DNA of 64,000 nt, taken from positions 1,860,001-1,924,000 of the forward strand of contig NZ_CP014160.1 in NCBI RefSeq assembly GCF_001543145.1. Direction: 5' to 3'. This DNA comes from Aerococcus sanguinicola (lineage in GTDB: Bacteria; Bacillota; Bacilli; Lactobacillales; Aerococcaceae). Under the pieces are notes generated by a model, which saw only the letters and a list, made by a program, of their open reading frames with translations, was not told the origin of the DNA and did not search any database. Shown here piece after piece: positions 1 to 64,000 of this stretch (within the stretch, counting starts at the first letter, position 1; the number at the start of each line of letters is the position of its first letter). The position numbers were made by a program, and so were the translations under genes.

Positions 1-236
1 GAGAAATATTTCCATATGTTTAAGAAGAAAATCAGCAGCAGAAGGTAGCGGATAACATCAAAGATGCGCAAGAAGAAGTTTTCATAGCTGACGGGTGAGA
101 AGAGGTAGATGACCAGTAAGACTACTAGGCAAAAACAGATGCTCAGTGTCATCCCTACAAACATAGAAGAAGTACGAATGGATTGCTTAAGCTTAAAGCA
201 CTCTAAAAAATATTCTTTTACATCATCAATATGCAT
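1..236 (-). CDS. Partial hypothetical membrane protein
   Basis: The N-terminal 78 residues of an open frame run off the left edge of the window on the minus strand. The ATG at 236-234 is preceded by an AGGTGG ribosome binding site. After a charged start (MHIDDVKEYF) come two hydrophobic stretches, about residues 28-45 and 58-75, which look like membrane helices. The next gene is divergent. I do not recognise a family, and the C-terminal part is outside the window. Confidence 0.6.
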   Translation of the reverse strand, partial: MHIDDVKEYFLECFKLKQSIRTSSMFVGMTLSICFCLVVLLVIYLFSPVSYENFFLRIFDVIRYLLLLIFFLNIWKYF

Positions 237-341
237 TTGTCATCCACCTTATATGTCTAAATTTTAGCCTTATTATACCGCAAAGTCCTTCTGACTGAAA
301 GTATTTTCATCTAATTGTCTTTTAATCTAAGGCTTTTATTC

Positions 342-356
342 TATTCAGGAGTGATT
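342..356 (+). repeat. 15-bp direct repeat, left copy
   Basis: The 15 bases starting TATTCAGGAG recur exactly at 2169-2183. The two copies bracket the LPXTG protein gene, and each is preceded by an AGGCTT motif. Confidence 0.6.
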
Positions 357-432
357 AATGACAGTTTAGGAAGTAATAAGTTTTTAATTATAAAATGTAG
401 TATACTTATATTATGAATAAGGAGGAGATTAT

Positions 433-2094
433 ATGAAGAATAAAGAAACACTCTCATTTCGTAAAGTTAATCTTGGCCTCGCTTCTGTAGCTCTTGCTGG
501 CTTCCTCGCAGCTAACCCGCAAGTGGTTGAAGCGACTGGAACAGCTGATACAGGCGCTGCGACTGCCACCACAACGGCGGGAACTGCAGAACCCACAACT
601 GCTCCAAGTGCTGATGCTAGCAATGCAGGCTACCAAATCCAAGATCCTCAAGAAGCTGAGAAAACTTTAGAACTCGTCCGCAACACTCGTAATACTTATT
701 ATGACGATGAAACAGTTCCTTTTGCAGGCACTTCACTGAAAGACTACGTGACTAAGCAAGGCCTGACCAAGGAACAGTATATTAATGACATCCGCTATGA
801 CCGGATGAATGAAAAGGATGCCTATATCCGGGCAGAAGAAACAGCCATCCATGGTAAGCTTGACCATAAGGGACCAGATGGCGTAAGTGAGCCCCAATAC
901 CATAATAGTAATGCTTGGGGTGAAAATCTGAGCTTTGGTCGCAATTCTGTCGAAGCAGATTTTGAAGCTTGGACCACTGCAGAATTGCCTGCCTTGAAGT
1001 CGGCTAATGGGAAATTCACAGGGGAAAATGGTCACCTTTATCAAATCTTAAATCCATTTAATATTTCCTTCGGTTATGGTAGATTCTCAAAAAATGCTCC
1101 AGGTGTCGATGCTTCTAAATACAAGAACGCATATGATCCAATCAGCGCTCTGACCTTATCTATGAAACCTGGCGATACCGATTATCCAGCTGGTAAACTT
1201 GAAAAAGAGAAAAAAACTGAGCCTATTCCTTTTGAAGTGGAAAGAATTGAAGATTCAACACTTGAAAAAGGTAAAAATATCGTTAAACAAGAAGGTGAGG
1301 ATGGTTTAAGAGATTCGACGGGTGTTGTTATTCGTCAACCGAAAAATAAAATCATTTTAGTTGGTACTAAGGAACCTGAAAAAACAACGACACCTGTTAC
1401 ACCGGGCCCTCAACCAGAGCCAATACCTGAACCAACTCCAACGCCAGAACCAAGCCCAACACCAAAATTAGAACCAACTCCAGGACCAAATACACAACCA
1501 AATCAAGAACCGAAACAGGATCCACAAGCAACTGACCCAGCTAATGAAGGCCCAATAGCTACAACGACACCGCTTGAGGAACCAGATCAGAAGCCGGACC
1601 CAAGCCAACCAACTGGTCCAGTTAACACCCAGCCAACAAATACTAACACACCAAACACGGATCCAAAGAAGGAAAGCCCAAGTCGACCTGTAGTTAAACC
1701 AACCTCTACAAGTCCAAGTGCACCAAGTAAACCTTCTTCTACGTCCCCTAGTGCGGTAGCTCCTATGAACACAGAGCCTACAGAAGTTAATCCTTCCGCT
1801 GTTGCTCCAAGTCAAGACAAAGACCCAGTAGCGCCAGTAGAAGACCAAACGCCTGTAAGTGCAGTTAAGCCAGGTCAGTCACTTGCTAAGCCTGGAAAAC
1901 AGGAAACTAAGCCAGGGAAAGTCTCTGCTCTTGTACCTAAGGAAGCCAAGCAAGGTCAAGCTCAGGCTAGCCAAGTTAAATCCCAATCAGCGCATTCTGT
2001 TCTACCTAAGACAGGGGCAGTTGCTGTGTCCTTTACAGGCTTTGGCCTTGCCCTAGTCGCAGCTGGTGCTGCTTTGTTGAAACGCCGCAAATAA
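433..2094 (+). CDS. CAP/SCP-domain LPXTG-anchored cell wall protein
   Basis: 553-residue secreted wall protein. The signal peptide (residues 1-34) carries the SFRK-x3-G-x2-S core of YSIRK-type signals. Residues about 75-220 resemble a CAP/SCP domain, with a GENL motif at 163-166 and GHLYQILNP at 200-208. Residues about 315-500 are rich in Pro, Thr and Ser and probably span the peptidoglycan. An LPKTG sortase site at 524-528 is followed by a hydrophobic helix and a KRRK tail. The ATG has a strong AAGGAGGAG ribosome binding site. Transcription appears monocistronic, ending at a hairpin downstream. Bacterial CAP proteins have no single established reaction, so the substrate is unknown. A role in host or surface interaction is inference. 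Confidence 0.88.
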   Translation: MKNKETLSFRKVNLGLASVALAGFLAANPQVVEATGTADTGAATATTTAGTAEPTTAPSADASNAGYQIQDPQEAEKTLELVRNTRNTYYDDETVPFAGTSLKDYVTKQGLTKEQYINDIRYDRMNEKDAYIRAEETAIHGKLDHKGPDGVSEPQYHNSNAWGENLSFGRNSVEADFEAWTTAELPALKSANGKFTGENGHLYQILNPFNISFGYGRFSKNAPGVDASKYKNAYDPISALTLSMKPGDTDYPAGKLEKEKKTEPIPFEVERIEDSTLEKGKNIVKQEGEDGLRDSTGVVIRQPKNKIILVGTKEPEKTTTPVTPGPQPEPIPEPTPTPEPSPTPKLEPTPGPNTQPNQEPKQDPQATDPANEGPIATTTPLEEPDQKPDPSQPTGPVNTQPTNTNTPNTDPKKESPSRPVVKPTSTSPSAPSKPSSTSPSAVAPMNTEPTEVNPSAVAPSQDKDPVAPVEDQTPVSAVKPGQSLAKPGKQETKPGKVSALVPKEAKQGQAQASQVKSQSAHSVLPKTGAVAVSFTGFGLALVAAGAALLKRRK

Positions 2095-2112
2095 TTTTTT
2101 CTATCGATTTTT

Positions 2113-2146
2113 AGAGTCCAGGTTCTCTCGGAGCTTGGGCTTTTTG
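2113..2146 (+). terminator. Intrinsic terminator after the LPXTG gene
   Basis: A bulged stem (AGTCCAGG pairing with CTTGGGCT, plus an inner CTC/GAG) closes on a TCG loop and is followed by TTTTT. Confidence 0.65.
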
Positions 2147-2168
2147 TTATTCAAGAGTTCCTTAGGCT

Positions 2169-2183
2169 TATTCAGGAGTGATT
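2169..2183 (+). repeat. 15-bp direct repeat, right copy
   Basis: Exact copy of the sequence at 342-356. It lies just downstream of the LPXTG gene terminator. Confidence 0.6.
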
Positions 2184-2244
2184 CGCTTTTAACGGGTCAA
2201 AAAAGGTTATAGTAGAATAAGAGACTTAATGAGGAGGCGGCATA

Positions 2245-2802
2245 ATGACAAATGAAGATTTAATCGATACAGCGACTTACCGCAAGGAGGACTTGGTAAA
2301 GGCAAGCGCCCCCAAGGCCTACTGTACCCACTGCGGTTACCGGCTCCATGAACAGGCCTCTTACTGCTATAATTGTGACCAGGATCCTTCGATAGGGACG
2401 GCTTACTGTCGGCGCTGTGGGGGCAGTCTCTTAGTGGGGCAGAAATTCTGTTCCCGTTGTGGGCTGGCCCAGGCGAAGTCATCCCAGATTCATTTGGAAC
2501 GTTTTCCATTTGCCGGGGAGACACCAGCCATGCAAGCAGAGATGGAGAAGATTGAAGCCAGTGGGGAAAGAGACAAGGGACGCTTTAATATTTGGGCCTT
2601 TATCTTTAGCGGGCTTTGGTTTTGTTATCAGGGTTTGTGGGAATTCGGTCTCATTCTGATCGCTCTCACCTGTCTGCCTTTTGCCTTCTGGTTGAAGCTG
2701 GTCTTGATTACTTTCTTTTCAGGCCGCTACGGGATTTACATTAAGTACCGTTATCTCAAGTACGGTGAGCGCTTGCCTAACTTAGCAAAATTATTTCACT
2801 AA
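2245..2802 (+). CDS. Double zinc-ribbon membrane protein
   Basis: 185 residues. Eight cysteines in four CxxC pairs (Cys27/30, 41/44, 55/58, 69/72) form what should be two zinc ribbons. A linker follows, then a hydrophobic part (about 118-165) with two to three membrane segments. The C-terminal YIKYRYLKYGERL is typical of small DUF2628-like membrane proteins. The ribosome binding site is GAGGAGG. The gene stands alone between terminators. No enzymatic motif is visible. A role in metal sensing or as a membrane adaptor would be inference. Confidence 0.7.
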   Translation: MTNEDLIDTATYRKEDLVKASAPKAYCTHCGYRLHEQASYCYNCDQDPSIGTAYCRRCGGSLLVGQKFCSRCGLAQAKSSQIHLERFPFAGETPAMQAEMEKIEASGERDKGRFNIWAFIFSGLWFCYQGLWEFGLILIALTCLPFAFWLKLVLITFFSGRYGIYIKYRYLKYGERLPNLAKLFH

Positions 2803-2804
2803 AA

Positions 2805-2838
2805 AAGACCAGTCAAAAGCTACTTGACTGGTCTTTTC
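2805..2838. terminator. Bidirectional terminator
   Basis: A perfect 12-bp stem AAGACCAGTCAA/TTGACTGGTCTT with T-runs on both strands serves the convergent zinc-ribbon and symporter genes. Confidence 0.85.
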
Positions 2839-2858
2839 TTATGAGCTATTTTCTTAAA

Positions 2859-4256
2859 TTAACGGTCAACATCATCTTCTGGTTCAACCAGGGCTTCATT
2901 ATCATTGAAGATGGTTTGGTTCATGTTGCCCATAGCCTTAGAGGTCACGGTTCCAGCGATAATGGAGTCGTTGACATTAAGGGCGGTACGTCCCATGTCA
3001 ACGATCGGTTCAATAGAAACCATGAGCCCGATAACTTCGATAGGGAGTCCTAACATACCAAAGAGAATGAGGGAGCCGAATGTGGCCCCACCACCTGCAC
3101 CAGATACCCCGATAGAGGTGATGGTAGCTGCTGCAATGATGGTAATCCAGGTACTTGGGTCAGAGAAGGACATGCCGGCAGCTGGTGCTGCGATAACGGC
3201 TAACATAACAGGGTAAATCCCCACACAACCGTTCTGACCGATGGATAGGCCAAAGGTAGCTGAGAAGTTAGCAGTTGGTGTATCCACACCCAAAGCTTCG
3301 GTTTGTGTCTGAATGTTTAGGGGCAGGGAACCTGCACTTGACCGAGCCGTGAAGGCAAAGATCAAGACATTGGCAGCCTTTTTGAGATATTGGATGGGGT
3401 TAATCCCAAAGAGGACAAGGATGATCATGTGGATGATAAACATCACGATCAAGGCCACATAACAAGCTACAATGAAGGTTGCCATAGTTTGGATGGTTGA
3501 AATACTTGAAGTCGCTAGGGCCTTGGTCATCAGAGCGAAGATCCCGTATGGCGCAATGCGAAGGACCAGGGTGACTAAACGAGAAACAATGGCATGGAGG
3601 CTGTTGATAATCTTTTCAAAGATTTCAGCTTCTTCTGGATGGTGGCGGCGCCCACCGAGATAGGCAGCCCCCACAAAGACAGAGAAGATAACAACAGCGA
3701 TAGTCGAAGTTGACCGGCTACCCGCCATATCCGCGAAGACATTCACCGGAATGAAGGAACGGATGGTTTCAGGGATGGTTAAATCAGCGATTTCCGAATT
3801 ACGCTCTACTAATTGGTCAATCCGGGCATTCTCAGTAGCGCCCCGGGCAAATTCGGCCCCATCTAAATTGAAGAGGACTCCGGTTGCGATAGCGATGAAT
3901 GCGGCAATCGCAACGGTAATGAGTAGAGTTCCGATAACGCCTGTCCCGATCTTACCGAGGTTGGATTGTTCGTGGTCGAGCTTGGTAAAGGCCCGGATCA
4001 TGGAAACCATTACCAGTGGGATAACCAACATTTGTAGGAAGTTGATGTAGCCCTTGCCGACAATATCAATCCAGTCCATAATTTCCGCAGTGACCTCACT
4101 CTCAGCGCCTAGGATGAATTGGATCAGGAGTCCAAAGACGATCCCTAAGCCCAGACCGGTGAAGACGCGGTTGGAATATTTAACGTGCTTGCGGCTCATC
4201 TGGTTGAGGACCAGGCAGAGCGCAACAAATATGAGTAAAGTAATAATAACTTGCAA
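2859..4256 (-). CDS. tcyP: L-cystine/dicarboxylate-type sodium symporter (TcyP family)
   Basis: 465-residue member of the dicarboxylate/amino acid:cation symporter family with about eight membrane helices. The conserved core ARSSAGSLPLNIQTQ and the later FGLSIGQNGC region are closest to the TcyP/YdjN cystine importers. The frame can be opened at a GTG at 4280. However, the AAGGAGG ribosome binding site lies inside that extension, 8 bases before a TTG at 4256, so I take the TTG as the start. It is monocistronic. Cystine as substrate follows from family resemblance. Other dicarboxylates or amino acids are not excluded. Confidence 0.85.
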   Translation of the reverse strand: MQVIITLLIFVALCLVLNQMSRKHVKYSNRVFTGLGLGIVFGLLIQFILGAESEVTAEIMDWIDIVGKGYINFLQMLVIPLVMVSMIRAFTKLDHEQSNLGKIGTGVIGTLLITVAIAAFIAIATGVLFNLDGAEFARGATENARIDQLVERNSEIADLTIPETIRSFIPVNVFADMAGSRSTSTIAVVIFSVFVGAAYLGGRRHHPEEAEIFEKIINSLHAIVSRLVTLVLRIAPYGIFALMTKALATSSISTIQTMATFIVACYVALIVMFIIHMIILVLFGINPIQYLKKAANVLIFAFTARSSAGSLPLNIQTQTEALGVDTPTANFSATFGLSIGQNGCVGIYPVMLAVIAAPAAGMSFSDPSTWITIIAAATITSIGVSGAGGGATFGSLILFGMLGLPIEVIGLMVSIEPIVDMGRTALNVNDSIIAGTVTSKAMGNMNQTIFNDNEALVEPEDDVDR

Positions 4257-4394
4257 AATGCATACCTCCTTCTTGTTCACTTACTATTTATTAGCTGATG
4301 AACTGAGAATATTATAGCTTATTTTTTATTAGAATGCACCTAATAAGCCTCGAGACCGATTTTTTATCATTTTTCTCTTTTTGAGGGGAAGAAA

Positions 4395-4403
4395 TGGTAT
4401 AAT
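4395..4403 (+). promoter_or_regulatory. Extended -10 promoter element
   Basis: TGGTATAAT is an extended -10 about 70 bases before the next start codon. No good -35 is visible. Confidence 0.45.
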
Positions 4404-4470
4404 ATAGCTTTAAAGCAGATGTTGAGAGCAGATTAGTGATTGATCGGCTTGCACTTAAAGGAGACGAGTC

Positions 4471-5373
4471 ATGGTAAAATTTAATCAGCACTTTGATAAT
4501 CCAGACCAATTAAAGGCCTTCTTACGCCAAGAAGACCGGCCTGATCTGGAGCTAGAATATTTAGAAGTCCAAGATGAACTGGAAGAGCTAGCAGCTGGAC
4601 CAGTATCCCGGGAAAACCACCGCCAACAGCTTAAGCTGGAAACTTACCGGGATGCCCTGGTGGAAGTTCTCAATGAAAAACCGATTGAAGATGAGATAAG
4701 AAGTGAAGTAGAGGAAGAAGAATCTGATGACTATGTAGAAGAAGATAAGCAAGGTCCTACTGACTCGAGTATGGAGAGTAAAGGGGCAGCCTTTCTTTCC
4801 GGCTTAGGCCAGCAGGTGAAGCGGGGCGTCCAGGCTAGCGGCCAGGCCATTAACCGGGGAATCGAGCATGAGATGGCCAAGAAAGAACCCTGGAAAGAGA
4901 AGAAGGCTGCTCTGGCCGAGGAGCGCCAGCGAGCCAAGGAAGCCAAAGAGGCCCAAGCCTTAGCCAACCAGGCCCAATATAAGCCCTATCCTAGGAAACG
5001 GCGCCGGGGTTGCGGTTGTGGGGGCTGTCTCTTAGTAATCGTCCTCGCCTTAGTATTAGGCTACTTTGCTTTGGGACAGGCCCAAGTCTACCTCCCTAAC
5101 ATTTCACTGAATGCACCAGATATTAGGGTAGATGGGGGCAGCTTGATCCAAGAAGGCTGGGAATATGCCAAGTCTTGGCTCGGCAATCTTTTCTCTGGCG
5201 ACGACCAAGCGCCTGCAGATGAAGGCCAGGGCTGGCAAGCCCCTGCGGATAATGGGGGTGGAAGCTGGCAAAATCAAGAAGCACCGGCTACTGATAATGG
5301 TTGGACCGAACCTGCCCCTACAAGTCCGGACCCGGCTCCACAAGCAGGGGATGAGACTGGAACAGGTTATTAA
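4471..5373 (+). CDS. Unrecognised one-pass membrane protein with acidic N-terminus and wall-side tail
   Basis: 300 residues, family not recognised. Residues 1-100 are acidic and helical. Residues about 115-170 are a charged segment rich in Ala, Lys and Glu, likely coiled coil. A basic KRRR stop and the cysteine cluster CGCGGC (181-186) lie directly before one membrane helix (186-203). The rest (204-300) is low complexity, with repeated Ala-Pro-Asp-Gly-Trp motifs, and would lie outside the cell. The ribosome binding site is AAAGGAG. The gene is followed by its own terminator. The cysteines at the membrane boundary could be acylated or bind metal, which is speculation. Confidence 0.7.
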   Translation: MVKFNQHFDNPDQLKAFLRQEDRPDLELEYLEVQDELEELAAGPVSRENHRQQLKLETYRDALVEVLNEKPIEDEIRSEVEEEESDDYVEEDKQGPTDSSMESKGAAFLSGLGQQVKRGVQASGQAINRGIEHEMAKKEPWKEKKAALAEERQRAKEAKEAQALANQAQYKPYPRKRRRGCGCGGCLLVIVLALVLGYFALGQAQVYLPNISLNAPDIRVDGGSLIQEGWEYAKSWLGNLFSGDDQAPADEGQGWQAPADNGGGSWQNQEAPATDNGWTEPAPTSPDPAPQAGDETGTGY

Positions 5374-5400
5374 TTGAATAGATGTCAAAGAAGTAGGTAG

Positions 5401-5430
5401 AGGCTGGGGTTAACCCTGGCCTTTTTTTGC
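5401..5430 (+). terminator. Intrinsic terminator
   Basis: A nine-pair stem AGGCTGGGG/CCCTGGCCT with a TTAA loop is followed by seven Ts. Confidence 0.85.
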
Positions 5431-5473
5431 TTTCTTCCTAAATCATCCGAATCTAAGTACCAAGTCTCACACC

Positions 5474-5589
5474 CTAGTCGGGTTCGGTCTGGCAGAAATA
5501 GCTCCTCTTCACAAATAGTCGCCGAAGATTTGCAATCTTCTCTGACTATTTGCTCCAGAGGTCTATTTCTCCCGCCAGCCCTCACACCC
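5474..5589 (+). repeat. Hairpin repeat unit 1 (subtype I)
   Basis: The unit starts CTAGTCGGGTTCG and ends CTCACACCC. Inside, four nested arms pair: CTGGC 5489-5493 with GCCAG 5574-5578; GAAATAG 5495-5501 with CTATTTC 5563-5569; CAAATAGTC 5512-5520 with GACTATTTG 5544-5552; GAAGATT 5524-5530 with AATCTTC 5534-5540. The same plan recurs at 56993-57107 with different but still complementary arms. The truncated 3' half of a subtype II unit precedes it at about 5440-5473. There is no open reading frame. Confidence 0.7.
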
Positions 5590-5592
5590 TTC

Positions 5593-5711
5593 CTAGTCGG
5601 GTTCGCAAGAGCAGACTTGAAGGGATTTCACCCAATCGGAACGACCGGCTAAAGTCGCTCTTATCCGCTTGGGCTCCAATCATTCAAGTCTAACCGCTCT
5701 TGCTCACACCC
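5593..5711 (+). repeat. Hairpin repeat unit 2 (subtype II)
   Basis: Same borders as unit 1 (CTAGTCGGGTTCG and CTCACACCC) but a different interior. GCAAGAGC 5605-5612 pairs with GCTCTTGC 5696-5703, AGACTTGAA 5613-5621 with TTCAAGTCT 5683-5691, and CCCAA 5631-5635 with TTGGG 5669-5673. The unpaired motifs GATTTCA, GGAACGA, CTTATCC and CCAATCA are shared with the unit at 57677-57794. Confidence 0.7.
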
Positions 5712-5760
5712 TTAATTATGATATTTTTGTAAGAAAGATTAGTTTTTGTTAATTATTCTC

Positions 5761-5789
5761 TTGACTTTATTATAATGTCGGTTTATTAT
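5761..5789 (+). promoter_or_regulatory. Promoter of the aromatic ABC importer leader
   Basis: TTGACT (5761-5766) and TATTAT (5784-5789) are separated by 17 bases, ahead of the leader peptide. A TATAAT at 5771-5776 is also present but lacks a -35. Confidence 0.65.
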
Positions 5790-5820
5790 TAGGTCATCAC
5801 GATAGGGAGGAGCATGAAGA

Positions 5821-5913
5821 ATGAAACAATTGAATTTAGAGCATGTTAATTTTTCATGTTCTGCTAAGAAAATGAGCAAGTATTACTTTAGCTATTTTAG
5901 ATCGTGTTTGTAG
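5821..5913 (+). CDS. Aromatic leader peptide A (30 residues)
   Basis: A short ORF encodes 30 residues ending KYYFSYFRSCL, with Tyr/Phe at codons 21, 22, 23, 25 and 26. A GGGAGG ribosome binding site lies 10 bases upstream. The stop codon overlaps the first arm of a chain of alternative hairpins that ends in an intrinsic terminator. This is the arrangement of an attenuation leader peptide, whose translation speed reports charged tRNA. Five Tyr/Phe codons and no Trp point to tyrosine and/or phenylalanine as the signal. It is not itself expected to have a function as a protein. Confidence 0.7.
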   Translation: MKQLNLEHVNFSCSAKKMSKYYFSYFRSCL

Positions 5914-6043
5914 CTGTGAATCCATCATAGGTACAAACATCAGCGTTTTGGATCTATGATGGCTGAAGTCTTTTGAAGTGTTTAGCCATCCAGAATGATA
6001 AATTCTAATGGCTAAAGGCATAGCTTATAAATCAGATAGCCTT
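5905..6043 (+). ncRNA. Attenuator A: interleaved alternative hairpins
   Basis: Mutually exclusive pairings can be read directly. TGTTTGTA 5905-5912 pairs with TACAAACA 5932-5939, competing with CCATCATAG 5922-5930 pairing with CTATGATGG 5954-5962. GATGGCT 5958-5964 can pair with AGCCATC 5984-5990, competing with TTTAGCCAT 5981-5989 pairing with ATGGCTAAA 6008-6016. Next, CTAAT and AAGGC (6005-6019) can pair with GCCTT 6039-6043 and ATTAG 6052-6056, which would open the terminator. No T-box signature (GGTGG with ACC) is present. Confidence 0.6.
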
Positions 6044-6086
6044 AAGGTTTAATTAGTTTTTATCATATCTAATTAAACCTTTTTTG
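6044..6086 (+). terminator. Attenuator A terminator
   Basis: A perfect 13-bp stem AAGGTTTAATTAG/CTAATTAAACCTT is followed by Ts. It sits between the leader peptide and the importer genes, so it must be read through for expression. Confidence 0.85.
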
Positions 6087-6140
6087 TTTGCCAGGAAGGC
6101 TAGACGGATCTGTGCCTTAGCACTAGAAATGGAGAGAAGA

Positions 6141-7094
6141 ATGAATAAGAAAATACGCGCTATTTTAGGACTAGGCTTAGTCGGCCTATCTCTGGCTGGA
6201 TGTAGCCAGGGCGGTCAAGACGGACAAAAAGAGATTGGGATTATCCAATATGGGGAACACCAAGCCCTCAACAATGCCCGGGAAGGTTTCGTGGAAGGCC
6301 TCGAAGAAGCGGGCTTCAAGGATGGGGAGACCATCCATATTGATTACCAGAATGCCCAGGCTGACCAGTCTAACCTGAATTCGATCGCCCAAAATATGAA
6401 GGGGCGCAAGGATTTAACTTTCGCCATTGCGACGCCCGCAGCCCAGGCTGCCCTCAATGCCGATAAGCAAACCCCTGTCCTATTTACAGCGGTAACGGAT
6501 GCGGTCTCTGCTAACCTTGTGAAGTCCTTGGACCAACCGGGAACCAATGCTTCAGGAACCAGCGACATTGCCCCAGTGGAGAAAGCGGTGGACCTACTTT
6601 TGACGATCGATCCGTCGATTAAGACGGTGGGCATGCCTTACAATTCCAGCGAAGTGAATTCTGAAATCCAGTTTAAGGCTTTCAAAGACTATGCGGAAAG
6701 CAAGGGCCTGAAAGTGGAAGCACAAACGGTGACGACAACCAATGAAGTCCAGTCAGCGGTTACAGCCTTGGCCAAACGTGTGGATGGCATTTGCTTACCG
6801 ACCGATAACACGATTGCCCAAACGATTCCGACAATTGGCAGTGTGGTCCGGGAAGCCAAAGTGCCAACCATCGGAGCTGAGAGCGCCCACTTAGAAGGTT
6901 GCTTAGCGACTTACGGGGTTAACTACAAGGATCTAGGCCGGCAGACGGCTGAAATGGCGGTTAAAATCCTCAAAGATGGCGCCGATGTCAGTCAAATTCC
7001 TGTCGAAAAAGCTAAGGATTATGAATTAGTAATAAATGAAGCCATGGCCAAAGACCTAGGGATTGACCCAGCACAGATTAAGAAGGGAGAATAA
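6141..7094 (+). CDS. TrpX-like ABC substrate-binding lipoprotein
   Basis: 317-residue lipoprotein of the ABC_sub_bind family (COG2984, TrpX in streptococci). It has a short signal ending in the lipobox LAGC, then a periplasmic-binding fold. The ATG at 6141 has GGAGAG upstream. A TTG at 6084 would fall inside the attenuator terminator and is rejected. It is the first gene of a three-gene importer with the permease 5 bases downstream. The streptococcal homologue is reported for tryptophan. Here the leader peptide contains Tyr and Phe but no Trp, so I infer an aromatic amino acid, most likely tyrosine or phenylalanine. Confidence 0.85.
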   Translation: MNKKIRAILGLGLVGLSLAGCSQGGQDGQKEIGIIQYGEHQALNNAREGFVEGLEEAGFKDGETIHIDYQNAQADQSNLNSIAQNMKGRKDLTFAIATPAAQAALNADKQTPVLFTAVTDAVSANLVKSLDQPGTNASGTSDIAPVEKAVDLLLTIDPSIKTVGMPYNSSEVNSEIQFKAFKDYAESKGLKVEAQTVTTTNEVQSAVTALAKRVDGICLPTDNTIAQTIPTIGSVVREAKVPTIGAESAHLEGCLATYGVNYKDLGRQTAEMAVKILKDGADVSQIPVEKAKDYELVINEAMAKDLGIDPAQIKKGE

Positions 7095-7099
7095 AGGAT

Positions 7100-7990
7100 A
7101 TGGATTTAATTGTTTCAAGTATTTCACAGGGACTCATGTGGTCCATTCTTGCAATTGGGGTCTATTTGACCTTCCGCATTTTAGATATTGCCGACTTGTC
7201 AGCTGAGGGGAGTTTCCCCTTGGGTGCGGCGGTCTGCGCCAAGTTAATTGTTTCGGGAGTCCATCCGTTGATCGCTACCCTTGCTGCTTTCTTAGCGGGC
7301 TTAGTGGCAGGCTTGGTCAATGGCTTTATGATTAATAAGATGCATATTCCAGCTTTGCTTTCCGGGATCCTAACCATGACGGGGCTTTATTCCATTAACT
7401 TGCGGATCATGGGGCAGGCCAATATTCCTTTACTAGGGGAGGCCAATATCATGGAGTCTTTCCAAGCGACGGGGATGAATCCTACCTTGGCTTCTTTAAT
7501 CATTGCCTTAATTTTCCTAGCAGTTGTTATTATGGCTCTGGTGATCTTTATGAATACCGAATATGGTTTGACGCTCCGGGCGACTGGGGATAACCCGCTC
7601 ATGGCAGAAGCCAATGGGGTCAAAACGGACCAAATGAAGTTAGTGGGCTTGATGCTCTCTAACGGTTTGATTGCCTTATCAGGAGCGATTATCTGCCAGA
7701 ATAACGGCTATGCGGATATTGCCATGGGGACCGGGACGATTGTTATTGGTTTAGCCGCTATTATTATTGGGGAAGTGCTCCGCCGCAACCTCACTTTCGG
7801 CAAACGTTTAATCACCATTGCGATTGGAGCTGTGATTTACCGCTTGATTATTGATTTCATCATGCAGCAACAATTCCTGCCTGTTCTTCCCAGCGATATC
7901 AAGGTGCTTTCATCCATCGCGCTCGCTATTATTCTCTATGCCCCCCATGCCAAGGCCAGTTTCGCGAACCGGCAAGCCAGTGCTAAGTAA
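7100..7990 (+). CDS. TrpY-like ABC permease for an aromatic amino acid
   Basis: 296 residues of the BPD_transp_2 / COG4120 permease family with about eight to nine membrane helices. It has the conserved segment TLRATGDNPLMAEANG that in this family contacts the ATPase. It lies between the binding protein (5-base gap) and the ATPase (12-base gap). It should form the membrane channel of the importer as a homodimer. The spacing shows co-transcription. Substrate choice is inferred from the upstream attenuator, not from the permease. Confidence 0.87.
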   Translation: MDLIVSSISQGLMWSILAIGVYLTFRILDIADLSAEGSFPLGAAVCAKLIVSGVHPLIATLAAFLAGLVAGLVNGFMINKMHIPALLSGILTMTGLYSINLRIMGQANIPLLGEANIMESFQATGMNPTLASLIIALIFLAVVIMALVIFMNTEYGLTLRATGDNPLMAEANGVKTDQMKLVGLMLSNGLIALSGAIICQNNGYADIAMGTGTIVIGLAAIIIGEVLRRNLTFGKRLITIAIGAVIYRLIIDFIMQQQFLPVLPSDIKVLSSIALAIILYAPHAKASFANRQASAK

Positions 7991-8002
7991 AGGAGTAGTG
8001 TT

Positions 8003-8809
8003 ATGACGAACTTACTAGAACTTGACCAGATTAATAAGGTTTTCAATCCAGGAAGTATTAATGAAAACCATGTGACTAAAGATTTGTCCCTCGCCATCCA
8101 TGACCATGACTTTATCTCTGTGATTGGTTCCAATGGGGCAGGCAAGTCAACCTTACTCAACCTGATTGCAGGAACGATTCCAGTGTCTTCTGGGCGGATC
8201 CGCCTGCGCGGTGAAGATATTACGGACCGGCCTGCCTACAAGCGGGCCGCTGGAATCAGCCGGGTCTTCCAAGATCCACAAATGGGGACTGCCCGTAATC
8301 TGACCATTGAAGAGAACCTTGCCATCGCATACAAACGGGGCAAACGTCGGGGCTTCGGCCGGTCTGTAACAGAAGACATGCGCCAGCTCTTCCGTGACCA
8401 GCTCAGCCGGGTCGACTTGGGCCTTGAAGACCGCTTGAACACCGCTGCATCTAACTTGTCTGGGGGCCAGCGCCAAGTCCTAACCCTGATCATGGCCATC
8501 CTCGAAACGCCCGAGCTCTTACTCTTGGATGAGCACACGGCGGCCCTCGACCCGCGGACTAGTGAGATGGTGATGGGCTTAACCCAGCTTCTGATTGAGG
8601 AGAACCACTTAACTTCTCTCATGATCACCCATGACATGAATGATGCTCTGGCTTACGGCAACCGTCTGATCATGCTCCATGATGGCCGCATTGTTGTCGA
8701 TGTCAAAGGGGAAGACAAGGCCAAATTATCGGTTGAAGACTTGATGGAACTCTTCAAGGAGAATGTCGGTAACCAATTGCGTGATGACGACTTGCTCTTA
8801 AAAGCTTAA
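8003..8809 (+). CDS. TrpZ-like ABC transporter ATPase
   Basis: 268 residues of COG1101. Walker A is GSNGAGKS (about 42-49), the signature is LSGGQ (about 151), and Walker B with the H-adjacent segment is LLLLDEHTAALD. The His of ITHDM follows. It powers the importer with the two genes upstream. The ribosome binding site is AAAGGAG. It is the last gene of the unit, ending at a strong bidirectional terminator. Confidence 0.9.
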   Translation: MTNLLELDQINKVFNPGSINENHVTKDLSLAIHDHDFISVIGSNGAGKSTLLNLIAGTIPVSSGRIRLRGEDITDRPAYKRAAGISRVFQDPQMGTARNLTIEENLAIAYKRGKRRGFGRSVTEDMRQLFRDQLSRVDLGLEDRLNTAASNLSGGQRQVLTLIMAILETPELLLLDEHTAALDPRTSEMVMGLTQLLIEENHLTSLMITHDMNDALAYGNRLIMLHDGRIVVDVKGEDKAKLSVEDLMELFKENVGNQLRDDDLLLKA

Positions 8810-8824
8810 TATGGACCATATAAA

Positions 8825-8868
8825 AATCCTCGGCCCGCACTGGATTAGTGAAGGTCGAGGATTTTTTT
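8825..8868. terminator. Bidirectional terminator between importer and tyrA
   Basis: ATCCTCG-CC pairs with GG-CGAGGAT. Seven Ts follow on the plus strand and TTTTTA on the minus strand. Confidence 0.8.
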
Positions 8869-8888
8869 GATGTTTTAAATTTTAGACC

Positions 8889-9731
8889 TTAGTCCACATA
8901 CCATTCTCTTCTTTGCTGGGTGGATGCTTGGAAGGCGTCTTGGAGCTGGTCAGAGTCTTTGTTCTTTAGGGCTGTTTTGACGCGGACCAGTTCTTTTTCG
9001 AAGGCTTCGATGCTTTCCAGTAAGTAGTCCTGGTTGTGGAGGAAGAGGTCTGTCCATAGGGGCGCATTGACGTCCGCAATCCGGGTCAGTTCTTGGAAGC
9101 TATTGCCCGCGAACTGCACGGTGTCCTCACAGTTAGGGGCGGAATTTACCGCAGCAACGGCGAGGACGTGCATGAGCTGGCTCACATAGGCTATGGCCCG
9201 GTCATGGCTTTCGGCATCCACCCGGCTGACCTCCTGGAAGCCCATGGCCCGGTAGAGGGCTTCGATCAATTCGAGGTGGCTCTCCTGGTTTCTTTGGCTA
9301 ACGACGAGTAGGGCGTTGGCTCCCCGGAATTGGGCACTATTGAGGCCGGCGATCCCTGCCTTTTCACTCCCTCGCATCGGATGGGCATAGATGAAGTCTA
9401 AGTCAGGGCGGAGAATGGCTTCGACTTGGTCCATAACGTCCCGCTTAATCCCTGTAACGTCCGTCAAGAGGCAGGTCGACTTGAAGAGGTCCTGCTTGCT
9501 TTCAACATAGGGGGCGACCGCTTGGGGGTGGAGGGTGATAAAGATGAGGTCAGCTTGGCTGAGGGCTTGGTCATCCTCCGTTTGGGCAGTCTTTACAATC
9601 CCTAATTCTTCAGCTTTGAGACAGGTCTCTGGATTCTGGTCGATGCCGCGGATTTCTTGGTAGCCTGCTTGGGTCAAGGCTTGGGCAAAGGAAGACCCGA
9701 TCGCTCCCAGACCGACAATGACAATTTTCAT
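8889..9731 (-). CDS. tyrA: Prephenate dehydrogenase
   Basis: 280 residues. It oxidatively decarboxylates prephenate to 4-hydroxyphenylpyruvate, the tyrosine branch. The N-terminal NAD site is GLGAIGSSFA. The family motif HPMRGSEKAG is intact, and a helical dimerisation domain follows from about residue 165. No ACT domain is present, so allosteric control by tyrosine through ACT is not expected. It is the last gene of the aroE-aroK-aroQ-tyrA operon, starting 2 bases after aroQ with a GGAGG ribosome binding site. Confidence 0.93.
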   Translation of the reverse strand: MKIVIVGLGAIGSSFAQALTQAGYQEIRGIDQNPETCLKAEELGIVKTAQTEDDQALSQADLIFITLHPQAVAPYVESKQDLFKSTCLLTDVTGIKRDVMDQVEAILRPDLDFIYAHPMRGSEKAGIAGLNSAQFRGANALLVVSQRNQESHLELIEALYRAMGFQEVSRVDAESHDRAIAYVSQLMHVLAVAAVNSAPNCEDTVQFAGNSFQELTRIADVNAPLWTDLFLHNQDYLLESIEAFEKELVRVKTALKNKDSDQLQDAFQASTQQRREWYVD

Positions 9732-9733
9732 AC

Positions 9734-10162
9734 TTATTCCTCCAAATGTTTAAGCAGGGCTTCTAGGCCCAGGGCGTAGCTGTCCTTACCGAAGCCTGAA
9801 ATCTGGCCGATGCAGGCAGGGGCAATAACTGAGGTCTGACGGAAGCTCTCTCTTTGTTGGATGGCTGAGAGGTGGACTTCCACACAAGGGATTTGGATGC
9901 TGGTGAGCGCATCGTGGAGGGCATAAGAGTAGTGGGTGAAAGCACCCGGGTTAAAAACAATCCCATCGATCTTTTCGTAATAAGCTTCTTGCAGGCGGTC
10001 GATCAAGGCGCCTTCATGGTTGCTCTGGAAGAAGCTGAGCTCATGGTCAAAGCTTTGGTCTAAATCACTTTCAATTTGCTTGAGACTAGCATGGCCATAG
10101 ATAGCTGGTTCCCGAATGCCTAAGAAATTGAGATTGGGGCCGTTAAGAATTAAGAATTTCAT
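9734..10162 (-). CDS. aroQ: 3-dehydroquinate dehydratase, type II
   Basis: 142 residues, the usual size for the dodecameric type II enzyme that dehydrates 3-dehydroquinate. Visible active-site elements are NGPNLN, the REPAIYG loop with Arg and Tyr, NPGAFTH, and EVHLS with RESFR. The usual Asn after HxS is Ala here (HLSA). The ligand residues known from the family (His, Leu/Ile, Ser, two Arg) are kept. Its start lies inside the 3' end of the frame-corrected aroK, suggesting coupled translation. Confidence 0.93.
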   Translation of the reverse strand: MKFLILNGPNLNFLGIREPAIYGHASLKQIESDLDQSFDHELSFFQSNHEGALIDRLQEAYYEKIDGIVFNPGAFTHYSYALHDALTSIQIPCVEVHLSAIQQRESFRQTSVIAPACIGQISGFGKDSYALGLEALLKHLEE

Positions 10163-10666
10163 GGTTTCCGTCCTTTCGATAGGTCGCTATAATGGTTTTC
10201 AGGCACTGGTCCAGGCTGCCCTGGTTGGAGATATGGAAATCAGCAGCTGCCTGGTAGAGGGGGTAGCGCTCTTGGTAGAGGACCTGGAGCTGGTCCAGGC
10301 GTCCCTTGAGTAGGGGGCGTTGGTCGCTGTTAATGTCTGCAGCAATCTGGTCCAGGGGGCGGTCGATAAAGAAGACTTTGCCTCCTTTTTTAAGGGCTTA
10401 CCATTATCGGGATCTTTGACGACCCCGCCACCCGTGGCAATAATAAGGCCCTTAGCTTGATCAAGCTCGCGGGCAAGTTGGGATTCGAAGCTACGGAAGG
10501 CAGTTTCTCCTTCTTCAAAAATTTCAGAGATGGTTCGGCCCGAGACTCTTTCAATTTCCTGGTCCATGTCTAGGAAATCTAAGGAAAGTTTTTGGGCGAG
10601 GGCTTGACCGAGGCTGGTTTTTCCCGATCCGGGCATACCGATGAGGATGAGATTAGGCTGGGTCAT
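10143..10666 (-). CDS. aroK: Shikimate kinase, frameshifted after residue about 95
   Basis: Phosphorylates shikimate. The first frame holds the Walker A GMPGSGKTS, the DMD substrate motif and GGGVV, then stays open into nonsense and stops at 10199. The rest of the family (KVFFIDRP, then the lid with RPLL, then ERYPLY) continues in the -1 frame to a stop at 10143, giving 174 residues in all. The break is a run of six As (10386-10391) read as TTA AAA AAG. Seven As would restore the frame. A AAA AAG is also the classic -1 slippery heptamer and is followed by GGAGG. Possible causes are a sequencing error, a real slippage mutation or programmed frameshifting. The start overlaps aroE by 14 bases. 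Confidence 0.85.
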
Positions 10667-11465
10667 GGTTAAATCCTTTCTTTACACGGGCTAAAATACG
10701 CTCCACCTGGTCCTTAGAGAAATGCTGGTCTTCCCAGATTTCGACGGAGCGGATGGCTTGGCCGACTAACATGTCCAGGCCGTTACAGTAGGCCTTGCCG
10801 GCTGCTTTGGCATCACTTAAGAGCTGGCTTTCATAAGGGTTATAGATGGTATCGAAGATATGGTCAAAGCGGTCGAGGTCATGCGCTTCCAGCGGGGAGG
10901 CCTGGGTCTTCGGATACATGCCGACAGGTGTACAATTGACCAGGAAGTCGCCTCTTAGGATCTCAAGCTCAGCATAGGAAAGGCAAGGCCAGGGCTTGTC
11001 CTGGTGCTGGTCGGGATGTCTGGATACCAGGTGGACTTGGGCGCCGTGGTCCGTCAGATAATGGCCCATCGCCTGGGCAGCCCCTCCTGTTCCTAGGACA
11101 TAGGCGGCTTTCCCTTGAGTCTGCCAATGGCGGCGTTCAAAAGATAGGTGGATGCCATCATAATCCGTATTATAGGCCTTGAGTTTACCGTCGACTTGCT
11201 TAATGGTATTGACAGCATCCAATTTTTTCGCAGTTTCAGACAGCTCATCCAGATAGGGGAAGAGGGCCTGCTTATAGGGGATGGTGACATTGGCGCCACG
11301 GATATCTAAAGTCTTCAGCGCTTCTAAGGCTTGGCTGAGACTTTCTTCGGGAACTTCAAAGAGTTTGTAAGCCGCTTCAATCTGGGCTTCTTCATATATA
11401 ATCTGGTGGATCTCTGGGGATAGACTATGGCCCAAGGGGTAGCCAAATAAGCCATAAAATTCCAT
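10653..11465 (-). CDS. aroE: Shikimate 5-dehydrogenase
   Basis: 270 residues; reduces 3-dehydroshikimate with NADPH. The SLSPEIH shikimate clamp, NVTIPYK with the catalytic Lys, the LGTGGAAQA dinucleotide loop and the VSRHPD segment are in family order. It is the first gene of the minus-strand aro operon, with a GGAG ribosome binding site. Its promoter overlaps a 22-bp palindrome. Confidence 0.94.
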   Translation of the reverse strand: MEFYGLFGYPLGHSLSPEIHQIIYEEAQIEAAYKLFEVPEESLSQALEALKTLDIRGANVTIPYKQALFPYLDELSETAKKLDAVNTIKQVDGKLKAYNTDYDGIHLSFERRHWQTQGKAAYVLGTGGAAQAMGHYLTDHGAQVHLVSRHPDQHQDKPWPCLSYAELEILRGDFLVNCTPVGMYPKTQASPLEAHDLDRFDHIFDTIYNPYESQLLSDAKAAGKAYCNGLDMLVGQAIRSVEIWEDQHFSKDQVERILARVKKGFNHDPA

Positions 11466-11498
11466 CTCATCACTCCGTTCTAGCTTATTTTCACTACG

Positions 11499-11530
11499 AT
11501 AATGATAAAGTTATCATTATTGTAATGCAA
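11499..11530 (-). promoter_or_regulatory. aroE operon promoter overlapped by a perfect palindrome
   Basis: On the minus strand, TTGCAT (11530-11525) and TATCAT (11507-11502) are 17 bases apart. Across the -10 and part of the spacer lies ATAATGATAA-AG-TTATCATTAT (11499-11520), a perfect inverted repeat with 10-base arms. This looks like a repressor operator. It resembles Fur-family boxes in composition, but the central spacing differs. Confidence 0.6.
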
Positions 11531-11642
11531 GCCTTGCTTGGTAAAATGGCAAAAAGAGTTGTCAAATCAATCTTTTTAGCTAAGATCTGAAGTTAACATA
11601 TTAGTAAAATAAAAATAAGATTAGAATTTTATCATTTAATAG

Positions 11643-11671
11643 TTGACAGCTTCCCCTTGGTCTGCTATATT
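11643..11671 (+). promoter_or_regulatory. aroF operon promoter
   Basis: TTGACA (11643-11648) and TATATT (11666-11671) are separated by exactly 17 bases, about 40 bases before leader peptide B. Confidence 0.8.
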
Positions 11672-11711
11672 TAAAGCACGCATTAAAGAAAACCAGTGAG
11701 GAGGAAAGAAC

Positions 11712-11789
11712 ATGTTAACTCAACAACAACTTTTAGCAAATAGCTGGTTTTACTTTAGCTTCTACTTTTTTAAAGGTAATGGAGGCTAA
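11712..11789 (+). CDS. Aromatic leader peptide B (25 residues)
   Basis: A 25-residue ORF with GAGGAGG upstream. Codons 12-20 read WFYFSFYFF, so eight of nine codons are aromatic (Trp, Phe, Tyr). It is followed within 30 bases by alternative hairpins and an intrinsic terminator, and then by aroF. The composition and place are those of an attenuation leader peptide sensing Phe/Tyr/Trp tRNA charging. It is too short to be found by usual gene calling. Confidence 0.8.
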   Translation: MLTQQQLLANSWFYFSFYFFKGNGG

Positions 11790-11883
11790 AGCAATCTTTG
11801 ATGCATAGGGCTCCATTGATGGTAAGAAATCGAATGGAGCACCCACTATCTAAGACTTCACATCTCGAGAGGATTAGTCAGGC
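11778..11883 (+). ncRNA. Attenuator B: 1:2 / 2:3 / 3:4 alternative pairing
   Basis: Region 1 AATGGAG (11778-11784, end of the leader ORF) and region 3 AATGGAG (11833-11839) both match region 2 CTCCATT (11811-11817). Region 3 also starts CGAATG (11831-11836), which can pair with CATTCG (11886-11891), the 5' arm of the terminator. A ribosome stalled at the first aromatic codons leaves 1:2 and 3:4 free to form and breaks the terminator. A ribosome reaching the stop codon covers region 1, so 2:3 and the terminator form. Confidence 0.7.
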
Positions 11884-11914
11884 TGCATTCGGTTAAAGAC
11901 GAATGCAACTTTTT
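11884..11914 (+). terminator. Attenuator B terminator
   Basis: TGCATTCG/CGAATGCA is an 8-bp stem followed by AC and six Ts, lying before aroF. Confidence 0.85.
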
Positions 11915-11988
11915 TGCTTCTAAGAATCCATCTGAGACCGACCGTGTTATAGTAAATATAGTAGCGAAATAAAAAGGAGAGACAGAAA

Positions 11989-13014
11989 ATGATTATTGTA
12001 ATGAAAGCAAACGTGACAGCTGGCGATGTTAAAGATGTCATTGATAAAATCGAAGATACAGGTAACAAGGCCGTTATTATTGAAGGCCAAGAGGTTGATG
12101 TCATCGGGATTGTCGGAGATACTTCCCGCGTGGACCAATCCAAACTTCAGGCCAATGACACCATTGCGGAAGTTATCCGGGTCTCTGAACCGTATAAGTT
12201 AGCCAATAAGGCCTTCCACCCTGAAGCAAGTCAGATCAAGGTCCGCGACCAAATCATCGGCGGCAAGGAATTAGCTATTATTGCAGGCCCGTGCTCCGTT
12301 GAAGGGGAAGAACAGATTGTTGGGACAGCTAAGCGGGTGAAAGCAGCTGGGGCCAACATGCTTAGAGGGGGCGCCTACAAGCCAAGAACCTCACCATACA
12401 GCTTCCAAGGTTTACAGTCAGAAGGGATCCGCCTCTTGGACCTAGCCCGTCGTGAAACAGGACTGCCAATTGTTACCGAATTAATGGCCATTGAACAATT
12501 GGATGAATTCGTGGAACATGTGGACGTTATCCAAATTGGGGCCCGTAACATGCAGAACTTCTCCCTCTTAAAAGAATTAGGTAAGACCGACAAGCCTATC
12601 CTCTTAAAACGTGGCCTGAGCGCCACCTACCAAGAATGGTTAATGTCTGCTGAATACATCATGGCAGAAGGGAATCCAAATGTTATTCTCTGCGAACGCG
12701 GAATCCGGACCTTCGAAACTGAAACCCGGAACTGCCTAGATATTCAAGCGGTGCCATTGATGAAACATAAGACCCACCTGCCTATTATTGTGGACCCTTC
12801 ACACGCGGCTGGGATTGCTTACATGGTACCTGCCGGAGCTAAGGCTGGGATTGCAGCGGGCGCTGACGGCTTGATCATGGAGATCCACCCTGATCCTAAG
12901 AATGCATGGAGCGATGGTCAACAGAGCTTGACCCCAGACCAATTCGACCGCTTGATGGAACAAATCCGTGTCCTTGCTGAAGTCGAAGGACGGACCGTAC
13001 CAGAGGGCGACTAG
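11989..13014 (+). CDS. aroF: 3-deoxy-7-phosphoheptulonate synthase, type I-beta
   Basis: 341 residues. Condenses phosphoenolpyruvate with erythrose 4-phosphate, the first step of the shikimate pathway. Residues 1-70 form a ferredoxin-like regulatory domain of the Thermotoga type, known in relatives to carry feedback inhibition by Phe/Tyr. The barrel then shows GPCSVE, LRGGAYKPRTSPYSFQG, QIGARNMQN, DPSHAAG and EIHPDP. No chorismate mutase domain is fused. It is the first structural gene after attenuator B. The ribosome binding site is AAAAGGAG. Confidence 0.95.
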   Translation: MIIVMKANVTAGDVKDVIDKIEDTGNKAVIIEGQEVDVIGIVGDTSRVDQSKLQANDTIAEVIRVSEPYKLANKAFHPEASQIKVRDQIIGGKELAIIAGPCSVEGEEQIVGTAKRVKAAGANMLRGGAYKPRTSPYSFQGLQSEGIRLLDLARRETGLPIVTELMAIEQLDEFVEHVDVIQIGARNMQNFSLLKELGKTDKPILLKRGLSATYQEWLMSAEYIMAEGNPNVILCERGIRTFETETRNCLDIQAVPLMKHKTHLPIIVDPSHAAGIAYMVPAGAKAGIAAGADGLIMEIHPDPKNAWSDGQQSLTPDQFDRLMEQIRVLAEVEGRTVPEGD

Positions 13015-13053
13015 ACTAAATAATTAAAAGCACAAATGAGAGGAGCTGTTGAA

Positions 13054-14139
13054 ATGGCGGAGCTTGAAATTAAACTGAATCGACCAGCAGTCAGCTATCC
13101 ATTAAAAATTAAGAAGGGCTTGCTCGGTCAGCTAGCCGAAGAAATCCAAGCTGTCCATAAAGGCAAAAAAGTCGTCGTCATTACGGATGAAAATGTGGCC
13201 CACTACTATGGAAGCCAAGTGACGACGACTTTACAAGAGGCTGGCTATGACTTTGAGCTAATTGTCCTAGCCCCTGGTGAAGCCAGTAAATCGATTGAAA
13301 ACCTACCCGGTCTCTACGGACGCTTGGTGAACTTTGGCATCAGCCGGAGCGATTTGATTATTGCCTTAGGGGGTGGGGTCATTGGTGACTTGGCAGGCTT
13401 TGTTGCTGCTAGCTTCCTGCGCGGGATTCATTTGATCCAAGTTCCGACCACGCTCCTTGCCCAAGTGGACTCCAGTGTGGGCGGCAAGGTAGCCGTGGAC
13501 CTCAAGGAAGGAAAAAACCTGGTGGGAGCCTTCTACCACCCCCATTCCGTCTTGATTGATCCCAATGTCTTAGAGACCTTGTCTGACAAGGCCTTTAGCG
13601 ATGGCATGGCAGAGGTCATTAAATACGGCTGCATCCGCGACCGGGCTTTCTTTGACAAGCTCAAGCAAGCGGGCAACCGGTCAGGCGTCATGGCTGATAT
13701 TGAAAGGATCCTAGAGCGCTGTTGTGCCATCAAGCAGGAAGTAGTCGAAGCCGATGAGAAGGATACGGGCTGTCGGATGCTGCTAAATTATGGGCATACC
13801 CTAGGCCATGCCATTGAGGCCTACTACCAGTATGAGCGCTATACCCACGGCGAAGGGGTGGCTATTGGTATGCTGGCGATCAACCAATTGGCAGAGGACC
13901 AGGGGCTCAGCCCCCAAGGGTCGACCCAAGAAATTTACCAAGTGGTGAAAGACTTCGGTTTACCGACCGTTTTGGACCAAGTGGAAGACTATGCGGGCAT
14001 CCTGCCTCTCATTAAAAATGACAAGAAAAATTTAAATGGCCAACTCCATATCATTACCCTCAAAAGGATTGGCCAGGCTGAAATCCGCAAGGTGCCTGAT
14101 CATTTCTTTGATCCCTTGCTGGAAGGAGGAAAGCATTAA
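13054..14139 (+). CDS. aroB: 3-dehydroquinate synthase
   Basis: 361 residues; NAD- and metal-dependent cyclisation of DAHP to 3-dehydroquinate. Motifs are GEASKS, GGGVIGDLAGF, PTTLLAQVDSSVGGK and GHTLGHAIE with metal-binding His residues. The ATG at 13054 is chosen because AGAGGAG lies 6-12 bases before it and inside the longer frame that opens at 13036. The stop overlaps the aroA start by one base (TAATG), so translation is coupled. Confidence 0.95.
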   Translation: MAELEIKLNRPAVSYPLKIKKGLLGQLAEEIQAVHKGKKVVVITDENVAHYYGSQVTTTLQEAGYDFELIVLAPGEASKSIENLPGLYGRLVNFGISRSDLIIALGGGVIGDLAGFVAASFLRGIHLIQVPTTLLAQVDSSVGGKVAVDLKEGKNLVGAFYHPHSVLIDPNVLETLSDKAFSDGMAEVIKYGCIRDRAFFDKLKQAGNRSGVMADIERILERCCAIKQEVVEADEKDTGCRMLLNYGHTLGHAIEAYYQYERYTHGEGVAIGMLAINQLAEDQGLSPQGSTQEIYQVVKDFGLPTVLDQVEDYAGILPLIKNDKKNLNGQLHIITLKRIGQAEIRKVPDHFFDPLLEGGKH

Positions 14140-15443
14140 TGACCGATTTACAAATTCAAGCCAAGCCCTTAGCGGGTGCGGTCCATATCCCACCTTCCAA
14201 GAGCCTGGCCCACCGCGCCATTATTGCGGCTGGCCTCGCCCAGGGGGAAAGTCAGGTCCTAAATGTGCAGCTATCTGATGATATTCAAGCAACCATTGAA
14301 GCCATGCAAAGTTTGGGGGCTGAAATCAAGCTGACGGAAGCCGGAGACCAGCGGGTAGACTTAAGCATCCGTGGTGGCCATCCATCCAAGTCTGCTTCAC
14401 GGCTGATCGATGCCAATGAGTCAGGCTCGACCCTGCGCTTTATGATTCCTATTGCCAGCCTTTTTCCAGGTCAGACCCACTTTGTCGGCCGAGGGAAGTT
14501 AGGCAGTCGGCCGTTGGATCCCTATGAAAAGATCTATAACGAACAAGGGCTCTATTATGAGAACTTGTCGGATGGAGCTTTGGACTTGAAAGTTGAAGGA
14601 AAACTGCAAGCTGGCGCTTATCAATTGGCAGGCAATATTAGCTCACAATTTATTACGGGGCTGCTCTATACCCTGCCGCTTTTAGAAGGCGATTCGACCC
14701 TGCAAATTACGGGCCCCTTGGAGTCGGTGGGTTACATCCACTTGACCTTGGATATTCTTGCCAAGTATGGGATTGACATTGACTACCGAGCAGAGGACCA
14801 ATGCTTCCAGATTAAAGGCAAGCAGACTTACCAGGCTAACGATTACCGGGTGGAAGGCGATTATTCCCAAGCTGCCTTCTTTCTCTGTGCAGGGGCCCTC
14901 GGTAATCCGGTCACCGTCCAAGACCTCGCCCCATCCAGCCAGCAGGGGGATAAAGAGATTATTAGCTTCCTCCAAGCCCTGGGTGCTGAGCTTGTGGTCC
15001 AGGATGACGGAATCCGAATCCAAGCTAAAGTATTGGAAGGCGGCTGCGAATTAGACGGCTCCCAATGTCCCGATGTGATTCCTGTCCTTGCCCTGACCGC
15101 TTGTTTAGCCAAGGGTGAGACACAGATTAAGAACCTGGCCCGCTTACGGATCAAGGAATCTGACCGCCTAAAAGCGACGCAAGAAGAGCTCAGTAAGTTA
15201 GGGGCTAAGATCCAGGTCCAGGGAGATAATTTAATCATCCAAGGTGTGGACCAGCTCAAAGGAGCTTGCCGGGTATCCAGCCACAAGGACCACCGGATTG
15301 CGATGATGTTAGCCATCGCATCGACGGTCTGCCAGGAAGCCATTATCATAGAAGATGCAGATAGCGTCAGCAAATCTTACCCACACTTCTGGGAAGATTT
15401 TAAGAAATTAGGAGGCGAATACCGTGAGTGGAATTTGGGGTAA
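14139..15443 (+). CDS. aroA: 5-enolpyruvylshikimate-3-phosphate synthase
   Basis: 434 residues; transfers enolpyruvyl to shikimate 3-phosphate. PPSKSLAHRA, NESGSTLRF, RIKESDRL and HKDHRIAM mark the two inverse-barrel domains. The loop GSRPLDPY differs from the enterobacterial version and suits the Firmicute-type enzymes. The start overlaps aroB by one base. The last 20 bases overlap aroC. Confidence 0.95.
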   Translation: MTDLQIQAKPLAGAVHIPPSKSLAHRAIIAAGLAQGESQVLNVQLSDDIQATIEAMQSLGAEIKLTEAGDQRVDLSIRGGHPSKSASRLIDANESGSTLRFMIPIASLFPGQTHFVGRGKLGSRPLDPYEKIYNEQGLYYENLSDGALDLKVEGKLQAGAYQLAGNISSQFITGLLYTLPLLEGDSTLQITGPLESVGYIHLTLDILAKYGIDIDYRAEDQCFQIKGKQTYQANDYRVEGDYSQAAFFLCAGALGNPVTVQDLAPSSQQGDKEIISFLQALGAELVVQDDGIRIQAKVLEGGCELDGSQCPDVIPVLALTACLAKGETQIKNLARLRIKESDRLKATQEELSKLGAKIQVQGDNLIIQGVDQLKGACRVSSHKDHRIAMMLAIASTVCQEAIIIEDADSVSKSYPHFWEDFKKLGGEYREWNLG

Positions 15444-16512
15444 ACAGTTACAAGTGGCCATTTTTGGTGAGTCACACGGTCCAGCCATTGGCATCACCAT
15501 TTCTGGGCTGCCAGCTGGACTAGCCCTCGATGAAGACAAGATCTTGGTAGAGATGGCGCGACGCCGGCCGGGCCAAAATGAATTAACGACACCGCGCCGG
15601 GAAGAAGACCTACCGGATATTGTGAGTGGCTATTTTAACGGCCATACAACGGGCGCGCCCTTGACGGCTCTGATCTACAATACCAATACCCGGTCCAAGG
15701 ACTACAGCCAGATGCGTAAACTCATGCGTCCCGGTCAGACGGACTATCCCGCGCTCAAGCGCTATGATGGATATAACGACTACCGGGGAAGCGGCCACTT
15801 TTCGGGACGGATTACAGCGCCCCTCGTCTTTGCGGGAGCCGTCTGCCAGCAATGGCTGGACCAGTATGGAGTGACCATTGGCTCCAGGGTCTGTTCGATC
15901 GGTGAGGTCAAGGACCAAGCAGAGCTTGACTTCCAAAAACTCAGTCGAGAGGACTTATTGGCCTTCCGCCAAGAGACCCTGCCTGTTTTGACGGAGGGCT
16001 TAGCTGAAGAAATGGCCCGCTGTATCCGCCAAGCCAAGGGCCAGCATGATGCGGTAGGGGGCATTGTCGAGACTTATATCTTGGGCTTGGAAGCCGGCTA
16101 TGGCAACCCCTTCTTCGATTCCATCGAATCGACGCTTGCCCATTTAATTTTCTCCGTGCCAGCTACCAAGGGGATTGAATTTGGCGCTGGCTTCGAGATT
16201 GCCTCTATGCGGGCTTCAGAAGCCAATGATAATTTTTATTATGATGACCAGGGCCAGGTCCAAACCGCCAGTTTAAACAATGGGGGGATTGTCGGGGGGA
16301 TCAGTTTAGGCACACCCATCAACTTCCGGACCGCCATTAAGGCGCCGGCTTCGATTGCTAAGGCCCAATCGACCATTAATATTGAAAGTCATGAAAACGT
16401 TGAACTAGAGGTTACCGGACGCCATGACCCGTGCATTGTACCCCGGGTATTACCTGTGATTGAAGCCGTGACGGCGATCGGGTTGATGGACTTAATCCTC
16501 ACCCGGTCATAA
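15424..16512 (+). CDS. aroC: Chorismate synthase
   Basis: 362 residues; FMN-dependent elimination of phosphate from EPSP to chorismate. The three family signatures are present: GESHGPAIG near the start, RGSGHFSGR in the middle and RHDPCIVPR near the end. The start is a GTG within the aroA 3' end, preceded by TTAGGAGG. Gene order makes aroC the last common-pathway step in the operon. Confidence 0.95.
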   Translation: MSGIWGKQLQVAIFGESHGPAIGITISGLPAGLALDEDKILVEMARRRPGQNELTTPRREEDLPDIVSGYFNGHTTGAPLTALIYNTNTRSKDYSQMRKLMRPGQTDYPALKRYDGYNDYRGSGHFSGRITAPLVFAGAVCQQWLDQYGVTIGSRVCSIGEVKDQAELDFQKLSREDLLAFRQETLPVLTEGLAEEMARCIRQAKGQHDAVGGIVETYILGLEAGYGNPFFDSIESTLAHLIFSVPATKGIEFGAGFEIASMRASEANDNFYYDDQGQVQTASLNNGGIVGGISLGTPINFRTAIKAPASIAKAQSTINIESHENVELEVTGRHDPCIVPRVLPVIEAVTAIGLMDLILTRS

Positions 16513-16537
16513 GAAAAGAGAGAAAGAGGGATGAGGG

Positions 16538-17437
16538 ATGAAAGTTGCTTACCAGGGTATTGTTGGATCTTATAGTGAGGCCGCTTTAGCCCACTGGCAG
16601 AAGATGCCTGTGCAGGAAGGGCTATATGAGGGGCTGCCTTATGATGGCTTTGGCCGGATGGTGGATGACCTCCTCAGTGGAAAAATCGACCGGGCCGTGA
16701 TGCCCATCGAGAATTCAACCACGGGGCTTATTACACGGACCTTGGACCTCTTTCGCTACCAGCAAGTTTACGCTGAAGCTGAGCACTACCAGCCCATCCG
16801 CCATGTCTTATGGGGAGTAGAGGGGGCCCAGCTGAGTCAGCTTAAGCAAGTTTATTCCCATCCGGAAGCCTTGTCCCAGTGCACGAACTTTTTTGCGGAC
16901 CATCCTTGGATCCAGCCCATTTCCTATAAGGATACGGCCCAGGCTGCCCAGTTCATTGCCCAGGAAGGGGATCCCAGTTTAGGGGCCTTGTCTAGCGAAC
17001 GCTGTGGGGAAATTTACCACTTGCAGGCTTTAGCCCGCCAAGTTCAGAATGAATCGACCAATATGACGCGTTTCTTTATGATGCGGCGCTACCGCGACGA
17101 GCTGTTGAACCTAGATAAGGACCAGCTCTTAGTTCATTTGTTAGCGGACCATCCCTGGGCCAGTCGCTTGATGCTCTATGTGGAAACGGCCCACAAGCCG
17201 GGGGCCCTCCACCAATTGCTGACGATTTTTAACTTGTTCAATTGTAACTTGGAAGGCCTGGATGCCCGTCCTATTCAAGACCAGCCCTTCAGCTATGGCT
17301 TCTTCATTGAAGTGGATATCCAGGGCTTAGAAGGTCAAGCCCAGCTCTTTTGGCAGATGCTTGAACACGCTAGCCAATACATCCAGATCATCGCTTGCAT
17401 GGAAGCCCAAGAGGCGGAAATTTCCTATCTGACCTAG
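16538..17437 (+). CDS. pheA: Prephenate dehydratase
   Basis: 299 residues; converts prephenate to phenylpyruvate. The catalytic domain (1-185) has GIVGSYSE, PIENST and the STNMTRFF motif with the key Thr-Arg-Phe. The ACT domain (about 195-285) begins HKPGALHQLL and carries the ESR-equivalent GLDARP, so feedback by Phe is expected. No N-terminal chorismate mutase domain is fused. It starts 25 bases after aroC. Confidence 0.94.
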   Translation: MKVAYQGIVGSYSEAALAHWQKMPVQEGLYEGLPYDGFGRMVDDLLSGKIDRAVMPIENSTTGLITRTLDLFRYQQVYAEAEHYQPIRHVLWGVEGAQLSQLKQVYSHPEALSQCTNFFADHPWIQPISYKDTAQAAQFIAQEGDPSLGALSSERCGEIYHLQALARQVQNESTNMTRFFMMRRYRDELLNLDKDQLLVHLLADHPWASRLMLYVETAHKPGALHQLLTIFNLFNCNLEGLDARPIQDQPFSYGFFIEVDIQGLEGQAQLFWQMLEHASQYIQIIACMEAQEAEISYLT

Positions 17438-17506
17438 GCTTAATGCTTGCTTATAGGGCCTAAATAGGTTACTCTAAGTAAGCAAGATAAAGAAGGAGGA
17501 CAAGCA

Positions 17507-18331
17507 ATGTTGAAAGTAAAAAAATGGCTGGGTCTAGCGCTTGGCTTAGTCTTAATTAGTGGACTCTTGGCTTGTAGCCGGCAAGTGGAGCCCACAACAA
17601 CTATTCGTGTGGCCACTTCACCTGGTCCTTACAGTGAACTCTTCTTAGAAGAAGTTAAACCGGCCCTGGAAAAAGAAGGTTACCAGGTGGAGAACCGGGA
17701 CTTCGATGATCTCCAGCGGGCGAATATCGCCATCCAGGAGGGGTCGATGGACCTCAATGTGGACCAGCACACCCTTTACATGGAACAGTTTAACCGGGAG
17801 GCCGGGGCTGACCTGGTGGCTGTGACCCCCGTTCCTACCGTTCCAACGGCCCTCTTCGCTGGGCAAAAGAAGAGCTTGGATGAAGTGGCGCCAGGCGACC
17901 AGGTGGCTATTTCTGACGACCCGGTCGATGTGACCCGGTCCTTGCTCTTACTTGAGAAAGCGGGTTGGATCCGCCTTGACCCAGAGACCGATAAGTCCGA
18001 AGTAGGGGAGGATGATATTATTGAGAACAAGGCTGGCATCGAGCTGTCCTTGGTCCAAGCGCCTGTTCTTCCCCAAGCCTTAAAGGATGTGGCCTATGCC
18101 ATCATCCCAGGCTCAACCTTCTATGACTCCGGGATGTCGGCTGACCAAGCCTTGCTGAATGAGGACCTGCGCCCTGAATTGAAGTTACAAGCAGTGGTGC
18201 GTTCAACTGATCAAGAGGCAGACTGGGTCAAAGATCTAGTTAAGATTTACCAATCCGACCAGCTAAAAGAACGTGTCGAAGAAATCAACCAGACCAATGA
18301 CCGGGTCCAATGGGCTTGGACTGCGGATTAA
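17507..18331 (+). CDS. MetQ/NlpA-family substrate-binding lipoprotein
   Basis: 274-residue lipoprotein with a signal peptide and LLAC lipobox at Cys23. The body starts RVATSPGPYSELF and continues GLQ-type NlpA folds, for example NVDQHTLYMEQ (NLPA family, methionine ABC importers). No matching ATPase or permease gene is adjacent, so it is an orphan binding protein. It sits 69 bases after pheA, with its own GGAGG ribosome binding site and no terminator between, and probably shares the aro transcript. Ligand unknown: methionine by family, an aromatic compound by context. Confidence 0.85.
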   Translation: MLKVKKWLGLALGLVLISGLLACSRQVEPTTTIRVATSPGPYSELFLEEVKPALEKEGYQVENRDFDDLQRANIAIQEGSMDLNVDQHTLYMEQFNREAGADLVAVTPVPTVPTALFAGQKKSLDEVAPGDQVAISDDPVDVTRSLLLLEKAGWIRLDPETDKSEVGEDDIIENKAGIELSLVQAPVLPQALKDVAYAIIPGSTFYDSGMSADQALLNEDLRPELKLQAVVRSTDQEADWVKDLVKIYQSDQLKERVEEINQTNDRVQWAWTAD

Positions 18332-18367
18332 AAACTTAGTGATAAATGTTCTCCTGAGAGGAAAGGG

Positions 18368-18404
18368 GCTCCTGTTAAGATGTTAACTTAATAGGAGCTT
18401 TTTT
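18368..18404 (+). terminator. Terminator of the aroF operon
   Basis: GCTCCT/AGGAGC with an inner TTAAG/CTTAA is followed by six Ts. Confidence 0.85.
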
Positions 18405-18424
18405 CTTATGCCAAAACACTATCG

Positions 18425-18469
18425 TTTTAACGAATGAATTTAAATAAAATATATTTAATGTTCGTTTTC
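18425..18469 (+). promoter_or_regulatory. Inverted repeat with a PurR-box-like arm
   Basis: AACGAA (18430-18435) and TTCGTT face each other across an AT-rich centre with TTAAATA/TATTTAA arms. AATGTTCGTTTT (18458-18469) differs by one base from the Gram-positive PurR box core AATGTTCGG. Its place before a purine permease fits purine control. Confidence 0.35.
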
Positions 18470-18553
18470 TATTAACAAGGATTAAATATTGTGTTAAAGT
18501 AATAATTAAAATGTTTGATAAGCGAATGATGTCCCTGTGGGCAAGGAGGAAAT

Positions 18554-19876
18554 ATGCAAGAAAAAGAACATGCCATTAAATTGCGCTACCAGGTTGAAGA
18601 CTCACCAGCACTCGTGGAATCGGTGGTCCTAGGCTTTCAAAATGTGATTACGGCCTTTGGGGGCCTCGTAGCGGTCCCCTTGATTATCGCTGGAATGGCC
18701 TCTTCCAGTGTGGAACAGACGGCCTATCTCATCAGTGCTGCCTTATTTGTATCGGGCCTGGTTTCTATTATCCAGTCCCGGGGCTTTGGTCCAAGATTTT
18801 TCCGGGTAGGGGTGGGTTTGCCTACTATTATGGGAACAGACTTTGCCTTTATTGGACCGGCTCAGAGTGTGATTGCCCTGGGCGGTCTGCCCGCTTACTT
18901 TGGAGGCACCATGCTTGCGGCCTTACTCGAGATCGTCATGTCCTATTTTGTTAAACCCTTGATGCGCTTTTTCCCGCCTGTCGTGACGGGCTCTGTGATT
19001 ACTCTTATGGGAGCAACCCTGATGTCTACCGCGATGGACTGGGCAGCAGGTGGGGCTGGAGCCCCCGATTATGGGGACCCGAGCAATCTCGGCATTGCTG
19101 TTCTTGTCTTTCTGATTGTCGTTCTCTTTAACCATTACGGTCGGGGGAACTGGTCCTCTTATGCCATTCTCATCGGTATGGGGATCGGCTATCTCTTCTG
19201 CCTCTTTATGGGCCGGGTGGATACCGACCAAATTCTAGCTGCGCCCTGGTTTAGAATGCCTTCCTTCAACCAGATTGGGATTGATTTTGACTGGCGCTAT
19301 GCCCTGCCCTTTCTTTCCGGTTACTTGGTCACTGTCATCGAAACGGTGGGCGTGATGCAGACTTTAGGGGAAGTGACCCAGCGTGAGCTAAGCGATGAGC
19401 AGGTCGCTGCTGGGGTCCGGGCAGATGGCTTTGGTTCCTTTATCGCTCCGCTTTTCGGTTCAGGCCCTGCTGCCACCTTCAGTCAAAATACCGGGCTGAT
19501 TCCACTGACTCGTAATGCCTCGCGGAAGGTGGCCATTGTCGCTGGTCTTATTATGATTGTCCTTTCCATGAGCCCTAAATTAGCGACAGTTATTTCGGTC
19601 ATGCCGCTCCCCGTCCTGGGCGGGGCAGGGGTGCTCATGTTTGGGACCGTGGCTGCGTCCGGTATCCAGTCCCTCAGCCGGATTAGCTTCGACACCCGCA
19701 ACTTGATCATCACTGCTTCAGCGATCGGCATCGGTCTTGGCGTCTCCTTTAGACCAGAAATCACCCAAGGCCTACCGAGCTTCTTAGCCGGCCTCTTCTC
19801 TTCCGGTATCTCAGCCGGTACCATCGTAGCTCTCCTTCTCAACGTCCTATTAAAAGAACGGAAGACCTTGCGTTAA
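18554..19876 (+). CDS. NCS2 xanthine/uric acid-type permease
   Basis: 440 residues and about 14 membrane helices of the nucleobase-cation symporter-2 family. The NAT signature QNTGLIPLTR is intact. GLPTIMGTDFAF and ETVGVMQTLGE are typical of the xanthine and urate branch, not of UraA. The gene stands alone with a GGAGG ribosome binding site. The exact purine cannot be read from sequence. Uracil is less likely, despite the pyr operon downstream. Confidence 0.88.
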   Translation: MQEKEHAIKLRYQVEDSPALVESVVLGFQNVITAFGGLVAVPLIIAGMASSSVEQTAYLISAALFVSGLVSIIQSRGFGPRFFRVGVGLPTIMGTDFAFIGPAQSVIALGGLPAYFGGTMLAALLEIVMSYFVKPLMRFFPPVVTGSVITLMGATLMSTAMDWAAGGAGAPDYGDPSNLGIAVLVFLIVVLFNHYGRGNWSSYAILIGMGIGYLFCLFMGRVDTDQILAAPWFRMPSFNQIGIDFDWRYALPFLSGYLVTVIETVGVMQTLGEVTQRELSDEQVAAGVRADGFGSFIAPLFGSGPAATFSQNTGLIPLTRNASRKVAIVAGLIMIVLSMSPKLATVISVMPLPVLGGAGVLMFGTVAASGIQSLSRISFDTRNLIITASAIGIGLGVSFRPEITQGLPSFLAGLFSSGISAGTIVALLLNVLLKERKTLR

Positions 19877-19938
19877 GGCTGCTAAATTCGGCTAAAGCTG
19901 AACCCTTAGCATCACTTCACACATTATTTGAAAGAGAG

Positions 19939-20048
19939 TGTGACAAAAGTCGCTCAGGCCTGAACCACTGGAACGAACTATGGGAAATCGTTGGTAAACG
20001 ATTGGACATAGTTCGTGAAGTGGATGTCAGGCCTGACTTTTGGAACAC
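19939..20048 (+). repeat. Large compound hairpin
   Basis: GTGT-AAAAGT (from 19939) pairs with ACTTTT-ACAC (to 20048). Next are CAGGCCTGA/TCAGGCCTG, CCACT/AGTGG, CGAACTATG/CATAGTTCG and AATCGTT/AACGATT, a stem of about 40 pairs in 110 bases. It lacks a T-run of its own. The inner CGA-stem-ATC-loop-GAT-stem-TCGTGAA plan recurs at 43569-43611. Confidence 0.65.
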
Positions 20049-20073
20049 GTTTTTGAAAAATGTTCGCTTTTTA

Positions 20074-20107
20074 AAAAGAGGCTGGAACCTTTGTCCCAGT
20101 CTCTTTT
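20074..20107 (+). terminator. Terminator after the NCS2 permease
   Basis: AAGAG-CTGG pairs with CCAG-CTCTT, followed by TTT. Confidence 0.75.
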
Positions 20108-20223
20108 ACCTTTTATTTTTCCTTAAGAAACCATCGATCCAAAGCATATAGTCGGTAGCTTTGCCTTATTTCTGTTAGAATGAGAATGTCTTAATGTTAT
20201 AATCATTTCACAATAAAGAAAGG

Positions 20224-20757
20224 ATGTTTCATTTGTCAGAAAATAATGACCAATCATTTGGATGGGGGCACTTTATCTTAGGGATTCTCTTTATTATCCT
20301 AGCCTTGTTTGCCTTTAGGGATCCCTTGGCTAGTCTAATGACCTTGGCTTTCGTCTTTGCTATCGGGATTCTTTTTCGGGGGATTTACCAGCTCATGGTT
20401 CGCCATCGCTTAAAAGAATCTTTCGGGATCAAACCGACCCATCTTTTAATATTTGGGATTATTAATATCTTACTGGGTCTTTACTTGGTCTTTAAGCCAG
20501 GCCTGTCAGCGTCCATCTTACCTTTTATTTTTGCTTTCTGGATTTTTATCTCGGCTATCTTTGGCTTTATGAGTCTGTCAGCGATTAAACAGGTAAGTAC
20601 GCCGCTCTTCTGGCTGACCCTAATTCTTAATATCATTGCCCTGATTGTGGCTATTTTCTTAATTTTTAATCCCCTGAGCGCCTTAGTTAGCCTGACCTTT
20701 TTGGTTGCTTTCTACTTCTTATTATCAGGGATCCAACATATCATTTATGCTTTCTAA
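20224..20757 (+). CDS. HdeD/DUF308 family membrane protein
   Basis: 177 residues with six membrane helices in three pairs, each pair resembling the DUF308 repeat of HdeD, a protein linked to acid resistance in enterobacteria. The ATG at 20224 directly abuts AAAGAAAGG. A TTG at 20233 is 9 bases from it and may be the true start. It is a single gene with its own terminator. Function in this organism unknown. Confidence 0.75.
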   Translation: MFHLSENNDQSFGWGHFILGILFIILALFAFRDPLASLMTLAFVFAIGILFRGIYQLMVRHRLKESFGIKPTHLLIFGIINILLGLYLVFKPGLSASILPFIFAFWIFISAIFGFMSLSAIKQVSTPLFWLTLILNIIALIVAIFLIFNPLSALVSLTFLVAFYFLLSGIQHIIYAF

Positions 20758-20770
20758 GCATATTCTAATG

Positions 20771-20800
20771 AAGGCAAGGGCATTTTCCCCTTGCCTTTTA
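20771..20800 (+). terminator. Terminator after the DUF308 gene
   Basis: AAGGCAAGGG pairs with CCCTTGCCTT, followed by TT. Its 3' arm contains the -35 of the pyr promoter. Confidence 0.8.
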
Positions 20801-20819
20801 GCTCGGCTTGGCGTATAGT
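20791..20819 (+). promoter_or_regulatory. Promoter of the pyr operon
   Basis: TTGCCT (20791-20796) and TATAGT (20814-20819) are spaced by 17 bases. The -35 overlaps the terminator of the gene before it. Confidence 0.6.
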
Positions 20820-20856
20820 AATGACCAGTGAATGAATTAAATATTTTCCTTTAAAT

Positions 20857-21568
<712 letters not shown>

Positions 21569-21610
21569 AGCATTGATTGAACGCTCCAGGAAGAGCTAGA
21601 AAGGATTGTC

Positions 21611-22606
21611 ATGATTTTAAATACGCAAAAGATCTGCCTCCAAAACCTACTGAGTGTGGAAAGTTTAAGCGATGAAGAAGTGCTCGGGCTTATTAAGATG
21701 GCCCAAGTCTACAAATACCATCCCGAACACCGGCCGATTCAAAAGCAATACTTCGTTAGCAATCTCTTCTTTGAGAACTCAACGCGGACCCACCGCAGCT
21801 TTGAGATTGCTGAGCGCAAGCTGGGCTTGGAATGTTTAGACTTTGAAGCGTCAACTTCTTCCGTGCAAAAAGGGGAGACTCTCTACGACACAGTCTTGAC
21901 TATGTCGGCCTTGGGGGTTGATATTGCGGTAATCAGGCATGGGCAAGACCACTATTATGATGACTTGGTTAAGAGCCCTCATATCCATTGTGCTCTTATC
22001 AATGGTGGGGACGGTAGCGGCCAGCACCCTAGCCAGTGTTTACTCGACCTCATGACAATCTATGAAGAATTCGGCCGCTTCCAAGGCTTGAAGGTAGCCA
22101 TTGTTGGGGACCTGGTTCATTCCCGGGTGGCTAAGTCCAACATGCAAATGCTCCACCGCCTAGGCGCTGAGCTCTACTTCGCCGGGGCTCCTGAGTGGTA
22201 TGACACAAGTTTTGACCAGTATGGCCATTATGAAGATCTCGACCAGATTGTTGAGAAGGTGGACGTTATGATGATGCTCCGGGTCCAAAACGAACGCCAT
22301 CACGGAGAGAAATCCTACAGCAAGGAAGACTACCACCAAGCTTATGGTCTAACTCTAAAACGAGCTGAAAGACTGCAAGATCATGCCATTATTATGCATC
22401 CAGCTCCTGTTAACCGGGATGTGGAGATTGCCGACAGTCTGGTGGAGTGCGACCAATCCCGCATCGTCCAACAGATGTCCAATGGGGTCTTTATGCGGAT
22501 GGCTATCTTAGAAGCTGTCATCAATGGTAAAGAAGCAAAAAAAGAGAATAGGGAGGCTAAGCATGAAAACACTAATCAAGAATGGCTTAATGAATGGGCA
22601 GGCTAA
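21611..22606 (+). CDS. pyrB: Aspartate carbamoyltransferase catalytic chain
   Basis: 331 residues; condenses carbamoyl phosphate with aspartate. The carbamoyl phosphate loop FENSTRTH, the HPSQCLLDL segment and MHPAPVNR are in place. The protein ends about 20 residues later than usual, with a Lys/Glu-rich tail, and this tail coding region overlaps pyrC by 44 bases. No regulatory pyrI is present, as expected in Gram-positives. Confidence 0.95.
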
Positions 22607-23843
22607 TGCGCTGGATCCGGTTGAACTCGTTATTGAGGATGGGCGTATCCAAGCTTTAGGCCAGGGCTTCGCGGAAGAAGCTTTTGACCAAGTCTTTGAC
22701 GCTCAAGGGGGCTTAATCAGTCCCGGCCTAGTGGATGTTCACGTCCACTTCCGGGAGCCTGGTCAAGAACATAAGGAAACCATTGCTTCCGGGAGCTTAG
22801 CCGCAGCCCGGGGTGGTTTTACCACCGTCTGTGCCATGCCCAATGTAGACCCTGTGCCGTCTTCTAAGGAACGCTTGGACCATATGTATGACCTGATCAA
22901 AAAAGAGGCTAAAATCAAGGTCCACCAATACGCTACGATTACCAAGGGCCTCCGGTCGGATGAATTGGTGGACTATGAGGCTTTGAGCCAAGCGGGCGCC
23001 TTTGCCTTCAGTAATGATGGGGTAGGGGTCCAGACTGCAGGCACCATGTACCAGGCCATGCAGGAAGCTGCCAAAGTTAATAAAGCCTTGGTGGCCCATG
23101 TGGAAGATGATTCGCTCTTGTTTGGTGGGGTCATGAATGCGGGAGACCGTTCTGAGGAACTAGGCCTACCAGGTATTCTACCGATTTCAGAATCTTCACA
23201 AATCGCCCGGGACCTTCTCCTGGCAGAAGCGACCGGCGTCCACTACCATGTCTGCCATGTCTCAACCAAGGAGAGTGTGCGGGCCGTACGTCAGGCTAAG
23301 GCAGCGGGGATCCATGTGACCTGTGAAGTCTCTCCCCACCACTTGCTGTTAGCGGATGAAGATATTCCGGCTGATAACGCCATGTACAAGATGAATCCGC
23401 CGCTACGTTCAACTGCTGACCGCCAAGCCCTAATTGATGGGCTCTTGGACGGCACCATTGACTGTATTGCAACCGACCACGCCCCACATGCCTTCGAAGA
23501 GAAGAACCAAGGCTTCCTTAAGTCAGCCTTTGGGATTGTCGGCATCGAGACGGCCTTCCAACTGATCTACAGCTATTTTGTTGAAAGAGGTATTTTTACC
23601 CTCGAACAGGTGGTCAATTGGATGGCCCGCAAACCGGCAGAAATCTTTAACTTAGAGGCAGGCCAGCTAAAAGTTGGCAGCCCAGCTGACCTGGCTATCT
23701 TTGCCCTCGACCAGGAAAGTGAGATTAATCCCGATGACTTCCTCTCCAAAGGGAAGAATACGCCTTTTGCAGGCTGGAAGATCAAGGGAGAGACCCTAGC
23801 AACTTTCGTGGATGGGCAATTGGTATGGCAAAAGGAGGCCTAA
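22563..23843 (+). CDS. pyrC: Dihydroorotase
   Basis: 426 residues; closes carbamoyl aspartate to dihydroorotate. The metal motif [10 protein letters not shown], the second-half HVSTKES and CEVSPHH, and ATDHAPH with the catalytic Asp are present. The ATG at 22563 with GGGAGG upstream is favoured over an in-frame one at 22524. It overlaps the end of pyrB. Confidence 0.95.
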
Positions 23844-23845
23844 AG

Positions 23846-24922
23846 ATGGAAAGAATTTTATTACTTGAAGATGGCACATATTTTAGCGGACAAGCTTTTG
23901 GTGCCTTAAAAGAAGTCAGCGGTGAGCTTATTTTTACCACTGGCATGACCGGCTACCAAGAGACCATCACGGACCCGTCTTATTTTGGCCAGTTGATTAC
24001 TTTTACTTATCCGATGATCGGCAATTACGGGATCACGGCAGATAATAATGAATCCGTTGCTCCTTCTTGTAAGGCGGTCATTGTTAAGGAATGGGCCCGC
24101 CGTCCCTCCAATTGGCGGAGCCAGATGAACTTGGATGAGTTTTTGAAACAACATGAGATTCCAGGTTTAGCAGGGATTGATACCCGGGCCTTGACCCATA
24201 AAATTCGTGAACAGGGGGCCATGAAAGCAGCTATTATCGCGGTTGATGCCGACCGGGACCAAGCCCTGGCTGAGCTCAAAGCCGAACCAGCTCTTAAGGA
24301 CCACGTTGCGAGTGTCTCAACTAAGACGCCTTATCCTAATCCTAATACCGGACGTCGGGTGGTTGTCGTGGACTTTGGCCTCAAGCATTCGATCCTGCGG
24401 GCGCTCTCTGAACGGCATTGTTCCGTGACCGTTGTCCCTTATGATACCGATGCTCAAACGATCCTGGCCCTCAAACCCGATGGCGTCATGCTCTCAAACG
24501 GACCAGGAGATCCGAAAGACTTGCCTGCTGTCCTCGATATGATCCGTGAAATTCAAGAACAGGTCCCAATCTTCGGGATCTGCCTCGGCCACCAATTATT
24601 TGCCCTCGCCAATGGAGCCGATACCTACAAGATGAAATTCGGCCACCGCGGAGTCAACCATCCAGTCCGCGAGATTGCGACCGGTCGGATTGACTTCACT
24701 TCTCAGAACCATGGCTATGCGGTAGCCAAAGACTCCATCGATCCAGAAAAATTAATCATTACCCATGTGGAGATTAATGACGGGACAGTGGAAGGGCTCA
24801 AGCACCGCCACTATCCAGCCTTCACCGTCCAATACCATCCGGACGCTGCCCCAGGGCCACACGACGCCCTCCATCTCTTCGATGACTTCATGGCAATGAT
24901 TGATGCAAGAAAGGAGCACTAA
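23846..24922 (+). CDS. carA: Carbamoyl-phosphate synthase small (glutaminase) chain
   Basis: 358 residues; hydrolyses glutamine and passes ammonia to CarB. Class I amidotransferase domain in the C-terminal half with GICLGHQLF (nucleophile Cys) and YHPDAAPGP (His, Glu triad partner). The ATG at 23846 has AAAGGAGG before it, which itself lies in the 3' end of pyrC. Its place in the pyr operon makes it the pyrimidine-side enzyme (pyrAA). Confidence 0.95.
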
Positions 24923-24923
24923 G

Positions 24924-27900
24924 ATGCCTAAACGTACAGATATCCAAAAAATTATGGTCATTGGCTCAGGCCCGATTGTGATCGGCCAAGCAGCTGAATT
25001 TGACTATGCTGGGACCCAGGTTTGCCTAGCTCTTAAAGAAGAAGGCTATGAAGTCGTCCTCGTCAATTCTAACCCTGCGACCATCATGACTGACAAGGAG
25101 ATCGCAGATGAGGTCTATATCGAACCCATTACCTATGAATTTGTCTCCCGCATCCTGAGAAAAGATCGTCCCGATGCGATTCTGCCAACCCTAGGCGGGC
25201 AAACCGGTCTTAATATGGCCTTAGAATTGTCTAAAGCCGGCATCTTAGACGAATTAGGCATTGAATTACTGGGCACCAAACTCTCAGCCATTGAACAGGC
25301 CGAGGACCGGGACCAGTTCAAGCAATTGATGGAAGAATTAAAGCAACCCATCCCTGAATCGACCATTGTCCACACGGTAGATGAAGCGGTCGCTTTTGGA
25401 GCGAAAATCGGCTACCCCTTGATTGTACGTCCAGCCTATACCCTAGGCGGAACGGGTGGGGGCCTATGCGAGAACGAAGAGGAGCTTAAAGAAATCACCG
25501 AAAACGGGCTTTCCTTATCCCCCGTGACCCAGTGCCTGATCGAACAGAGCATTGCGGGTTACAAGGAAATTGAATACGAAGTGATGAGGGACTCCGCTGA
25601 TAATGCCATTGTGGTATGTAATATGGAGAACTTTGACCCTGTCGGTATCCACACGGGCGACTCTATTGTTTACGCACCCACCCAGACCCTGTCCGATGAT
25701 GAACACCAGATGCTTCGTGATGCTTCCTTAGCTATTATCCGTGCCCTTGAAATTGAAGGGGGCTGTAATGTGCAGTTAGCTCTAGATCCTAAGAGCTTCA
25801 AGTATTATGTGATTGAAGTGAACCCTCGGGTGTCTCGGTCTTCTGCTTTAGCTTCCAAGGCAACAGGTTATCCGATCGCCAAGCTAGCAGCCAAGATTGC
25901 CCTCGGCCTGACCCTGGATGAAATGATGAACCCTGTGACGGAATCAACTTATGCAGAATTTGAGCCCACCTTGGACTATGTTGTCTGCAAGATTCCGCGC
26001 TGGCCTTTTGACAAGTTCCAAGATGCGGAGCGCCGCCTAGGGACACAAATGAAGGCGACAGGAGAAGTCATGGCGATCGGAAGGAATATCGAAGAAGCGA
26101 CGCTGAAGGCTGTCCGTTCACTGGAAATTGGCTGCTACCACGCCGAAATGAAAGAACTCGAAGATGTCTCAGACGATGTCATTAGCGAAAAATTAATCAA
26201 AGCCCAAGACGACCGACTCTTCTATATCATGGAAGCCATCCGCCGCGGCTACAGCATTGAAGATATCGCCCAGTTGACAAAGATCGATCTCTTCTTCCTG
26301 GATAAACTTTTACACATCGTAGAAATTGAGGATGATCTTAAGTCGCACCCAGGAGACATGGAAAAACTTGGCCAGGCTAAAACATATGGCTTTACCGATT
26401 ATAAGCTGGCCCAGTTATGGGACATGGACGAAGCTGACTTCCGTGAGAAACGCTTGGAAGCGGGCATCCATCCGGTCTACAAGATGGTAGATACTTGTGC
26501 TGCTGAATTCGAAGCTTCCACTCCATACTTCTACAGCTCTTATGAAAGCCACAGTGAAAGCCAGCCTTCCACGGACAAAGACTCTATCCTCGTCCTAGGT
26601 TCAGGCCCTATCCGGATTGGCCAGGGGGTCGAATTTGACTATGCGACTGTCCATTCTGTGAAGGCCATCCAAGACGCGGGCTATGAAGCCATTATTATGA
26701 ACAATAACCCGGAAACCGTGTCGACAGACTTCTCCATCTCTGACAAGCTCTACTTTGAACCTTTAACTTTTGAAGATGTGATGGAAGTCATTGCGGTTGA
26801 AAAGCCCCTCGGCGTTATCGTCCAATTCGGAGGTCAGACCGCCATCAACCTGGCTGCACCACTCGCCGAGGCTGGCGTTAAGATCCTAGGAACCACAGTG
26901 GAAGATTTGGACCGGGCAGAAGACCGTGATTTATTCGAACAGGCCCTGAGCCAGTTAGAGATTCCTCAACCGATTGGGGACACGGCTAGAAGTCCCGAAG
27001 AAGCGGTACAGATCGCGGACAAGATCGGCTACCCAGTGCTGGTACGGCCATCCTATGTTCTAGGCGGCCGGGCCATGCAGATTGTGGAACACCAAGCCGA
27101 CCTTGAAAACTATATGGCCAATGCGGTGAAGGCCTCACCTGAACATCCGGTTCTGATCGACCGCTACCTCCCTGGCTATGAATGCGAAGTCGATGCCATC
27201 TGTGACGGGGAGAATGTCCTTGTGCCAGGTATCTTGGAACATATCGAGCATGCCGGCGTCCATTCAGGCGACTCCATGGGGATCTATCCACCCCAATCCT
27301 TCTCTGAAGAGATTAAGGCCACTATCTTGGACTATACGGAAAAATTAGCCCTGGGCTTAAACTGCATCGGCATGATGAATATCCAATTCGTTATTTATGA
27401 AAATAAAGTCTATGTGATTGAAGTGAATCCACGGGCTAGCCGGACCGTACCTTTCTTAAGTAAGGTGACCGATATTCCAATGGCCCAACTGGCAAGCAAG
27501 GCTATACTTGGGCAGAAAATCACCGATCTTGGCTATCCAACTGGCCTAGCAGCTGAAACAGACCAAGTCTATGTCAAGGCACCGGTCTTCTCCTTCACTA
27601 AATTGAACCAAGTCGACTCCTATCTGAGTCCTGAAATGAAGTCAACAGGGGAAGTCATGGGCGGCGACCGCGATAGCAACAAGGCCCTCTACAAGGCCTT
27701 TGAGGCAGCCGGCCTCCATATGCCGGACCACGGGAATATTCTCTTTACTATTGCTGACGAAGACAAGGAAGAAGCCTATGACCTGGCCGACGCTTTTGCG
27801 GAACTGGGTTATGGGATTGTGGCCACAACGAATACAGCGGCTTACTTTGAAGAACAAGGGCTCTTGGTTCAAAGCATTGAAGGCCACAGTGAAGATCCTC

Positions 27901-28112
27901 AGGCCCCATCTGTCCAAGAAGCCATCCATTCAGGCTCTATCCAAGCCGTTGTTAACCGGGTCTCCCAAGAGGAAGACGAAAGCCAGGACTACAGTTTTGC
28001 GATCCGCCAAGCTGCGGTTGAACAAGGGGTCCCACTCTTTACCTCCTTGGATACAGCCCGCGCCATCCTTCGTGTCATGCAAGCTCGTGCATTCTCAATT
28101 CAAGCGATTTAA
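24924..28112 (+). CDS. carB: Carbamoyl-phosphate synthase large chain
   Basis: 1062 residues with two homologous ATP-grasp halves (carboxyphosphate, about 1-400; carbamoyl phosphate, about 550-930), an oligomerisation part between them and a C-terminal MGS-like allosteric domain. The repeated motifs [19 protein letters not shown] and [17 protein letters not shown] mark the halves. The start is the ATG at 24924 after AAAGGAG, two bases downstream of the carA stop. Confidence 0.96.
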
Positions 28113-28136
28113 ATTATTTTAGAAAGGGGAGAGGAC

Positions 28137-29848
<1,712 letters not shown>

Positions 29849-29868
29849 GTTTAGAAAGTTAAATAGGG

Positions 29869-29908
29869 AAGACCCCAAGTGAGTGATTCTCGTTTGGAGT
29901 CTTTCTTT
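29869..29908 (+). terminator. Terminator of the pyr operon
   Basis: AAGAC-CCAA pairs with TTGG-GTCTT around a 16-base loop, followed by a T-rich stretch. Confidence 0.7.
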
Positions 29909-29948
29909 TCTTTACTTTAAATTTACATTGTAATTATTATAATATAGC

Positions 29949-29977
29949 TTGACATAGTGGATGGCGTTATTTATAAT
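29949..29977 (+). promoter_or_regulatory. Promoter of the VIT leader RNA
   Basis: TTGACA (29949-29954) and TATAAT (29972-29977) are consensus sigma-A hexamers with 17-base spacing. Confidence 0.85.
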
Positions 29978-29997
29978 GAGTATAGAAAGTTAAATAA

Positions 29998-30122
29998 TCG
30001 TTTAGAGCAAGTGGCGGATCTTTAGGTCCAAAACCCGGTCGGGAGGTGAGACTTCCGACAGCAGAGCGCTTAATGAGGCACACTGTGAGGCAGTATCAAC
30101 TGTCTTTCGGTGTGCCTTTTTT
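29998..30122 (+). ncRNA. Structured leader RNA with terminator (candidate metal riboswitch, class not recognised)
   Basis: A closing helix P1 (29998-30008 with 30066-30076, two mismatches) encloses two stems. P2 is GGATC/GGTCC with loop TTTA (30016-30029). P3 is GTCGGGAG/CTTCCGAC with loop GTGAGA (30038-30059). Right after comes a terminator GGCACAC/GTGTGCC (30077-30116) with six Ts. The whole lies between a consensus promoter and a VIT-family metal transporter. It lacks the GGGGAGUAG motif of the yybP-ykoY manganese switch, and I do not see the czcD or M-box motifs. Confidence 0.6.
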
Positions 30123-30186
30123 CATCGATTGACTACTTTCTAATAGACTTGGAAGCATGCATTGAATAAGAAAAGGAGTGGTTCAT

Positions 30187-30879
30187 ATGGCAAGTGAAGT
30201 ACAGAACTTTAACCGGGGCGAGGGGTTGAAGTCCATGGTTTATGGCGGTTTGGATGGAATTATTACAACCTTTGCTGTGGTGGCAGGGGCTATCGGGGGA
30301 GACCTCAATATGGAGGTGATCCTTATCCTAGGCTTTGCTAATCTCTTGGCGGATGGTATCTCCATGGCTATCGGCGATTATTTATCCAGTAAGTCAGAGC
30401 GAGCTTATGATGATTTTGAGCGCTTGGAAATAGCAAAAATCCTTGAAAAAGATCCTGAACTCAACCAAACTCACATTCAAGAAGTCTATGAAAATAAGGG
30501 TTTATCCAGCCAACAAGCCCAGATTATTGCTGAAAAACTAGTCCAGCATGATGTCGATACCCAGATGAAGGTCCTCTCTGTAGGAGAAGAAGAGGCTTCC
30601 CAGCCCTTAACCAATGCCTGCATTACCTTCTTTTCCTTTGCCTTCTTCGGTCTCTTTCCGCTCATCATCTTTATCCTGGCATACTTTAATGAAGATTTTG
30701 TTCCTTATAGCTTCAGTATTTCTATCCTGATGACCTTTGTCACGCTCTTTATCTTAGGGGTGTCTAAGGCTTCGGTTACCAAGGAAAATAGCTTCAAGTC
30801 CGGCATGGAAATGCTAGTAATCGGTGGACTTGCCGCCCTAGCTGCTTATGGGATTGGCAGTATCTTGGCCAGTATTTAA
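30187..30879 (+). CDS. VIT1/CCC1-family Fe/Mn transporter
   Basis: 230 residues with an N-terminal pair of helices holding YGGLDGIITTFAVVAGA and GDYLSSKSE. A soluble charged hairpin follows (about 80-135, many Glu, likely the metal-binding helix of the family), then three further helices. Members export or store iron or manganese. AAAGGAG precedes the ATG at 30187; a GTG at 30178 overlaps that site. The gene is alone, downstream of the leader RNA, which suggests RNA control by a metal. Confidence 0.87.
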   Translation: MASEVQNFNRGEGLKSMVYGGLDGIITTFAVVAGAIGGDLNMEVILILGFANLLADGISMAIGDYLSSKSERAYDDFERLEIAKILEKDPELNQTHIQEVYENKGLSSQQAQIIAEKLVQHDVDTQMKVLSVGEEEASQPLTNACITFFSFAFFGLFPLIIFILAYFNEDFVPYSFSISILMTFVTLFILGVSKASVTKENSFKSGMEMLVIGGLAALAAYGIGSILASI

Positions 30880-30902
30880 TTTCTATAATTTATTAAAGAA
30901 AA

Positions 30903-30945
30903 AATCACATCCAAAGCCATAGCAAGTAAAGTTTGGATGTGGTTT
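30903..30945. terminator. Bidirectional terminator
   Basis: CACATCCAAA/TTTGGATGTG around a 17-base loop. The minus strand has TTTTTT, the plus strand a weaker T-run. Confidence 0.75.
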
Positions 30946-30958
30946 AATTGTAATCATT

Positions 30959-31378
30959 TTAATTAAACTGGTAGTGGGTTTGAATGCGGTTGCTGTCACT
31001 TAAGATAATCTGTTCAACAGCGCATTGGCTGTCCACGTAGCGCTGGAGGTTCTTTCTTTGCTTGTCGGTCAAGTCACCGTCAATATTGAGCTTCACATCC
31101 GCCAGCAGATTGCGGTGTTTTTGGTCATCTCGGCCTAAATTGGCTTCTAGGTCGAGAGAGACCGTCACGCCTTCGAGCTTGCGACTGCGCAAGTAGGATT
31201 GAGCCAGCATGAGCTTGCAGCCAGCTAGACCGATCAAGAGGGCACCAGCTGGGCTTGTGGCTTGGGGCTGGTAGTCAGAGTCTGGTAAATCGTGGTCGAG
31301 TTCATAGTCGTGGCCATCGACGGACAGCTTTAAATGTAAGTTTTCAAGCACTTCAGCTTGGACATGCATCTTAGTCAT
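30959..31378 (-). CDS. OsmC-family protein
   Basis: 139 residues; peroxiredoxin-like OsmC/Ohr fold. The two family cysteines are seen in the GCKLML helix and in SQCAVEQ near the C-terminus. The family includes organic peroxide reductases and proteins of unknown role, and the substrate cannot be read. It follows the HesB-like gene by 17 bases and is probably in one operon with it. Confidence 0.85.
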   Translation of the reverse strand: MTKMHVQAEVLENLHLKLSVDGHDYELDHDLPDSDYQPQATSPAGALLIGLAGCKLMLAQSYLRSRKLEGVTVSLDLEANLGRDDQKHRNLLADVKLNIDGDLTDKQRKNLQRYVDSQCAVEQIILSDSNRIQTHYQFN

Positions 31379-31395
31379 TTTAAGTCACGCTTTCT

Positions 31396-31749
31396 TTAAT
31401 GGGCGGAAGCGCCAGATTGGGCATCGACTTCTCGCTGCTTGGCGGCTTCTTCAGGATTAGAACTGATAAAGTAGTAAGTTGGCACATCTTCTTCAGCATC
31501 GTAATCAATTTCTAAATTATAATCTTCAAAGAACCACTGGTCTTCATCCTCAGCAAAGATCAGCAAGCCATCTTTTTCTACCTGGGCAAAAACATTTTGC
31601 GGCGCTTCAACTAAGATCCCCACGGAATAGTTGTCATGCACATTGGTAGACCCATAGACTTTACCATAAATGCGAATGCCTTGACCGGGGCCTGGTGCCA
31701 CTTCATCTTTAAAGAACTTTACCGCCGCGTCACTCACTTGAATATCCAT
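31396..31749 (-). CDS. HesB/IscA-fold protein without cluster cysteines
   Basis: 117 residues of the HesB-like (YneR-type) family. The start at 31749 follows GATAGGAAG; an ATG at 31779 lies further up without a site. The protein from 31749 has no cysteine, so it cannot bind an Fe-S cluster like IscA. The C-terminal half is acidic (DAEEDVPTYYF). Function unknown; the pair with OsmC hints at redox stress. Confidence 0.78.
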   Translation of the reverse strand: MDIQVSDAAVKFFKDEVAPGPGQGIRIYGKVYGSTNVHDNYSVGILVEAPQNVFAQVEKDGLLIFAEDEDQWFFEDYNLEIDYDAEEDVPTYYFISSNPEEAAKQREVDAQSGASAH

Positions 31750-32300
31750 TATCCAACACTTCCTATCTATTATATTCATTTCATTGCCTTAAGTTTAGCA
31801 TAGAGGACCTATAAGAGGTCAAGTAAGTTAACTTCGAGTGAATGGAGTCAGCCAATCCAGTAAATAAAGTTGACTCAGAATGTTATCAAGCTAAATGGAC
31901 TAAATAACTAAGAAAAGGCTTGCAAGGCCAAACATTTAAGAGAGAGTCAGTGACAAGGAGTAAACAATTCAAATTTGAAGCATATTTATTTAATTTCGAA
32001 ATGACTTTGTGAAATGCATTTTGGAGCTTTTTGATCAAATTATCAGCAACTAGGACTTAGTGTGCCTAGCTAGCGTCTTAACTTGAGCAGTAAACTAAGT
32101 CTAGAGGCTAAAGACGGGGTCAGTTTGTAGTTAACCAAAGAGATGATGGGATAGATAGAAATTAGACTTACACATAATGAATAAATATTCATATATAAGC
32201 TAAGAAATCAGTGGATCTTGTCAGTGAGTCTTTTTATCTATTCTAGTTAACATAATATACATTATGAGAAGCGATGGGTAAATTAATATAGGCCTTCCCT
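31750..32300. other. Intergenic stretch without recognised content
   Basis: About 550 AT-rich bases separate the divergent HesB-like and aldolase genes. I see no coding frame, no terminator and no strong repeat. Weak promoter-like hexamers occur throughout. Confidence 0.5.
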
Positions 32301-32328
32301 TTGAAGCTAAGTTCATTTTTGTTATAAT
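32301..32328 (+). promoter_or_regulatory. Promoter of the aldolase gene
   Basis: TTGAAG (32301-32306), a 16-base spacer and TATAAT (32323-32328). Confidence 0.75.
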
Positions 32329-32396
32329 AAGTGCGAGACGATTGGGATTTAGTTTTTGTCTCAAATAGAATTTAAGTAAAGGAGTCTTATAATATT

Positions 32397-33290
32397 ATGA
32401 ACCAAGAACAGTTTGACCGTGTGAAATCAGGAGACGGTTTTATCGCTGCTTTAGACCAAAGCGGTGGTTCAACTCCTAAGGCCTTAGCCGCTTATGGTGT
32501 TTCTGAGGACCAATACTCTAGCGAAGAAGAAATGTTTGATCTCGTCCATGAGATGCGGACCCGGATTATGACGGATGACGCCTTTAATTCAGACAAGATT
32601 CTCGGGGCTATCCTATTTGAGCAAACCATGGATCGCCAAGTTGAAGGTAAATATACCGCGACTTACCTGGCAGATAAAGGGATTGTCCCCTTCCTAAAAA
32701 TTGACAAAGGACTAGCTGAGATCGAAAACGGTGTCCAAGTCATGAAAGATATTCCAAATCTTGATGACCTATTAGCCCGTGCCAACGAACGTGGCATCTT
32801 TGGGACCAAGGAACGTTCGAATATCTTAGAATTGAACCCTGACGGAATTAAGAAAGTAGTTAGCCAACAATTTGATTTGGCCAAAAAAGTTATTGCTGCT
32901 GGCCTCGTCCCTATTGTTGAGCCGGAAGTTAATATCCATGCTGAGGATAAGGCTGAGATTGAAGAAGTCCTCAAACAAGAAATTCTCAAGGAACTTGACC
33001 AATTAGCTGACGACCAAGTGGTAATGCTTAAGCTAACCCTACCAAGCGTCGATAACGCTTACAAAGAATTAGTTGACCATCCACAAGTCCTAAGCGTGGT
33101 TGCCCTATCTGGCGGCTACTCGATTGATGAAGCCAATGATAAGCTACGCCGCAATGAAGGCGTGATTGCTAGCTTCTCCCGTGCTCTAACCAATGCTTTA
33201 CGGGCTAGCCAATCTGATGAAGACTTCCACAATGAACTCAAGACAGCTATCGATACGATCTATGATGCTTCGGTGAATAAAGAAGTATAA
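32397..33290 (+). CDS. fda: Class I fructose-bisphosphate aldolase
   Basis: 297 residues; splits fructose 1,6-bisphosphate by a Schiff-base mechanism. [14 protein letters not shown] at the N-terminus, VPIVEPEV and the Lys of MLKLTLPS are typical of the staphylococcal class I type. AAAGGAG before the ATG. Single gene with its own promoter and terminator. A class II enzyme may exist elsewhere. Confidence 0.92.
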
Positions 33291-33303
33291 TTTAAGACAA
33301 AAA

Positions 33304-33337
33304 GACAGCTCAAGGATTTACCTTGAGCTGTTTTTTT
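33304..33337. terminator. Bidirectional terminator
   Basis: ACAGCTCAAGG/CCTTGAGCTGT with seven Ts on plus and a T-run on minus, between convergent fda and trkH. Confidence 0.88.
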
Positions 33338-33345
33338 GTCTTATA

Positions 33346-34797
33346 CTAGTATTTCTTCCAAACTCGTGGTGTTAGGCTTAGGAGGATGGGATAGATTTCC
33401 AAGCGCCCCATCAGCATGGTTAGGCACATAATGAACTTCGCGAAAGGGGCTAATTCGGCATAGTCTTCACTAGGGCCTAGCAGGTCTAGGCCATAACCAA
33501 TATTGTTCAGCGTGGCGATAACCGCATTGAAGGCTCCGCTGAAGCTCTGGGTGTAATGGCTCAGGATAAAGAGTACCAGGCAGAAAACAGCTAGATAAGT
33601 CATCAGATAAAAGGCAATCGAGCGCTGGATATCATGGGTTACCCTTTTTCCGTCAAACTTGATGGGCTGGACCCGGCTAGGTGCTAGGACCCGGCGGATC
33701 TCTTGGCGGATGGACTTGAAGAAGATCGCAATCCGGACGATTTTCAAGCCTGAAGTGGTCGAGCCGGACATGGCTCCTGTAAACATGAGGAAGAGCAGGA
33801 CAATATCTGTCGTGACCGGCCAATTAGCGATGGAGACATTGGTGTAGGCAGTAGTCGAGTTAACCGATACTACGTTGAAGAAGGCGTCTTTTAAGGCTTG
33901 GAAGGGGCTCTGGTAGAGGCCGTTAATATTGAGGAAGATAATTAAGCTGGCCAAGGCAATGATGGCCACATACCAGCGCAATTCTTCACTGTGGAGGACC
34001 TGCCGCCACTTGCCGATATAGAGCAAGTAAAAAAAGTTAAAGCTCATCCCGAAGATGAACATGGCAATGGCCATAACGAGGTCCACATAGTCGCTATTGT
34101 AGTGGGCAATGGAATTGCTGTAAATGTTAAAGCCCCCTGTCCCCGAGGCCCCCATGGCTAAGAGGGCTGCTTCAAACCAGGGAACCTTTCCCAAGCGGAG
34201 GAGAACCATGACGACTAGGGTCATGACCAAATAAATGCTGTAGAGAATATTGATGGAGCTGGAGACCCGGGACTCTACCTTACCAAAGACCGGACCAGGT
34301 AGTTCGGCCCGCATGACATAGACCCCCCTGGCCCCGAAATTCGGTAGAATGTATAGGATAAAAACCAACATACCCATCCCACCAATTAAGAGCGTAAAGC
34401 TCCGCCAGAACATGAGGGCTTCAGGCAGGATATGGAGGCTGGAGCTGAGAACAGAGGCGCCCGTCGTGGTAAAGCCACTGACCGATTCAAAGAAGGCATC
34501 GATAAAGTCCCCTACTGACTGGCTCAAATAAAAGGGCAAGGCCCCAAAAAAAGAATAGAGCAACCAGATAATACTAACCAGGGCAAAGCCTTCGCGCTGG
34601 TAGAAGATATCCGAATCGGGCTGGCGGTAGGACAAGGCTAAACCAAGGAGTTCGCAGAGGGCAATGGTGATGACAAAGGCCCAGATGACCCGGGCGGGAT
34701 TGCCGTAATAGAGTCCCACCAGGATAGATGGAAGCATCAAGAGACCTAGGATCATCAGCAGACGACCGATGATAAAACGAAGAAAGGACGTATTCAT
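33346..34797 (-). CDS. trkH: Trk/Ktr potassium channel subunit
   Basis: 483 residues with four helix-pore-helix repeats. Selectivity loops can be seen at TTGAS, GTGGF, NSTTAY and NNIGYG, the glycine of each lining the filter in the family. It takes up potassium together with the regulatory subunit encoded 2 bases upstream. The two-domain TrkA partner favours Trk over Ktr. Confidence 0.9.
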   Translation of the reverse strand: MNTSFLRFIIGRLLMILGLLMLPSILVGLYYGNPARVIWAFVITIALCELLGLALSYRQPDSDIFYQREGFALVSIIWLLYSFFGALPFYLSQSVGDFIDAFFESVSGFTTTGASVLSSSLHILPEALMFWRSFTLLIGGMGMLVFILYILPNFGARGVYVMRAELPGPVFGKVESRVSSSINILYSIYLVMTLVVMVLLRLGKVPWFEAALLAMGASGTGGFNIYSNSIAHYNSDYVDLVMAIAMFIFGMSFNFFYLLYIGKWRQVLHSEELRWYVAIIALASLIIFLNINGLYQSPFQALKDAFFNVVSVNSTTAYTNVSIANWPVTTDIVLLFLMFTGAMSGSTTSGLKIVRIAIFFKSIRQEIRRVLAPSRVQPIKFDGKRVTHDIQRSIAFYLMTYLAVFCLVLFILSHYTQSFSGAFNAVIATLNNIGYGLDLLGPSEDYAELAPFAKFIMCLTMLMGRLEIYPILLSLTPRVWKKY

Positions 34798-34799
34798 GG

Positions 34800-36182
34800 C
34801 TAGGCTCGCTCACCCCTCTCTAAGATATCATCCAGGCTAAAGACATCCCGGCAGGAGGTAAAAATCAAGACATCATCCCCTGCCTGGAGCTGGTCGTCGC
34901 CGGATGGAATATGGAGTCGGTCCTGGCGCACGATCATCCCTAGGAGCACATGGTCTTTGATGGCCAGGTCTTTAATTGGCGCTTGGGTCACCCGGTCCTG
35001 GGCGCTGACTTGAAATTCCATAGCTTCCGCTATTTCCTTATCCACTGCCAATCGGGCATAGCCTAAGAGCGCACTGTTATTCTCTGGAATAGCCCGTACA
35101 TGGCGGATAATGGCATCTGAAACTGATATCCGGGGCGAGACAATGACATCCAGGTTTTCTGCATTCAGGAGCCGGACAAGCTTGGGTCGGTTAACCTTGG
35201 TAATGTTTTTCTTAACGCCTTCTTCATGGGCGAAAAGGGATAGCATCAAGTTTTCTTCGTCGGAATCGGTCATGGAAATGACAATATCATGACGGTCGAT
35301 CCGGTGCTCCCTTAAGAAACGTTGGTCCGTTCCGTCGCCTAAAATAATCTCAGCCTGGTCAATTTCATCAGCTAGGAGTTCGGCTCGCTTGAGGTCTTTT
35401 TCGATTAATTTGACATGGATACCGCGCTTGTCCAGCAAGGGCACCAGGTAGCGGTTGATCCGGCTTCCCCCTATAATCATTACCGACCGGTAGTTGGCCC
35501 GCTGCTTGTGGCCTGCGATATAGGCAGACTGGCTCAAGACTTCATTGGTTGCGATAATATGGATCTGGTCATCCTGGCGCAGGTAATCATCCCCGTGCGG
35601 AATAAAGACATGGTCCCCTCTCTCGACCAGGCAGATCACAATATCGCTTAATTTTTGCCGGACCTGGGCTACACTCCAATTGAGGATAGGACTGTAGGCG
35701 GTCAGGCGAATCTGGAGGAGCTTGATCCGGTCATGGTAAAATTTTTCGACATGAATAGCAGCAGGATAGTCCAGGACCGTGACAATTTCCTTAGCGGCTT
35801 CTTTGTCCTGGTTGATGACATAGTTAATGCCCAGGTGCTCGCGGATGAAGTCTTCATTGGCCGTATATTCCCCCGAGCGTGAGCGGACAATCCGGTAGCG
35901 GGCGCCAATTTTTTCAGCTAGGATGGCTGAGATAATATTCACTTCATCCAAGTTGGTGACGCTGATAAAGACGTCACAGCGGTCCACATTGGCTTCCAAC
36001 AAGGTATCTAAGTTGGTTGCTGTCCCGCAGATACCTTGGATATCTAGAACTTCAATCAACTTGTCGATGACTTGCTGGGACTGGTCGATTAAGGTGATCT
36101 CGTGCCCTTCCTTATTGAGAAGATAGCATAATTCTTGGCCGAGTTCGCCCCCTCCAACCACCACAATTTCCATTTTTTTCAT
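34800..36182 (-). CDS. trkA: Trk system regulatory subunit
   Basis: 460 residues with two tandem RCK units: a first Rossmann fold with GGGELGQELC, its TrkA-C domain, a second fold with IGGSRINRYL, and a final TrkA-C. It binds NAD(H) or nucleotides and gates TrkH on the cytoplasmic side. First gene of the trkA-trkH operon. GGGG precedes the ATG. Confidence 0.92.
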   Translation of the reverse strand: MKKMEIVVVGGGELGQELCYLLNKEGHEITLIDQSQQVIDKLIEVLDIQGICGTATNLDTLLEANVDRCDVFISVTNLDEVNIISAILAEKIGARYRIVRSRSGEYTANEDFIREHLGINYVINQDKEAAKEIVTVLDYPAAIHVEKFYHDRIKLLQIRLTAYSPILNWSVAQVRQKLSDIVICLVERGDHVFIPHGDDYLRQDDQIHIIATNEVLSQSAYIAGHKQRANYRSVMIIGGSRINRYLVPLLDKRGIHVKLIEKDLKRAELLADEIDQAEIILGDGTDQRFLREHRIDRHDIVISMTDSDEENLMLSLFAHEEGVKKNITKVNRPKLVRLLNAENLDVIVSPRISVSDAIIRHVRAIPENNSALLGYARLAVDKEIAEAMEFQVSAQDRVTQAPIKDLAIKDHVLLGMIVRQDRLHIPSGDDQLQAGDDVLIFTSCRDVFSLDDILERGERA

Positions 36183-36198
36183 TACACAACCCCTATTT

Positions 36199-36235
36199 AA
36201 AACGAGGCTGGAGCTTTTTGTCCCAGCCTCGTTTT
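36199..36235 (-). terminator. Terminator of ppaC
   Basis: A perfect 13-bp stem AAAACGAGGCTGG/CCAGCCTCGTTTT with flanking Ts on either strand. Confidence 0.85.
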
Positions 36236-36254
36236 AATTCATGCAAACGCTCCT

Positions 36255-37193
36255 CTAAGCTTCTTCGAAAGCTTCAGTTAAAGGAGGTACAATTTGTTTT
36301 TTCCGAGATACTAAGCCTGGTAAGGCGATTTGAGAGTCAACGATCTCACCAGCAAAGGCTTTTTCAAAGTGTTCGACAAGGTCGACATTAGCAACTAGTA
36401 AGCCTTCTGAATCATTGGTTAAGATATTGGTAACCACGAGGAAGAAAGCGTCATAGCCCTTTTCTGCGGTTTCTTTTTGCATGACTTGGAGCATGTCGTC
36501 TTTACGCTTGAGGACGTCATTGACATCTACCACGTTGACTTGGCCGATGCGAACGGAGTGACCGTTCATTTCGAAGGACTTAGCGTCGCCATCTGCGATT
36601 TCCAAGGCAGATTTTTCAGAAACGTCGGCCCCTGCCCGCAGCATGTCGAGACCATAAGCTTCAAGGTCGATTCCAGCAATTTCAGCGAGCTTGCTGGCTA
36701 ATTTACGGTCTTCTTCGGTACAAGTTGGTGATTTCAAGAGCAAGGTATCAGAAATCAGACCAGAAAGCATTAAACCTGCGATTTCCTTAGTCACTTCAAC
36801 GCCATGGACTTGGTAGAGGCCATAAATGACCGTCTGGGTACAGCCTACGGGGCGAGCGGTATAGGCCAAAGGTGAAGCCGTCTCGAAATTAGCAATCCGG
36901 TGGTGGTCCACTACAGAATGGATGTCAACCTCACGGATATCTTCAGCAGATTGTTGGAATTCGTTGTGGTCCACTAAGGCCACGCGATCTGTTTCTGCAG
37001 CTACTTTCTTAAGCACACGTGGGGCTTGGACAGAGAAATGCTCTAAAGCAAACTGGGTCTCTGGGTTTAAGTCGCCAAGAGCGATGGCTTCAGCCTCCTC
37101 ACCCAATTGATTTAATAAATGACTGTAAGTGATAGCAGATGTAATGGCATCTGTGTCTGGATTTTGGTGTCCAAAAACAAGAATTTTACTCAC
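36255..37193 (-). CDS. ppaC: Manganese-dependent inorganic pyrophosphatase
   Basis: 312 residues of the DHH family II pyrophosphatases; hydrolyses pyrophosphate. Metal motifs HQNPDTDA at the start, DHNE and VVDHHR, and the C-terminal SRKKQ loop are all seen. The start is a GTG after GAGGAG. Monocistronic. Confidence 0.94.
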   Translation of the reverse strand: MSKILVFGHQNPDTDAITSAITYSHLLNQLGEEAEAIALGDLNPETQFALEHFSVQAPRVLKKVAAETDRVALVDHNEFQQSAEDIREVDIHSVVDHHRIANFETASPLAYTARPVGCTQTVIYGLYQVHGVEVTKEIAGLMLSGLISDTLLLKSPTCTEEDRKLASKLAEIAGIDLEAYGLDMLRAGADVSEKSALEIADGDAKSFEMNGHSVRIGQVNVVDVNDVLKRKDDMLQVMQKETAEKGYDAFFLVVTNILTNDSEGLLVANVDLVEHFEKAFAGEIVDSQIALPGLVSRKKQIVPPLTEAFEEA

Positions 37194-37254
37194 AAAATCT
37201 CCTCTTTTCTAAAAAACTTCTGCCTCTATTTTATCATAAAAGCCGGCTTTAGGC

Positions 37255-38106
37255 TTAGAATTCTTCATAAACTGCTGGATTTTGTGCCCCGGTTCGACCA
37301 TTGGGATGGTCCAAGCGAGCAATCTGGGCCATATCGTCATCGTCAAGTTCAAAGTCAAAGACCTTGAAGTTCTCTTCCAGGCGGTCAGCATGGCTCGACT
37401 TAGGAATGGGCATGGTGCCGATCTGTAGATGCCAGCGCAGGACGACCTGACCTGGTGTCTTGCCGTGCTTCTCAGCAATCTTTTTAATTAGCTCTTGTTC
37501 CAAGATGGATTCAGACATCTTCTCGCTCCCCCGACCGAGTGGGCTCCAAGCTTGGGTCAGGATGCCGTGGTCTCTGTCATAGGCAATCTGCTTAGCCTGT
37601 TGGAAGTAAGGATGGGTCTCTACCTGGTTTATAACTGGTACTTCCTGGGTCTCTTCAATTAAGCGATCGATGTGTTCAGGCAAGAAATTGCTGACCCCAA
37701 TCGCTTTGACATAGCCGCGTTTTTTAGCTTCAATCAGGGCCTGCCAAGCTTCGACATAGTGGCCTTGCTTAGGGTTAGGCCAGTGGATTAAGTAGTAGTC
37801 ATAGTAGTCCAATTGGGCCCGGTAGAGAGATTCTTCAATGGCCGTCAGAGCTAAATCATAAGCGTGGTAACGGCCTGGTAACTTGCTAGCGACTTGGATT
37901 TGGTCACGAGCCAGGCCTGATTCACGAATGGCCTGGCCAACTGTCCCCTCATTTTCATAATTATAAGCGGTGTCGAGGTAGCGGTAGCCAATGTCTAAGG
38001 CAGCCTTGATGCTGTCCACACCAGCCCGACCTTTAAGCTTATAGGTCCCTAAACCGACTTGGGGGACTTGGTCACCGTTACGCAAAGTATAGTATGGAAT
38101 GGTCAT
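37255..38106 (-). CDS. Aldo/keto reductase
   Basis: 283 residues of the YvgN/2,5-diketo-gluconate reductase group. DTAYNYENE with catalytic Asp and Tyr, LIHWPNP with the catalytic His, GVSNF and the NADPH-binding KSSHADRLEEN near the end. AGGAGG before the ATG. Physiological substrate not known; methylglyoxal or other aldehydes are plausible for the group. Confidence 0.9.
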   Translation of the reverse strand: MTIPYYTLRNGDQVPQVGLGTYKLKGRAGVDSIKAALDIGYRYLDTAYNYENEGTVGQAIRESGLARDQIQVASKLPGRYHAYDLALTAIEESLYRAQLDYYDYYLIHWPNPKQGHYVEAWQALIEAKKRGYVKAIGVSNFLPEHIDRLIEETQEVPVINQVETHPYFQQAKQIAYDRDHGILTQAWSPLGRGSEKMSESILEQELIKKIAEKHGKTPGQVVLRWHLQIGTMPIPKSSHADRLEENFKVFDFELDDDDMAQIARLDHPNGRTGAQNPAVYEEF

Positions 38107-38194
38107 TTGGATCCAACGCCTCCTTTGAAATCATCAGTAATCAGTCTTTAGTCCCAGTATAACAGGTCTGCTTAAGATTTGAAAAGTGAAAGGC

Positions 38195-40660
38195 CTAGTC
38201 TTCTGCCGCTAGCTCATCCAAGTCGATGAGGGGGGTCACACGCATAAGCTCCCCTTCCTTGTCTTCATCGACCAGGGCTTTGCCATTGGAATAGCGGTCG
38301 GCAATTGGCGCCTCAACAGCTCGAATTTGCTTGAGCTGGCCATTGGCGCAGTAGAGTTCAAAGAGGTCTTGGGTGGTCGTTACCGGATAGGCAGCGAGTA
38401 AGCGGTGAGGCTTGGTTTTCAATTCTTTGAGGACCACTAGCCCCCGTTTGGCCCGGCCAAGACTGGCAATTTCTTCCCAGCGCAAACGTTTGGCGTGCCC
38501 TCTTTGGGTGAATAAGATAATTTGCGCCTGGTCGTCAGCTTGGTCCTGGTAGACCGCATTGACAACCTGATCTTTATCTTTGAGGTTAATGGACTTCACC
38601 CCTTTGGCACGGAGGCCAACCTGGTTGATTTCGTCAATGCTGTAGCGCAGACTGAAGCCAAATTCGGTAAAGATAATGATCTGGGCTTGGCTCTGATCTG
38701 TCTGGGCAGAAATTTGGTAGACATTGACGACCTGGTCCATCTCGTCGGAGAGGGTCATGGCGACGGCTGAGCGCTTCTTATAACCTCTAAATTCTTTAAA
38801 ATCAGCTAAGGGGCTTTGCTTAACCATGCCTGCCTGGGTAATAAGCAAAATGTTATCTTTGCTATCTTTGGCGTAAGGGAGAACTTTAATAATTTTTTCA
38901 TCATTAGCAAAGTTAACCCTTTGCGATATGTGCTCTCCTAGGTCCTTCCACTTGAGCTCTTGAAGTTCGTGGACAGGTTGGAAGATATAATTGCCTTTGT
39001 TAGTGATTAAGATCAATAGGTCAAGTGTAGAATGTTCAGCTAAGTATTGGACATGGTCGCCCTCTCTTAGTCCCAGGTCTTCTAGTTCAGAGGACCGGTA
39101 AGAACGCAAACTAGTTTGCTTGACATAACCATAGTTGCTGATGACCACCATGACCTGCTCTTCAGGAATAAGAAGTTCCTTTTTAATCTTAATTTCACTA
39201 ATTTCGTCTTGGATCTCACTACGACGGGGATTGCTATAGGCTTTTTTGATGGCTTTGAGCTCGTTTTTGATGACCTTGAGTAAGACCTTGGGCTGGCTCA
39301 AAATCGTTTGGTAAGAAGCAATGGCTTCATTTAGACTGAGATTTTCTTCTTGAAGGCTAGTGATATCGGTATTGGTCAGTCGGTAAAGTTGGAGGTTGAC
39401 GATGGCTTCAGCTTGCTTGTCAGTAAAGTCAAACTGCTCCATAATATTTTGTTTGGCGTCCTTCTTGTCCTTACTCTGCCGGATGGTTTGGATCAGTTCA
39501 TCGAGGATGCTGATGGCCTTGATTAAACCATCGACAATGTGCAAGCGCTGAGAAGCCTTGTCGAGGTCAAATTGGGTCCTCCGGGTGACGATTTCCTTAC
39601 GGTGGCTGATATAGGCTGACAGGATATCCTTCAAGCCCACTTGCTGGGGCCGGAGCTGGTTAATGGCTACCATATTGAAGTTGTAATTAATCTGTAAGTT
39701 CGTATTTTTATAGAAATACTGGAGGATGGCATTGGCATTGGCATCCTTCTTCAACTCGATAACAATTCTTAGGCCGTTGCGGTCACTTTCATCGCGGATT
39801 TCACTAATGCCCTCGATGCTCTTATTGAGTCGGAGTTCATCCATCCGTTTGACCAAATCCGATTTGTTGACCTCAAAGGGAATTTCATCGATGACAATCT
39901 GTTGGCGGCCCGAACGCAGGGTCTCCATGCGGTGTTTAGACCGGACAACCACCTTGCCCCGGCCCGTTTCATAGGCCTTGCGGATTTCATCCTTGCCCTG
40001 GATAATTCCCCCTGTCGGAAAATCGGGACCGGGTAGAAAGTCCATGAGCTTGTCTATGCTAGCCTTGGGATGGTCGATAAAATAATTAGTCGCATCAATG
40101 ACCTCTCCCAGATTGTGGGTGGGAATTTCCGTCGCATAACCAGCAGAAATCCCCGCTGCTCCATTGACCAGTAAGTTTGGAAAGCCGGCAGGTAATACGG
40201 TAGGCTCTTCTTCTGTATCGTCAAAGTTGAGCATGGTTTCAACCGTCTGCTTGTCCAAGTCGGCCAAGAGTTCATCGGCAATCTTAGATAAACGGGCCTC
40301 GGTGTAACGCATAGCAGCTGCTGGGTCACCGTCCATCGAGCCGTTATTACCATGCATCTCGATTAAAACTTCCCGGTTTTTCCAGTCTTGGCTCATCCGC
40401 ACCATGGCGTCATAAACCGAGCTGTCGCCGTGGGGGTGGTAGTTACCGATCACATTCCCGACTGTTTTAGCAGACTTACGGAAATTATGGCTGGAGGTAT
40501 TGCCATCCACAAACATGGCATAAAGAATCCGCCGTTGGACAGGCTTGAGCCCATCGCGGATATCCGGTAAGGCCCGGTCTTGGATAATGTACTTGGAATA
40601 GCGGCCAAAACGGTCCCCCATTACATCTTCTAGAGATAATTCTTGAATATCGACTGTCAT
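38195..40660 (-). CDS. parC: DNA topoisomerase IV subunit A
   Basis: 821 residues. The cleavage domain has the active-site Tyr119 in MRYTEARLS. The quinolone-determining region is [10 protein letters not shown] with Ser80 and Asp84, the wild-type residues. The C-terminal beta-pinwheel follows from about 490. With ParE it decatenates chromosomes. ParC is distinguished from GyrA by pairing with parE, 3 bases upstream. Confidence 0.95.
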
Positions 40661-40663
40661 GCA

Positions 40664-42727
40664 CTAAAACTCCTCATCATCAAATAGACTCGTTTGGTCA
40701 GCTTCGGGACCAGCAGACTGGTCAGCCAGTTTACTGGCCAATTCTTCTTCCATTTCTGGATCGCTCTCCTGGCTAGCAGCCTCTAAAAGCTTGTCCTCTT
40801 CATCCATAGTAAAGGCAACATTTTCTTCAATCCATTCCCGTCTAGGGGCTACCTTGTTCCCCATCAGGACGGAAACACGCTTCTCAGCTAGCGATTGGTC
40901 ATCCAAGGTCACCCGGATCAAGGTGCGGGAGTCAGGGTTCATCGTCGTTTCCCATAATTGGTCAGCATTCATTTCCCCCAGACCCTTGTAGCGTTGGAGG
41001 GTATAGCCCTTGCCAACTTCCTTAGTCACTTGGGCAAGCTCTTCATCGGTCCAAGCATAGCGGATTTTTGCCTTTTTCCCCTTACCTTTAGATACTTTAT
41101 AAAGAGGAGGCATAGCCAAATAAACCTTGCCGGCTTCGACCAAGGGCCGCATATAGCGGTAGAAGAAGGTCAAGAGGAGGACTTGAATATGGGCCCCATC
41201 GGTATCCGCATCGGTCATGATGATGACCTTATCGTAATTTGCATCGGCAAGTTCAAATTCTACCCCGACGCCGGCACCGATGGTATAGATAATAGTATTC
41301 AATTCTTCATTCTTTAAGATATCCTGCATGCTGGCCTTTTCCGTATTTAAGACCTTGCCTCGAAGCGGTAGGATGGCTTGGAACTTCCGGTCCCGTCCCT
41401 GCTTGGCTGAGCCTCCCGCTGAATCCCCTTCGACTAAGAAGAGCTCATTACGTTTAGCGTTTTTACCCTGGGCAGGGGTCAGCTTGCCGGATAAGAGAGT
41501 TTCTCGTTTGCGGCTCTTCTTGCCCTTGCGGCTCTCTTCCCGGGCCTTGCGAGCAGCATCCCGGGCTTCTCGAGCTTTCAATGCCTTGCGGACCAAGTGC
41601 TGGGCGGATTCCCCGTTTTCGAGAAGGTAGATGCCCAACTTCTCATTAACCATAGCTTCCACACTGGACCGAGCCTGGGGGGTTCCTAGCTTACTCTTGG
41701 TCTGCCCTTCAAATTGTAGGTATTCTTCCGGCACATGGATGGATAGGACAGCCGTGAAGCCTTCGCGCACATCGGTCCCTTCCAGGTTTTTTTCCTTGGG
41801 TTTGAGCAGGTTGGTCTTCCGCGCATATTCATTGAAGGCCTTGGTAAGTCCGGTCTTAAGCCCTGAAACATGGGTCCCCCCGTCCGAAGTCCGTACATTG
41901 TTGACAAAGGATAGGATGGTTTCGGAATAGCCATCGTTGTACTGGAAGGCGAGTTCCATCTCGATTCCGCTCTCGGCTGCCTTGTCTTCGAAATAAACAG
42001 CCTGGTGGAGGGCGTCCTTGTCTTCATTAAGGTATTTAACGAAGGCGACAATCCCCTCTTCATAGTGGTAGCTTTCTTCGAAGTCCTCTCTTTCATCTTT
42101 AAAATTAATCTTTAAGTTCTTCATTAAGAAGGCTGATTCGCGCAAGTGCTCTTGTAAGGTCTTGCGATCGAATTGGGCCTGGCCAAAGATTTTTTCATCT
42201 GGTTTGAAATGAATCTTGGTTCCTGTGGCCTTGGATTTAATGGACTTCAAGTGGGCCTTACCTGGCTTACCGCCGTCCTTGAAAGCTTGCTTATACTCTT
42301 TTTGGTCACGGTGGACGGTAACTTCTAGTGATGAAGAAAGTGCGTTCACGACAGAAGAGCCAACCCCGTGCAAGCCACCTGAAGTCGAATAGCCGCCACC
42401 TCCGAACTTCCCTCCGGCATGGAGGACGGTTAAAATAACTTCTACCGTGGGCCGGCCTGTCGCATGTTGGCCAATGGGCATGCCCCGGCCATTATCTTGG
42501 ACGGTGACAGAATTATCTGGATGGATGCAGACGTCAATCTCATCGCAATAGCCAGCAAGAGCCTCATCGACAGAATTGTCTACAATCTCATAGACCAAGT
42601 GGTGAAGGCCTCGGCTATCTGTTGATCCCACATACATTCCCGGCCGTTTTCTGACGGCTTCCAAGCCTTCTAGGACTTGGATTGAACTTTCATCATATTG
42701 TGCTTGCTTTTTGGTCATCTTAAGCAT
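40664..42727 (-). CDS. parE: DNA topoisomerase IV subunit B
   Basis: 687 residues. GHKL ATPase domain with GGGYSTSGGLHGVG, transducer, and TOPRIM domain with EGDSAGGSAKQGRDR and PLRGKVLN. The frame opens at 42727. An ATG at 42718 gives a more typical MTKK start, and the AAAGGGG site fits either. Divergent from plsY. Confidence 0.94.
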   Translation of the reverse strand: MLKMTKKQAQYDESSIQVLEGLEAVRKRPGMYVGSTDSRGLHHLVYEIVDNSVDEALAGYCDEIDVCIHPDNSVTVQDNGRGMPIGQHATGRPTVEVILTVLHAGGKFGGGGYSTSGGLHGVGSSVVNALSSSLEVTVHRDQKEYKQAFKDGGKPGKAHLKSIKSKATGTKIHFKPDEKIFGQAQFDRKTLQEHLRESAFLMKNLKINFKDEREDFEESYHYEEGIVAFVKYLNEDKDALHQAVYFEDKAAESGIEMELAFQYNDGYSETILSFVNNVRTSDGGTHVSGLKTGLTKAFNEYARKTNLLKPKEKNLEGTDVREGFTAVLSIHVPEEYLQFEGQTKSKLGTPQARSSVEAMVNEKLGIYLLENGESAQHLVRKALKAREARDAARKAREESRKGKKSRKRETLLSGKLTPAQGKNAKRNELFLVEGDSAGGSAKQGRDRKFQAILPLRGKVLNTEKASMQDILKNEELNTIIYTIGAGVGVEFELADANYDKVIIMTDADTDGAHIQVLLLTFFYRYMRPLVEAGKVYLAMPPLYKVSKGKGKKAKIRYAWTDEELAQVTKEVGKGYTLQRYKGLGEMNADQLWETTMNPDSRTLIRVTLDDQSLAEKRVSVLMGNKVAPRREWIEENVAFTMDEEDKLLEAASQESDPEMEEELASKLADQSAGPEADQTSLFDDEEF

Positions 42728-42880
42728 GTCCCCTTTAATCCATTATAATCATTTATTTCATCGCGTCTCAAAAGACATCTTTTACCATCTTACTCGATTT
42801 TTACTCAATTCACAATGCCTGCTTCCTTTGCCTAGTTTTGTGCCCCTTTTGAATTTTTTAATCAAGGGCGGTCGGAATAA

Positions 42881-42889
42881 TGCTATAAT
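42881..42889 (+). promoter_or_regulatory. Extended -10 promoter of plsY
   Basis: TGCTATAAT is a consensus extended -10, 30 bases before the plsY start. The -35 is weak. Confidence 0.6.
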
Positions 42890-42918
42890 ATAGACATGTC
42901 AAAAAAGCAGGTGAATAT

Positions 42919-43524
42919 ATGTTATTAAATCTATTACTTTTAATTATTGCTTATCTTCTTGGCTCAGTTCCTTTTGGGCTACTGATCGGTCGGGTCTTCT
43001 ATCAGACTGACCTCCGTGACTACGGCTCAGGGAATATCGGGACCACCAATGCCTTTCGTGCTCTTGGTAGGACCGGTGGCTTATTTGTCTTCGTCTGCGA
43101 TATGCTCAAAGCAGGTCTCATTGTCCTCATTGCCCAGAGCTTTACTGTCTTTACTTGGCATCCCCTGGTTTATGGCATTGCGGTCATTTTGGGCCATAGC
43201 TTCTCGATCTTTCTCAAGTTCAAGGGAGGTAAGGCCGTGGCTTCTAGCTTCGGCATGGGACTCTTCTACGCGCCCCTGATTTCCCTTTTGGGGATTGGCG
43301 CCTTCTTCTTAGTCCTCTACTTCTCACGCATGGTGAGCTTAGCTTCAATCACTGGTGTGTTGACGGCTTTGGTCTTGTCGCTTCTTTTTACTAGCGATCA
43401 TTTCCTCCAACTGATCTTAGTCATTGTATGCTTGATCGTTATCCTCAGGCACCGGACCAATATTGAACGCATCCTCAATGGTAGTGAATCCAAGGTGCCT
43501 TTTGGTTTCCGGGCCAAAAAATAA
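42919..43524 (+). CDS. plsY: Acyl-phosphate glycerol-3-phosphate acyltransferase
   Basis: 201 residues, five membrane helices. Transfers acyl groups from acyl phosphate to glycerol 3-phosphate, the first step of phospholipid synthesis. The three family motifs are DYGSGNIGTTNAFR, KFKGGKAVAS and HRTNIERILNGSE. Single gene, divergent from parE-parC as in other Firmicutes. Confidence 0.95.
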   Translation: MLLNLLLLIIAYLLGSVPFGLLIGRVFYQTDLRDYGSGNIGTTNAFRALGRTGGLFVFVCDMLKAGLIVLIAQSFTVFTWHPLVYGIAVILGHSFSIFLKFKGGKAVASSFGMGLFYAPLISLLGIGAFFLVLYFSRMVSLASITGVLTALVLSLLFTSDHFLQLILVIVCLIVILRHRTNIERILNGSESKVPFGFRAKK

Positions 43525-43568
43525 TGGGACGATAAAGCTTTAGAGACGAAGAAACCCTAAAATTTAAG

Positions 43569-43611
43569 CGACCGATGGATGATCTATTAAGGATCTCCCA
43601 TCGGTCGTGAA
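43569..43611 (+). repeat. Hairpin related to the one at 19939-20048
   Basis: CGACCGATGG/CCATCGGTCG with inner ATC/GAT is followed by TGAA. The second hairpin CTAGCT/AGCTAG follows directly, then the terminator. The layout matches the inner part of the 19.9-kb hairpin while the stem bases differ in a compensated way. Confidence 0.5.
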
Positions 43612-43636
43612 CTAGCTGGTAGAGCTAGCTTTATAT

Positions 43637-43675
43637 AAGAGGAACTGGCGTTTTTCCAGCTCCTCTTTTTCTTTA
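43637..43675. terminator. Bidirectional terminator
   Basis: AAGAGGA-CTGG pairs with CCAG-TCCTCTT, with five Ts on plus and an AT-rich tail on minus; between plsY and codY. Confidence 0.82.
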
Positions 43676-43689
43676 TCATATCGTCTTGC

Positions 43690-44508
43690 TTAGCGCTCTT
43701 CTTGGTCTAAGGTTTCCTGGATCAGGTGGAGGTTCTCTTCGGTGTAGAGGTCGATAAAGGTGCCCTTAGTGCCAAGTGACTGGGAGGAGAGGATATTGGC
43801 GGATTCCATCTTGCGGATGCCGTTGACAATGATGGACCGGGTCAAGCCCTCTTTTTCCGCTAAACGTGAGGCGGTGAAGCGGAAGCTAGGCTCGGTCTTA
43901 TCCTTTAAGATTGTCCGCATAGCAGCCAATTCGGAGAAGCTTAAGGAAGCCACTGCCTTCTTAGCCATCAGTCGGTTCTTTTGTTGGCGGTCTTCTTGCT
44001 GGTGGAGGAGGTTTTCAATTTCAATAGCCAGGATCGTTGCGACATATTCTCCTAGGATCATATCACCGGCATCGAAGGCCTGTTTTTTACGAGCTAGGAT
44101 CAGATAACCTAGTCCCCGACCATGGCCGATAATCGGAATAATTGTCGTCTTACCATTAGGGAAATTGGCCGCATATTCATTGGCAAAAATAGTGCGTTCG
44201 TCTTCAACAGGGATATTAGTCAGGGTAACGGTAAGTTCTTGGACCCGCTTCATGTAATTGGGGTCTAATTGCTTCTCTTCCATCATTTGATGGGTCCGGG
44301 CACTGTTAATATCATCAAAGATAGACAAATAACCGAGCAGCTGGCCTTCATAATTTAACAGATAGGCGTTGACCGCGAGAATTTCAGAGATTTCTTCAAC
44401 TAAACGCTGGAAAGGAAAATCGCTGCCCTTGTCTTCTGAAATAATATCTTCCGTTTGAACGACACGTTTAACTTGGCGAATTTTATCTAATACTTCCTGA
44501 ATATCCAT
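43690..44508 (-). CDS. codY: GTP- and branched-chain amino acid-sensing repressor CodY
   Basis: 272 residues. An N-terminal GAF domain binds Ile/Leu/Val in the family. The C-terminal winged helix has the recognition segment TRSIIVNGIRKMESA and the closing SLGTKGTFI. AGGAGG before the ATG, 4 bases after xerC. The usual neighbours hslV and hslU are absent here. Confidence 0.95.
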   Translation of the reverse strand: MDIQEVLDKIRQVKRVVQTEDIISEDKGSDFPFQRLVEEISEILAVNAYLLNYEGQLLGYLSIFDDINSARTHQMMEEKQLDPNYMKRVQELTVTLTNIPVEDERTIFANEYAANFPNGKTTIIPIIGHGRGLGYLILARKKQAFDAGDMILGEYVATILAIEIENLLHQQEDRQQKNRLMAKKAVASLSFSELAAMRTILKDKTEPSFRFTASRLAEKEGLTRSIIVNGIRKMESANILSSQSLGTKGTFIDLYTEENLHLIQETLDQEER

Positions 44509-44512
44509 AATT

Positions 44513-45463
44513 TTAGTCCTCCTGAGATGATCGGTTTGAATTGTGCCCTTGACGCTGGGCCCGCGGGTGAAAAGTCATATAATTCTGACGTAGGCTTTCC
44601 TTAGAAAGGTGGGTATAGATTTGGGTGGTGGAGAGGCTGGAGTGGCCCAGTAGCTCCTGGACGGTCCGAATATCTGCTCCATGGTTCAATAAATGGGTGG
44701 CAAAGGAGTGGCGGAGTTTGTGGGGGTGGATGGCCAGCTGGGAGGCACTCCGTTTGACTATCTGCTTGAGAATATAGGCAATCCCCTCACGGCTGAGCCC
44801 CTGTCCTTTGTAGTTAACAAAAACGAGCTGATGATCTTCGCCAGATTTAGCTAGGAGCTCTTGGCGTCCCTCAGCTAGATAGGTCTGTAAAGCCTCCTTA
44901 CAAGGCCCACCGAACGGCACATAGCGGTCCTTGCCCCCCTTACCGTGGAGGAGCACGACCATGGCGTCCAATTCAACTTGGTCTAAGCTAAGTTCCGTGC
45001 ATTCGCTAACCCGGGCGCCCGTTGCATAAAGAAATTCGAGAAGAGCTCGGTCCCTCTGCTGGAGAGCTTCAGGACCTTGGACGGCTTCGAATAGAGCAAG
45101 CAGCTCCTCCTCATAAAAAAAGTCCGGCAGGTGCAAGCCTTGCTTGGGCGAATGAACATATTGAAAAGGATTGTTATCGACCCAACCGGATTCTTGGAAA
45201 AAATTAAAAGCAGACCGTAAACTACTCAAACGCCTGGCAAGCGATGACTTGGCCAGGTCCTTTTTTTGTAATTGGAATAAATAGCGGCGGATATCTTGAT
45301 AAGTCAAATCTTTTAAATCGTTTACATTTGCTTCCGATAGAAAATCCGCAAATTCCTCAAGGTCATGCTGGTAGGCTAGGAGCGTTTCTTCACTATAGTG
45401 TCTTTCATTTGTAAGGTAGTTTAGGAAGGCTTTTCCTTTTGCTGTCAACTCGATGGCACTCAC
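44513..45463 (-). CDS. xerC: Tyrosine recombinase XerC
   Basis: 316 residues. SAM-like N-terminal core-binding domain (1-90), then the catalytic domain with ATGARVSE (Arg), HKLRHSFATH (His, Arg), LLGHSS and the Tyr nucleophile in TQIYTH. With XerD it resolves chromosome dimers at dif. The start is a GTG close to AGAGG; a TTG five codons later is possible. It lies between topA and codY as in Bacillus. Confidence 0.92.
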   Translation of the reverse strand: MSAIELTAKGKAFLNYLTNERHYSEETLLAYQHDLEEFADFLSEANVNDLKDLTYQDIRRYLFQLQKKDLAKSSLARRLSSLRSAFNFFQESGWVDNNPFQYVHSPKQGLHLPDFFYEEELLALFEAVQGPEALQQRDRALLEFLYATGARVSECTELSLDQVELDAMVVLLHGKGGKDRYVPFGGPCKEALQTYLAEGRQELLAKSGEDHQLVFVNYKGQGLSREGIAYILKQIVKRSASQLAIHPHKLRHSFATHLLNHGADIRTVQELLGHSSLSTTQIYTHLSKESLRQNYMTFHPRAQRQGHNSNRSSQED

Positions 45464-45490
45464 CCTCTTTTACCTAAACATTATAACACA

Positions 45491-45538
45491 AACAAAGAGA
45501 TAAAATCATCCAAAGTCGGAAATTGATTTTATCTCTTC
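45491..45538 (-). terminator. Terminator of topA
   Basis: AAGAGATAAAATCA/TGATTTTATCTCTT around a 15-base loop; a T-rich tail on the minus strand. Confidence 0.82.
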
Positions 45539-45614
45539 GAATAAATAGTTTTTAATTTATGTTGCCATAGCAAAAAAGTAAGTAAGAGGTGGGACTAGAA
45601 ACTAAGAAGAGCTT

Positions 45615-47684
45615 CTAATTATCCCCTTTTTGTTCGCTTTCTTGGTAGTCGCATTGGCTACATTTGACTTGTTTACTCCCCCGCTTTTTCTTTTCAACGA
45701 GGTAGTTTTGGCAAACTGGGCACTGGCGACCAATGGGCTTGTCCCAAGAAGCAAAATCACAGTCAGGATAACGGCTGCAGCCGTAGAAAATACGGTTCTT
45801 TTTCGATTTCCGCTCAATGACTTGGCCTTCTTGGCACTTAGGACAGTCGACACCAATTTCCTTGACAATGGCCTTGGTATTCCGGCAGTCAGGGAAGTTA
45901 GAGCAGGCGTAGAATTTGCCATAGCGGCCCAATTTAATCACCATGGGATGGCCACATTTTTCGCAGTCGAAACCAGCGGCCTCATCTTTGATGACAATTT
46001 TTTCAATTTTTTCCTCAGCGTTTTCCAAGTCCTTGGCGAAGGGTTGGTAGAAGCGGTCGATGACTTCCACCCACTCTTCCTTGCCCTCTTCAATCTTATC
46101 CAGCTCATTTTCTAGGCTGGCCGTGAAGTTCACATCAACAATGTCTGGGAAATACGTGGCAACGAGTTGGTTGACGATTTCACCGAGCTCGGTCGGCTCA
46201 AAGCGTCGGGCTTCGATCTTAACATAGTAACGTTTGATCAGGGTTTCAATGGTTGGTGAATAGGTCGATGGCCGCCCGACGCCGTTTTCTTCCAAAGTTT
46301 GGATGAGGCTAGCTTCCGTATAGCGGGCTGGGGGTTGGGTAAAGTGTTGCTTAGGATCTAAGCTGACACTCTTTACAGTATCCCCATTAGCTAAGTCAGG
46401 GAGCGGATTATCCTTTTCCTTTTTCTCAGCGTAGACTTTTTGATAACCTTCAAATTTAATTTGTGAACCTGTTGCCCGGAAAGAAACTTCTCCTTGGACG
46501 ATGTCGCAGCCTACTGTGTCATAGATAGCAGGCGCCATTTGACTGGCCATAAACCGGCACCAGATGAGGCTGTAGAGCTTGTACTGGTCCTTGGTCAGGT
46601 AAGATTCGATGGACTGAGGGGTCCGGTCGGGAGCTGAAGGACGAATGGCTTCGTGGGCGTCTTGGGCATTGCTGTTTTTGGCCTTGCTTTGCCCTTGCTT
46701 ACCCAGGTATTCCTTACCGTAAGTGTTAGTGATAAAGTCACTGGCCCCTTCTTTGGCGACATCAGCGACCCGGGTGGAGTCGGTACGCATGTAGGTAATC
46801 AGACCGACGCTTCCCTTGCCAATATTAATTCCTTCATATAATTGTTGGGCGATCATCATAGTCTTCCGGGTCCGGAATTTAAGCCGCTTAGAAGCTTCTT
46901 GTTGGAGCGAAGACGTGGTGAAAGGTTTTTGTGGCTTTCTTTGCCGTTGCTTCTTGGTCAGGTTGGCAATGGTGAATTCATCAGATGTGATGTGGGCCAT
47001 CAACTGGTCAACATCTTGCTTGTTCTTTAGATCAAGCTTCTTGCCTTTGAATTTAGAAGCATTGGCTTTGAACTTTTCTCGCCCCTTCTTAAATTCGCCG
47101 TCAATAGACCAGTATTCTTCTGGTTTGAAATTGCGAATTTCCTTTTCACGCTCAATGATTAAGTGTAAAGCGACCGATTGAACCCGTCCAGCAGACAGGC
47201 CTTTTTTGACCTTGGACCAGAGAATCGGTGACAGGCTATAGCCCACCAAGCGGTCGAGGATCCGGCGTGCCTGCTGGGCATCTACCAGGTCATTGTCGAT
47301 CGGCCGGGCGTGCTTGAAGGCCTCCTTAACGGCTTCCTTGGTAATTTCATTATAGGTCACCCGGATCTTATCCTTAGGGTCAAGACCTAGGATATAGGCC
47401 AGGTGCCAGGCGATGGCCTCCCCTTCCCGGTCCGGGTCGGAAGCCAGGTAAATTTTTTCTGCTTTTTTCGCGTATTTCTTCAATTCTTTAATAATGGGTC
47501 CCTTGCCCCGAATAGTAATATAGTAAGGATCATACTCATTTTCGATATCGATCCCCATCTTACTCTTAGGGAGGTCCCGCAAGTGGCCCTTACTTGCAAC
47601 CACTTTGTAATTTCTGCCTAAATATTTTTCAATGGTTTTCGCCTTAGTCGGTGATTCCACAATGACAAGGTACTTATAAGCCAA
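45615..47684 (-). CDS. topA: DNA topoisomerase I
   Basis: 689 residues; relaxes negative supercoils. TOPRIM domain at the start ([24 protein letters not shown]), active-site Tyr in TYMRTDSTR, and three C-terminal zinc fingers of the four-Cys type (CEKCG, CPKCQ, CPVCQ). The start is TTG with AAAGGAG 8 bases before. It has its own promoter and terminator. Confidence 0.95.
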
Positions 47685-47774
47685 AAGAATAACTCCTTTC
47701 GAATTTACCCGACAGGATAATAAGAAGATGCTGGAAAAGGCTGAAGTGTCGGATAAGCTGTCAAATTGATTCTC

Positions 47775-47803
47775 ATATTATGCCATTCAAGATTCTTTGT
47801 CAA
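47775..47803 (-). promoter_or_regulatory. Promoter of topA
   Basis: On the minus strand TTGACA (47803-47798), 17 bases, TAATAT (47780-47775). Confidence 0.8.
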
Positions 47804-47868
47804 ATATAAAATGATGGCGAGAGAAAAAAATTGCTTAAATTGTCCCTTATTATAATAGTAGAAATGAT

Positions 47869-48714
47869 TCAAAAAAGATGGCTATACTCTTCCAGGATAT
47901 CTTGACTGGTCAAAATCAGCTTAGCCCCTGCCTGGATCAATTCATTGGTCCCCCGAGAGAGCGGCTGGTTGATGGGGCCAGGTACGGCAAAGACATCTCG
48001 GTTAGCCTGCAAGGCATAATTCGCTGTAATCAAGGACCCACTCTTATGCCCCGCTTCGACTACTAGGCAGGCGGCAGAAAGGCCCGCGATAATTTCATTG
48101 CGGTAAGGAAAGTGCCAGCGCTTGGCACCCGCATGATAAGGCAAGGCCGAGACCAGCAAGTGGTCGCGTGCAATTTGGCTCTGCAGCTTGGCATGGTTGT
48201 CTGGATAAACTTGACCCAATCCAGTCCCAATAACCGCAATGGTGTTCCCTTGCTCTTTCATAGCTATCTGATGAGATAGGCAATCGATTCCATTTGCTAA
48301 TCCGCTGACAATGACTAATTTCTTAGCGACTTCTGGTAGGAGGCTCTCTAGTGCTTCCTGACCATAAACTGTCATTTTACGGCTGCCGACTACGGCTAGG
48401 GCTAGGCGTTTCAATAATGTAAGGTCTCCCTGGCAGAAGAGGACAAGGGCTGGTTTATGGGTTTCTATAAGCCCCTCAGGATAGGCAGCATCGCCAAGGA
48501 CAAGGGGCACGACCCCCTCTTTTTGGTAGAGTTCTTGGAAATAGGCCGGTGGGTAGTGGGCGGTAAAGTTCTGCCATTTGTCATAGTGTTTGGCTGGGAT
48601 CTTTACTCTTTCTCGGTCAGGATCCTGCAATAATCGCAGGCGCTCGCTATAGGGAATGAGGCCCGATTCGGTCAGGTAAATCTCTTGTTGGCGACGACTT
48701 AGCTTGTTAAACAT
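47869..48714 (-). CDS. dprA: DNA-processing protein DprA (Smf)
   Basis: 281 residues; loads RecA on incoming single-stranded DNA during transformation. Rossmann-like core with VGSRKMT, SGLANGID, VIGTGL, PYRNEIIAGLS and GHKSGSLITA. The ATG at 48714 is chosen for GGAG 8 bases before it, inside a longer frame from 48765. No winged-helix tail is seen, so it is the short form. Confidence 0.92.
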   Translation of the reverse strand: MFNKLSRRQQEIYLTESGLIPYSERLRLLQDPDRERVKIPAKHYDKWQNFTAHYPPAYFQELYQKEGVVPLVLGDAAYPEGLIETHKPALVLFCQGDLTLLKRLALAVVGSRKMTVYGQEALESLLPEVAKKLVIVSGLANGIDCLSHQIAMKEQGNTIAVIGTGLGQVYPDNHAKLQSQIARDHLLVSALPYHAGAKRWHFPYRNEIIAGLSAACLVVEAGHKSGSLITANYALQANRDVFAVPGPINQPLSRGTNELIQAGAKLILTSQDILEEYSHLF

Positions 48715-48777
48715 CTTATCAACTCCTTCATTCATATATAAACGAAAGAGCGGCCAGTTCATCAAGTGATTTATTCA

Positions 48778-49554
48778 TTAAATAAAATCTTTAACTGGGG
48801 CAAAGCTTTTGCGGTGGATGGGGCAAGGGCCGTACTTGGCTAGGGCCTCTAAGTGGGCCTTAGTTCCGTAGCCTGCATGTTGGTCGAAACCATATTCTGG
48901 ATAAAGCTCGGCATAGTCTGCCATGAGACGGTCTCGATACTCCTTGGCATAGATTGATGCCGCAGCAATGGAATAAATACGCGCATCGCCTTTGATGATC
49001 GCCTCTTGGGGCTGGCTGATTCCCGGTATGGTTATCGCATCAACCAGGACATAGGAAGCCTTGGGTTGGAGCTGGTTAACAGAAGCCGCCATCGCTTCTT
49101 TAGTCGCCTGGAGGATATTAATGCGGTCAATACGTTCAGCGGGACTGAGGCCAATCTCGCAGGCCAGGGCATACTTATCGATATCGGCAACCAAGGCCTG
49201 GCGCTTCTTATGGGAGAGCTGCTTGGAGTCATTGAAGTAAACAGCTGGCATATCTGGGGGCAAAATGACCGCACAAGTGACAACTGGCCCAGCCAGGGGC
49301 CCCCGCCCTACTTCGTCAACGCCAGCAATATAGGCATAGCCCTGGGCCCTCAGCTGGTCTTCATAGGCCCTCAACTCTTGGATCGCTGCTCCTTCTTCTT
49401 GGGCCCGGTCGATGCGGCGCTGGTAAGTCTTGAGGACCTGCTGGACCCCCTTGCGCTCGTCTTGGCTATAGGGAGCCAGGTCTTCCGGCCTCAGGTCCGC
49501 TCCCTTGGCTTGGAGCCGGTCTTTAATGGCTTGGATGCTCTCGCGCTTAGTCAT
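48778..49554 (-). CDS. rnhB: Ribonuclease HII
   Basis: 258 residues; removes RNA from RNA-DNA hybrids and single ribonucleotides. IAGVDEVGRGPLAGPV carries the first acidic pair, NDSKQLS follows, and VDA and ASIYAKEYRD complete the site. The N-terminal 70 residues are the extension common in Firmicutes. Start at 49554 after GGAGG; it overlaps the end of rbgA by 8 bases. Confidence 0.94.
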   Translation of the reverse strand: MTKRESIQAIKDRLQAKGADLRPEDLAPYSQDERKGVQQVLKTYQRRIDRAQEEGAAIQELRAYEDQLRAQGYAYIAGVDEVGRGPLAGPVVTCAVILPPDMPAVYFNDSKQLSHKKRQALVADIDKYALACEIGLSPAERIDRINILQATKEAMAASVNQLQPKASYVLVDAITIPGISQPQEAIIKGDARIYSIAAASIYAKEYRDRLMADYAELYPEYGFDQHAGYGTKAHLEALAKYGPCPIHRKSFAPVKDFI

Positions 49555-50425
49555 TATCAGCTGCCTCCTGAGCCATTTCATAGTCCGCCACTCGGTCCAA
49601 GGTCAGCCGGCTAATGGCGCCATCTTGGAAGTCCTTGATGATTTTTTCTGAGGCCCGGTCGTAATCATCTAAGAAGCCCATCTTTTCCGTTAGGGTCATG
49701 AGGAGTTCCGGATATGGAGGGTGTACCTGGTCAGCAGAAATGGGATACTTGGCCTCGATGGCACCGGGATAATAGTCCATGAGGAAGGCTAAAGCATAGA
49801 GGGCAATGTCATCGTTGTAATAATGGGTCTGCTTAATCGCCGTACAGAGGGCCAGACGCGTCCCTACTTCTGGGTCTTCAAACTTAGGCCAGAGAATTCC
49901 CGGAGTATCTAAAAGTTCAAAATCCTTATCGATTCGAATCCATTGTTGGCCCTTGGTGACACCGGGCTTATTCCCGACTTGGGCCTTTTTCTTTTGGGTA
50001 AATTGGTTGATAAAGGTAGACTTACCCACATTGGGAATTCCTACAATCATGAGACGGACCGCTTGGTGTTTGACTCCCTTGGCCTGCCACTTTTCTCGCA
50101 CGGGGGCTGTCCAGTCGTAGAGCTTTTTCTTAAAGCGTTTCATTTCCTTGGGGTTTTTACTGTTTAAGGCGCAAGACTGGCTGCCTTCTTCTTGGTTGAG
50201 CAGGTCTAGCCAAGCCTGGGTTTCTTCTTTATCGGCTAGGTCTGATTTATTAAGGACAATGATCCGGGGCTTGTCTTGGATAATCTGATCGATCATCGGG
50301 TTCTTACTGCTTTCGGGCACCCGGGCATCCCTGAGTTCGATTACATAGTCGACTTGGCTCAGGTGGTTTTGGACCTCTTTCTTGGCTTTGGCCATATGTC
50401 CAGGATACCATTGAATTGTTGCCAT
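49547..50425 (-). CDS. rbgA: Ribosome biogenesis GTPase RbgA (YlqF)
   Basis: 292 residues; circularly permuted GTPase needed for late 50S assembly. G4 (NKSD) comes before G1 (GIPNVGKST) and G3 (DTPGILWP). The N-terminal WYPGHMAKAKKE motif is diagnostic. Co-transcribed with rnhB. Confidence 0.95.
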   Translation of the reverse strand: MATIQWYPGHMAKAKKEVQNHLSQVDYVIELRDARVPESSKNPMIDQIIQDKPRIIVLNKSDLADKEETQAWLDLLNQEEGSQSCALNSKNPKEMKRFKKKLYDWTAPVREKWQAKGVKHQAVRLMIVGIPNVGKSTFINQFTQKKKAQVGNKPGVTKGQQWIRIDKDFELLDTPGILWPKFEDPEVGTRLALCTAIKQTHYYNDDIALYALAFLMDYYPGAIEAKYPISADQVHPPYPELLMTLTEKMGFLDDYDRASEKIIKDFQDGAISRLTLDRVADYEMAQEAADND

Positions 50426-50453
50426 CTTATTTTCACTCCTTTATAGCTTGTCA

Positions 50454-50480
50454 TTAAAAAGGGAGGCAGGCTGCCTCCTT
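50454..50480 (-). terminator. Terminator of the thyA-to-lepB unit
   Basis: GGAGGCAG/CTGCCTCC stem with five Ts on the minus strand, after lepB. Confidence 0.8.
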
Positions 50481-50485
50481 AAAAT

Positions 50486-51034
50486 TTATTCTTGAATCTT
50501 GCCGAAGTCAGATAGGGGCCAGAATCTAAAGTTGGTGGTCCCTTCGACTTGGTCGCTGTGGACGAAGCCAAAATAGCGGCTGTCCTTTGAAACGGGACGG
50601 TTGTCACCGAGGACAAAGAATTCGCCCTCAGGCACCGTTTTTTCATTGGTCAGTTCTTCGAGGGTGAAGTTCTGGGTCACCAGCTGGCCGGGATTGCTGG
50701 CCTTTAAGGGCTCCAGATATTCCTCTTTAACAGGCTCGCCGTTGACGTAGAGCTGGTTGTCCTGGTATTTAATCGTATCCCCAGCCTTACCGATTACCCG
50801 TTTGATGTATTTCTCATTAGGGGCATCGGGGCCCGGGAAGACGACAATATCCCCGCGATCTGGTTCAGCCAAGCGATAGGCGATGGCCATATCCCCATTG
50901 TGGAGAGTAGGCGCCATGGAGTCACCCGAAATATTAATCGGGAAGGCAATGTATTTTTGCACCCCTAAAACTAGGACAACCGCAATGAGAATTGGGAGGA
51001 TAAAAGAAATTACTTCATTAAAAAATCGTTTCAT
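50486..51034 (-). CDS. lepB: Signal peptidase I
   Basis: 182 residues; one N-terminal membrane helix, catalytic Ser in SGDSMAPTL, catalytic Lys in KYIKRVIG, and GDNRPVSKDSR at the C-terminus. Cleaves secretory signal peptides on the outer face. The ATG at 51034 follows AGAAGG, 15 bases after ctpA. Confidence 0.94.
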   Translation of the reverse strand: MKRFFNEVISFILPILIAVVLVLGVQKYIAFPINISGDSMAPTLHNGDMAIAYRLAEPDRGDIVVFPGPDAPNEKYIKRVIGKAGDTIKYQDNQLYVNGEPVKEEYLEPLKASNPGQLVTQNFTLEELTNEKTVPEGEFFVLGDNRPVSKDSRYFGFVHSDQVEGTTNFRFWPLSDFGKIQE

Positions 51035-51049
51035 CAATTTGCCTTCTTT

Positions 51050-52546
51050 CTAAGCTTGCGCCAAGACGTCAATGGCCTTATCCAACTGGCTATCATTGGC
51101 TTTAATCTTCTCTTGCATCTTTTGGGTTAAACGCAGGGCGGTTTCTCCGTCCACTTCTCCTGTGACCTTCAAGCCGGCTTCTTCCTGGACGGTTTGAACC
51201 GCTTCAACGGTGCCTTGGTCGTAACGGCTGGTCACCTGGTCTTCGCTGAGATAACCCAAGCTGTGGAGGATCTTTTGAATATTGAGGACGGCCTCAGATT
51301 GTTGGCCCGCCTTGTAGTGCTGGCTCGTATCAATTAGGGTCAGTTTAGCATATTCTGGCAGGCTTTGCTCAATATCTGGCTGGATTCCCTTCTCATTGAT
51401 CCAAGTACCGTCAGGAGTTAGCCATTTCGCCACAGTGACCTTCATCTTCCCATTCTTATCAAGGGGGAAGACAGTCTGCACGGATCCCTTACCATAAGAA
51501 TTCTGACCCACGACCGGCACTTGACCGCTCTGTTGGAGGGCGCCGGCTAAGATTTCACTCGCACTGGCCGAACCTTCATCAATTAGGACAACGAGAGGGG
51601 CTTGGACTTTAAAGTCGCCCAAGTCTTGGCTATTGGCCTGGTAGACTTGCTCTTCCCCCTGGTTGTCTTCCACCTTCAAAATGGTCTGCCCCTCTTCGAG
51701 GAAGATATTGGCAACCTTCAAAACGGAAGGCAAGAGGCCCCCTGGATTCCCCCGCACATCTAAGACGAATTTCTTAGCGCCCTGCTTTTGCAGGTCCTTG
51801 AGGTTTTGAACGAGTTCGTCGTAGGTCGTTTCTGAGAATTCGGAGATTTGGATATGGCCGACGTCAGGGGCTTGGTCCATAAGACGGGCATGGACGGTTT
51901 CGATAGGGATTTCATCCCGCTTCACCTTGACTGTCTGCTCTTGGTCGCCCCGCTTAATCTTCAGCTCGACCTCTGTTCCCTTCTCGCCGCGGATCATCTT
52001 GACCGCTTCTTCGGTAGACAAACCCTTGGTCGACTTGCCATCCACTTCGAGGATGATATCATTGGCCTGTAAGCCAGCTTTTTCAGCGGGTGAATCCTTG
52101 ATGGGGCTGATAATTGTAAGCCAGCCATTCTCGGTAGTGACTTGGGCGCCAATCCCTTCAAAACTCCCCTTGATGGTTTCATCCAGACTCTCTGAAGCAG
52201 CACCGGTCAAATAAGCGGTATAGGGGTCTTTTACACTATCTGCCATTCCCGCCATAGCACCATTCACGACTTCCCCCTTCTTAACGTCTCCAATATATTG
52301 GTCGTTCAAGATTTGGTAGCCGTACTGGAGCTTACGCAGGTCAGCAGCCGATAGGGCCTGGTCTGAAGCTAGCAGGTCCCAGGGTAAACGGCCTGTGGTA
52401 TAGGTATTGGTTCCTAGGATACCCAGGACCAGTCCAACCGACAGGCAGAGAGCACCCTGCCCAACTCTTTTTTTGCCCAACTTGCCTGTATTTTTAGGGC
52501 TTGCTTTAGCTTGGTCACTTGTTTGCGTGTGTTTATCTTCCTGCAT
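51050..52546 (-). CDS. ctpA: C-terminal processing peptidase (S41, CtpA type)
   Basis: 498 residues. N-terminal membrane anchor (about 29-50), PDZ domain (about 130-210), S41 catalytic domain with Ser in EGSASASEI and Lys in NSYGKGSVQ, and a C-terminal peptidoglycan-binding domain (about 415-475). It acts outside the membrane on wall or secreted proteins; targets not known here. Confidence 0.93.
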   Translation of the reverse strand: MQEDKHTQTSDQAKASPKNTGKLGKKRVGQGALCLSVGLVLGILGTNTYTTGRLPWDLLASDQALSAADLRKLQYGYQILNDQYIGDVKKGEVVNGAMAGMADSVKDPYTAYLTGAASESLDETIKGSFEGIGAQVTTENGWLTIISPIKDSPAEKAGLQANDIILEVDGKSTKGLSTEEAVKMIRGEKGTEVELKIKRGDQEQTVKVKRDEIPIETVHARLMDQAPDVGHIQISEFSETTYDELVQNLKDLQKQGAKKFVLDVRGNPGGLLPSVLKVANIFLEEGQTILKVEDNQGEEQVYQANSQDLGDFKVQAPLVVLIDEGSASASEILAGALQQSGQVPVVGQNSYGKGSVQTVFPLDKNGKMKVTVAKWLTPDGTWINEKGIQPDIEQSLPEYAKLTLIDTSQHYKAGQQSEAVLNIQKILHSLGYLSEDQVTSRYDQGTVEAVQTVQEEAGLKVTGEVDGETALRLTQKMQEKIKANDSQLDKAIDVLAQA

Positions 52547-52559
52547 GTGAGCCTACTTT

Positions 52560-52787
52560 CTAACCTTGTTCATAGTCATAGGCCTGCCATAAGTCATCAA
52601 AACATGAGATGTAATCGGCATAGTCACTATGGCCTTCAATATAGCGGCTGATTTCATCGAATTCCTTACTGTCGCGGGGAAAGTCCAGGTCGCGGTAGAC
52701 CAAGTCAGCAAAAGCTTCCTTCTGGTCGACCTCTAGACTGCCCCGCCCTCTAAACCGTTCCACATAGCGGTAAAATGAAAGTGACAT
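52560..52787 (-). CDS. YozE-family (UPF0346) protein
   Basis: 75 residues with a SAM-like fold. It starts MSLSFYRYVERFRG and has the family segment FPRDSKEFDEIS. Between ypmS and ctpA. Function unknown in the family. Confidence 0.88.
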   Translation of the reverse strand: MSLSFYRYVERFRGRGSLEVDQKEAFADLVYRDLDFPRDSKEFDEISRYIEGHSDYADYISCFDDLWQAYDYEQG

Positions 52788-52799
52788 CTTCTTCCTCCT

Positions 52800-53420
52800 C
52801 TACTGGCCTTGTCGGTAAGCTTCTATTTGTTCTACAGCATAAGGCAAAGGCAGGGAAAAGGCAAGTTTGATCTGATTGTTAGGCAGGTCAATCGCTTGCG
52901 CTACGATAGCGACCTGTCCCTCTGCTGAAACTTGGTCGAGGCGGACAATGAGACGCTCCTGGTCCCTATCCACACTGAGCGGCACATGGTCGGGAATGAG
53001 CCGGCTAAAGAGTGCTAGACTAGTTCCAATGGGCAGGTCCAAGCCTTCTACTTCAATGGCCTCTATAGAAAGACCAATATTCCCGTCATTCTGGGCTTCT
53101 GCCTGGGCACGAATCTCATAAGACAGCTCTTGCCCTAAGACCTGAAATTGGCCTAATAAATGGACCTGATCGTCCAAGTGGAGGCGGTAAGGCACCTGGT
53201 CGCCAGCTAGGAGAGCCTGCATGAGAACGTTAAAGCTCTCTCGGCTGAGCTGGGTTTCAGCTTGTATGGTCTCTTCCGTTTGGGCTAGCTCTCCCTGGTC
53301 AACCGGTTCATAAGAAGGCCGGATACTGGAGAGGACAAGGAAGAGGCCAAGTGCTAGGGCCAGGACTAAGCCGAGGAGAATAAAGAAGGCCCGTCGCCAG
53401 CCATTGCTTTGTCTTGCCAT
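52800..53420 (-). CDS. DUF2140 (YpmS) membrane-anchored protein
   Basis: 206 residues with one N-terminal helix (about 9-28) and an outer beta-rich domain. The segment NVLMQALLAG with the later LSFSLPLPYAVEQIEAY is typical of YpmS. The start overlaps the folA stop (TGATG). Role unknown; a lipid-binding fold has been proposed for relatives. Confidence 0.82.
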   Translation of the reverse strand: MARQSNGWRRAFFILLGLVLALALGLFLVLSSIRPSYEPVDQGELAQTEETIQAETQLSRESFNVLMQALLAGDQVPYRLHLDDQVHLLGQFQVLGQELSYEIRAQAEAQNDGNIGLSIEAIEVEGLDLPIGTSLALFSRLIPDHVPLSVDRDQERLIVRLDQVSAEGQVAIVAQAIDLPNNQIKLAFSLPLPYAVEQIEAYRQGQ

Positions 53421-53917
53421 CACTTAGCCTCCCGTCGGTAAAAAATAAAACGATGGGGGTAAGGATTCTTATCGTCAACTGCGCCCTTGATTTCCGCATA
53501 GCTGTGGAAATCACTGAGGTCAGGATCCATGACCGTATCCCCTGCCATGGCATGGTCGATGTAAGTTACCCGCAATTCATCTAAATAAGGCCAGAAGCTT
53601 TGGTAAATCTGCTTACCGCCGATAATATAGACATCTTCCTTCTTGGCCAGTTCTAGGATGGGATCGATAGCATGGATGAGTTCAACAGAGGACCTATCGC
53701 CATTGATTGCAATCGATTCTGAACGAGTCAGGATATAGGTCTGGCGGTCAGGCAGAGGCTTAGAGCCCATGCCCTCAAAGGTTTTGCGGCCGAGGACAAT
53801 CTTATGGTACATGGTTTGGGAACGAAAGAATTGAAAATCATTGGGCAGGTGCCAGGGCATCTTCTGATCTTTACCGATGACACCATTGCGGGCCTGGGCC
53901 CAAACGGCAATTAACAT
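53420..53917 (-). CDS. folA: Dihydrofolate reductase
   Basis: 165 residues; NADPH-dependent reduction of dihydrofolate. MPWHLPNDFQFF holds the folate-binding residues. The acidic residue is Asp in PNDF; GRKTFEGMG and VYIIGGKQIY bind NADPH. Directly after thyA, whose reaction makes dihydrofolate. Confidence 0.95.
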   Translation of the reverse strand: MLIAVWAQARNGVIGKDQKMPWHLPNDFQFFRSQTMYHKIVLGRKTFEGMGSKPLPDRQTYILTRSESIAINGDRSSVELIHAIDPILELAKKEDVYIIGGKQIYQSFWPYLDELRVTYIDHAMAGDTVMDPDLSDFHSYAEIKGAVDDKNPYPHRFIFYRREAK

Positions 53918-53948
53918 CTTAACTCTCCTTCAGCGTTAAATCATGACA

Positions 53949-54893
53949 TTAAACAGCAACAGGGGCCTTAATGGCTGGGTAAGGGTCGTAGCCTTGGACG
54001 AAGATATCTTCAGTCGCAAGCTCATCCATCGGGGCTTCTCCTTTAATGACGAGTTCAGGCAAGGGACGGGGCTCGCGCGACAATTGTTCCTTGACTTGGT
54101 CTAAGTGGTTCTTATAAATATGCACATCACCAAAACTATGGACGAAATCGCCCACACCGAGTCCCACTTCCCGAGCTAAAAGATGGGTCAATAAGGCATA
54201 AGAGGCGATATTAAAAGGAACGCCCAGGAAGACATCGGCACTCCGCTGGTAGAGCTGGCAGCTCAATTTCCCATCTTGGACATAGAACTGGCTCAAAGTA
54301 TGGCAGGGAGGCAGGGCCATATCTGGCACATCTTCAGGATTCCAAGCGCTGAGAATCATCCGTCTTGAATCTGGTGTATGGCGCAATTGGTCGAGGAGGA
54401 TGGCGATTTGGTCAATCTCTCCCCCATCCCGGGTCTCCCAGTGCCGCCACTGTTTACCGTAGACCGCACCGAGGTTGCCATATTGAGCCGCAAAATCATC
54501 GTCTTCAAGCATGAGCTGGCGGAACTTAGACATTTCTTCTTTATAAACTGCCGCGAAGTCTGAGTCGCTTTCAGCCCGCAGACCAAAATCAGTCATATCC
54601 GGTCCTTGGTAGGCCGCGCTTTCCACCCAATTCTTAAAGGCCCACTCATCCCAGATATGGTTATTATGCTCGAGTAAGAAGCGAATATTGGTATCCCCTC
54701 TTAAAAACCAGAGGAGTTCGCTCTTAATTAAACCAAAAGCGACTTTTTTGGTTGTCAGAAGTGGAAAGCCCTCATTCAAGTCAAAGCGCATCTGGTAGCC
54801 GAAAGTCGACAGGGTCCCTACCCCTGTTCGGTCATCCTTAAAGCTTCCCTTGTCTAAAATATGTTGCAATAAGTCTAAATATTGTTTGGCCAT
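53949..54893 (-). CDS. thyA: Thymidylate synthase
   Basis: 314 residues; methylates d[12 protein letters not shown] near the start, the nucleophile Cys in [24 protein letters not shown], and the VHIYKNH segment. It is of the longer lactobacillar type with an insertion around residues 85-140. GGGAG before the ATG. Confidence 0.95.
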
Positions 54894-54904
54894 TGTGTCA
54901 CTCC

Positions 54905-56812
54905 CTAATAAGTTTTTTCACTGAGATAATCCCAATACGTCATTTGGTCTAAAAGTTCAGCTTCGGTGGTCTCTTTTTCTTTTTGTAAGTCGGCTAATTT
55001 CCCATAGTCTGCTCCATTGGCTAACATCTCTTCATCAATGCTTTGGAGCTTGTCTTCTAGTTGACTAATCACCGTTTCGATCTGTTCCCAGTCCTTCTTC
55101 TCTTGGTAGGTCATCCGGTTTTTGCGATCTGGGTCCTTTTGTTTTTGAGCTTCTGCTGGCTCCTTGGGTGTTTTTTTGGCCTGGGCCTCCGCCTTGGCCT
55201 TGTCCGCTGCCTTAAGCTCTTCTTGGTAGTCGCTATAGGAACCGAAGAAGATATCGACCTCATGATGGTCATCGATGGCCAAGAGCTTGTCGACTACCTT
55301 GTCGAGGAAGTAACGGTCGTGGCTGACGGTCAGGACAGCGCCTGGGAAATCTTCTAAATAATCTTCCAGGATGGTCAGGGTCTGGATATCCAGGTCATTG
55401 GTCGGCTCATCTAAGAATAAGACATTGGGCCGGGCCATGAGGATACGCAAGAGGTAGAGCCGCTTCTTCTCGCCCCCTGACAGGGATGAAATCTTCACCC
55501 CATGCATGGACCGGTCAAAGAGGAAGGTTTCCAGCATCTGGGAGGCACTGAGGGTTTTCCCATCCCGGTAAACATAGTCTTCCGCCTCTTCTTGGATATA
55601 AGAAATGACCCGCTTGTCTTCGGGCAAATCGACAGGCACTTGTTGGAAGTAGCCTATTTTTACCGTCTCCCCTATCACAACTTGGCCAGATAAGGGAGGC
55701 AAGAGACCAGCAATGGTATTCATCAGACTGGTCTTTCCTGCCCCATTCTCCCCGATAATCCCGATTCGGTCCCGGTTCTGGACGAGAAGGTCTAAGTTTT
55801 TGACCAGGGGAGCTTCTGACTCATAGCCAACCGTTAAATCCTGACATTCGATAACCTTCTTACCTAGGCGCTCTTGGTCAAAGTCGATACTGAGCTTCTG
55901 GTCCGGTCCCCTTTGGCCTTTCACTTGGCCTTCCAAGTCCTCGAAGCGGTTAATCCGAGCTTGCTGCTTAGTCGTCCGAGCCTTGGCGCCTGTCCGCATC
56001 CAGGCTAATTCCTTCTTATAGAGTTGCTTTTGTTTGCGGGCCGTCTCACGTTCTTGCTCGTCCTCGATGGCCTTCTTCTCCAGATAAGCCTGGTAATTGC
56101 CCTCGTATTCGCGCAAGTTCCCATGGTCCAAGGCAAAAATACGACCTACTACCCGGTCCAGGAAGTAACGGTCGTGGGTAATCAAGAGGACCGACCCCTT
56201 ATAATTAGCTAAATACTTCTCCAACCAGGCAACCATCTCAAAGTCCAGGTGGTTGGTCGGTTCATCGAGGAGGAAGAGGTCGGGTTCTTCAATCAAGGCC
56301 TTGGCTAGGCCAATCCGCTTACGCTGTCCCCCGCTCAGCTGGCGGATAGTTAGTGAGCTATCTGTAAAGCCTAGCTGGTTGAGGACGGTATGGATGGTTG
56401 TATCCAATTGCCAGCCATCTTCTGCATTCATAGCCTCTTCCGCCTGGCTAAAGGCAGCTTGGAGGTCTTTATCCTGGGGCGACTGCGCGAGGCGGTGGGC
56501 CGCTTCCTGGTAGCGAGCTACAATTTGGACCAAGTGGCTCTCTGAATCATAGACGGCTTCAAAGATTGTGAGGTCTTCATCAAAGTTTTCCTCTTGGCTA
56601 ACCATAGTGACCTTGAAATCTTTGGGGTGCTCCATTTCCCCGCTATCCAGGCTGTCCACGCCTGCTAAAATACGCATTAAAGTACTTTTTCCTGAGCCGT
56701 TGGTTCCAATCAAGCCCACATGGTCCCCTCCCCGAATAAGGAAGGAGACATCTGTTAACAGGGGTTTCTCCCCATAAGTTTTATACCAATTTAAGGCCTT
56801 GAAATCTTTCAT
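54905..56812 (-). CDS. ABC-F family ATPase (Uup-like)
   Basis: 635 residues, two ABC domains and no membrane segments. Walker [10 protein letters not shown] and GENGAGKTS, signatures LSGGQRKR and LSGGEKKR, Walker [11 protein letters not shown] and [10 protein letters not shown]. The linker (about 240-310) is charged. The C-terminal coiled coil (about 530-635) is typical of Uup-like members. Such proteins act on the ribosome or DNA. Whether it gives antibiotic protection cannot be told. Confidence 0.88.
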
Positions 56813-56992
56813 CTATTTCATCGACTCCTTTAAAGTTACTTACATCCTTATAGTTTATCATAAGTTCGGGGTTAGGAAGCAAAGTTTTTATAAAGACACG
56901 ACCAAGCAGGCCCTTTAATTTTTTCGCCTTTGTTTTCAACCTAGTTGGGTTCGCAAGATCAGCTTTCGTGTCACTTCACAAAGTCCCCGCCG

Positions 56993-57107
56993 TACTCGGG
57001 TTTAGGCTAGCAGAAATAGCTCCTCTTCACTAAAATTCGCCGAGGACCTTCAGTCTTCTCTGGCTTTTAGCTCCAGAGGTCTATTTCTCCCGCTAGCCTT
57101 CGCACCC
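56993..57107 (+). repeat. Hairpin repeat unit 3 (subtype I)
   Basis: Same plan as 5474-5589. GGCTAGC 57005-57011 pairs with GCTAGCC 57092-57098; GAAATAG 57013-57019 with CTATTTC 57081-57087; CTAAAA 57030-57035 with TTTTAG 57065-57070; GAGGAC 57042-57047 with GTCTTC 57053-57058. Three of the four arms differ from unit 1 on both sides in a compensated way. Confidence 0.7.
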
Positions 57108-57177
57108 TTTAGTCTTGCAGACTGCTCTGGTGACTTGTTCTAGTAAACGAAAGCTAACTATTTGAACGTTTAAGAGG

Positions 57178-57204
57178 CAAATTCAAAAGCGCAACGCATG
57201 TTCA
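57178..57204 (+). repeat. 27-base direct repeat, left copy
   Basis: CAAATTCAAAAGCG followed by AACGCATG and TCA matches 57548-57574 with two mismatches. Confidence 0.7.
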
Positions 57205-57547
57205 CCGTGCAATCCTTCTCCTATAGCACCTCTCTTAAAGTTAATAGCGCACTAATTAAGCAAGAAGATTTTACTTTCAAGTCAAACCCAAAAGCTGCGT
57301 TTTATTTAATAATATATTCATTTACTGTTGTGAGCAGGAGTGAAGCGTTGAAGTTGGTCCTTAGTCATGAAAAGCAAGTAAAGCGAATTACGGAGCGTAG
57401 GCTTTAGCCGTACGGTCCGTTTGAGATTTGCTAGGCGAGAAACCGAGGTTCGAGCCGGTGCTATGCTTTAGCCGTTGGAGCTTTAGCGACTTACGGATAA
57501 AGTACAAGACGGCTTCAGCCGTGTTGATCCTCTAACCCTTCAAGGAC

Positions 57548-57574
57548 CAAATTCAAAAGCGGAACGCATGCTCA
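57548..57574 (+). repeat. 27-base direct repeat, right copy
   Basis: Second copy, 370 bases from the first. Confidence 0.7.
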
Positions 57575-57586
57575 TCAGCACAGATC

Positions 57587-57673
57587 ATAGTCGGATTCGC
57601 AAGGCAGAAACTTCTCCACTTCACACGATCGAAACGTGCAAGCATCCAAAGCTAACCGCGCTCCGTCACACCC
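57587..57673 (+). repeat. Hairpin repeat unit 4 (short variant)
   Basis: The borders ATAGTCGGATTCG and GTCACACCC match the other units. The interior is shorter, 87 bases in all, with weaker pairing. Confidence 0.55.
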
Positions 57674-57676
57674 TAT

Positions 57677-57794
57677 CTAGTCGGGTTCGACTTGGCAGAC
57701 TTGGAGTGATTTCACAATTAAGGAACGAGCGAATGTTTCGCTCTTATCCTTAATTGTTCCAATCATCCAAGCCTAAGCGCCAAGTCTCTCACCC
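57677..57794 (+). repeat. Hairpin repeat unit 5 (subtype II)
   Basis: GACTTGGC 57689-57696 pairs with GCCAAGTC 57779-57786; ACAATTAAGG 57714-57723 with CCTTAATTGT 57748-57757; GAGCGAA 57727-57733 with TTCGCTC 57737-57743. The unpaired motifs GATTTCA, GGAACGA, CTTATCC and CCAATCA are kept from unit 2. Confidence 0.7.
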
Positions 57795-57800
57795 TTTTTA

Positions 57801-57840
57801 AATAAAAGAGATCGTGGTTTGATCTTAACCACGATCTCTT
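57801..57840 (-). terminator. Terminator of the nrd operon
   Basis: A perfect 14-bp stem AAGAGATCGTGGTT/AACCACGATCTCTT, with a T-rich tail on the minus strand. Confidence 0.88.
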
Positions 57841-57850
57841 AAAGTGTCAA

Positions 57851-58981
57851 TTATTTGTCTTCCTCTTGGGCCTTTTTGCGGGCAGCCTTTTTTGCCTTGC
57901 GGTAGGCCATACGTTGCTCGCGGCGGGCAGAGGTTGACCACTTGGAATAATCTTCGTCTTCCATGGCTTGGACTTCACCTAATAGGTAGCCGTTGCCGAC
58001 TTGGGAGAAGAAGTCATGGTTAGACGTTCCTGTTGAAATCCCGTTCATTACAATCGGATTAACGTCTTCCGCAGTATCAGGGAAGAGCGGGTCAAAGCCT
58101 AGGTTCTGCAGGGCTTTATTGGCATTGTAGCGAACGAAGATATTAACATCCTCTGTCCAACCAATTTGGTCGTAGACGGCTGAGGTATACTTCATTTCGT
58201 TTTCATATAGGTCGTAGAGGAGCTCGAAGGTCCAATTCTTCAGCTCTTCTTGTTCTTCTTCGGATAGTTCATTGTAGCCTAATTGGAACTTGTAGCCAAT
58301 ATAAGTGCCGTGGACGGACTCATCACGCAAGATCAGCTTGATAATTTCCGCCACATTAGGCAGTTTGCTGTTGCCCAAGTACCAGAGGGGGGCATAGAAG
58401 CCGGAATAGAAGAGGAAGGATTCCAGTAAGACGCTGGCTGCCTTCTTCTGCAGGCCCGTCCCTGTCCGGTAAACTTGGTTGATCTTTTTCGCCTTGTATT
58501 GGATCAGTTCATTCTCATTGGTCCAGTCAAAAATCTTATCGATTTCAGACGTGGTATTAAGCGTAATAAAGATCGTGGAATAAGACTTAGCGTGAACAGA
58601 CTCCATGAAGTGGATATTCGAGAAGACGGCACGCTCTTGCTGGGTCCGGGCGTCTGGTAAGAGGACTAAGGCCCCCTCTTCTGATTGGAGGGTATCCAGG
58701 AGGGTTAAGCCGCCAAAGACCTTGTCGACGACATCTTGTTCAGCAGCAGACAGCCGACGCCAGTCATCCAGGTCGTTGGAGACGGGGATCCGGGTGTCCA
58801 GCCAGAATTGTTCCGTGAGCTTCTCCCAGGTCAGCTTGTCAACCATGTCTTCAATGCTGTCCCAGTTAATAGCCTTGTAGTATTTACCCAGGTCCGGATC
58901 AGCTTGGTCCGTCCCATCCCACAAGTTTTGTTGCCAATTATCTTTTGAATTTATATAGAGATTGTTATCAATTTGTCCCAT
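57851..58981 (-). CDS. nrdF: Class Ib ribonucleotide reductase beta subunit
   Basis: 376 residues. All six metal ligands are present: Asp96, Glu127, His130, Glu187, Glu221 and His224. The radical Tyr134 follows in VHAKSY. It is thus a metal-binding class Ib subunit, not the metal-free class Ie. The N-terminus is about 35 residues longer than usual. After the acidic MEDEDY, where the family normally ends with its NrdE-docking tail, 31 more residues follow, rich in Lys and Arg. AAGGAGG before the ATG. Confidence 0.94.
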   Translation of the reverse strand: MGQIDNNLYINSKDNWQQNLWDGTDQADPDLGKYYKAINWDSIEDMVDKLTWEKLTEQFWLDTRIPVSNDLDDWRRLSAAEQDVVDKVFGGLTLLDTLQSEEGALVLLPDARTQQERAVFSNIHFMESVHAKSYSTIFITLNTTSEIDKIFDWTNENELIQYKAKKINQVYRTGTGLQKKAASVLLESFLFYSGFYAPLWYLGNSKLPNVAEIIKLILRDESVHGTYIGYKFQLGYNELSEEEQEELKNWTFELLYDLYENEMKYTSAVYDQIGWTEDVNIFVRYNANKALQNLGFDPLFPDTAEDVNPIVMNGISTGTSNHDFFSQVGNGYLLGEVQAMEDEDYSKWSTSARREQRMAYRKAKKAARKKAQEEDK

Positions 58982-59001
58982 TTTGACCTCCTTAACTGTT
59001 C

Positions 59002-61179
59002 TTAAATAGAGCAGGATTCACAGTAATTGCTGCCGATTTCATCGCCATCGTCGGTAAAGGTCCGGATATAGTAGATGGACTTGATGCCCTGGTTCCAAGC
59101 ATAATTGCGCAAGATATTTAAGTCCCGCGTGGTCAGCTTGTGGTCATCTGGATCTTTCCAAGGATAGAGGCCGGAAGGAATGTCTGAGCGCATAAAGAGG
59201 GTCATGGACATGCCTTGGTCCACATGCTGTTGGGCAGCGGCATAAACGTCGATTACCTTCCGCATATCCAGGTCATAGGCGGACTCATAATATTGGATAT
59301 TATCATTGGAGAGCTGGGGCGCTGGGTAATAGGTCTTCCCGGTCTTCTTCTCTTGCCGCTCTTCAATTAATCGGATAATCGGCTGCAAGCTAGCGCTGGT
59401 TTCATTGACATAGGAAATGGATCCCGTTGGCGCAACCGCTAGACGATAAGCGTGGTAGAGCCCATCCCGCATCACGTCATCGCGCAAGGCTTGCCAGTCT
59501 TCCTTGCTTGGGAGCGGCACCTTAGCCATAATTTGAGCCACTTTATCGGATTCATAACGGAAGTCTTCTTCGATATATGGCTCGAAGTAAGACCCATCCG
59601 CATAAGCAGAGTTTTCGAAGTTGGCGAAGCGTTGGCCGCGCTCAACTGCAATCTTATGGCTGGCCTTAAGGGACCAGTAATTGAGGGCGTAGAAATAAGC
59701 CTCCGTTAATTCGAGCGATTCATCTGACCCGTAGTATATGTGGTTGATGGCAAAAAGAGTATGGAGGCCCATCGCCCCTAGACCAATCGTGTGGTACATC
59801 TGGTTGCCGTTTTGGATGGATGGGACGGCCTCAATATCCGTGCTGTCGGTCACAAAGGTCAGCCCTCGAACGGCTGTTTCTACAGATCGAGCAAAGTCAT
59901 CCGACTCGACCATGTTCACCATATTGGTTGACCCTAAGTTACAGGAAATATCGGTGCCTAAGTGGTCATAGAGCTGCTCATCATTAATCTTCGAAGGTTC
60001 TTGGATCTGTAAAATTTCTGAGCAGAGGTTGGACATCACGATCGTTCCATCAATAGGATTGGCTTCATTGGCCGTATCGATATTAACAATGTAAGGGTAG
60101 CCAGATTCTTGTTGGAGTTTGGAAATTTCATTCTCTAATTCCCGGGCCCGGATCCGGTACTTGCGGACCTCTGGGTGGTGAACAAGTCTGTCATATTCCT
60201 CAGTAATATTGACATAAGAGAAAGGCTTGCCATAAATCCGTTCCACATCGTAGGGACTGAAGAGGTACATGTCATCATCAGCTGCTACGAGTTCATAAAA
60301 TTTGTCTGGAACCGTAATGCCTAGGGATAAAGTCTTCACCCGAATTTTTTCATCCGCATTCTCCTTCTTGGTGGAGAGGAAGCGGACAATATCAGGATGG
60401 AAGACATTCAGGTAAACTACCCCGGCTCCGTTTCTTTGCCCTAATTGGTTAGCATAGCTGAAGCAGTCTTCGAATAATTTCATAACGGGAACGACCCCTG
60501 AAGCGGCATTTTCGATCTTCTTGATGGGAGCCCCTTCTTCACGGAGGTTGCTGAGGTTGATCCCTACCCCACCCCCGCGCTTGGAGAGTTGCAAGGCGGA
60601 ATTGATGCCCCGACCGATCGAATTCATGTCATCGGTTAATTGGATCAGGAAGCAAGAGACCATTTCTCCCCGGCGCTTACGTCCGGCATTGAGGAAGGTT
60701 GGGGTCGCAGGCTGGAAGCGCTGGGAGAGGATTTCATCACAGAGCTTACGCGCCAGGTCTTCATCCCCGTCGGCTAGGTAGAGGGCATTATAAACGACCC
60801 GGTCCTCATAGCGTTCCAAATAGCGTTCCCCATCATCGGTCTTCATGGCATATTGAGTGTAGAACTTGTAAGCCCCCATGAAGGATTGGAAGCGGAACTT
60901 GCGGTCATAAGCGTCCTGCATCAATTGGTAGATAAAGTCCCGGTCATACTTGTTGATGAAGCTTTCATCCAGGTAGTCATGGTCAATCAAGTAACGGATC
61001 TTCTCTTCGAAGGTATAGAAGAAAACCGTATTAGGGTTGACATGCTCCAAGAAAAAAGCCCGGACAGCTTCTTTGTCTTTTTCGAGCGGGATCTTGTTAT
61101 CGATTGGGATATTTAATTCGTTGTTTAACTTATAATAGGTAATTTCATTTGGTTCGTTGGATACTTGTGGATTCTTCAA
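59002..61179 (-). CDS. nrdE: Class Ib ribonucleotide reductase alpha subunit
   Basis: 725 residues; reduces ribonucleoside diphosphates. It starts with the short class Ib N-terminus without a full ATP cone. NLSNLREEGAPIK, SNLCSEI and PTGSIS line the barrel. The C-terminal redox pair is CESC. The start appears to be TTG at 61179 (MKNPQVSNEP), within the 3' end of nrdI; no ATG fits the family start. Confidence 0.93.
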   Translation of the reverse strand: MKNPQVSNEPNEITYYKLNNELNIPIDNKIPLEKDKEAVRAFFLEHVNPNTVFFYTFEEKIRYLIDHDYLDESFINKYDRDFIYQLMQDAYDRKFRFQSFMGAYKFYTQYAMKTDDGERYLERYEDRVVYNALYLADGDEDLARKLCDEILSQRFQPATPTFLNAGRKRRGEMVSCFLIQLTDDMNSIGRGINSALQLSKRGGGVGINLSNLREEGAPIKKIENAASGVVPVMKLFEDCFSYANQLGQRNGAGVVYLNVFHPDIVRFLSTKKENADEKIRVKTLSLGITVPDKFYELVAADDDMYLFSPYDVERIYGKPFSYVNITEEYDRLVHHPEVRKYRIRARELENEISKLQQESGYPYIVNIDTANEANPIDGTIVMSNLCSEILQIQEPSKINDEQLYDHLGTDISCNLGSTNMVNMVESDDFARSVETAVRGLTFVTDSTDIEAVPSIQNGNQMYHTIGLGAMGLHTLFAINHIYYGSDESLELTEAYFYALNYWSLKASHKIAVERGQRFANFENSAYADGSYFEPYIEEDFRYESDKVAQIMAKVPLPSKEDWQALRDDVMRDGLYHAYRLAVAPTGSISYVNETSASLQPIIRLIEERQEKKTGKTYYPAPQLSNDNIQYYESAYDLDMRKVIDVYAAAQQHVDQGMSMTLFMRSDIPSGLYPWKDPDDHKLTTRDLNILRNYAWNQGIKSIYYIRTFTDDGDEIGSNYCESCSI

Positions 61180-61537
61180 TTTCTTTCGCCAACTCCTTTA
61201 CTTTTTCTACATCGTGGGAATTGCCCATAAATTCAAAGGTGTGTAAGAGGGGCAGGTCATAGTCCATAGCCAGATCTTTTGCGGTAAAGCAGAAGAGGTC
61301 ATTAAAATTCAGATTACCTCCCCCAATGACGCCCTGGCAATAGGACAGGTTGTCCCCTGTTTCGATGAAATCATTCATGATATCAGTCACTTCGATTTCG
61401 TAAGTGGGAACAATCATGAGATAGGGTTGGTCCACTGTGGTAAAAGCATTGTGGTCCGTGATTTCTAGAGATGGCAAGCCGAGCTTTTCGACAAAGCGGC
61501 GTGTATTGCCTACCAGAGACATGTAGACGATTAACAT
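61145..61537 (-). CDS. nrdI: Flavodoxin-like NrdI
   Basis: 130 residues; FMN protein that supplies oxidant for the Mn cofactor of NrdF. YMSLVGNTRRFV is the FMN phosphate loop and GGGNLNFND the later loop. The ATG at 61537 has AAAGGAGG before it; a longer frame from 61576 lacks support. It overlaps nrdE by 35 bases. No nrdH is adjacent. Confidence 0.92.
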   Translation of the reverse strand: MLIVYMSLVGNTRRFVEKLGLPSLEITDHNAFTTVDQPYLMIVPTYEIEVTDIMNDFIETGDNLSYCQGVIGGGNLNFNDLFCFTAKDLAMDYDLPLLHTFEFMGNSHDVEKVKELAKEIEESTSIQRTK

Positions 61538-61632
61538 CAAATCCCTCCTTTTTTCAATAGCCCTATCATACGTCACGACCTAACCGTAATTCAAGTAATT
61601 GATCCAACATATTGAATTCTAATTTTATTCTC

Positions 61633-61648
61633 ACACAAGATATAGTAT
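61633..61648 (-). promoter_or_regulatory. NrdR-box-like site before nrdI
   Basis: ACACAAGATATAGTAT resembles the NrdR box. A poorer match (ACATATTGAAT) lies about 25 bases nearer the gene. Confidence 0.35.
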
Positions 61649-61668
61649 GGCAAGGGGCTTTGGCCCCA

Positions 61669-61723
61669 AAATAAAAAATAAGGGCCAAAAGAAAAAACAC
61701 AGATCTTGTATCTCTTGCCCCTT
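61669..61723 (-). terminator. Terminator of the arsR-family gene
   Basis: AAGGGGC pairs with GGCCCTT around a 30-base loop with an inner AGAT/ATCT. The minus strand continues ATTTTTTATTTT. Confidence 0.65.
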
Positions 61724-61728
61724 ATCCT

Positions 61729-62028
61729 TTATTCTTCACACATATGTTCAATGGCCTGACTGATGATTTCATAGACGTGGTCGTCGGCCTGGCTGTAATA
61801 AACTGACCGCTTGTCCCGTCTGGATTTTAACAGCTTGCTTTCTCTGAGGACCTGTAATTGGTGGGAAATGGCTGATTGCTCCATATCGAGCGCTTGCGCA
61901 ATTTCCGTCACGTTCAATTCCCGTCCCTTAAGTAGGTAAAGGATAGAGAAGCGTGTTTGGTCCCCAATCACCTTAAAAAACTTGGTCACCTGCTGCTTCA
62001 CTTCAGGACTTAATTCAGATTTTTCCAT
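61729..62028 (-). CDS. ArsR/SmtB-family metal-responsive repressor
   Basis: 99 residues, winged helix with recognition segment EQSAISHQLQVLRESKLL. The last helix has Asp82, His84 and His95 at the spacing of the CzrA zinc site (Asp, His, 11 apart, His), while the fourth ligand is Glu98 instead of His, with Cys97 next to it. No alpha-3 Cys pair is seen. A zinc-type sensor is likely. It may control itself, since an inverted repeat lies just upstream; no metal exporter gene is adjacent. Confidence 0.85.
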   Translation of the reverse strand: MEKSELSPEVKQQVTKFFKVIGDQTRFSILYLLKGRELNVTEIAQALDMEQSAISHQLQVLRESKLLKSRRDKRSVYYSQADDHVYEIISQAIEHMCEE

Positions 62029-62049
62029 AGCACCGCCTCCTTAAATCGT

Positions 62050-62081
62050 AATCATTCTTATTTTATACGATAAAAGTGATT
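62050..62081 (-). promoter_or_regulatory. Inverted repeat before the ArsR-family gene
   Basis: AATCA (62050-62054) and TGATT (62077-62081) with TTAT/GATAA inside; an imperfect 32-base palindrome at the place expected for an ArsR operator. Confidence 0.45.
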
Positions 62082-62105
62082 GATACAATACCTTTTCCCT
62101 TCTTC

Positions 62106-62972
62106 TTACATATTGGCGAAAGTTTGGGCCAAGTCATCGGTCAGACGCAGGCTCTGGTCAGCCAGTTCGGACGGGATATGGTAGGGTTTCTGGTTCATCA
62201 TCACATAGAGGGCTTGTGGATTATCCAGGGTTTCTTCTTGGAAGGGTTCGCGGATCAATTCGGGAGTGGTATGACCGATACCGATCTCCAAGTATAGCAC
62301 CTTTTTCCCTTCATTGGCAGCTAAGAAGTCCGTATAAGCCGCTTCTTGTTCATGCCAATGGGCGTCCTCGACCATGCCTCGGACTGTGTCACGCTTGTTA
62401 ATTTCCAGGGGTGCCCCACAATTGGGGCAGTAAGGGATCAGTTCGCTAGGCACTTTCATATCCTCTTGGCGATCAACCATCTCGCGGATCATATCATCGT
62501 CGCGGTAGGTCACGTCCTGGCACTGCTTGGAGCATTGGAAGAGGACGTACTTGCCCTGGTAGTAGAAAACCTTGTCCATGTCAAAGCCCGCTGCTTCAAA
62601 GGCATTATCCGCATTGGAGGTAATGATATGGTAGTTTTTATCTGCTAGGAGATCTCTTAATTTAAGATAGGAAGCCCCAGCATCTTGGTCCAAGCCGTTA
62701 AGTTTAACAAAGCGGCTCTGGAAGGCCCAGTACTCTTCTAAGGACTCAAAATCATTTAAAAAAGCTTGGAGCATGTCAAAGAGCCCGTACTTGGCGATGA
62801 AGTCGGGGAAGTTCTCTTTGAAGCGGGGGCCTACATAAGTAAAACCGTCCGCTGCTGACATCCCTGCACCAATTCCGATCACCAGAGCCTCGGCTTCCTT
62901 AAAGAGCTCAGCCAGTAATTCTGATTCGGACTTTTCTTCTGCGCTTTGGAGCGCTTTCCAAATTTTATTCAT
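62106..62972 (-). CDS. Class M sirtuin (SirTM), protein ADP-ribosyltransferase
   Basis: 288 residues. Sirtuin core with GIGAGMSAADGFTY in place of the usual GAGxS-x-SGI, SNADNAFEAAG in place of the usual NID, and a zinc ribbon with Cys in FQCSKQC and YCPNCGAP. In staphylococci and streptococci this class ADP-ribosylates the lipoylated GcvH-L, and the adjacent macrodomain reverses it. It overlaps the macrodomain gene by 8 bases. Confidence 0.9.
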   Translation of the reverse strand: MNKIWKALQSAEEKSESELLAELFKEAEALVIGIGAGMSAADGFTYVGPRFKENFPDFIAKYGLFDMLQAFLNDFESLEEYWAFQSRFVKLNGLDQDAGASYLKLRDLLADKNYHIITSNADNAFEAAGFDMDKVFYYQGKYVLFQCSKQCQDVTYRDDDMIREMVDRQEDMKVPSELIPYCPNCGAPLEINKRDTVRGMVEDAHWHEQEAAYTDFLAANEGKKVLYLEIGIGHTTPELIREPFQEETLDNPQALYVMMNQKPYHIPSELADQSLRLTDDLAQTFANM

Positions 62973-63738
62973 AATTTTCCTCCCCTAATAGTTGACGGTA
63001 AATCTGGGCATCCTCATCGCTAAAAACATTGAAGATGACCTTGAGTCGAGATGGGTGCTCATCTAGGTAAGTAGTCACCGTATGGATGGCAATCTGGGCA
63101 GCTGCTTCTCTTGGGAAGGCAAACTGTCCCGTGGCAATGCAAGGGAAGGCGATACAGTCTAGGCCTTCCCGCTCAGCGACTTCTAAGCAAGACCGGTAGC
63201 ACTGGGCCAGGAGTTGGCGGCGGATAGGCGTCACCCGACCATCCTGGATCACAGGGCCTACCGTATGGATTATGTAGCGACTGGGTAAGTGGTGGGCGGA
63301 CGTTAGCTTGGCCTTGCCGGCAGCTTCTAAGCGCCCCTGTTTAGCCATCAGGTCTTGGCATTCTAAACGCAAGGCAGTTCCAGCATAGCTATGGATGACA
63401 TTATCGATGCAGGCGTGACCAGGAATGAAGCAACCCAAGAGCTGGGAATTGGCGGCATTGACAATTCCATCCACTGCTAACTGGCAAATGTCCCCCTGCC
63501 AGAGAGCTAAGGGGCCCCAAGTCTCTTCCATGTCCGTCCAATCATAGTGCGGCTTGGCCTGGTTAATGGTATCGAGCACCTGGCCTTCTGCTTCGAGGTA
63601 GTCTGAGCTAATGGGTTGGGCTGGCCGGGTATTGACTAAGCTACGGTATTGGTCAAAGGCCGATAAAGCAGGATCTAAATCAAAATCCGGACGTTCGGCC
63701 TGGAGATACTTAATCAAAGCTGGCAAACTAGCTTCCAT
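62965..63738 (-). CDS. Zinc-type macrodomain ADP-ribosyl hydrolase
   Basis: 257 residues. The first 80 residues are a helical extension. The macro fold starts at WQGDIC, with VDGIVNAANSQLLG, CFIPGHACIDNVIHSYAG and IHTVGPV. Cys and His in the GHACIDNVIH loop are those of the zinc-dependent group that removes ADP-ribose put on by SirTM. GAGGAGGGG precedes the ATG at 63738; the longer frame to 63798 has no such site. Confidence 0.9.
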   Translation of the reverse strand: MEASLPALIKYLQAERPDFDLDPALSAFDQYRSLVNTRPAQPISSDYLEAEGQVLDTINQAKPHYDWTDMEETWGPLALWQGDICQLAVDGIVNAANSQLLGCFIPGHACIDNVIHSYAGTALRLECQDLMAKQGRLEAAGKAKLTSAHHLPSRYIIHTVGPVIQDGRVTPIRRQLLAQCYRSCLEVAEREGLDCIAFPCIATGQFAFPREAAAQIAIHTVTTYLDEHPSRLKVIFNVFSDEDAQIYRQLLGEENYE

Positions 63739-63935
63739 AAAAGTCCCCTCCTCTTCTTCAATCAGTAAAGGGGCAAGGCAAAGGCCCCGCCACCTCATAA
63801 ATCGCTAATCTGCAAAAACTAATCCAAAAGTCAACCCTGGCATCCACTTCCGAAATAGCTAGAAGATTGTCTAAAAGCAATCCGCCAGCATTTCTTCTCG
63901 TAGTCCAGGGTTTAATGACATTTATCATAAGCTAA

Positions 63936-64000
63936 TTAGGCGTTTTCTAATCCCGCAAAGGCTTCTTCATCAACATCTGTTAATTTAACCAACCAATTTT
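63936..64000 (-). CDS. Partial GcvH-like lipoyl protein, C-terminal end
   Basis: Only the last 20 codons are in the window, ending NWLVKLTDVDEEAFAGLENA, before the stop at 63938-63936. The WLVKL and DEEAF pattern is the C-terminus of GcvH-type lipoyl carriers. The neighbours SirTM and macrodomain identify it as the stand-alone GcvH-L that they modify. Confidence 0.7.
   Translation of the reverse strand, partial: NWLVKLTDVDEEAFAGLENA

Follow-up and report, generated by a model that had tools for sequence, protein, structure and literature searches.

The leader of the aroF operon in Aerococcus sanguinicola is very probably a ribosome-mediated transcription attenuator which, as judged from conserved pairing and modelled folding, would switch on the aromatic pathway in response to a shortage of charged Trp, Phe or Tyr tRNA. 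Amino-acid control in Firmicutes is usually told in terms of T-boxes and TRAP. The leader lies within a stretch of 64,000 nucleotides (the window, whose numbering is used throughout), and the aromatic ORF, ribosome binding site, pairing arms and terminator that the original prediction had placed before the aroF operon are all present there in the sequence.

Organization of the aroF leader

A sigma-70-type promoter (TTGACA-17-TATATT, 11 of 12 bases in a consensus scan) is found at 11643-11671 on the forward strand, as are all the leader features given below, and it is extended by a TG that precedes its second hexamer, TATATT. As expected of an attenuator, a short leader ORF with its own ribosome binding site comes next: GAGGAGG at 11698-11704, then MLTQQQLLANSWFYFSFYFFKGNGG-stop (25 codons) at 11712-11789. 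The ORF contains one Trp, five Phe and two Tyr codons, and eight of the nine codons from 12 to 20 are aromatic. W12 to F20 are the predicted control codons, and this run of codons for amino acids that the operon supplies, again as in an attenuator, stands before aroF, aroB, aroA, aroC and pheA. Such an ORF is far beyond chance: a search on both strands for a ribosome site followed by an ORF 8-45 codons long, in which 8 or more of 12 residues are aromatic, gave a single case in 60 shuffles of the 64 kb window (an expectation of 0.017 per window), while the same scan of the real window returned the leader ORF.

The arms at 11778-11784, 11811-11817 and 11833-11839, which had been predicted to compete with one another, read exactly AATGGAG, CTCCATT and AATGGAG. 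These three were correctly placed; the chain comprises five arms in all, the others being regions 4 (11882-11893) and 5 (11900-11907). With their full extents, arm 1 (11777-11784) would pair with arm 2 (11810-11818), arm 2 with either arm 1 or arm 3 (ATCGAATGGAGC, 11829-11840), arm 3 with either arm 2 or arm 4, and arm 4 (GCTGCATTCGGT) with either arm 3, as an antiterminator, or arm 5, as a terminator. Covariation and folding point to arms 1 to 4 (helix 1:2 covaries at four pairs), and arm 5 was found by a terminator scan and by covariation. The intrinsic terminator (11884-11915) consists of the arm 4:arm 5 stem at 11884-11907, which covaries at four pairs, and TTTTTT at 11910-11915. Upstream of these, codons 15-17 of the ORF form a further putative arm 0 (TTTAGCTTC, 11754-11762), whose predicted partner is 11782-11790 and whose pairing is seen in 20 sequences. 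Two mutually exclusive folds result, 1:2 with 3:4 (the read-through fold) and 2:3 with 4:5 (the terminating fold), and the folding of the leader from 11678 to 11916 beats all 200 of 200 dinucleotide shuffles (z −5.7).

The T run of the terminator is separated by 73 bases from the start of aroF. The presumed regulated genes, aroF, aroB, aroA, aroC and pheA (11989-17437), were assigned from their ORFs and NCBIfam matches, the first four over the curated cut-offs and pheA below its own (157.5 of 219 bits, prephenate dehydratase). By these matches the genes behind the leader (11643-11915) are those of the cognate aromatic pathway. Nearby on the reverse strand, the last third of aroK (10199-10666) looks frameshifted when compared with a near relative (L002), through either an assembly error or a real change.

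Conservation of the two alternative folds

AroF was sought in 15 genomes of the genus, 76 of the family and 395 of the order, together with 80 named loci from another collection. A motif search recovered copies of the element twice in the genus, the others coming from two further genera within the family and from two additional families; Marinilactibacillus kalidii (L003) is among the carriers. The resulting alignment A1 holds 20 distinct copies from three families, the window included, and leaves out the exact duplicates L003 (of L119) and L001 and L082 (second fetches).

For the terminating fold, 94.4% of 480 cells in A1 are paired and 30 cells are changed on both sides, values each reached by 0 of 500 shuffles, whereas slid controls are 34-49% paired. 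For the read-through fold the corresponding figures are 93.0% of 445 cells and 14 doubly changed cells, again each reached by 0 of 500 shuffles, with slid controls at 22-48%. Doubly changed pairs number 7 of 25 in the terminating fold (as many in 66 of 500 shuffles) and 5 of 23 in the read-through fold (as many in 8 of 500), and further pair types were matched by 473 and 59 of 500 shuffles, respectively, meaning that neither the number of doubly changed pairs nor the further pair types of the terminating fold are clearly above shuffles. By helix, four doubly changed pairs fall in 1:2, three in 2:3, one in 3:4 and four in 4:5, counts that refer to related sequences rather than independent events and to a structure derived from the same sequences. 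Since arms 2, 3 and 4 must each fit both folds, free base change in them is limited. Helix 0:1 is conserved, with 98.9% of 180 cells paired over the 20 sequences, its changes being one-sided only, without covariation to prove the pairing.

Taken together, the aligned sequences indicate that both mutually exclusive predicted folds, antiterminator and terminator alike, are conserved with covariation in 20 copies from three families. The proposed pairing of region 3 with the 5′ arm of the terminator is thereby supported as helix 3:4 of the conserved read-through fold, and folding agrees.

In many members of the two further families the element lies some 0.8-1.4 kb 5′ of aroF, and another gene stands between the two in the two loci of these families that were inspected. 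A conserved protein (MIIHTLGPxSTDSY...), roughly 175 residues long, separates attenuator and aroF in L003 (from 3447) and in L124 (from 943); in these two relatives it gave no Pfam match.

Predicted response to a stalled ribosome

The proposed mechanism runs as follows. A ribosome stalled at codons 12-19 would cover arm 0 and leave arm 1 free; arm 1 would then pair with arm 2, and since arm 3 is left free by this pairing, it would take arm 4 as soon as arm 4 emerges. With 3:4 formed, the 4:5 terminator could not form, and RNA polymerase would continue into aroF-aroB-aroA-aroC-pheA. A ribosome that reaches the stop codon would instead mask arm 1, so that 2:3 forms and termination follows through 4:5. 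With no ribosome on the RNA, arm 0 of the window copy would hold arm 1, and termination would be the outcome again.

At equilibrium the complete leader folded into the terminator in all states examined, that with a stalled ribosome included. The calculation was therefore moved to an RNA in which arm 4 is made and arm 5 is not (3′ end at 11897), and ViennaRNA was run with its 5′ portion blocked in imitation of a ribosome. With a footprint of 13 nt, the probability of 3:4 in the window was 0.01-0.02 at codons 1-10, 0.18 at codon 11, 0.95-0.99 at W12-F19, ⩽0.15 from F20 on and 0.00 at the stop codon. The predicted ON interval, codons 12-19, thus equals the aromatic run minus its last codon; stalling at codons 12-15, as first proposed, falls inside this interval, which extends four codons further. 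Footprints of 11-15 nt shifted its edges by about one codon. The ON state was stable for RNA ends from 11893 to 11905 and was lost at 11907, where the terminator stem is complete. Since the finished transcript favours the terminator in all states tested, the decision is predicted to be kinetic.

Across the 20 copies, aromatic codons were ON in 86 of 119 cases and the others, stop codons included, in 74 of 486, and 0 of 2,000 circular shifts did as well. An ON block over the aromatic run was seen in 15 of the 20. L116, L119 and L121 had the block plus further ON codons downstream, L120 was ON at its own stop, the blocks of L114 and L126 began early, L112 was ON nearly throughout, and L124, L125, L127 and L128, all of one genus, were never ON. 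When no ribosome was placed on the RNA (from alignment column 1), 3:4 stayed below 0.5 in the window copy and reached at least 0.5 in 6 of 20 copies (L112, L114, L116, L119, L121 and L126). Stalling at the control codons is thus predicted to select the antiterminator in the window, and clean switching (3:4 at least 0.95 when stalled and ⩽0.1 at stop) was found in 12 of the 20 copies. The earlier scheme, in which stalling yields 1:2 and 3:4 and arrival at the stop codon yields termination, is supported by these masked foldings and by the covariation of both folds.

Leaders before aroF in other genomes

The AroF of the window shares 99% identity with that of Aerococcus sp. HMSC062A02, and a strong AroF match was found in 8 of the 15 genus genomes searched (a ninth, E 7e-4, was not counted). 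Loss of the ORF or of the arms in close relatives had been named as evidence against the attenuator. All 8 AroF-positive genomes carry an aromatic-rich ORF 5′ of aroF (part of them counted without the ribosome-site filter), but the same leader and arms as in the window are kept in 2 of the 8 only; the other 6 have other leaders, such as MKSLLSTTFYNFFNFYFYFYGFGKGDFVVLEKGYGFSS in genomes with a different AroF. Different aroF leaders (STTFYNFFNFYFYFYGFGKG...) were noted in L085, L086, L087 and L088 of the same genus, and in L088, by eye, the leader codons could pair with the 5′ arm of the terminator, as in a shorter kind of attenuator.

Among the named aroF loci, of which 78 of 80 have at least 150 upstream bases, an aromatic leader ORF was found within 400 bases 5′ of aroF in 30 of 78; the reverse strand gave 0, and five shuffles gave 0, 0, 1, 0 and 1. 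Clostridial loci, as classed by record title and some of them near-identical, make up 27 of these 30; Clostridia with aromatic leader ORFs before aroF include L018 (with MQTVGQHAFYYWFYFYFTGFCGKVNLRA, for example), L020, L024, L028, L037 and L076. Since aromatic leaders are frequent before aroF, and the probably related family described below occurs in 158 of 295 order genomes, the view that such a leader is unusual in Firmicutes is not supported.

A probable sister RNA family in the Lactobacillales

A covariance model of the aroF element, R1, gave matches at E ⩽0.01 in 69 of 395 order genomes. Above 100 bits there were 24 matches, the 20 aligned copies and four unaligned ones (L143, L144, L147 and L150; 131-173 bits), which have the same kind of leader and come from genera represented in the alignment. 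In the window, R1 also matched 5936-6082 (E 1e-4); a further match at 42770-42919 (E 0.04) looks like chance and was rejected.

The 5936-6082 match overlaps a second element on the forward strand (5888-6085), in which the Rfam family RF02863 ('Enterococcus sRNA 2410') matches 5888-6072 with 58.3 bits and E 8.8e-8, just below the cut-off of 61, and a terminator (6046-6079) is followed by a T run. A second leader ORF, MKQLNLEHVNFSCSAKKMSKYYFSYFRSCL-stop, of the RF02863-like subtype was found by ORF scan at 5821-5913, and genes for a TrpX-like substrate-binding protein, a permease and an ATPase (NF041285 and Pfam matches) lie 3′ at 6141-8809, also on the forward strand, the TrpX-like protein scoring 290 bits, below the NF041285 cut-off of 390. 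The aroF element itself (11600-11990) gave no RF02863 match at E up to 1. A third element was noticed elsewhere in the genome (G000:C1:1153761-1153953, reverse strand, locus L192), with an RF02863 match and a leader ending NTFFFSFFR-stop; the gene after it appears TrpX-like by eye.

At E ⩽1e-3, RF02863 matched in those 158 order genomes (71 over the cut-off; controls 0 of 14), and class-wide at 1e-4 in 26 of 299 genomes, 5 of them outside the order; four of these five places were read, with a leader in G518, G545 and G554 and none in G407. In 29 of the best 30 loci an ORF ending FSYFR-stop lies just upstream, and in the remaining one, L165, such a frame starts from TTG. The next gene, by eye, is TrpX-like in 22, AroE in 7 and not found in 1, and HMM checks agree (L162 and L170 TrpX-like; L188 AroE). 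A further 20 stretches were read, L197 and L200 among them being of R1 type; an ORF scan found an RF02863-kind leader in 16 of the 20, one is visible in the sequence of L201, L202, L206 and L211, and HMM checks in this set agree as well (L203 TrpX-like; L199 prephenate dehydratase). The consensus structure in Rfam begins within the leader ORF, whose codons are paired with arm CUAUGAUGGCUAA.

After 11 near-duplicates of 47 had been left out, 36 RF02863-type copies were aligned (A2). Pairing in its three alternative states amounts to 93.8, 90.6 and 93.5%. The doubly changed pairs in these states number 17, 8 and 7, counts reached in 0, 2 and 0 of 500 shuffles, but the states have helices in common and the state-distinguishing ones carry fewer, namely four in a:c, two in b2:c (one cell each) and none in c:d1. 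A codon scan with arm e1, present in 28 of 36, gave ON for 62 of 140 aromatic codons and 112 of 440 others (0 of 1,000 circular shifts). Since many sequences are never or always ON, the second element of the window being never ON, this equilibrium test supports the sister subtype weakly.

RF02863 is likely the sister of the aroF element. In both, the core (F/Y)FS(F/Y)F carries the codons TTTAGC, and both precede aro operons; the TCTATG..GGCTA arm of RF02863 is common to most short forms, and several RF02863 places are weak R1 matches. Unlike the aroF element, RF02863 has an extra hairpin, b1:b2, between the leader and this arm, and in most cases FR is immediately followed by its stop codon. 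Arm 1 of the short form (the aroF element) aligns by sequence with arm c of the long form (RF02863), and we infer that the short form has lost hairpin b. In the sister subtype, this hairpin after the leader would mask the arm that the ribosome covers in the short form.

The 36 long-form leaders contain 92 Phe, 88 Tyr and 0 Trp codons, and four TrpX-like proteins that were scored reached 290-345 bits, short of the 390 required for TrpX. Both results fit a Tyr/Phe transporter behind these leaders: since the leaders read Phe and Tyr and never Trp, the 'TrpX' transporter behind most of them would serve tyrosine and phenylalanine, and leader codons may thus predict the amino acids served by a family of uptake systems. 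We are inclined, with some reserve, towards a wider scheme in which the aromatic regulon of Lactobacillales is controlled by ribosome-mediated attenuation through one ancestral leader RNA, with a long form (RF02863) and a short form (the aroF element), standing upstream of pheA, of aro operons and of a transporter that is annotated as Trp-specific but really serves Tyr/Phe, the short form having come from the long by loss of the b-hairpin, with ribosome masking in its place.

Alternative explanations

Could the leader peptide rather than codon reading be the sensor? As an arrest peptide, the nascent chain would sense a free aromatic amino acid in the tunnel and stall at its end; leaders of the class indeed keep more than aromatics, with Q-L-N before them in many, a core S and, in most sister-subtype leaders, an R that precedes the stop. 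These residues have another possible source, since the bases of the kept Ser and Arg codons pair with a downstream arm: the serine within F-S-F/Y is encoded by AGC in 54 of 56 sequences, in keeping with what codon pairing demands, and the Arg before stop is AGA in 36 of 36, so that RNA pairing can explain them. F, Y and W replace one another at the aromatic positions, and stalling at the stop gives termination in the folding test of the window. We regard an arrest peptide as improbable, and attenuation by codon reading remains the preferred explanation.

Lower still do we rate two further explanations, both of them highly improbable and neither ahead of the other. If the leader RNA were a riboswitch (a T-box or another) or a terminator bound by a protein, with the small ORF incidental, T-boxes would be at hand, being common in the genome (24 matches at E ⩽0.01, 2 over the Rfam cut-off); but 11600-11990 has no match at E ⩽1 to the T-box family RF00230 or to any other in Rfam, no family other than PyrR was found in the whole window at the gathering cut-off, and TRAP (PF02081) has 0 matches in the genome, with a positive B. 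subtilis control. An incidental ORF is difficult to reconcile with the 30 of 78 aroF loci preceded by aromatic leaders against none on the reverse strand. The terminated leader could also be chiefly a trans-acting small RNA, in line with the Rfam name of the sister, sRNA_2410, or could have this as a second role. In E. faecium, to judge from the part of PMC5593968 that was available, sRNA_2410 appears as two transcripts on Northern blots and is listed in a daptomycin table with 2.3-fold (RNA-seq) and 4.1-fold (qPCR) changes (adjusted P 0.0335), although the accompanying text differs from the table, stating that none increased and that sRNA_2410 was mostly uniform over time. Against a trans-acting role, 29 of the best 30 sister loci have a leader ORF upstream, 29 of 30 have the transporter or aroE downstream, and the Rfam consensus structure begins in the leader ORF and pairs its codons. 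The PyrR binding site (RF00515) just referred to lies at 20844-21000, over the cut-off, ahead of what look like pyrimidine genes, an ordinary arrangement.

Relation to known attenuators

The his and leu operon attenuators of Salmonella and E. coli are ribosome-mediated. In common with the aroF leader, they encode a peptide with many residues of the amino acid under control, place a terminator ahead of the structural genes and carry a series of alternating arms whose pairing moves along by one register on stalling; they, too, terminate without a ribosome. The aroF leader differs in reading three amino acids in one leader, in having leader codons that form arm 0, and in its Lactobacillales host. 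Aromatic regulation in low-GC Gram-positives was reportedly treated by Panina et al. in 2003 (cited in PMC2494555). Among the matches listed in a search of the open-access literature, none described aromatic leader-peptide attenuators in Lactobacillales.

The principle of attenuation is already known, to judge from the portions of the sources at hand (PMC8632094; for histidine leaders, PMC9413887 and PMC2965389). One such case is uORFC-13-1, described in the accessible text of PMC8632094 as an upstream ORF with Phe codons and a terminator before aroF, for which attenuation was proposed; compared by description, it differs in being confined to Acholeplasma and environmental sequences (24 in all), and arm alternation was not worked out in that text. 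The Firmicutes histidine leaders, as excerpted from PMC9413887 and PMC2965389, are likewise ribosome-mediated attenuators found by comparison, with histidine codons before his genes instead (17 genomes in PMC9413887). In Streptococcus suis, according to the available part of PMC9382623, a homologous transporter, trpX, is also attenuated on amino-acid shortage, but through a tRNA-binding T-box with a Trp specifier and with no leader peptide described there.

Seen against this background, an attenuator of the classical kind likely governs the common aromatic pathway in the order of the lactic acid bacteria, and an Rfam family filed as a small RNA, RF02863, would gain a new and testable meaning. 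There appear to be enough natural variants of the aromatic attenuator to follow how such a switch changes form. In L197 and L200, the short-form leader (QPQLNNFYFSYYFR) was observed before a membrane protein, perhaps an aromatic transporter.
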